A stretch of DNA of 23,708 bases, taken from IMG/VR virus record IMGVR_UViG_3300042310_000088, positions 1 to 23,708 of that record; one strand, 5' to 3'. Below the pieces are notes generated by a model, which saw only the letters and a program-made list of their open reading frames with translations, was not told where the DNA came from and searched no databases. This document shows, one piece after another, positions 1-23,708 of the stretch. The DNA is from a virus. Both the position numbers and the translations under genes were made by a program. How positions within the stretch are numbered: the stretch's first letter is position 1; the number at the start of each line of letters is the position of its first letter.

Positions 1-405
1 TTTCGTAATGATGGCGAAAATGAAACCCCAATAACACATCAAGATACTGACAATACTAAATTTGATTATTTACCTGTTGATTTGTGGCAGAAATACGCTA
101 GTCCTGTTTGGTATGATATTGACTATTCAAGAACATTACAATACCGCTCAGGTCGTGATGGTAACGATGAAAAACATATATGTCCGTTACAACTTGATAC
201 TATTCAAAGGATAATACATTTGTATTCTAATGAGGGCGAAACTGTTTTTAGTCCATTTGGCGGTATTGGTTCAGAGGGTTTTCAAGCGTTAAAGATGAAT
301 AGAAAATCTATATCAATAGAATTAAAAGAGTCTTATTTTAAAATCAATGCTAAAAACCATAGAGATATAGTTGAAGAAAAACAAAGCGTATTATCATTAT
401 TTTAA
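1..405 (+). CDS. Site-specific DNA methyltransferase, C-terminal part (5' end outside window)
   Basis: The reading frame is open from the first base, so only the last 134 residues are present. They carry the AdoMet-binding motif of N4/N6 DNA methylases late in the chain (FSPFGGIGSEGFQAL, then a basic stretch and IELKESYF), matching the group in which the catalytic DPPY motif precedes the FxGxG motif. The DPPY motif would lie upstream and cannot be seen. The usual role is adenine or cytosine-N4 methylation of phage DNA, often to evade host restriction. A TTG at 82 could be read as a start, but the upstream frame is continuous and protein-like (DYLPVDLWQ), so the gene almost certainly begins before the window. 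It ends 24 bases before a promoter element. Confidence 0.85.
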   Translation, partial: FRNDGENETPITHQDTDNTKFDYLPVDLWQKYASPVWYDIDYSRTLQYRSGRDGNDEKHICPLQLDTIQRIIHLYSNEGETVFSPFGGIGSEGFQALKMNRKSISIELKESYFKINAKNHRDIVEEKQSVLSLF

Positions 406-437
406 TTTGATTATATAAAAAGTTTTAATTATATTTG
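406..437 (+). promoter_or_regulatory. Bacteroidetes-type promoter (TTTG-N20-TATATTTG)
   Basis: A -33 TTTG at 406-409 and a -7 TATATTTG at 430-437 are separated by 20 bases, a near-consensus Bacteroidetes promoter directly after the methyltransferase stop codon. Transcription is expected to begin about 441-443, so the first thing transcribed is the structured RNA that ends in a terminator before the replication genes. Confidence 0.75.
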
Positions 438-442
438 CATAG

Positions 443-534
443 ATTTTCAGTAGTGCATGACTGATAAAAAATCAAACTTATTAACCTCGTCTGTAAGTAG
501 CGATGCACCGCTCTTACGGATTGAGGTTTTTTTT
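443..534 (+). ncRNA. Structured leader / small RNA with possible loop-loop kissing, ending in a terminator
   Basis: About 92 nt lie between the predicted start of transcription and the end of a T-tract. A 5' hairpin has stem 447-451/460-464 (TCAGT/ACTGA) and loop AGTGCATG. A 3' hairpin (483-528) has the six-base apical loop ATGCAC (503-508). Bases 453-458 (GTGCAT) are exactly complementary to that loop, so six kissing base pairs are possible. The 3' hairpin is also the terminator. The RNA could be a free small RNA or an attenuating leader of the replication operon, whose first start codon is only 10 bases beyond the T-tract. I do not recognise a known riboswitch class. No protein-coding potential is apparent. 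Confidence 0.55.
483..534 (+). terminator. Intrinsic terminator upstream of the replication operon
   Basis: The outer stem AACCTC (483-488)/GAGGTT (523-528) encloses the inner stems CTGTAAG (491-497)/CTTACGG (513-519, one G-U pair) and AGCG (499-502)/CGCT (509-512). Eight T residues follow (527-534). This is a strong Rho-independent terminator shape. Because the promoter at 406-437 lies before it, it can attenuate the downstream genes as well as end the methyltransferase transcript. Confidence 0.8.
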
Positions 535-544
535 ATAACAAAAA

Positions 545-1153
545 ATGGCAGAAAATAAAAAATCATTTGTTCTTTATGCTGACTTATTAAAAAGTATTGA
601 GCATTTAACGAATGAAGAAAAAGGAATATTATTTAATCATTTGCTAGAATATGTAAATGATAAGAACCCTATTTTAGAAGATAGATTAGTACTAACTGCA
701 TGGAAACCTATTGAATTACAACTTAAAAGAGATTTAGTAAAGTTTGAAGAAGTAAGGGTTAAAAGAAGTGAGGCAGGTAAAAAAAGTGCTGAATTAAAGG
801 CTCAACAAAATTTAACAAATTTAACACATGTTGAAAGTGTTCAACAAACCTCAACAAATTCAACTGATAATGTAAATGATAATGTAAATGATAATGTAAT
901 TAATAATAAGATAGAGAGTCGCAAATTAAAATTTGCTAACACACTCAAACCTTTTTTAGAAACTTACGGAAAAGAAATGATTAGAAAGTTTTACGACTAT
1001 TGGACTGAACCTAACAAATCAAATACTAAATTTAAAATGGAATTAGAAAAGACATGGAGTTTAGAACGAAGATTAGAAACATGGGCAACAAGGGAAAAAG
1101 ACTTTACAAAAGACAAACCACAACCGATTAACAACTATCCTAAATTAAAATGA
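545..1153 (+). CDS. Replisome organiser-like protein (DUF6291-type N-terminus)
   Basis: A 202-residue protein. Residues 1-80 (KSFVLYADLLKSIEHLTNEE, then LLEYVNDKNP, IELQLKRDL and KRSEAGKK) look like the DUF6291 domain found in Bacteroidetes phages next to replication genes. The middle (about 85-120) is a low-complexity Asn/Thr/Gln linker containing DNVNDNVNDNV. The C-terminus (about 130-180) is charged and helical (FYDYWTEPNKSNTKFKMELEKTW), as in helicase-loader or origin-binding tails. Position directly before DnaB, with a 4-base ATGA overlap, supports a role in recruiting the helicase to the origin; this is inference from context. The start ATG follows an A-rich stretch with no Shine-Dalgarno sequence. 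The linker DNA holds iteron-like repeats. Confidence 0.7.
   Translation: MAENKKSFVLYADLLKSIEHLTNEEKGILFNHLLEYVNDKNPILEDRLVLTAWKPIELQLKRDLVKFEEVRVKRSEAGKKSAELKAQQNLTNLTHVESVQQTSTNSTDNVNDNVNDNVINNKIESRKLKFANTLKPFLETYGKEMIRKFYDYWTEPNKSNTKFKMELEKTWSLERRLETWATREKDFTKDKPQPINNYPKLK
802..901 (+). repeat. Iteron-like and tandem AT-rich repeats inside the replisome-organiser gene (candidate origin)
   Basis: Copies of a TCAACAAAN-like word start at 802, 812 (TTAACAAAT), 841 and 851, so they form two pairs with 10-base spacing. A partial copy (TTAACACAT) is at 821 and the inverse core GTTGAA is at 830-835. Three 12-base tandem units GATAATGTAAAT follow at 866-901, the last with one change, and are very AT-rich. 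Direct repeats next to an easily melted stretch, within the gene for a putative initiator and just before a helicase gene, is the layout of several phage origins (for example lambda O). Function is inferred. Confidence 0.4.
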
Positions 1154-2421
1154 ATACACCACCAAGCGCAATAGACTTTGAAGAGGCTATATTAGGCTCT
1201 CTCATGTTAGATAAACATTGTATAGACAAATGTACTGACATCACACCACAAATGTTTTTTAAAGAAGAACATCGAATTATATTTAGTAATATTTTAAAGT
1301 TACTTAGTGATAATAAACCGATTGACTTCTTATCAATTTCTCAATCACTTAAAGACAACGGACAACTTGAACAGATTGGAGGCTTACAAACTTTAGTATT
1401 TATAACGTCAAAAATTAGTTCAAGTGCAAATATAGAATATCAAAAAAGCATTTTAATACAGAAGTTTGTGCAAAGGGAATTAATGAGAGTATGTCAACAA
1501 GCTATGCATAAAATATGGAACGATGGCATAGACCCTTTTAAAGAGAAAGATTTAATAATAAAAGAACTTGAAGATTTAAACGCATCAAAAAGTTTATCTT
1601 TCAAAAAGTTAGATTTAATAGTTGATGAAACTTTAACCTTGTTAGAAAATATACAAAGTCAAGATAGTTTAATAACGGGATTAGATACAGGTTATTTAAC
1701 TTTAAACAAGTACTTAAATGGGTGGCAAAACTCAGACTTAGTAATTATAGGTGCAAGGCCTGCAACGGGTAAGACTGCATTTTGTTTGAACTTAGTAACT
1801 AACATAGTAAGAATGAATATACCATGTGCTGTATTTTCGCTTGAGATGAGTTCTAAACAATTAGTAGATAGGTTGATAAGCAATGTTTCAAATATTGAGG
1901 CATACAGGCTAAAAAGTGGGGATTTAACAGAAAGTAATTGGACAACATTACATACTCAGCAATGGACATTCCCTTTATACATAGACGACACCGCAAGTTT
2001 AAACATTTTAGACTTTAAAGCACGTGCAAGACGAATGGTAAAAGATTTAGGAGTTAAATTTATTGTTGTGGATTATCTACAACTTATGACTACATACGAT
2101 ACAGGAAACAGAGAGCAACAATTAGGCTCAATATCAAGGGGTTTAAAAGCGACTGCAAAAGAATTGAACATTCCGATTATTGCATTGGCTCAGTTAAGTA
2201 GAGATGTAGAAAAAAGTAATCGTTTACCAATGTTATCAGACCTAAGAGAGTCAGGTTCAATAGAACAAGATGCAGACATAGTTATGTTTTTGCACAATCA
2301 AACAGACCCAATGAATGAAATAGTTGAAGTATCGGTAGTAGTCGCTAAACATCGAGCAGGTCAAGTAGGGTTGATTGATTTTGAATTTCAAAAGGGGTAT
2401 CAAAGATTTATAGAAAAGTAA
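1150..2421 (+). CDS. dnaB: Replicative DNA helicase, DnaB family
   Basis: A 423-residue hexameric helicase that unwinds DNA at the fork. The N-terminal helical domain (about 1-140) begins PPSAIDFEEAILGSLMLD. The RecA-like domain carries Walker A GARPATGKTAF (201-211), Walker B FIVVDYLQLM (304-313), the AQLSRDVE stretch (347-354) and the DLRESGSIEQDADIVMFL region (364-381) with the arginine-finger loop. Length and order match cellular DnaB, though it lacks some of the C-terminal extension. The start ATG overlaps the preceding stop (ATGA), suggesting coupled translation with the replisome-organiser protein. Confidence 0.97.
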   Translation: MNTPPSAIDFEEAILGSLMLDKHCIDKCTDITPQMFFKEEHRIIFSNILKLLSDNKPIDFLSISQSLKDNGQLEQIGGLQTLVFITSKISSSANIEYQKSILIQKFVQRELMRVCQQAMHKIWNDGIDPFKEKDLIIKELEDLNASKSLSFKKLDLIVDETLTLLENIQSQDSLITGLDTGYLTLNKYLNGWQNSDLVIIGARPATGKTAFCLNLVTNIVRMNIPCAVFSLEMSSKQLVDRLISNVSNIEAYRLKSGDLTESNWTTLHTQQWTFPLYIDDTASLNILDFKARARRMVKDLGVKFIVVDYLQLMTTYDTGNREQQLGSISRGLKATAKELNIPIIALAQLSRDVEKSNRLPMLSDLRESGSIEQDADIVMFLHNQTDPMNEIVEVSVVVAKHRAGQVGLIDFEFQKGYQRFIEK

Positions 2422-2423
2422 TT

Positions 2424-3059
2424 ATGAAACAAAAAACTTGTAAAATATGTAAAGCTAAATTTACAAACATTTATTATCCATTAGCAGTTGTATGCAACCC
2501 AATATGCGCACAAAAATATTCTGCAATACATTTAAAAAAATCAGAATTAAAAAAAGAAAGGATTAAAAAAAAAGAAAATAAAGTTAAGAAGTTGGAATTG
2601 AAACCTAAAAGTTATTGGTTAGCTATACTGCAAAAAGAAATTAATCAGATAGTAAGGTTAATAGATAAGGGTTGCCCATGTATATCAAGTGGACGACCAT
2701 ATCGTACGGATGACCAATGCGGTCACTATTTTAGTATCGGTTCTACACCTGCACTTAGGTTCAATCTTTTAAACCTTTGGAGTCAAAGTATTAAAGACAA
2801 CATGCACAATAGTGGAAACCTACTAAATTATCGTGAGCAGTTGGTTAAATTCGACATTATAGACTTAATTGAGGATGAAAAGCGAAAATATCCAACATTA
2901 AAACTCAGTATTGAAGAAATAAAAGAGGCTATTTCTAAGGCTAAAATTGTAAAAAAATTAATGATTGACAAAAATAATGACGTTTTTGCACCCCGTTCTG
3001 TTCAAAATAGAGTGAATTTAAGGGTAGAATTTAACAAATATTTAGAAATTTATAAGTAG
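2424..3059 (+). CDS. ninG: NinG/Rap-family recombination protein
   Basis: 211 residues. An N-terminal zinc-binding pattern is visible (Cys6, Cys9, Cys24, Cys28). A very basic linker (about 40-60) follows, then the family core: KGCPCISSGR, DDQCGHYFSIGSTPALRFN, LWSQSIKDNMHNSGN and YREQLV (about 82-140). In lambda, NinG (Rap) binds and cleaves branched recombination intermediates. The Cys and His of the core are kept, although the usual CISCG reads CISSG here. It starts two bases after the dnaB stop and probably shares its mRNA. Together with the downstream annealing protein and exonuclease it completes a phage recombination set. Confidence 0.87.
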   Translation: MKQKTCKICKAKFTNIYYPLAVVCNPICAQKYSAIHLKKSELKKERIKKKENKVKKLELKPKSYWLAILQKEINQIVRLIDKGCPCISSGRPYRTDDQCGHYFSIGSTPALRFNLLNLWSQSIKDNMHNSGNLLNYREQLVKFDIIDLIEDEKRKYPTLKLSIEEIKEAISKAKIVKKLMIDKNNDVFAPRSVQNRVNLRVEFNKYLEIYK

Positions 3060-3115
3060 TAAACCTTAATAAAATCAAGGCATTGCAAACTATTTAAAAA
3101 AAAATTAAAAAATAA

Positions 3116-3146
3116 TTTGCAAATATAAAATTAACTATTATCTTTG
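3116..3146 (+). promoter_or_regulatory. Promoter of the recombination module (TTTG-N19-TATCTTTG), leaderless
   Basis: -33 TTTG at 3116-3119 and -7 TATCTTTG at 3139-3146 are 19 bases apart. The next start codon (3151) comes four bases after the -7 element, about where transcription should begin. The -33 lies in the palindrome TTTGCAAA, and TTGCAAA also occurs at 3083-3089, so a repressor site here is conceivable but unproven. Confidence 0.7.
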
Positions 3147-3150
3147 TGCC

Positions 3151-3312
3151 ATGAATAACGAATTAAAAAACCTAATCGAAAAATCTTTAGACAAAGTCTA
3201 TAAAGATTACATGAATGACAAAGTAGAAATTGTCTACACTCCTGAGTTCCTTATAGAACTATTGCAGGAAATTAAACAAGTATCAAGTAGAGAGGAGGTA
3301 GCGAATGTCTAA
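3151..3312 (+). CDS. Small hypothetical protein (53 aa) leading the recombination operon
   Basis: A short ORF starting MNNELKNLIEKSLDKVYKDY and ending SREEVANV. It is charged and probably helical, with no family I recognise. Support comes from position: the ATG sits four bases behind a near-consensus promoter, and the stop overlaps the following annealing-protein gene by eight bases, so it would be the first cistron of a leaderless mRNA. Its last codons also form the AGAGGAGG sequence that could act as a ribosome-binding site for the next gene. It might be a real small protein or mainly a translated leader. Confidence 0.55.
   Translation: MNNELKNLIEKSLDKVYKDYMNDKVEIVYTPEFLIELLQEIKQVSSREEVANV
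3291..3298 (+). promoter_or_regulatory. Shine-Dalgarno-like AGAGGAGG before the annealing-protein gene
   Basis: AGAGGAGG lies six bases before the ATG at 3305. Most genes here have no such site, and Bacteroidetes ribosomes make little use of it. It also encodes residues of the upstream small ORF, so it may be coincidental. Confidence 0.35.
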
Positions 3313-3889
3313 ATCAGTATTTAACACCTTAGCCTCAATAGATTGCAATGGCAAAGTTGAAAAGAAAAACGGACTAACTTACCTCAGTTGGATATGGGCT
3401 TGGTCGGAAGTTAAAAAGGTTTACCCATCAGCAAACTATCGAGTAGTAAACTTTGAGGGTAAGCCTTACCTATTTGATGAACACTTAGGATACTTAGTTC
3501 AAACCGAAGTAACCATTGAGGGCGAAACAATCCCGATGCAGTTGCCTGTAATGGACGGGGCAAACAAAGCACAGGCACATGTATCATATAGTTATAAAAC
3601 TAAGTTTGGGGAAAAGTGGGTAGAACGTGCTACAATGTTTGACATAAACACCGCAATAATGAGATGCTTAACTAAAAATTTAGCCATGTTTGGTTTAGGT
3701 TCTTATATCTATGCAGGTGAGGATTTGCCAATGGTAGAAACTGAGGTTGACTTATCAGCTATTCAAATCAAAGTAGATAATTGCACTACCTTAGATGAGT
3801 TGCAAATGTTATACGATGTACTTGAACCATCAGAGAAAAGCAAAGCAAAGGCACTATTCACTAAAAAAAGAATACAAATCAATGGATAG
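3305..3889 (+). CDS. Single-strand annealing protein, Sak3/DUF1071 type
   Basis: 194 residues. The N-terminal three quarters matches the DUF1071 (Sak3) pattern of phage annealing proteins: LSWIWAWSEVKKVYP (about 26-40), YLVQTEVTIEG, LPVMDGANKA and FDINTAIMRCLTKNLAMFGLGSYIYAGED (about 115-143). Proteins of this Rad52-like superfamily anneal complementary single strands and promote phage recombination. The C-terminal about 50 residues (DLSAIQIKVDNCTTLDELQ...) form a helical extension of the kind seen in such proteins. The stop overlaps the exonuclease start by eight bases, consistent with a functional pair like Red beta and Red alpha. Confidence 0.82.
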   Translation: MSKSVFNTLASIDCNGKVEKKNGLTYLSWIWAWSEVKKVYPSANYRVVNFEGKPYLFDEHLGYLVQTEVTIEGETIPMQLPVMDGANKAQAHVSYSYKTKFGEKWVERATMFDINTAIMRCLTKNLAMFGLGSYIYAGEDLPMVETEVDLSAIQIKVDNCTTLDELQMLYDVLEPSEKSKAKALFTKKRIQING

Positions 3890-4622
3890 AAAAGGAATGT
3901 TTACCGCAAGTCGAATAGGCGACTTGCTAGCAGGTGGCACAGGTAAAACCAAACTAAACTATATCTTTGACATAGCTTTAGATTTACATGGCTTAAAAAA
4001 AGAAGTAAGCACTAAGGCTATGGAACATGGAATAGTGAATGAAAGGTCAGCAATAGACATATTAATTTCAATTCATGGAGGCAAAGCAAACCTAAACGAA
4101 GTAGGTAGTCAGACATTTTATAAAGTGAATGACAAATTAGGTGCTACTCCTGATGCTTTAAGTAGTGATTGGGTTGGAGATGCAAAGTGTCAATTTAATA
4201 TATTTAATTTTGTTGAACAGAACGATAAACTTGCAAAGAAGTACTACCTACAAGTCCACACTCAAATGATGGCTCTCAATGTAAATAAAGGGTATTTAAT
4301 CAACTATCTAACTAAACCTGAGGAATGGGGGCAAGATGATTGGACTGAGTATCCGTTTCCATTAGAAGATAGATACTTTATTCATGAGATAGAAAGAGAT
4401 GAGTCAGTATGTGAGGAAATCCTGCAAGCCTGTGAAACTAATTACCCATTAATAGATGTTGCTTATCAAATGCAAGGAAGTGCTACTTTAATGGATAGTG
4501 ATGAGTTCTTTTATAGTCAGTTAGTAGGTCGCCAAAGGTATTTAAAACTTAAAGAAGTTAATTGGGTAACCAATGAAAGAGAAGTGATTAGACATGAGTC
4601 AGACTTCTATGTAAAAAAATAA
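3882..4622 (+). CDS. YqaJ-like phage exonuclease (PD-(D/E)XK nuclease)
   Basis: 246 residues from the ATG at 3882, which overlaps the previous stop by eight bases. An upstream in-frame start at 3795 would lie deep inside the annealing-protein gene and give an unlikely Lys-rich N-terminus. Expected lambda-exonuclease/YqaJ features are present: FTASRIGDLLAGG near the start, Glu48 and Glu54 in MEHGIVNERSA, GATPDAL with Asp91, the catalytic pair GDAKC (Asp100, Lys102), and YYLQVHTQMMAL with Gln124 and Gln128. The second acidic residue is Asp rather than the common Glu. It should resect double-stranded ends to give single strands for the Sak3 protein upstream. Confidence 0.82.
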   Translation: MDRKGMFTASRIGDLLAGGTGKTKLNYIFDIALDLHGLKKEVSTKAMEHGIVNERSAIDILISIHGGKANLNEVGSQTFYKVNDKLGATPDALSSDWVGDAKCQFNIFNFVEQNDKLAKKYYLQVHTQMMALNVNKGYLINYLTKPEEWGQDDWTEYPFPLEDRYFIHEIERDESVCEEILQACETNYPLIDVAYQMQGSATLMDSDEFFYSQLVGRQRYLKLKEVNWVTNEREVIRHESDFYVKK

Positions 4623-4633
4623 ATAAAAAATAA

Positions 4634-4666
4634 TTAGGATATATTAAAACTTTAATATTATATTTG
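4634..4666 (+). promoter_or_regulatory. Promoter with TATATTTG, leaderless
   Basis: -7 element TATATTTG at 4659-4666 lies exactly four bases before the ATG at 4671. The -33 region is weak (TTAG at 4634-4637, 21 bases upstream). It would start a new transcript for the block of small genes after the exonuclease. Confidence 0.55.
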
Positions 4667-4670
4667 CATC

Positions 4671-4889
4671 ATGAAAAACAAACAACACACATTTCACTTT
4701 TGGTCATTATTAATAGACGAGTATTTAGAAGTAACCTTTGAGTATTGGAAAGACCTTAACGAGTTTGACCAATCACAATTATACTTTCAAGTAACCGAAA
4801 TTAACTCAGGTGCTGAAGTGCCAAACAAAGTTAAAGAGGAAATAGACGAGTACATTAACAATGAAATTTACAACTTATTAAACGATTAA
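4671..4889 (+). CDS. Hypothetical protein, 72 aa
   Basis: A small acidic protein (MKNKQHTFHFWSLLIDEYLE...), aromatic-rich in the first half and with an acidic helix at the end (KVKEEIDEYINNEIYNLL). No signal peptide or membrane segment is visible, and I do not recognise the family. The start ATG is four bases behind a TATATTTG promoter element, and the following gene begins one base after its stop, so it is probably the first cistron of a small operon running to about 6060. Confidence 0.65.
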   Translation: MKNKQHTFHFWSLLIDEYLEVTFEYWKDLNEFDQSQLYFQVTEINSGAEVPNKVKEEIDEYINNEIYNLLND

Positions 4890-4890
4890 A

Positions 4891-5241
4891 ATGAGTACAT
4901 CAGCAAAAACAAAAAGCCTACAAGCCGACAACATTGCCTCACATAAGGCTCAAGTGTTAGCTATTTTTAAAATCAATGAGGATTGCACCTTTACATCTAA
5001 CGACATCGACAGGATAACCAATCGCAAAGGTTCAGAAAGAAGAATATCAGAGTTACTATCTGAGGGTTTAATCTTACGATGTGGCGAAATAAGACTCAAT
5101 AAAAAGGTTGTTAATTTTTATCAACTAACTCAACCTCACTTAGTAGAAACGGCAAAGCAACATGAGTATAACAAAGCGTTCCAAAGATGGTATAAACAAG
5201 CAGATAAATTTAGAGATAAAATCAAAATAGAATTATTATAA
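4891..5241 (+). CDS. Small protein with probable winged-helix DNA-binding region
   Basis: 116 residues. Residues about 20-72 (SHKAQVLAIFKINEDCTFTS, NDIDRITN, RRISELLSEGLILRCGE) have the helix-turn-helix plus beta-wing rhythm of winged-helix proteins, in which a recognition helix is followed by a short hairpin. The C-terminal 40 residues are basic and aromatic. It may be a phage transcription regulator or DNA-binding accessory protein; no specific family is claimed. It begins one base after the previous stop, and its own stop shares a base with the next start (TAATG). Confidence 0.6.
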   Translation: MSTSAKTKSLQADNIASHKAQVLAIFKINEDCTFTSNDIDRITNRKGSERRISELLSEGLILRCGEIRLNKKVVNFYQLTQPHLVETAKQHEYNKAFQRWYKQADKFRDKIKIELL

Positions 5242-5522
5242 TGAGACACTTAATAGAATTAACTAACCTACATTGCACTCACGGGATTATGCAATACTAC
5301 ATCACAGGTGTTTGCTCAGTAATAAGTGAGGGCGAAACATTTAAACTTGAGGGTGTAAATTTAAGCCATGTTAAAGTAGAGTTTGGATATACAGACTTAA
5401 CATCAGACTTTGGTGGGTATTACTTACAACCTAATCAAGTAGACAATTTAGAAAATAGATTGATGGACTATCCTCAATTCATTTGGTTTATAAAAGAAAA
5501 AATAAAAGAAAAACAATTATGA
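5241..5522 (+). CDS. Hypothetical protein, 93 aa
   Basis: No family recognised. The protein is rich in beta-prone and aromatic residues (GIMQYYITGVCSVISEG, YTDLTSDFGGYYLQ), with a Lys-rich tail. There are no membrane segments. It is joined to its neighbours by a TAATG junction at the start and an ATGA junction at the end, so it is almost certainly a translated part of the same operon as the winged-helix-like and DnaA-like genes. Confidence 0.6.
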   Translation: MRHLIELTNLHCTHGIMQYYITGVCSVISEGETFKLEGVNLSHVKVEFGYTDLTSDFGGYYLQPNQVDNLENRLMDYPQFIWFIKEKIKEKQL

Positions 5523-5908
5523 CACAATTAGACAGACAAATACACATCAATCAGCAAAGGCTATTAAGGTTGTATGCTAAAAAACAAACAGAGGTTTCAT
5601 TCGTTGCTTTACTAGACTATGAGAAAGTAATACAAGTAATCAATAGTGTAGTAGGGGTTGACATTACCAAGCGTACAAGGTTTAAATGGTATGTTATTGG
5701 GCGTACTTTCTTCTACAAGATAATGAGAGAGAATACGGATAGAAGTTTAAAGAACATCTCAGCCTTATTAATCAATCAAGACCACGCTACTTTAATACAT
5801 CATTTGCAAGACTTTGATAATCGTTACTCATTTGAGAAAGATTTTAGAAAAGCCTATGACGAAGTAGATAAAAGAATAAAAGCATTAAACCAAGTACAAA
5901 CATCATGA
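5519..5908 (+). CDS. DnaA domain IV-like DNA-binding protein
   Basis: 129 residues from the ATG at 5519, which overlaps the previous stop (ATGA); an ATG at 5483 in the same frame would overlap the upstream gene by 40 bases. Residues about 55-100 read RFKWYVIGRTFFYKIMRE, then TDRSLKNISALLINQDHATLIHHL. The last part resembles the DnaA domain IV signature (GRDHTTVLHA in bacterial DnaA), the helix-turn-helix that recognises DnaA boxes. The AAA+ domain is absent, so this protein cannot act as an ATP-driven initiator by itself. It could mark the phage origin, compete with host DnaA for its boxes, or act as a regulator. The first 50 residues are helical and basic. Confidence 0.65.
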   Translation: MTQLDRQIHINQQRLLRLYAKKQTEVSFVALLDYEKVIQVINSVVGVDITKRTRFKWYVIGRTFFYKIMRENTDRSLKNISALLINQDHATLIHHLQDFDNRYSFEKDFRKAYDEVDKRIKALNQVQTS

Positions 5909-6060
5909 ATGACTCAGTAATATTCGGACAATTAATAACTCCGATTAAACCGATTAAATTTAAAACAACTATTGCTAAACCCTGCAAGTCTTTCGAGGTT
6001 TGGGTAAGGTATCATCAAATGAAAAACAAAACAAAGATTAGATTGAGTAACGAATGTTAA
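5905..6060 (+). CDS. Small basic hypothetical protein, 51 aa
   Basis: A short ORF beginning MNDSVIFGQLITPIKPIKF and ending RLSNEC. Its ATG overlaps the DnaA-like stop as ATGA, the junction type used repeatedly in this genome, and this is the main support for translation. The sequence is Lys/Ile-rich with two Cys residues and no recognised family. It is the last cistron before a promoter and structured RNA. Confidence 0.5.
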   Translation: MNDSVIFGQLITPIKPIKFKTTIAKPCKSFEVWVRYHQMKNKTKIRLSNEC

Positions 6061-6068
6061 TAAAAATA

Positions 6069-6099
6069 TTTTATAATTAAAATTTATATAGTAGTTTTG
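6069..6099 (+). promoter_or_regulatory. Promoter of the tRNA-like leader RNA (TAGTTTTG)
   Basis: -7 element TAGTTTTG at 6092-6099, with a poor -33 match TTTT at 6069-6072, 19 bases upstream, in an extremely AT-rich stretch. The expected start (about 6103-6105) coincides with the first base of the long closing stem of the RNA that follows. Confidence 0.55.
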
Positions 6100-6103
6100 T
6101 ATC

Positions 6104-6192
6104 GACTTGGTTGGCGTAAGTGGGAATGAATACCACCATTTGAGTAACGTGCTATTTTATAGTAGATAAAGGTGCAAGTCCTTTACCAAGTC
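6104..6192 (+). ncRNA. tRNA-like structured leader RNA
   Basis: A 7-bp closing stem GACTTGG (6104-6110)/CCAAGTC (6186-6192) resembles a tRNA acceptor stem. Just inside it is a T-arm-like hairpin: AAAGG (6168-6172), loop TGCAAGT (6173-6179), CCTTT (6180-6184), extendable by T6167-A6185. The loop keeps T54, C56 and A58 equivalents. Further small stems are GTGG (6120-6123)/CCAC (6133-6136), or alternatively AATG/CATT, and GCTAT/ATAGT (6151-6163) with a three-base loop. No valid five-pair, seven-base anticodon arm can be drawn, so it is not a normal tRNA. CAAGTCC occurs twice near the 3' end, allowing the 5' strand to switch partners. The RNA ends 15 bases before an ATG and may control that gene. 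Confidence 0.5.
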
Positions 6193-6207
6193 CAAATAAA
6201 TAAAGTA

Positions 6208-6414
6208 ATGAAAAAAGAAACATACATAAACAACAGAAAAAACTGCGGTCGCAAACCTATGGATTGGATTGACAAAAAAAGTCAAATTCAACTAACTATT
6301 CCTAATGACTTAGTCTTTAAACTAACAGAACAACAAGGCGACAATGGAAAGAGAGCTATGGCTAAGTTAATGCAAACTAATTTAACTAAGGTAATAGACT
6401 TAATTGCTAACTAA
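6208..6414 (+). CDS. Small basic protein, 68 aa
   Basis: Begins at ATG 6208 (MKKETYINNRKNCGRKPMDW); an upstream in-frame GTG at 6172 lies inside the T-arm-like hairpin of the leader RNA and is unlikely. The second half (QIQLTIPNDLVFKLTEQQGD, then KRAMAKLMQTNL) has a short strand followed by helices, a pattern compatible with a ribbon-helix-helix or other small DNA-binding fold, but I do not recognise a family. The tRNA-like leader directly before it suggests regulation at the mRNA level. It overlaps the next gene by 11 bases. Confidence 0.55.
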   Translation: MKKETYINNRKNCGRKPMDWIDKKSQIQLTIPNDLVFKLTEQQGDNGKRAMAKLMQTNLTKVIDLIAN

Positions 6415-6898
6415 AGATAACATATTGACCATTTATAACTCACCTGACCTTATAAAAGTATGCAAGAAATTATACGGACAAGATTGGGAAGAGTTAAGGT
6501 CAATAGTTATCGAAAGAATAATCCACAAAACCGAGTTAGAGAATAACAACATGATAGCCTACTCTATTCAATGTGCTTATAATAGTTTTAAGAACAACAT
6601 TAAGAAAGATAGCTTAATGGTAAGTGGTTTAAGTTTAGCAGGAATAGAAAATCCAAAGAGTGAAATTGAATATAAGGAGTATTTTGAGTTTGCATTAGAT
6701 AAGTTGACCGAGAAAGTAAATGCTGACAAAAACGATTTCAAGCGAATGTATTGGGCTAATATTTATGACATCTTGATAAGACATAAAGGAAACATTTTAA
6801 AGGCGCAGAGGCAAATTAAACTACCTTATTTTGAAGTTAGAAAAGCAGTCAGAGAGTATGAGGATTATTTAAAAGATTATTTTAAAGATAAGATATGA
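6404..6898 (+). CDS. Sigma factor-like / helix-turn-helix protein (tentative)
   Basis: 164 residues starting at TTG 6404 (LTKDNILTIYNSPDLIKVCKKL); no early ATG exists in the frame, and this start overlaps the previous gene by 11 bases. The layout resembles the small sigma-70-like proteins of Bacteroidetes phages: an N-terminal helical part with DWEELRSIVIERI and IAYSIQCAYNSFKNN (about 25-70) followed by a C-terminal helix-turn-helix candidate (HKGNILKAQRQIKLPYFEVR, about 128-147). No conserved region 2 core is strong enough for certainty. A sigma-like factor placed before the morphogenesis genes could read the distinct promoters seen at 15008, 16626 and 22549; that link is inference. It ends in an ATGA overlap. 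Confidence 0.4.
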   Translation: MLTKDNILTIYNSPDLIKVCKKLYGQDWEELRSIVIERIIHKTELENNNMIAYSIQCAYNSFKNNIKKDSLMVSGLSLAGIENPKSEIEYKEYFEFALDKLTEKVNADKNDFKRMYWANIYDILIRHKGNILKAQRQIKLPYFEVRKAVREYEDYLKDYFKDKI

Positions 6899-7572
6899 AA
6901 ACAATAGACTTTAAACCAATAGAATTAGTAGATGTAGAAGTAACATCAATAGTCTATGATAAGGGGCAACATCACTATTTCAAAAAAGAGTACGACAATA
7001 GCCATATAAAAGGCGTAGAGCAACAATCTTACTTGTTTGAGTATAATCCTATGATTGAACTATCAAAGTCTTTCTCAGATGAAAAGTATTACGGGGTGTT
7101 TAGTTGGAAGTTTAATAGCAAAACAGGATATACAAAGAACACACTTTACAATGAGTTGGTAAAAAGACACTTTAAAAGATACGACATCATCAATATTTGT
7201 CAACCATTGCCCGAACCTTATTTAGAGTTTACCGAAAGTAACCACAAAGGGTTTATGAAATTTTTTAAAGTTATTTGTAAGGAGTTAAATTTAAAAGTCC
7301 AAGAACCTAAACACACGATATATGGAAACTTTTTTATTGCAAAAGGCAAAGTTTACAAAGAGTACATTGAAGTCTTAAAGACTGCCATTGAATTAATGGA
7401 TAGTAAGTACACAGAGTTAGCTTTTAAGGATGCTAAATATCAAAGTGGATTAACACCTGAGCAACTAAAAGAAAGAACGGGTTTAGACTACTATACCTTT
7501 CACACATTTATACTTGAAAGATTACTGAGTGTTTGGATAGACAATAAAAGAATAATCACATTAGATTTATGA
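6895..7572 (+). CDS. Glycosyltransferase-like protein (DUF4422-like features, tentative)
   Basis: 225 residues. Several stretches recall polysaccharide-type glycosyltransferases of the DUF4422 group: YNPMIELSK (about 50), YGVFSWKFNSKTGY (66-79), YDIINICQP, then YGNFFIAKGKVYKEYIEVL (about 142-160) and FILERLLSVWIDNKR (about 205-219). No classic DxD is obvious, so substrate and even enzyme activity are uncertain. Overlapping ATGA junctions bind it to the sigma-like gene before and the family 2 glycosyltransferase after, suggesting joint production. It could help attach sugars to virion proteins, DNA bases or the host surface. Confidence 0.45.
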   Translation: MKTIDFKPIELVDVEVTSIVYDKGQHHYFKKEYDNSHIKGVEQQSYLFEYNPMIELSKSFSDEKYYGVFSWKFNSKTGYTKNTLYNELVKRHFKRYDIINICQPLPEPYLEFTESNHKGFMKFFKVICKELNLKVQEPKHTIYGNFFIAKGKVYKEYIEVLKTAIELMDSKYTELAFKDAKYQSGLTPEQLKERTGLDYYTFHTFILERLLSVWIDNKRIITLDL

Positions 7573-8273
7573 TTACGATTTTTACAATTTGCTACAACGA
7601 ACAAGTGATACTACCTTACTTTATTAAGTGGTATCGTGATAGGTTTCCTAACTGCAAAATAGTCGTTTATGACAATGAGTCAACCGATGGAACTAAAAAC
7701 ATTTGTTTAAACACGCCTAATCTTCAGTACATCCCTTACCATACAGGTAACAAACTAAGCGACTCTACCTACCTTAAAATCAAAAACAACGCTTGGAAAC
7801 ACGCTGAAACTGATTGGGTAATTGTATGTGATGTAGATGAGTTTTTAAAGTTTGATGAGTCAATGTTGAACTTAGTAGAATTAAACAAGGAAACAATGTT
7901 TAAGTCTAAAGGTTTTAATATGTGCAATGTAGATGGGTTAGAAGATATAACCCAAATTAAACATGGTGTAAGGGCAATTCAATACGATAAGACAATACTT
8001 TTTAATCGTAAACACTTAACTGAAATAAACTATGGTGCAGGTTGTCATCATTGCGAACCTCAAGGGAATGTACGGGTAAGCATATTAAACCCTCACTTAT
8101 ACCACATGAAGTTTATTGATGTTGATTTATTAGTAAACAAGTATAAATCTTATGCAAGTAGATTATCAGACGAGAATAAAGAAATGAGATGGGGTTACCA
8201 CTATGAGCAAGAAGAGTGGTTAATCAGAGAGGAATTTAAAAATACATTACAATTAGCAGAAAAAATAAGATGA
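7569..8273 (+). CDS. Glycosyltransferase, GT2-like (GT-A fold)
   Basis: 234 residues. The N-terminus ITIFTICYNEQVILPYFIKW (2-21), the nucleotide-binding strand VVYDNESTDGT (32-42) and the metal-binding DxD-type motif CDVDEF (87-92) define a GT-A enzyme of the family 2/GT92-like type, using an activated nucleotide sugar. Downstream, the conserved-looking YGAGCHHCEPQG and the hydrophobic-aromatic HLYHMKF follow. No membrane segments are seen, so it is likely a soluble cytoplasmic enzyme. The acceptor is unknown. ATGA overlaps on both sides place it in a tightly coupled operon. Confidence 0.85.
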   Translation: MITIFTICYNEQVILPYFIKWYRDRFPNCKIVVYDNESTDGTKNICLNTPNLQYIPYHTGNKLSDSTYLKIKNNAWKHAETDWVIVCDVDEFLKFDESMLNLVELNKETMFKSKGFNMCNVDGLEDITQIKHGVRAIQYDKTILFNRKHLTEINYGAGCHHCEPQGNVRVSILNPHLYHMKFIDVDLLVNKYKSYASRLSDENKEMRWGYHYEQEEWLIREEFKNTLQLAEKIR

Positions 8274-8653
8274 AAAAAGAAACACTTGAAGAAGCATCTT
8301 GGAGGTTCAATCCATTGAAAAAATTAGATGGAGAATTTTTAAGAGATGCGTTTATAAAAGGTGCTAAATGGCAACAAGAAAGAATGGATAGTGAGGAAGA
8401 AATGATTAAAGGTATTTGTATGAAAAAAGATAAAAAATTGACATCAACAGAATGGTTATTTGAACAACTTTGGGAAACTCCAAAGGATAAATTAACTTGG
8501 AATGCAATATTAGAACAAGCGAAAGAAATGGAAAAAGAACACCATGATAAAACATCGGCAGATTGGTGGAACGAGGGAGCATCTTATATGCACGATGGTG
8601 CAAGAAAATACCCAAACTTTGAACAATATTACAAAGAAACTTATGGCAAATAA
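8270..8653 (+). CDS. Hypothetical protein, 127 aa, with GAKWQQERM motif
   Basis: The protein contains FIKGAKWQQERMDSEEEM (about 28-45), a motif type common in small proteins of Bacteroidetes phages and prophages, followed by WLFEQLW and a Trp-rich C-terminal repeat-like part (DWWNEGASYMHDGARKYPNF) that echoes the first. It looks helical and soluble. No function can be assigned. It starts in an ATGA overlap with the glycosyltransferase and overlaps the methyltransferase downstream by 11 bases. Confidence 0.6.
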   Translation: MKKETLEEASWRFNPLKKLDGEFLRDAFIKGAKWQQERMDSEEEMIKGICMKKDKKLTSTEWLFEQLWETPKDKLTWNAILEQAKEMEKEHHDKTSADWWNEGASYMHDGARKYPNFEQYYKETYGK

Positions 8654-9221
8654 AAAATTAAAACACAATTACCAATCTATTGAGGGTTGGTTTAATATGG
8701 AGGCTCAGTACTTAGAACTACTTAACCATTGCCATGAGGGTGGTACATTTGTAGAGTTAGGTTGCTTTAAGGGTAAGTCAACTTCATTCATAGTGACTGA
8801 GATACTTAACCAAAATAGAAAGGTAAACTTTACCACTATTGATAGTTTTGAGGGGCATACAAATAGTTCAGACTCAAATGAGGTTCAAGCGTATAATGGA
8901 ATAACTAATATTGAGAAAGACTTTATTTTAAACATGGGCAAACTATTAAAGAAGTGTCAGTATAAAAAATGCTTATCACATGAGGGTGCTGATTACTTTG
9001 CCGATGGTTCGGTTGATGTTTTATTCGTCGATGCAGGACATAGCTATGAGGCAGTTAAACAAGACATTGAGGCATGGTTACCTAAAATGAAACCTAATGG
9101 AATAATGGCAGGACATGACTATACGGCTTGGGCAGGAGTTAAACAAGCAGTAGATGAGAAGTTTGGAATGCCTGATAAAGTTGAAAACGATTGTTGGTTT
9201 ATTTATTTAGATAGATTATGA
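8643..9221 (+). CDS. Class I SAM-dependent methyltransferase (Methyltransf_24-like)
   Basis: 192 residues from ATG 8643; an in-frame ATG at 8544 lies within the upstream gene and precedes non-conserved sequence. Motif I is FVELGCFKGKST (36-47), the acidic second strand is TTIDSFEGH (64-72), and the motif IV/V region reads VDVLFVDAGHSYEAVKQDIEAW (124-145), followed by KPNGIMAGHDY (150-160). This is the pattern of the sugar- and antibiotic-type methyltransferases with the VDGxHxY signature. Substrate is unknown; its neighbours suggest methylation of a glycan made or transferred by the flanking glycosyltransferases. Confidence 0.85.
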   Translation: MANKKLKHNYQSIEGWFNMEAQYLELLNHCHEGGTFVELGCFKGKSTSFIVTEILNQNRKVNFTTIDSFEGHTNSSDSNEVQAYNGITNIEKDFILNMGKLLKKCQYKKCLSHEGADYFADGSVDVLFVDAGHSYEAVKQDIEAWLPKMKPNGIMAGHDYTAWAGVKQAVDEKFGMPDKVENDCWFIYLDRL

Positions 9222-9430
9222 ACGCAAAAGGAAAAGCAGAAGAACTCTTTATTAAATTTTACCCAAATTGGTATGACAACGGGTTAGTTGCAAAAAGAAA
9301 ATACGCAAAAGAACACGCATTAATTGCAGTTAATGAAATAATACTTGCAATAAGATTTACAGATGCAAAAAGTGATTTTGGATATGTAGGATATTGGAAT
9401 GAAGTTAAAAAAGAAATAGAAAAATTATGA
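9218..9430 (+). CDS. Small hypothetical protein, 70 aa (ALIAVNEII type)
   Basis: The sequence AKGKAEELFIKFYPNW, then AKEHALIAVNEII and YWNEVKKEIEKL, belongs by eye to a type of small helical protein found repeatedly in flavobacterial phages and prophages. Function is unknown. ATGA overlaps at both ends embed it between two methyltransferases, so it is very likely translated. It has no membrane or export signal. Confidence 0.6.
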   Translation: MNAKGKAEELFIKFYPNWYDNGLVAKRKYAKEHALIAVNEIILAIRFTDAKSDFGYVGYWNEVKKEIEKL

Positions 9431-10002
9431 GCGAAATATCAAAAACAGGATTTTGGAATGGCAAAACTGCACACCACCACCATGTACACTCAGAGCAGTT
9501 AAGTGAATGGATTTGCAAGTTTATTATTGAACAAGAAATATATTCAATGACCGACTTTGGTTGTGGCTTAGGACAATATTGTAATGATGTAGAAAGTCAA
9601 ACATTGTGTAGTGCATTAGGAGTGGAGGGTTCAAGACCTAAGGAGGCAGTTTTCTATGATATAATTGAAAGAGATTTAACTACTGATTTAACAAGTGATT
9701 TTATATTTAGTTGTGATTTAGCAATTAGTTTAGAAGTTGGCGAACATATACCGAAAGAACACATGAAAACTTACTTAGATAACATCACACACTTCCCTGA
9801 GGCGTACCTAATCACATCATGGGCAGTTCGTGGTCAAGAAGGTTTTGGTCATGTTAATTGTTTGAATAACGATGAGATACTTCCTGAGTTTGAAAAGCGT
9901 GGATTTGTTTTAATGGAAAAGGAAACAGAACAAGCAAGGTCAGTAATAGAGGACAAAGCACATTGGTTCAGAAACACTTTATTTGTTTTAAAAAGAATTT
10001 AA
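9427..10002 (+). CDS. Class I SAM-dependent methyltransferase
   Basis: 191 residues. The SAM-binding motif I is TDFGCGLGQYC (42-52), the acidic loop after strand 2 is GVEGS (65-69), and the strand 4 region is CDLAISLEVGEHIP (96-109) followed by a helix and YLITSW (127-132). These are standard Rossmann methyltransferase positions. The N-terminus contains a natural His run (AHHHHVHSE, 15-23). It resembles the small methyltransferases found in glycan gene clusters rather than DNA methylases, as no NPPY or PCQ motif is present. The 3' end of the gene contains the promoter of the metallophosphoesterase. Confidence 0.8.
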   Translation: MSEISKTGFWNGKTAHHHHVHSEQLSEWICKFIIEQEIYSMTDFGCGLGQYCNDVESQTLCSALGVEGSRPKEAVFYDIIERDLTTDLTSDFIFSCDLAISLEVGEHIPKEHMKTYLDNITHFPEAYLITSWAVRGQEGFGHVNCLNNDEILPEFEKRGFVLMEKETEQARSVIEDKAHWFRNTLFVLKRI

Positions 10003-10011
10003 TTATATTTG
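9982..10011 (+). promoter_or_regulatory. Promoter of the metallophosphoesterase gene (TTTG-N18-TATATTTG), leaderless
   Basis: TTTG at 9982-9985 and TATATTTG at 10004-10011 are 18 bases apart. The -33 lies within the last codons of the methyltransferase. The ATG at 10016 is exactly four bases after the -7 element. Confidence 0.7.
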
Positions 10012-10015
10012 TACT

Positions 10016-11008
10016 ATGGCAAAGAAACAAGATTTAGTCATTCAAGCATTAACTGAGTTTCCTAAGTTAAGTAAGTCTGCAATAGTTCGCTACTTATTAG
10101 CAACTTACCCTACAATGTTTACTGACTTTGAAAATACAAGGTCAATAGTTAGACAGATGACAGGTTCTAAGGGTACACATTTATTGAAATATAAAAAAGT
10201 AGACCACAATCCTGACTTAGCCACTCAGTACAATTTACCACAAAGTAAAGGAGAAAAAAGAAAGTTTGTTGAACTGCCAAAAGAGTGTCACAATATTTTA
10301 GTAATTAGTGACATTCATTTTCCTAATCACGATGTTAAGGCATTAGGTAAGGCTTTAGAATACGGAAAAGAAAACAATATTAATTGCATAGTTATCAATG
10401 GAGACTTAATGGACAATGAGCCGTTTACTAATCACGATGCCCCACCACCTAATACTTCAGATGTTAGGGATTGGTTTCAAATGACTGAGGATTTTCTTGA
10501 GCATTTAGTTGAGGAGTTTAAATGCCCGATATACTTCTTAGAGGGTAATCATGATAATTGGTATATGCGTTACTTAATGAAAAAAGCACCTGTTTTATTC
10601 AACGACCAATATTATACACTAAGTGCAAGACTTAAACTAAGAGAGAAAGGAATAGTTTGGGTAAATCAAACAAGTGTATTAATGGCAGGTAAACTACCAA
10701 TCACACATGGACACATGATAGTAAAAGGTTTCTTTAGTCCTGTTAATCCTGCAAAGGGGGTGTACAATAAGATTAAAGGTTCAATGCTTATCGGACATTG
10801 TCACACTACATCAGAACACTCAGAGAGTAATTTGCAAGGGGATTTAAATACTACTTACTCAATCGGTTGTTTATGCACATTAGCCCCCGATTATGACCCG
10901 TTTAATTGCAAACATAATTTAGGATTTGCAAGAGTGATAGTACAAGAGAATGGGAATTATAGAGTAGAAAATAAAAGGATAGACCAAAAGACATATGAAG
11001 TATACTAA
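10016..11008 (+). CDS. Calcineurin-like metallophosphoesterase with N-terminal helical domain
   Basis: 330 residues. Metal-site motifs occur in order: SDIHFP (98-103, Asp99 and His101), INGDLMD (127-133, Asp130), EGNHDN (176-181, Asn178 and His179), THGHM (230-234) and IGHCH (259-263). These place it in the calcineurin-like phosphoesterase superfamily with a two-metal centre. Residues 1-60 (ALTEFPKLSKSAIVRYLLAT, then TRSIVRQMTGSKG) look like a helix-turn-helix domain, absent from simple phosphatases, suggesting action on DNA or a regulatory role. It might be a phage DNA nuclease (Mre11-like) or a nucleotide phosphatase; the substrate is unresolved. It is transcribed from its own leaderless promoter. 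Confidence 0.85.
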   Translation: MAKKQDLVIQALTEFPKLSKSAIVRYLLATYPTMFTDFENTRSIVRQMTGSKGTHLLKYKKVDHNPDLATQYNLPQSKGEKRKFVELPKECHNILVISDIHFPNHDVKALGKALEYGKENNINCIVINGDLMDNEPFTNHDAPPPNTSDVRDWFQMTEDFLEHLVEEFKCPIYFLEGNHDNWYMRYLMKKAPVLFNDQYYTLSARLKLREKGIVWVNQTSVLMAGKLPITHGHMIVKGFFSPVNPAKGVYNKIKGSMLIGHCHTTSEHSESNLQGDLNTTYSIGCLCTLAPDYDPFNCKHNLGFARVIVQENGNYRVENKRIDQKTYEVY

Positions 11009-11159
11009 TCAAATAATAGCTATACTAATATTTTTTTTAACATTATGGACAATACCATATAGTTTAACTAAAATTATAAAAGGAGAAGATGTTCAAATAT
11101 TTTTAACAATATTGATGACTCAAATTCCTGCATACATTAAAATGATAAAACACTTATGA
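10995..11159 (+). CDS. Small membrane peptide, 54 aa
   Basis: An ORF overlapping the phosphoesterase 3' end by 14 bases, starting MKYTNQIIAILIFFLTLWTI. The first 20 residues make a strong membrane segment; a charged KIIKGED stretch and a second, weaker hydrophobic segment (QIFLTILMTQIPAY) follow. It ends in an ATGA overlap with the next small ORF. No family recognised. Candidate roles for such peptides in phages are lysis (holin-like), superinfection exclusion or membrane targeting of the flanking glycosyltransferase; none is proven. Confidence 0.5.
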   Translation: MKYTNQIIAILIFFLTLWTIPYSLTKIIKGEDVQIFLTILMTQIPAYIKMIKHL

Positions 11160-11257
11160 AGTATATTAAAAAAACATTAGGATATTCTTTAGGTTATACT
11201 TGTTGTATAGCGTATGTATTTATGGTTGTATTAATGATTAAATATATTTGGGAATAA
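11156..11257 (+). CDS. Small membrane peptide, 33 aa
   Basis: MKYIKKTLGYSLGYTCCIAY followed by VFMVVLMIKYIWE: a basic N-terminus and a single membrane-spanning segment of about 20 residues with a Cys-Cys pair. It starts in an ATGA overlap and ends in a TAATG junction with the glycosyltransferase. Its start MKY repeats that of the preceding ORF, and both share the DNA ATGAAGTATA. Its last codons also contain a TATATTTG promoter element, so the coding signal there is mixed. Translation is likely from the junctions but not certain. Confidence 0.45.
   Translation: MKYIKKTLGYSLGYTCCIAYVFMVVLMIKYIWE
11219..11250 (+). promoter_or_regulatory. Possible promoter before the GT4 glycosyltransferase
   Basis: TATATTTG at 11243-11250 lies six bases before the ATG at 11257, with TTTA at 11219-11222 as a weak -33 at 20 bases. 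It overlaps a small coding ORF, so part of the match may reflect codon content. Confidence 0.4.
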
Positions 11258-12204
11258 TGAAAATAATATTAGGCCAATCGCAAGGCGTAAACTATCATAG
11301 ACTATTTAATCCGTTTCAATATTTTAAATCGGACTTTGTGGCTCAAGTTACCCAACCTGAGGACATCATAGTTTACAATGTAAGGGGCATACATCAAAGT
11401 TTACAATCAATTAAAGAACTTCAAATTAAAGGTAGTAAGGTATGGGTAGATATAGATGATTGGGTAGAGAGACCATTGTGGCATTCAAACAGACAACCTA
11501 ATGAGTTAGAGATAACAAGTAATATAATTGCACACCTTAGAAACGCAGACATCGTTACAACGGCAAGTAAGAAGTTAAGAGATGAACTATATCGTCAGTT
11601 TAATATTCAATCAATCTTAGTTCACAATGCAATAACGACAGGACCGACTCAAGTTGAACATGAGTTATCATTCGGGTGGGTTGGGACGCTCTCACATCAT
11701 TTAGACCATAGGTTATTAGCTATTCCTTTATTTCACAAGTACAAGGCATCAAGAGTCTTAGGTGGGGCGAGTGGATTTGTCCCTGAATATTGGGAACACT
11801 TACAAAGAATATGGAGTGGAAATTGGCAACATGATGTCAAAGTATATGAGGCGGTTGAAGTTGACGACTATATGGATATGTATGGCTTGATTGACTTTGC
11901 TTTACTACCGAGCTATGATGACCTATACACATCGTGCAAATCAAATCTTAAGTTATTAGAAAGTGCAGCATCAGGGATACCAATAATAACTAATGGTGGA
12001 ACTTACTCAGACATAAAGGCTTATCAAGGCATCAGAGTCAATGGAGCGAAAGAGTGGAGGAAATCTATTGAACTACTTATAAGAAGTGAACACCAACGAA
12101 ATGAATATGCTTTAGGACTTCAAGATTATGCAACGGCATACACAATGCAAAAGTCTTACGATATTCGATGTCAAATAATAAATAGTTTGTTAAATAAAAA
12201 TTAA
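11257..12204 (+). CDS. Glycosyltransferase, GT4-like (GT-B fold)
   Basis: 315 residues from ATG 11257, which shares a base with the preceding stop; a TTG at 11248 would add only three residues. The N-terminal half includes KVWVDIDDWVERP (61-73) and NADIVTTASKKLRDEL (96-111). The C-terminal half has FGWVGTLSHHLD (139-150), GLIDFALLPSYDDLY (210-224) and the nucleotide-sugar binding region SNLKLLESAASGIPIITNGG (229-248), where the glutamate of the ExxAxG motif is conserved. This is the GT4 pattern, transferring sugar from a nucleotide donor to an unknown acceptor. It is the third sugar-transfer-like gene in 5 kb. Confidence 0.85.
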   Translation: MKIILGQSQGVNYHRLFNPFQYFKSDFVAQVTQPEDIIVYNVRGIHQSLQSIKELQIKGSKVWVDIDDWVERPLWHSNRQPNELEITSNIIAHLRNADIVTTASKKLRDELYRQFNIQSILVHNAITTGPTQVEHELSFGWVGTLSHHLDHRLLAIPLFHKYKASRVLGGASGFVPEYWEHLQRIWSGNWQHDVKVYEAVEVDDYMDMYGLIDFALLPSYDDLYTSCKSNLKLLESAASGIPIITNGGTYSDIKAYQGIRVNGAKEWRKSIELLIRSEHQRNEYALGLQDYATAYTMQKSYDIRCQIINSLLNKN

Positions 12205-12216
12205 ATATTATATTTG
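12186..12216 (+). promoter_or_regulatory. Promoter (TTTG-N19-TATATTTG) before the packaging-side genes
   Basis: TTTG at 12186-12189 and TATATTTG at 12209-12216 are 19 bases apart, a near-consensus pair overlapping the 3' end of the glycosyltransferase gene. An ATG follows after only two bases, so transcription may begin at or just past that codon. It probably drives genes from here into the terminase region. Confidence 0.7.
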
Positions 12217-12218
12217 CA

Positions 12219-12320
12219 ATGTTCTATATTCAAATCGAAATAACTAAGGACAAACCAAAAGAAAAGCCTAAACAGATAAGTGATAATACACCACAACAAA
12301 ATATAAAAACAACAAAATGA
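12219..12320 (+). CDS. Very small ORF, 33 aa (leaderless or leader peptide)
   Basis: Starts MFYIQIEITKDKPKEKPKQI and ends in an ATGA overlap with the next gene. It is hydrophilic and Lys/Gln/Pro-rich. The ATG lies only two bases after the -7 element, closer than the four bases seen elsewhere, so the mRNA may start inside the codon. It may be a true peptide or a 5' leader region that merely stays open. Confidence 0.35.
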   Translation: MFYIQIEITKDKPKEKPKQISDNTPQQNIKTTK

Positions 12321-12658
12321 CATTTACTGAATACATAAAAACACAAGGCTACGAATTAATCCCAAGAAAAGGCAAAGAGGATGACTTCTCAACAATGGGT
12401 GTTTTATCTTCAAGTTATAAAAAGGGAGATGTGGTTATAACATGGGGATTGCATGAGTATGGTAAACCACCATCACTATGTAGTCCAAGACCTTATACTC
12501 AAATAGTAACAAAAAAAAATGGATTATATCATTGTCAACAATTTGATGACCATGCAATCGTTGAAAGAATAATGAAGTCAGTAAGTAATGAAGAGTTATT
12601 AAAAATGATAGAAACAAATAAATTAAGATTTGAATTTAAACAACAAAATAATAAATAA
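12317..12658 (+). CDS. Hypothetical protein, 113 aa
   Basis: A soluble protein beginning MTFTEYIKTQGYELIPRKGK with a beta-rich middle (GVLSSSYKKGDVVITWGLHE, PYTQIVTKKNGLYHCQQFDD) and a helical C-terminus (IVERIMKSVSNEELLKMIE). No family recognised. The ATGA start overlap and the location between a good promoter and small replication-type genes suggest an accessory early or middle gene. Confidence 0.6.
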   Translation: MTFTEYIKTQGYELIPRKGKEDDFSTMGVLSSSYKKGDVVITWGLHEYGKPPSLCSPRPYTQIVTKKNGLYHCQQFDDHAIVERIMKSVSNEELLKMIETNKLRFEFKQQNNK

Positions 12659-12660
12659 TT

Positions 12661-12846
12661 ATGGGATTTTTAACAGGCTTATTTACAGCCACAATCAAAA
12701 CAGCATTAACACCAATAGCGGTAGTTAAAGATGCAATTAATGTAGTGACAGATAATGAAGTAGATGCAACTGCAAATCTATTAGGAAGTGCAGCAGAAGA
12801 TGTAGCAGACTCATTTGATGATTTAGGAGACGGAGAATTATTATAA
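12661..12846 (+). CDS. Small amphipathic protein, 61 aa
   Basis: MGFLTGLFTATIKTALTPIAVVKDAINVV forms a long hydrophobic/amphipathic helix with two Lys, followed by an acidic half (EDVADSFDDLGDGELL). This shape is seen in small membrane-associated phage proteins, but it is weaker than a classical holin and has no second membrane segment. Function unknown. It starts two bases after the preceding stop. Confidence 0.55.
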   Translation: MGFLTGLFTATIKTALTPIAVVKDAINVVTDNEVDATANLLGSAAEDVADSFDDLGDGELL

Positions 12847-12856
12847 TAAAAACAAT

Positions 12857-13123
12857 ATGAGCGACAAAATTTATTGCGGAAACGCTAAAGTAATTGAAAC
12901 TAAGTTTGGCAAAATGCTAAAAATTAGTTTCTCAAAAAAAGACCTACAAGAACTTAACAAAGCAATGGAGGGCAAAGAGTGGGTAAACTGCAATCTAAAA
13001 GAAAAACAAAACAAACAAGAGGGTAAACCAACTCACTACTTAGAACTTGATACTTATGTTAAACCAACGGACTCAAGAAGTCAAGTAAGTGAAAGCGAAA
13101 AAACAGACGACCTACCATTTTGA
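12857..13123 (+). CDS. SSB-like protein with acidic DDLPF tail
   Basis: 88 residues. The body alternates strands in a way that fits a small OB-like domain (KIYCGNAKVIETKFGKMLKI, EWVNCNLKEKQN, THYLELDTYVKP). After a Ser/Glu-rich linker it ends in DDLPF, matching the C-terminal tip (DDDIPF type) by which bacterial SSB recruits repair and replication proteins. It is shorter than host SSB, about 170 residues. A likely role is binding phage single-stranded DNA during replication and recombination. Assignment rests on the tail plus the strand pattern. Confidence 0.55.
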   Translation: MSDKIYCGNAKVIETKFGKMLKISFSKKDLQELNKAMEGKEWVNCNLKEKQNKQEGKPTHYLELDTYVKPTDSRSQVSESEKTDDLPF

Positions 13124-13146
13124 ACTAAAGAATTAGAAAAATACGG

Positions 13147-13416
13147 ATGGAAATTAAAGACCCCTTAGAAGATACACCCTTTCACAAACCTGACTTTAGT
13201 CACTTGTTAGATAAGATAAACCCCTCACACTATAAGAGGCTACCTAAAGAAACAATAGAACGAATACAAGACAATCTAACAGAGTCAGAGTTCAAAGGTT
13301 ATCTAAAAGGAAACATCTTAAAGTACCTTGATAGGTATGAGAATAAAAACGGAGTGGAAGATTTAAAGAAAGCGAATTGGTATCTTAATAAATTAATTGA
13401 AATAGAAAGTAAATAG
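13147..13416 (+). CDS. DUF3310 protein (phage SaV-like)
   Basis: 89 residues. The core INPSHYKRLP (24-33), ETIERIQDNLTESEFKGYLK (35-54), GNILKYLDRYENKNGVEDLK (55-74) and ANWYLNKLIE is the DUF3310 signature. It is common in phages and often labelled nucleotide kinase without biochemical proof. Typical length for the domain. It lies four bases before the small terminase gene and probably belongs to the same transcript. Confidence 0.88.
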   Translation: MEIKDPLEDTPFHKPDFSHLLDKINPSHYKRLPKETIERIQDNLTESEFKGYLKGNILKYLDRYENKNGVEDLKKANWYLNKLIEIESK

Positions 13417-13419
13417 ATT

Positions 13420-13830
13420 ATGCACCCGACAAGAATATTTGAAAAACCCGAACAATTACAACAAGCATTTGAACAATATAAAGAAAGCCTAAAAGAAGAG
13501 GCTAAACAATGGCTTAAAGTTCAATATGTAGGTAAAGACGGAGAAAGAGTAACAGACCCTCAGAAAGTGCCTTATACATTAGAAGGGTTTAAAAGATATT
13601 GCAGACAACATTACGGAGAAGTACATCAATATTTCGTAAATAAGGACTCACTTTATAATGACTTCGTACTTATCTGTTCGCACATTAAAGACGAGATAAG
13701 AGAAAATCAAATAACAGGAGGCTTGTTAGGGTTCTATAATCCAAGCATAACTCAAAGGTTAAACAACTTAACAGATAAGGTAGAAACAACTATTGTAGAA
13801 CAGCCTTTATTTCCCGAAACAGAAGAGTAG
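13420..13830 (+). CDS. terS: Terminase small subunit (gp3-like)
   Basis: 136 residues directly before the large subunit, sharing a base with its start (TAGTG). The C-terminal part (IKDEIRENQITGGLLGFYNP, then SITQRLNNLTDK) matches the end of P22 gp3-like small terminases, in which the packaged substrate is recognised by a helical N-terminal domain. The N-terminal half is helical and charged (EQYKESLKEEAKQWLK; YTLEGFKRYCRQHYGEVHQY). The expected role is recognition of the packaging site and stimulation of the large-subunit ATPase. Confidence 0.8.
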   Translation: MHPTRIFEKPEQLQQAFEQYKESLKEEAKQWLKVQYVGKDGERVTDPQKVPYTLEGFKRYCRQHYGEVHQYFVNKDSLYNDFVLICSHIKDEIRENQITGGLLGFYNPSITQRLNNLTDKVETTIVEQPLFPETEE

Positions 13831-14993
13831 TGTTTAAGCATACCTCAGCAATAAAGAAGTTAAGACGATTAAAATCCCGTACTAAGATAGTGCAGGGTTC
13901 AAGTAGTGCAGGGAAAACTTATGGCATACTTGCAATACTAATTGATAGGGCAACTAAAACCGACAAACTTGAGATAAGTGTAGTATCGGAAACAATCCCA
14001 CATTTAAGGAGGGGTGCAATGAAAGACTTTCTTAAACTTATGGTTTGGACTAATCGGTTTAACGAGGCACATTGGAATAAGACCTTACTAACTTATACAT
14101 TTGCAAACGGGTCATACATTGAGTTCTTTTCTGCAGACCAAGAAACAAAGATAAGAGGTGCGAGGCGTGATGTACTTTACATTAATGAGTGCAATAATAT
14201 TCAGTTTGAAACTTACCACCAATTAAGCATAAGAACTAATAAAGAGGTTTGGTTAGACTATAATCCAAGTAGTGAATTTTGGGCGCATACTGAATTGAAA
14301 GGCGAAGTAGATACTGACTTTATTATAATAACCTATCAAGACAATGAGGCACTTGATAAGGCTATTGTAAAGGAAATAGAGAAAGCGAAAGTAAAAGGCG
14401 AAACATCGGACTATTGGCGAAATTGGTATCAAGTTTATGGATTAGGTCAGTTAGGACAAGTACAAGGTACTATCTTCACTAATTGGCATCAAATAGACAA
14501 TGTGCCAACAGATGCAAAGTATATCGGTATGGGTTGCGACTTTGGTTATTCAAATGACCCGACTGCGATTGTAATGGTTTACAAATGGAACAATGAATAC
14601 ATATTAGACGAGATAGCCTATCAAAAAGAATTAAGCAACAAAGCTATTGCAGACATTTTAAAGCCTTATGGTGGTTTAGTAGTGTGTGACTCAGCAGAAC
14701 CGAAATCAATAGCAGATTTAAGAAGTTACGGAATAAATGCAACTCCCTGTGTAAAGGGTAAGGACTCAATCATAAACGGCATACAAAAGATACAAGCCTT
14801 AGATAAAATACACATCACTAAAAGGTCAACTAACTTAATTAAAGAGTTTAGGGGTTATGTTTGGAAAACGGATAGGAACGGAACTGCACTCAACGAACCG
14901 ATAGATTTTCTAAATCATGGAGTTGATGCGATAAGGTACATCCTTAGTCACGTCATTGTTAGTCCTAATTATGGTAAGTATCATTTAAGGTAA
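13830..14993 (+). CDS. terL: Terminase large subunit
   Basis: 387 residues from GTG 13830. The ATPase has Walker A QGSSSAGKTYG (22-32), Walker B VLYINE (115-120) and the coupling region WLDYNPSSEFW (141-151). The nuclease domain has the metal-binding aspartates in MGCDFGYSNDPTA (Asp237), VVCDSAE (Asp287) and LNHGVDAIRY (Asp366). It drives DNA into proheads and makes the cuts. Walker B has Asn before the catalytic Glu. It is short compared with many TerL (about 420-500 residues), chiefly through a compact C-terminus. The start is a GTG overlapping the small-subunit stop; no in-frame ATG is nearby. Confidence 0.97.
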   Translation: MFKHTSAIKKLRRLKSRTKIVQGSSSAGKTYGILAILIDRATKTDKLEISVVSETIPHLRRGAMKDFLKLMVWTNRFNEAHWNKTLLTYTFANGSYIEFFSADQETKIRGARRDVLYINECNNIQFETYHQLSIRTNKEVWLDYNPSSEFWAHTELKGEVDTDFIIITYQDNEALDKAIVKEIEKAKVKGETSDYWRNWYQVYGLGQLGQVQGTIFTNWHQIDNVPTDAKYIGMGCDFGYSNDPTAIVMVYKWNNEYILDEIAYQKELSNKAIADILKPYGGLVVCDSAEPKSIADLRSYGINATPCVKGKDSIINGIQKIQALDKIHITKRSTNLIKEFRGYVWKTDRNGTALNEPIDFLNHGVDAIRYILSHVIVSPNYGKYHLR

Positions 14994-15015
14994 CAATAAA
15001 AACTTATTAACTTTG
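14984..15015 (+). promoter_or_regulatory. Late-type promoter (TAACTTTG followed by TTTTATAATT)
   Basis: -7 TAACTTTG at 15008-15015 with TTTA at 14984-14987, 20 bases upstream. The 20 bases 15006-15025 recur exactly at 16624-16643. The ATG at 15027 is 11 bases after the element. Confidence 0.65.
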
Positions 15016-15026
15016 TTTTATAATTA

Positions 15027-15557
15027 ATGAATTTCAGCAACGTAACAATATTACAATTCCAAAAACTACAATCCGCGTACAAACACTTCGAGGGCAATGC
15101 TTATGAAGTTGGTATGGCTATCTTAGATATATTTGAGGGAGTGCCTAAGACCTTATCAAGTCAATGGCTAGTTAAAGACTATGACAAACGATTAGCTAAG
15201 TATCAATTTTTGATAGATGCTAAGATGAAAGATGATGAATGGGTAAAAGAGTTTACATTAAATAACAAGACCTACAAAGTCACTCAACAAGTCCACCATT
15301 GGAATGTCGAGCAATGGGTATCAATGGGTACATTAACGCAAGACCCTGATAAGATAATAGAGAATGTACATTTGATTTTAGCAACCTTATGCACTGATGA
15401 ACGTGATATAATGGATAGGGCAAACGAGTTCCAAAACGATTTAAGTATTGAAGTGGCTTATCCGATAGCTGTTTTTTTTTGCGCGGTTATGCTGAAATTT
15501 CATCACGATATGCCAAACTATTTTCAGGAGGAGGAGTATCTACATGGTTTAGCTTGA
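15027..15557 (+). CDS. Probable tail assembly chaperone, short (zero-frame) product
   Basis: 176 residues (VTILQFQKLQSAYKHFEG near the start; KVTQQVHHWNVEQWVSMG; VHLILATLCTDERDIMDRAN about 115-134; EVAYPIAVFF near 144-152). No strong family match by eye, but the position between terminase and tail genes, the length and a slippery U-run near the 3' end recall lambda gpG, the tail assembly chaperone made alone or as a -1 frameshift fusion. After the T-run the zero frame ends with CAVMLKFHHDMPNYFQEEEY. If the frameshift is a sequencing error, only the 223-residue form would be real. Confidence 0.6.
   Translation: MNFSNVTILQFQKLQSAYKHFEGNAYEVGMAILDIFEGVPKTLSSQWLVKDYDKRLAKYQFLIDAKMKDDEWVKEFTLNNKTYKVTQQVHHWNVEQWVSMGTLTQDPDKIIENVHLILATLCTDERDIMDRANEFQNDLSIEVAYPIAVFFCAVMLKFHHDMPNYFQEEEYLHGLA
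15473..15479 (+). promoter_or_regulatory. Slippery sequence T TTT TTT for -1 frameshifting
   Basis: A run of nine T (15472-15480) contains the heptamer T_TTT_TTT in the right phase: zero-frame codons are GTT TTT TTT TGC. A slip of one base back enters a frame that stays open for 72 codons. No clear downstream pseudoknot was found by eye. Confidence 0.6.
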
Positions 15558-15697
15558 AGTGGGGTTGGTATGATGTGATAATAAAAATGGTAGGATTTGA
15601 GAAAAGGAATGAGATATTTAAAACACCTATCTTTGAGTTCCTTAATCACATGGCGTACTTGAAAGATGTAGATATATTTAAAACGGATATAAAATGA
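15479..15697 (+). CDS. -1 frame extension of the tail chaperone (gpGT-like fusion part)
   Basis: This 72-codon frame has only a TTG at its beginning and no promoter or ATG, so it is unlikely to be an independent gene. Read after a slip at 15473-15479 it continues the chaperone to give a 223-residue fusion (151 shared residues plus LRGYAEISSRYAKLFSGGGV...KTPIFEFLNHMAYLKDVDIF). The extension has normal codon use and an amphipathic, Trp-rich composition (GWYDVIIKMVGF), unlike random sequence. It ends in an ATGA overlap with the next gene, showing that ribosomes are expected to finish in this frame. Confidence 0.6.
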   Translation: MRGYAEISSRYAKLFSGGGVSTWFSLKWGWYDVIIKMVGFEKRNEIFKTPIFEFLNHMAYLKDVDIFKTDIK

Positions 15698-16224
15698 GTG
15701 CAGAAATAACAGAGATAATTGCAGGAGTATTACAAGAGTGGTCACTTGATAGAGTTAATAATGCAAAGCAGTTATTAGTTAAGCAAGGCATACCCGAAAC
15801 AAGTCCACTTAATCAATCTATCTTTACAACTGAAGTTAAAGTATTAGGACTTAATGTAGGTATTGGATTTAATGCAAATAACTATTATGTGTTTATTGAT
15901 GAGGGTGTAAAAGGATTAAAGAACGCAAGACCAAATAGTGGATTGTTTAGTTTTAAACATCCGTTCCCAAATAGGGAAATGATAAAAAATATAGGCGACT
16001 ATGTAGCAGCAAGGGGAATAATACCAAGCGGTGGAGGTAAGTCAGTAACGATACCTAAAAAAGATAAGGCAGCCATTGGAATAGCCTTTGCAGTTAAGCA
16101 GTTAGGTATAACACAGAAACCATTTTGGAAACCAACCTTTAATGAGGCAGCATTTAACGACTTAGCATCAAGACTTGAAGATGCTTTAGGCGAAGATATT
16201 AATTTGACTTTGACTATTGAGTAA
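15694..16224 (+). CDS. HK97 gp10-like tail completion / head-tail joining protein
   Basis: 176 residues. The order of motifs resembles gp10-like minor tail proteins: YYVFIDEGVKGLK (about 64-76, the 'Y..yvd.G' element), FPNREMIKNIGDYVAARGII (about 91-110) and GIAFAVKQLGITQKPFWKPTF (about 128-148, the 'AFaI...G....PF' element). Such proteins finish the tail end or neck so that tails can join heads. The ATGA start overlap is with the -1 frame extension rather than the short chaperone, which links its translation to frameshifting. Confidence 0.6.
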   Translation: MSAEITEIIAGVLQEWSLDRVNNAKQLLVKQGIPETSPLNQSIFTTEVKVLGLNVGIGFNANNYYVFIDEGVKGLKNARPNSGLFSFKHPFPNREMIKNIGDYVAARGIIPSGGGKSVTIPKKDKAAIGIAFAVKQLGITQKPFWKPTFNEAAFNDLASRLEDALGEDINLTLTIE

Positions 16225-16307
16225 AATTTATTTGTTTCATTTTCAATAGGTTATAACTAATTTAAAAAATAAATAATATTTAATTTTTTTATTCGGATTA
16301 TTCATAC

Positions 16308-16315
16308 TACTTTTG
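16308..16315 (+). promoter_or_regulatory. Promoter -7 element TACTTTTG of the 84-aa gene, leaderless
   Basis: TACTTTTG at 16308-16315, exactly four bases before the ATG at 16320. Only a T-run (16284-16290) occupies the -33 region. It lies within an AT-rich 95-base gap after the gp10-like gene. Confidence 0.55.
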
Positions 16316-16319
16316 CTCT

Positions 16320-16574
16320 ATGAATATCAAAGATTTAAAAATAGGACAAGAAGTTGTAAGAACAAAAGGTTTAGATATGATTGGTGCAATAGGTATTGTT
16401 TTATCAATAGATAATACTAACAATAAAGTAAGCGTAGATTGGGGACACATCACAACATCTTTAAATGTAAATTCAGTTGAGCCAACTTCAATACCATACA
16501 GAATACAAGAGGCTAAGAACTACATACACAAAGGTGTTTATAAAATTCAATACCAAAAATACATAGCATTATAA
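16320..16574 (+). CDS. Small beta-rich protein, 84 aa, in its own transcription unit (moron-like)
   Basis: MNIKDLKIGQEVVRTKGLDM, then AIGIVLSIDNTNNKVSVDWG: the VGQxVxxxKG...GxVxxIDxxNxKVxVxW rhythm fits a small SH3/KOW-like barrel that could bind nucleic acid or protein. The C-terminal part (YRIQEAKNYIHKGVYKIQYQ) is basic. It is flanked by its own promoter and a strong terminator, and interrupts the tail operon, which restarts from a separate promoter. This is the classic layout of a moron, a gene acquired independently and expressed apart from the phage programme. No function can be assigned; host-interaction roles are typical of morons. Confidence 0.65.
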   Translation: MNIKDLKIGQEVVRTKGLDMIGAIGIVLSIDNTNNKVSVDWGHITTSLNVNSVEPTSIPYRIQEAKNYIHKGVYKIQYQKYIAL

Positions 16575-16585
16575 AATTACATTAA

Positions 16586-16607
16586 CCCCTCACACGAGGG
16601 GTTTTTT
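16586..16607 (+). terminator. Intrinsic terminator after the 84-aa gene
   Basis: Stem CCCCTC (16586-16591)/GAGGGG (16596-16601), loop ACAC, followed by six T (16602-16607). The -33 element of the next promoter overlaps the T-tract. Confidence 0.9.
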
Positions 16608-16633
16608 GTTGCAATAAAAAACAATTAACTTTG
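16605..16633 (+). promoter_or_regulatory. Late-type promoter of the tail operon (TTTG-N17-TAACTTTG)
   Basis: -7 TAACTTTG at 16626-16633 and -33 TTTG at 16605-16608. The sequence 16624-16643 is identical to 15006-15025. The GTG start follows ten bases after the element. Confidence 0.7.
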
Positions 16634-16643
16634 TTTTATAATT

Positions 16644-17873
16644 GTGGCAATTACAATCAATCAACAACCGAGCGGACTTGTTTCGGCATTTAATCACATT
16701 GACTTTTTAGTTGATACAGATAATACTCAACCGATATTTAGTTATCAGATTAAACCAATAGTATCAGGTCAGGCTATTGCTCAGTATGTTAAACCTAAAT
16801 CAATCTATGGTGATAAGGCACACTTTGATGCACAAAGGACTATTCAAAACCAAGTATCTTATGATATAAGTGGAATAGTAAACAACACAACTCAAATATA
16901 CAAGGCAGCTAATGTATTTAAAGAGTTTTACATTCAGTTTGCAGAACTATCAGGAACTACTAATACGAATGTGGCAAGTGGTTCGCCCGTAAATAGTAAT
17001 AACTTAATAGCAGTCAACACCGCTTTTGAATATGAAGACACTTTTAAGACTGATTATATTCGTGATTATGTAATAGATGCATTTGCTAATAAGTATTTCT
17101 TAACGGGCCTAAGAGGTGCTGACATAAGAATAGGTACGGCTGACTTGTTTGAGTTAGGTTTTATGCAAGACTCAGGAAGTACGGCTGCAGCTAAAATACA
17201 GATTAAGACTTATGGTTTTAATGGTTCGTTAATTGGTACTTATGTAAAAAACAATACCTTTACGGGAACAACTAATACAGATGAGTTATTCTTATCTATC
17301 AATGTAGGAACGGGTAGTATTAACAACTTAACCTTAACAAGTGGCTCACAACCAATTTACACCGATGCAGTTGATAAGTACACTATACAGATATTAGATA
17401 CCATAAACACACCTACAAGCGAACTATTAACTTTTAAAGTAGATAGAGATTGTTATAAGTACACACCTGTACGAATATTTTGGTTAAACAAAGTAGGTAG
17501 ATTTGATGCTTATAACTTTAACTTTGCAAATGATAAGAGTTATCAAGTTACTAAAGACTTTTATTTAAAACAAGGTGGTGCAGTAGTTAGCAATAGTTTT
17601 GTTCGTTCAAGTTATGAAACAGGCGACACAGCATTTAACACACGAATAGAGAGTAGCATTAAATTAAGAACCGATTACATAAGTACGATAGAGAGTCAAT
17701 GGATTGCTGAGATGGTTAAAACACCTTTAGCATTTATCTTTCAGAATGGCAAATTATATCCAATTAAAATATCCACATCATCGTACACTAATAAGGACAC
17801 CCGCAAAGATGGAATGTTCATTGAGGAAATAGACGTGCAATTTACCAACGCAAGTTATAGACAAAGATTTTAA
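16644..17873 (+). CDS. Tail/baseplate structural protein, 409 aa
   Basis: Starts at GTG 16644 (AITINQQPSGLVSAFNHIDF); an in-frame stop at 16626 excludes an earlier start. The protein is almost entirely beta-prone with Ser/Thr/Asn-rich loops, and contains YKYTPVRIFWLNKVGRFDAY (about 271-290), a stretch of a kind I associate with Bacteroidetes phage tail proteins. There is no signal peptide. It lies before the 873-residue tail protein, with which it shares one base (TAATG), so the two are probably made together and sit in the same part of the tail, perhaps the distal tail or baseplate. Confidence 0.65.
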   Translation: MAITINQQPSGLVSAFNHIDFLVDTDNTQPIFSYQIKPIVSGQAIAQYVKPKSIYGDKAHFDAQRTIQNQVSYDISGIVNNTTQIYKAANVFKEFYIQFAELSGTTNTNVASGSPVNSNNLIAVNTAFEYEDTFKTDYIRDYVIDAFANKYFLTGLRGADIRIGTADLFELGFMQDSGSTAAAKIQIKTYGFNGSLIGTYVKNNTFTGTTNTDELFLSINVGTGSINNLTLTSGSQPIYTDAVDKYTIQILDTINTPTSELLTFKVDRDCYKYTPVRIFWLNKVGRFDAYNFNFANDKSYQVTKDFYLKQGGAVVSNSFVRSSYETGDTAFNTRIESSIKLRTDYISTIESQWIAEMVKTPLAFIFQNGKLYPIKISTSSYTNKDTRKDGMFIEEIDVQFTNASYRQRF

Positions 17874-20494
17874 TGGATAGAATATTAGAAATAGGGGATT
17901 ATCAGATAGAGTTGATGGATGAGGATTTAGTACCCGTTACTAAGTCAGTGTACGATGTTCAAGACCCTAATCAAAGGAAGTCGCATTTTACCAAGACAAT
18001 CGTATTGCCATCAAGCAGAGTAAACAATCAAGTGTTTAGTGGTTACTTTGATGCATCAATGTTTATCTCAAGCAATGTTCAGTTTGACCCTTTCTATAAT
18101 CCTACTAAAAAAGTAAAGGCTACATACTATGAAGATAGTTTGCCTGTTATAACAGGTTATGCTCAGTTGACAAATATTAATAAGACTAAAGAGTTAATCG
18201 AATACGAACTTATTATCTATGGGGAAAATGCTGACTTCTTTAAAACGATTGAGGGGCGTAAGATGTCCGATTTAGATATGTCCGATTATGACCACGTTTA
18301 TACAAGGGCAGTGATTGAGTCAAGTTGGAGTAATGCAAGTGGTTATGTTTACCCTCAAATTAAGAATGGTAGACAGACCGATGTAATGACTTCTAATGGG
18401 CAACTTCAAGACTATTGGAAAGTAGGCGACTTTGATTTATGGTTTTTCGTTAAGACTCTTTGGGATAAGATATGGTTAGATGCTGACTTTAGATACTACT
18501 CAGATTTTATTAATAGTGAAACATTTGAAAAACTAATTTATAAAGGTAATTCAGATGGCATGACAAGACCTGAAAGTGAAGTCAATCAATCATTAGTTAG
18601 TTATGATTTAGCAACAAGTGGATTTAGAGCGTATCAATCTAATTGGACAACAACATTTATTTATGCAAACAATGTTTTAATATTTGACACACTTTTACAA
18701 GATGCTAACGGGGACTATGACGACACAACGGGAATATTGACACCACAAATTACAAGTGAATATGACCTTAATATTTTATGTAGTCCACAAGTTAAAAATG
18801 TAACGGGTGGCTCAGTACCAAGTGGGACTCAAGTAAGATATAGAGTTTGGTTAGTTGACGACTTGAATAGGGTTGCAGTTTCTTTTAATGAGGTGGTTTC
18901 AATACCTAGCGCATTAGGTAACAATGGGCAATACCCTTATGGTAAATTATTTAGTGCCGTTAATATTAGATTAGATAGCGCAAGAAGTTATAAGTGGGTT
19001 TTCTTATGTACTACAATAGGGTGGGAGGTTACAATAGACTCAGCACAAATGAATGTCTTTTTAAATAAAGATTACGGAGTAGGCGACATAGTAAATGTAA
19101 ATAGTTTACTAAGTCAAGAAATGACTCAAAAGGATTTTGTAATGGGTTTAGTTAAGATGTTTAACTTATACATTGAACCTTACTACTTTAAAGCGAATGA
19201 CCCTAATAGTGGAGGCTATCTAACCTACTTAATTGAACCGAGAGATAACTACTATACTTCAGAGATAATTGATTGGACTTACAAGATAGATTATAACAAA
19301 GAGTTTACAATTAAACCAATAGGTGGAGCTAAAGAAAAGTTTTTTAAATTCACTTATGATTTAGACAAAGACTACCATAACAACTTATACAATCAAAGAA
19401 CGGGGCGAACCTTTGGCGATGTAACTATTGATGTACAAAATGATTTTTTGCAAGGTACTAAAGAAGTAAAGATACCTTTTAGTTTAATGTTGTTAGCTAC
19501 TAATTACAAACCCGTTGACCAACAAGTTAGACCATTGCCAACTGATTTACAAAATGATGTAACTCAGGGAATGAGAAATGATAAGAGTAAGCCTAAAATA
19601 TTATTTTATAACGGACTTACAACGGGAGATAGTTGGTACTTTGGAGATGATGCTTTTGGAACGGGTGGATTTAGTACAGAGTTGCAATATCCTGCGGCAT
19701 CAACTTACGATACATTAACAAGTCCTGACTATGACCTTTGTTTTGATACACCTCAGGAGTTATACTATACTTTTCCAAATGGAACTATAAATGTAACTAA
19801 TCAAGGACTTTATAACAAGTTCCATAAACGTGGACTTGAGGAAGTAAACAATAAGAATAGTAAGATGCTTGAATGTTATGTCAACTTAACCCCGTTTGAC
19901 GTACACAATTTAAGTTTAAGACCGATATATGAGATTGATGGTAATCACTATCGACTTTATGAAATGAGCGACTATAATGGAAAAGAAACCACAAAGTGTA
20001 CGTTCTTAAAACTAACTCCTATTGATGCTTTAACTAAAACAAGTTCAACAACTCGTGGAGGTCGTGGAAGTGGTGCATGGGGAACTAATCCAACTTTATG
20101 GAAAGATACGGGCAACTTAGATGACAGAGTTACGGGTGGCGAATTGATAGGACAAAAGAATGTATTAACGGGTGGTGGCGTAACTTATATTCCACCTGAC
20201 CAAGCTAACTTAGTATTACTTCAATATAGATACCTTTCAATATCAAGCAATCTTATATTAACGGGTGGCGAGGGTAGTCCTTTATATTTATTTGCAGATA
20301 CAACAGCAGGAAACATCACTATAACAATGCCTGACCCTGACTTAAATACGGGTAAGTTATATGTGGTAAAACACCTTAATACATCACACAAAGTAATAAT
20401 TAACAATTTTGATGGAACTTTATTTGAGGAGTTTTCAGGTAACAATACACACGACTATTTAATGGATGGCGGAATAATAATAAAAATAAGATAA
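17873..20494 (+). CDS. Large tail protein (baseplate hub/tail-tip or adhesin-like), 873 aa
   Basis: The largest gene here. The N-terminus (MDRILEIGDYQIELMDEDLV, then PNQRKSHFTKTIVLPSS) and the middle (FVMGLVKMFNLYIEPYYF, about 420-440) suggest a tail-tip/hub type structural protein. After about 720 there is a Gly/Ser/Arg linker (TTRGGRGSGAWG), followed by a C-terminal beta-rich part (about 775-873: ADTTAGNITITMPDPDLN, VIINNFDG) resembling the repeat-like head domains at the ends of receptor-binding proteins. It is likely part of the tail tip with an exposed C-terminus. It joins its neighbours by one-base TAATG overlaps. Exact role is inferred. Confidence 0.65.
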   Translation: MDRILEIGDYQIELMDEDLVPVTKSVYDVQDPNQRKSHFTKTIVLPSSRVNNQVFSGYFDASMFISSNVQFDPFYNPTKKVKATYYEDSLPVITGYAQLTNINKTKELIEYELIIYGENADFFKTIEGRKMSDLDMSDYDHVYTRAVIESSWSNASGYVYPQIKNGRQTDVMTSNGQLQDYWKVGDFDLWFFVKTLWDKIWLDADFRYYSDFINSETFEKLIYKGNSDGMTRPESEVNQSLVSYDLATSGFRAYQSNWTTTFIYANNVLIFDTLLQDANGDYDDTTGILTPQITSEYDLNILCSPQVKNVTGGSVPSGTQVRYRVWLVDDLNRVAVSFNEVVSIPSALGNNGQYPYGKLFSAVNIRLDSARSYKWVFLCTTIGWEVTIDSAQMNVFLNKDYGVGDIVNVNSLLSQEMTQKDFVMGLVKMFNLYIEPYYFKANDPNSGGYLTYLIEPRDNYYTSEIIDWTYKIDYNKEFTIKPIGGAKEKFFKFTYDLDKDYHNNLYNQRTGRTFGDVTIDVQNDFLQGTKEVKIPFSLMLLATNYKPVDQQVRPLPTDLQNDVTQGMRNDKSKPKILFYNGLTTGDSWYFGDDAFGTGGFSTELQYPAASTYDTLTSPDYDLCFDTPQELYYTFPNGTINVTNQGLYNKFHKRGLEEVNNKNSKMLECYVNLTPFDVHNLSLRPIYEIDGNHYRLYEMSDYNGKETTKCTFLKLTPIDALTKTSSTTRGGRGSGAWGTNPTLWKDTGNLDDRVTGGELIGQKNVLTGGGVTYIPPDQANLVLLQYRYLSISSNLILTGGEGSPLYLFADTTAGNITITMPDPDLNTGKLYVVKHLNTSHKVIINNFDGTLFEEFSGNNTHDYLMDGGIIIKIR

Positions 20495-22422
20495 TGGCAA
20501 AAAATGTACAATTAACCATAGATATAAAAGGTAATGACTCAGTTGGGAAAGCGGCTGAAAAAACCACATCATTAAGAACCGAACTTAAAAAACTTAAACA
20601 AGAGTTAGCTAGTGGAAATTTAACGGGTCAAGCATTTGATGAGGCAGCGGCAAAAGCAGGGAAATTACAAGACTCAATAGCAGACGTAAATCAAAGAGTT
20701 AAAAACTTAGCAAGTGACACAGGCAAACTTGATGGGTTTATTGACATAGCTACGGGTATAACGGGAGGTTTTGCTGCGGCTCAGGGTGCAATGGCACTCT
20801 TTGGAGATGAGAATGAGGAAGTACAAAAACAATTAGTTAAAATACAAGGGGCGGTAGCATTATTAAACGGGGTTCAACAAGTAGCAAATACCTTAAATAA
20901 AGATAGTGCTGCAATGACTCAGTTGCAATCTGTTAGGCTACAAGTATTAACATTTATACAAGCACGTTACACCGCTGCTGTTGGTGCTTCTACGGGTGCA
21001 ATGAAGATAATGAGAATAGTGGGTATGAGTTTAGGTATTGGACTTATTACCGCTGCTATTGGATTATTGATTGCTAACTTTGATAAGGTCAAAGCAGTTG
21101 TAATGAATGTAGTTGATAGGTTTAAAAACTTAGGCTCAGGCGTTAAAAACATTTTATCGGTAATGTTTCCATTTATTGGAGTCATTAGGTTAGTTTATGC
21201 AGGTTTAGAAAAATTAGGTGTGTTTGCTGAAACGGCAGCGGATAGATATGAGAAGTTAGAAAAAGCAAACCAAAAGCAAAGCAAACAAATGCAACGTGAG
21301 ATAGACTTAATGGAGGCTCAGGGTGCAAGTGCAAGGGATTTGTATTTAGCAAAGCATAAACAATTAATGTTGGATTATGAAACAATGGAGGCTAAAAGAA
21401 AATTAATTGGTTTAACGACAGAAGAACAAGAAGCGCAAAAAGATTTAGCTAACTCTATTAATATACTCAATGCTGAAGAAACTAAAAGAATAAAAGACGA
21501 TGCTGAAAAACAACAACAAGAAAGAGATAAAGCAAATAAAGAGGCACAACAAAAAAAGAAACAAGAAAACGATAAAAGAATAGCAGAGGAAAAAAGAGTT
21601 GAAGATGAAATAAAAAAACTAAAAGAGGATGAGGCTGAAAAACAAAGATTAAGAGGTAAATCTGATTTTGAATTAGAGTTAATGGAACTGCAAAAACAAG
21701 CAGAGCAAAAACTTGAATTAGTCAAAAATGATTTAGAGGCTCAGAAACTAATTAGGGATAATTATGAAAAAGATACGGCTGCTTTAAATGAAAAGTATAG
21801 ACTTGAGGCTGAGGCAAAACAAAAAGAAATAGACGATAAGAAAACAGAAGACGACAAGGCAAAGAATGAGCAAAGACTTGCAGATGAAAAAGCCTATGCA
21901 GAACAAACAATAGCAGTCACTCAAGCAATAGAAGATAGTAAGATAAGTATAGCACAACAAGGCGCACAATTACTTAATCAAGTTGCAGGACAAAGTAAGG
22001 GTTTAGCATTAGCAGCCTTGGCAATCGAAAAGGGTGCAGCAATAGCAAGTGTAATTATAAACACTCAAAGAGCAATAGCAGGTTATACGGCAGCGGCAGC
22101 TCAAAGATCAGCATTAACGGCAGGTGCTACAACTGCATTTGATACGGCATTAGCAGCTAAACAAATAGCAGGGGCAAAGATAAGCGCAGGTATTAACATA
22201 GCATCAATAGCAGCAGCAGGGATAAATGGTGCAAAAAATATATCAAGTGGTGGCGGTTCGGGTTCAGGTGGTGGCTCAGTACAACCTCCCAATATAAGAG
22301 GCTCACAAACATCAAACGAACAACCTACTCCACAACCTACTAAGGTGTTTGTAACTGAAACTGATATAAGGTCAGTAACAAGAAAGGTAGATGGTATATT
22401 TACCCAAGCAACTATAATATAA
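20494..22422 (+). CDS. Tape measure protein
   Basis: 642 residues. It begins with a strand-rich segment (NVQLTIDIKGNDSVGKAAEK) and alternating helices, has hydrophobic segments at about 172-196 (IMRIVGMSLGIGLITAAIGL) and 219-235, then a long charged coiled coil (about 250-480, rich in Lys/Glu/Gln), an Ala/Gly-rich hydrophobic region (about 490-595) and a Gly/Ser/Pro/Gln linker before a conserved-looking end (KVFVTETDIRSVTRKVDGIF). This is the usual make-up of tape measures, which set tail length and help DNA enter the cell. Using the common rule of about 0.15 nm per residue, the tail would be near 95 nm. It starts in a TAATG overlap. Confidence 0.88.
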   Translation: MAKNVQLTIDIKGNDSVGKAAEKTTSLRTELKKLKQELASGNLTGQAFDEAAAKAGKLQDSIADVNQRVKNLASDTGKLDGFIDIATGITGGFAAAQGAMALFGDENEEVQKQLVKIQGAVALLNGVQQVANTLNKDSAAMTQLQSVRLQVLTFIQARYTAAVGASTGAMKIMRIVGMSLGIGLITAAIGLLIANFDKVKAVVMNVVDRFKNLGSGVKNILSVMFPFIGVIRLVYAGLEKLGVFAETAADRYEKLEKANQKQSKQMQREIDLMEAQGASARDLYLAKHKQLMLDYETMEAKRKLIGLTTEEQEAQKDLANSINILNAEETKRIKDDAEKQQQERDKANKEAQQKKKQENDKRIAEEKRVEDEIKKLKEDEAEKQRLRGKSDFELELMELQKQAEQKLELVKNDLEAQKLIRDNYEKDTAALNEKYRLEAEAKQKEIDDKKTEDDKAKNEQRLADEKAYAEQTIAVTQAIEDSKISIAQQGAQLLNQVAGQSKGLALAALAIEKGAAIASVIINTQRAIAGYTAAAAQRSALTAGATTAFDTALAAKQIAGAKISAGINIASIAAAGINGAKNISSGGGSGSGGGSVQPPNIRGSQTSNEQPTPQPTKVFVTETDIRSVTRKVDGIFTQATII

Positions 22423-22424
22423 AA

Positions 22425-22451
22425 CAAAAAACCCCTCGAAATTGAGGGGTT
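22425..22451 (-). terminator. Intrinsic terminator oriented leftward (minus strand)
   Basis: Stem AACCCCTC/GAGGGGTT (22430-22437 with 22444-22451). Reading leftward it is followed by TTTTTTG, a full U-tract; reading rightward only TTAATTG follows. Therefore it fits a minus-strand transcript best, though it may weakly end the tape-measure mRNA. It is almost the inverse of the terminator at 16586. Confidence 0.75.
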
Positions 22452-22484
22452 AATTGCTTATGAAAAACGATTAAGCTAAAAAAC
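22425..22484 (-). ncRNA. Candidate minus-strand small RNA, about 60 nt, two hairpins
   Basis: From the predicted start near 22484, leftward transcription gives an RNA with a first hairpin GCTTA/TAAGC (22472-22476 with 22456-22460, loop of 11) and a second hairpin that is the leftward terminator. Promoter, two hairpins and U-tract together are the normal anatomy of a bacterial small RNA. It has no ORF of note. It is antisense to the 3' untranslated part of the tape-measure mRNA. Confidence 0.5.
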
Positions 22485-22488
22485 AATG

Positions 22489-22519
22489 CAAATATAATAC
22501 TATCACTTTCAAATAACAA
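22489..22519 (-). promoter_or_regulatory. Minus-strand promoter (TTG-N20-TATATTTG)
   Basis: On the minus strand, TTG (22519-22517) and TATATTTG (22496-22489) are 20 bases apart, matching the consensus seen for + strand genes. It points into the small RNA and its terminator. Confidence 0.55.
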
Positions 22520-22525
22520 GGCAAA

Positions 22526-22556
22526 TTTAAAAAACAATAAAAAAAAATTAAGATTG
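22526..22556 (+). promoter_or_regulatory. Probable late-type promoter of the protease/scaffold gene (TAAGATTG)
   Basis: ATTAAGATTGTTTTAT (22547-22562) matches the repeated late-type sequence ATTAACTTTGTTTTAT at 15006 and 16624 in 14 of 16 positions. The -7 equivalent is TAAGATTG (22549-22556), with TTTA at 22526-22529, 19 bases upstream. The start codon follows 12 bases later. Confidence 0.5.
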
Positions 22557-22568
22557 TTTTATGTATAG

Positions 22569-23708
22569 ATGGAATTGCCAATAATCGAATTAACGCTTGA
22601 AGAGTTGGAACAAGGAATTGATGCGACTGCATTGGTAGAAAATCCTGCAATTCAACGTAATTGGATGACTTTTAAGGAGCATAAGTCTTACGAGTTCAAA
22701 ACACACAACGAAGAGAAAAGAATATTAGCAGGTGCTTTAATGGTGGCTGACTTTCCAATGTATCGTAACATGAATGGCAAAGAGTTCTTTGTTAAATTTA
22801 GTGCAGAAACTATTGAGCAGTTGGCAGATAGAATGGTACTAAACAATAAACTTACCGCTTTCAATTTCGAACATGATGCTAAAAAAGAGTTGGCAGATAT
22901 GCATATCCAACAATTCTTTATAATCAATACTGAATTAGGTATGGACACTCCAAAAGGATTTGATACTTTACCAAATGGTTCTTTATTCGCTTTTGTTAAA
23001 GTAAACAATGAGCAAGTGTGGAATGATTATGTAAAGACAGGAATTGTAAAAGGGTTTTCTATTGAGGGCAACTTTGCAACTAAAGAAGAGTTTAGTGAGC
23101 AAACATTTTTAAACGAATTTCAAACAATTATAAACATGACAGATAAAAAAATCGCTACATCAAAACTCGATGAGTTAGTAGCAAAAGCAAAATCACTCTT
23201 TTCTGAAGAAGTAAAAGAAGAGATTGTAAAAAAAGAAGAGGAAGTTAAAATGGGTGAGGCTAAACTTACCGATGGAACTTTAGTAATGTGGGAGGGAGAA
23301 TTGTCTGAGGGTACTATCGTTCTATTAGAAGATGGAACTGCTGCACCTGATGGCGAACACACTTTTGAAGATGGAACGGTCATCAGCATTGAGGGTGGTC
23401 AAATAGTTGCTTATGCTGAACCAATCACAGAACAAGAAATGGCAATCCAAAAACTAACTGAAATGGTTACTAAATTAGAAACTGAAAACGCTGAATTGAA
23501 GTCAAGTTTTGAGAAATCAATCAGTGAGTCAGTATCTAAAGTAGAAGAAAAATTTAGCGCACAAATTAAAGAGTCTAACAAATTAACTGAAGATGTTTTG
23601 GAGTTAGTTAAGACCTTAGTTGCTGAACCTACTCAACATACTTTCAATACGCAATCTAAACCTAAATCATTCATTGATAGTTTAGCTGCTCAATTCAAAT
23701 ACGAACAA
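22569..23708 (+). CDS. XkdF-type prohead serine protease fused to scaffold-like region (3' end outside window)
   Basis: 380 codons, open to the window end. Residues 1-175 fit the XkdF/S78_2 putative phage protease family: ATALVENPAIQ (19-29), RILAGALMVADFPMYR (51-66), FVKFSAETIEQLA (74-86), the histidine segment FNFEHDA (98-104, His102), GSLFAFVKV (137-145) and the serine segment KGFSIEGNF (161-169, Ser164). An in-frame ATG at codon 190 (23136) begins a second part: Lys/Glu helices, a DGT-rich beta segment (about 230-285, with DGEHTFEDGTVI) and a coiled coil (about 290-350), as expected of a scaffold. The protease should mature the prohead and cut its own scaffold. No capsid gene is visible before the edge. 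Confidence 0.85.
   Translation, partial: MELPIIELTLEELEQGIDATALVENPAIQRNWMTFKEHKSYEFKTHNEEKRILAGALMVADFPMYRNMNGKEFFVKFSAETIEQLADRMVLNNKLTAFNFEHDAKKELADMHIQQFFIINTELGMDTPKGFDTLPNGSLFAFVKVNNEQVWNDYVKTGIVKGFSIEGNFATKEEFSEQTFLNEFQTIINMTDKKIATSKLDELVAKAKSLFSEEVKEEIVKKEEEVKMGEAKLTDGTLVMWEGELSEGTIVLLEDGTAAPDGEHTFEDGTVISIEGGQIVAYAEPITEQEMAIQKLTEMVTKLETENAELKSSFEKSISESVSKVEEKFSAQIKESNKLTEDVLELVKTLVAEPTQHTFNTQSKPKSFIDSLAAQFKYEQ

Follow-up and report, generated by a model that had tools for sequence, protein, structure and literature searches.

Organization of the leader and the replication operon

The window, i.e. the whole stretch of DNA analysed here, comprises the 23,708 bases of the virus record IMGVR_UViG_3300042310_000088. 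Its replication operon codes for a DUF6291 protein, DnaB, NinG, a Sak-like annealing protein and an exonuclease, with the DnaB helicase gene (1150–2421) and then NinG located 3′ of the DUF6291 gene. The product of the latter also shows a weak match to phrog_6451 ("primosomal protein"), and its homologues in Olleya and Flavobacterium phages are annotated as "replication protein". The following features were identified at the head of the operon:

406–437, + strand: Bacteroidetes-type promoter, with TTTG (406–409), an N20 spacer and TATATTTG (430–437), from the sequence
447–464, + strand: hairpin P1, TCAGT (447–451) pairing with ACTGA (460–464) around the 8-nt loop AGTGCATG (452–459), from folding
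453–458, + strand: kissing segment A, GTGCAT, within the P1 loop; exact reverse complement of 503–508, covarying in homologues
465–482, + strand: A-rich single-stranded linker between P1 and P2, TAAAAAATCAAACTTATT in the window (family consensus AAARAAATTA), from alignments
483–528, + strand: terminator-like hairpin P2, with lower stem AACCTC...GAGGTT, an upper stem and a 6-nt apical loop, from folding
503–508, + strand: kissing segment B, ATGCAC, which makes up the apical loop of P2; exact reverse complement of 453–458, covarying in homologues
527–534, + strand: T8 following P2, the U tract of a putative intrinsic terminator, its first two T paired in the stem, from the sequence
545–1153, + strand: first gene of the operon, DUF6291 (PF19808, phrog_19415), a probable replication protein (Pfam E 2.4e-18; phrog_19415 E 1.1e-56)

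An initial annotation, made from the sequence alone, had described the segment between promoter and first gene as the leader of a phage replication operon, and the genes for DUF6291, DnaB and NinG found downstream agree with this. The promoter that it had placed before the hairpins is present and is of the Bacteroidetes type (TTTG/TATATTTG) rather than of the sigma-70 type, a scan for which reached only 9/12. In homologous leaders TANNTTTG lies at about the same distance 5′ of P1, and the commonest spacer to a -33 TTTG (one mismatch allowed) is 19 nt (19/58 leaders). Transcription would be expected to start at approximately 441–443. The AT-rich promoter stretch recurs with 82% identity at 4631–4669 of the window, directly 5′ of the gene at 4671, where it is not accompanied by a kissing leader.

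The region 447–528 is predicted to fold into P1 (loop AGTGCATG), the A-rich linker and P2 (loop ATGCAC). The folding energy of the 443–534 strand is -29 kcal/mol (z = -4.83), a value that none of 200 shuffled sequences equalled. The hairpin loops are complementary as originally proposed, GTGCAT and ATGCAC being exact reverse complements; likewise, the second hairpin ends in eight T (527–534), and the ATG of the first gene (545) follows 10 nt past the T run. A simple terminator pattern gave no match on the P2 of the window, because of the bulges in this hairpin. Few kissing duplexes of the family are as weak as that of the window (-6.3 compared to a median of -10.65 kcal/mol), and the six-base complementarity of the window is in itself unremarkable, since 18% of mismatched leader halves also contain one. 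The case for a kissing pair rests on the homologues.

The view that the element belongs to no known class was borne out, as no Rfam family matched the window at gathering score; ten loci scanned yielded one tRNA only. No description of this leader family was found in the literature, nor any paper on cis-acting RNA control in Bacteroidota phages.

Homologous leaders in phages and bacterial genomes

Homologues were collected from 80 viral loci containing a DUF6291 relative, from further sets of viral contigs and bacterial genomes, and from six named phages. Many of the homologous leaders have the same plan and different loop letters. A finder that requires a promoter, segment A and, enclosed by a stem, a segment B complementary to it matched 25 of 38 promoters located directly before DUF6291. 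Of the 1,379 promoters elsewhere it matched 22, and most of these also head that operon, lying one gene further upstream. Among 139 distinct loci it matched 83, a few of which (e.g. L058, L159, L167) are false or represent another motif. P1 is present in 57 of 72 canonical leaders (median 6 bp), P2 has a median of 17 bp in this set, and the commonest loop size is 8 in both hairpins, a figure biased by the enclosing stem required for B.

A DNA similarity search with the leader itself returned weak promoter-like matches only. RNAalifold analysis of a MAFFT alignment (A2) revealed zero consensus pairs because P2 is misaligned by sequence; covariation was therefore measured by swapping leader halves and in a tighter subfamily alignment (see below). 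Mean column identity over 39 leaders is 40%, and what is conserved lies mostly in the promoter, the linker and the T tract. Since so little beyond the architecture is conserved, sequence searches have missed the family. A broad promoter-linker pattern applied to viral contigs returned 77 stretches, mostly coding, with five scored matches (one doubtful) and one leader recognized by eye. A pattern built solely from the P1 loop and linker of one subfamily, and thus blind to both the gene and the loop pairing, retrieved 17 viral stretches, the majority of which are complete kissing leaders.

The hairpin P2 is followed by a U tract in most members of the family: at least 7 T in the 10 nt past the outermost GC pair were found in 84% of 58 non-redundant leaders, compared to 7.8% of shuffled controls. 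In some cases (L010, L026, L066, L139) the tract is interrupted, so termination may not be universal. The linker motif AAAR-N(1–2)-WTT occurs in 34 of these 58 leaders (10.75 expected), and a ACATTATA stretch is present in one subfamily. Purine-rich internal loops recur in P2, namely AGUA/GAA (9/58 leaders) and UGA/GAN (13/58). The former has the letters of a bulged-G (sarcin-ricin, loop E) module in L085, L086, L101, L102, L114, L147, L148, L150 and L169. The distance from P2 to the first start codon has a median of 20 nt (range 7–56).

Among named phages, the leader was identified in Cellulophaga phi13:2 and phi19:3, Flavobacterium 11b, Olleya Harreka_1, Flavobacterium elemoC and Flavobacterium FCL-2, as well as in FCV-1 (Flavobacterium) and FCOV-F56/S2, whose kissing pair differs from that of FCL-2. 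Searches of phi10:1, P12024S and the initial 50 kb of crAss001 did not reveal it. The genes directly behind the leader include ones for several unrelated proteins of replication type (DUF6291, Lin1244_N, BT4734-like_N and Phg_2220_C), and in FCV-1 the second gene encodes HTH_36. Comparison of FCL-2 (L197, approximately 37,400–37,700) with FCV-1/FCOV (L198–L200) showed that similarity ends near the promoter, and that the leaders, kissing pairs and following genes all differ. To judge from these sequences, it is as if leader and replication gene had been swapped as one unit.

Some phages carry two or three leaders, each with a different kissing pair. The phages of loci L089, L114, L129, L139, L141, L147, L148, L008, L010 and L079 contain further kissing leaders, each with its own loop pair, that precede other small genes of early type at a distance of 1–4 kb from the DUF6291 gene.

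DUF6291 was detected in only 3 of 395 Bacteroidota genomes, and the subfamily linker pattern in none of them. A role in prophage immunity was rejected on these grounds, the rarity of the gene family in bacterial genomes making a function in lysogeny unlikely.

Two other conserved structures were encountered in these loci. In L058, L062, L076 and L159 a different leader replaces the kissing one upstream of the DUF6291 gene. Its elements are an outer stem and a small hairpin containing TTTAGCGG; TTCAATGAGGTT comes next, and further downstream a complement resembling a pseudoknot (L058: TATACG/CGTATA). This leader was without an Rfam match in the three loci scanned. A second small hairpin, with the consensus AGTTTAT-N-GGTAKCTTAAAACC, is located 8–10 nt 5′ of the start codon of a small MAKFELKFLD-type gene in L086, L092, L099, L101, L107, L114, L151 and L163, and changes in its stem keep the pairing (CGGT/ACCG, CCGT/ACGG).

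Pairing between the two loops

The conserved architecture with loop-loop pairing is almost certainly real, and the window holds one member of a large uncatalogued RNA family. Since the finder itself selects complementarity, an unselected test was run with 41 non-redundant leaders chosen only by a promoter lying 80–130 nt before a start codon; this test is free of the bias introduced by the enclosing stem. The longest complement between nt 1–36 and nt 46–100 had a mean length of 7.29 within leaders and 2.49 when the halves were swapped, and the highest mean reached in 10,000 permutations of the leader halves was 4.37. At least six complementary nt were present in 39 of the 41 leaders (18% with swapped halves), the set including the four of the different motif (L058, L062, L076, L159).

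Covariation was also examined within one subfamily, of which 13 leaders were aligned by sequence alone. In this alignment 89.7% of the cells of the kissing helix were paired, compared to 28.8–43.1% in slid registers; the helix showed 24 double changes (6.7 after shuffling) and a covariation score of 0.595 versus 0.178. Leaders L010 and L073 are identical except at 3 of 95 positions, two of which form a compensating kissing pair (G-to-C and C-to-G in the two loops); L144 and L146 provide another natural compensated pair, and L066 and L080 have wholly different kissing pairs in a frame that is otherwise about 90% identical. In most related leader pairs the kissing bases are either identical or changed together, and overall they evolve no faster than the rest of the leader (10.6% vs 12.3%). 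The loop letters vary between phages yet change together, which indicates that the loop pairing is conserved. Covariation in homologues had been named in the initial annotation as one check, with loops varying independently as an outcome that would speak against its reading; the paired leaders, compensated pairs and covarying helix answer it in favour of the pairing.

In unconstrained folds the unpaired probability was 0.73 for A and 0.82 for B, compared to 0.44 for an average stretch, and both segments lay in hairpin loops in 27 of 58 leaders; these leaders came from the finder, whose enclosing-stem requirement for B biases the unpaired probabilities. In the same, similarly biased set, most loops are as long as the kissing helix or a few bases longer. 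The sizes therefore fit a structure in which both stems and the kissing helix coexist, which argues for stabilization of P2 rather than competition with it. Of the two effects on terminator folding originally envisaged, stabilization is thus favoured; competition is less likely, as the segments are mostly single-stranded in the folds and the loops can accommodate kissing together with both stems.

Possible function and relation to known systems

The leader is a new family of structured phage leaders and, as to kind, a structured regulatory leader. A conserved architecture, covarying loops, preferential folding of one strand, a U tract and a position before replication-type genes characterize it, and the conserved loop pairing is probably a switch on phage replication genes. 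We propose, with a probability of roughly 0.45, that it is a cis-acting attenuator, in which P1 is clamped onto the terminator hairpin by the contact between the loops, and this contact determines how much transcription continues into the replication genes. RNA polymerase would start at about 441–443 and make P1, the A-rich linker and P2 in turn. The P1 loop (A) would then pair with the apical loop of P2 (B), the kissing helix coexisting with both stems. With P2 and the U tract serving as an intrinsic terminator, part of the transcripts would end at about 534, giving an RNA of approximately 90 nt, and the remainder would read into the operon. The kissing contact may set the extent and speed of P2 formation, and hence the amount of replication protein; a phage or host factor that bound the kissing complex or a loop would alter read-through.

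In support of the attenuator, a GC-containing hairpin and U tract before the first gene, present in 84% of the 58 leaders, is the general layout of attenuators based on intrinsic terminators. A point against it is that the folds gave no consistent alternative pairing that could act as a mutually exclusive antiterminator, segment A pairing with loop rather than stem bases of P2. The initial annotation is supported in part; the free small RNA that it offered as an alternative is conceivable. Its suggestion of ligand sensing found no backing, as the leaders (mean identity 40%) have no aptamer-like conserved core beyond the linker, the subfamily-specific stretch and the two recurrent internal loops. 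Two other modes of control were considered and rejected: (i) leader-peptide attenuation, since ATG frames of at least 8 aa occur at chance frequency (25 of 58 leaders; 23.4 expected by shuffling), and (ii) antisense-RNA control, since antisense promoters are likewise at chance in these leaders (antisense TANNTTTG downstream in 7/58, 7.45 expected; within the leader in 5, 3.7 expected).

The tight start-codon spacing also fits translational control. The 5′ kissing fold, possibly bound by a phage replication protein, could govern ribosome access or protect the 5′ end of the mRNA, much like the pseudoknot of the T4 gene 32 leader, termination being incidental. Besides the spacing, P1 begins only a few nt from the expected 5′ end, the purine-rich internal loops of P2 are typical protein or tertiary contact motifs, and some P2 hairpins have poor U tracts. 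Nevertheless, we consider this reading somewhat unlikely, because control of translation alone would not need a U tract, which the family carries far above the control level. Unlikely, too, is a trans-acting RNA, i.e. a terminated RNA of approximately 90 nt whose loops would base-pair with newly emerging leaders, from either the same phage or a relative, and which would tune their termination or translation. Two copies could pair with each other, A being complementary to B, and P4 and IsrK offer a precedent for a short leader RNA that acts on a longer transcript of its own locus (PMC4825925). Kissing pairs are, moreover, sometimes wholly replaced in similar leaders (L066/L080), and several leaders within one genome use different pairs (L147, L163, L139, L141). 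However, at equal concentration the intramolecular pairing should win, the kissing bases show no accelerated evolution, antisense promoters are at chance, and the scarcity of the gene family in bacterial genomes makes lysogenic immunity unlikely. Equally doubtful is a related idea, that the loops serve as an address, with a kissing pair particular to each operon and a short terminated RNA that reads only leaders with a matching pair. If this were true, such leaders would constitute orthogonal RNA feedback controls on phage replication, their specificity switched by compensated loop substitutions, much as in plasmid incompatibility groups.

Also weighed was an RNA antiterminator, a two-hairpin complex that would bind RNA polymerase in the manner of HK022 put and allow read-through of its own and later terminators of the early operon. 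The leaders do lie directly after early-type promoters heading long operons, have two hairpins and keep their structure despite little sequence conservation; yet loop-loop pairing is not a known requirement of put RNAs, and the leader itself includes a terminator-like hairpin, which makes this explanation quite improbable. A feature acting at the DNA level is very unlikely and is not favoured. A and B are inverted repeats approximately 50 bp apart before replication genes, and might be bound by a protein or form part of a replication origin, with the RNA fold as a by-product. However, they sit in loops closed by separate stems, the element keeps its place and direction between promoter and start codon, and folding favours the + strand over its complement in 49 of 58 leaders (p = 2.5e-8); furthermore, 51 of the 58 leaders have distinct kissing-pair sequences, unlike operators of related repressors. 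A chance six-base match in an AT-rich leader with an ordinary terminator would suffice for the window, given its frequency in mismatched halves; for the family this explanation is refuted by the complementarity of 39 of 41 leaders with its compensating changes, and for the locus as such it is scarcely credible.

Whichever its mode of action, a compact leader of approximately 90 nt is common to phages with unrelated replication genes, in a group of viruses whose cis-acting RNA control is little studied. Because it is present in cultivated phages it is directly testable, and the compensating changes that support the loop-loop helix allow clear mutation tests. The finding suggests that similar families based on loop-loop contacts may be hidden in other viral genomes.

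Several known RNAs share features with this leader. The put RNA of phage HK022, which forms two hairpins at the start of the early transcript, acts in cis and suppresses termination via RNA polymerase; it shares the two early 5′ hairpins and is not known to form kissing loops. The pseudoknot in the T4 gene 32 leader, a nucleation site for gp32 in translational repression, is likewise a 5′ tertiary fold on the mRNA of a phage replication gene and is not known to include a terminator.

According to the account of satellite phage P4 in PMC4825925, complementary elements (CI RNA/seqA-seqC) lie in the untranslated leader of the replication operon, with premature termination. P4 CI, as described there, and P1 c4 resemble the present leader in having complementary untranslated elements and premature termination. 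In those systems, however, a separate short RNA pairs in trans and silences a prophage, whereas here the complementary elements are two loops of one RNA, found mostly in phages that were not found as prophages; the P1/P7 c4 antisense RNA model (RF01695) had no match in the window. In Gifsy-1, a promoter and terminator give rise to the short IsrK RNA with read-through into the operon (PMC4825925), a plan similar to that of the present leader, but IsrK switches on translation of its own long form in trans, belongs to enterobacterial hosts and is not described as having kissing of the P1/P2 type. The pseudoknot-containing rep leaders of IncB, IncI-alpha and IncL/M plasmids, in the portion of the literature cited in PMC10724649 that bears on them, have a hairpin loop that pairs with a downstream element before the replication initiator gene and controls its expression. 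The position and the loop-to-downstream pairing are as here; the plasmid leaders are countertranscript-controlled, whereas in the present leaders antisense promoters and leader peptides are not enriched and a terminator-like hairpin carries B in its loop.

The corrinoid riboswitch model (RF00174) was matched neither by the window at gathering score nor by the leader when hits with E values as high as 5 were considered, nor by any of the ten loci, and the leader lacks a corrinoid aptamer core. The riboswitch has a large aptamer and a conserved kissing sequence (UCCCG), whereas the leader described here is approximately 90 nt long, has a variable kissing sequence and precedes phage replication genes. 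In the riboswitch, a kissing loop has been tested and stabilizes the regulatory hairpin (P13), steering an RBS hairpin or a terminator (PMC10653944). The likeness is therefore one of working principle only: in the L5-L13 contact, as in the leader of the window, loop-loop kissing joins an upstream domain to the regulatory hairpin.
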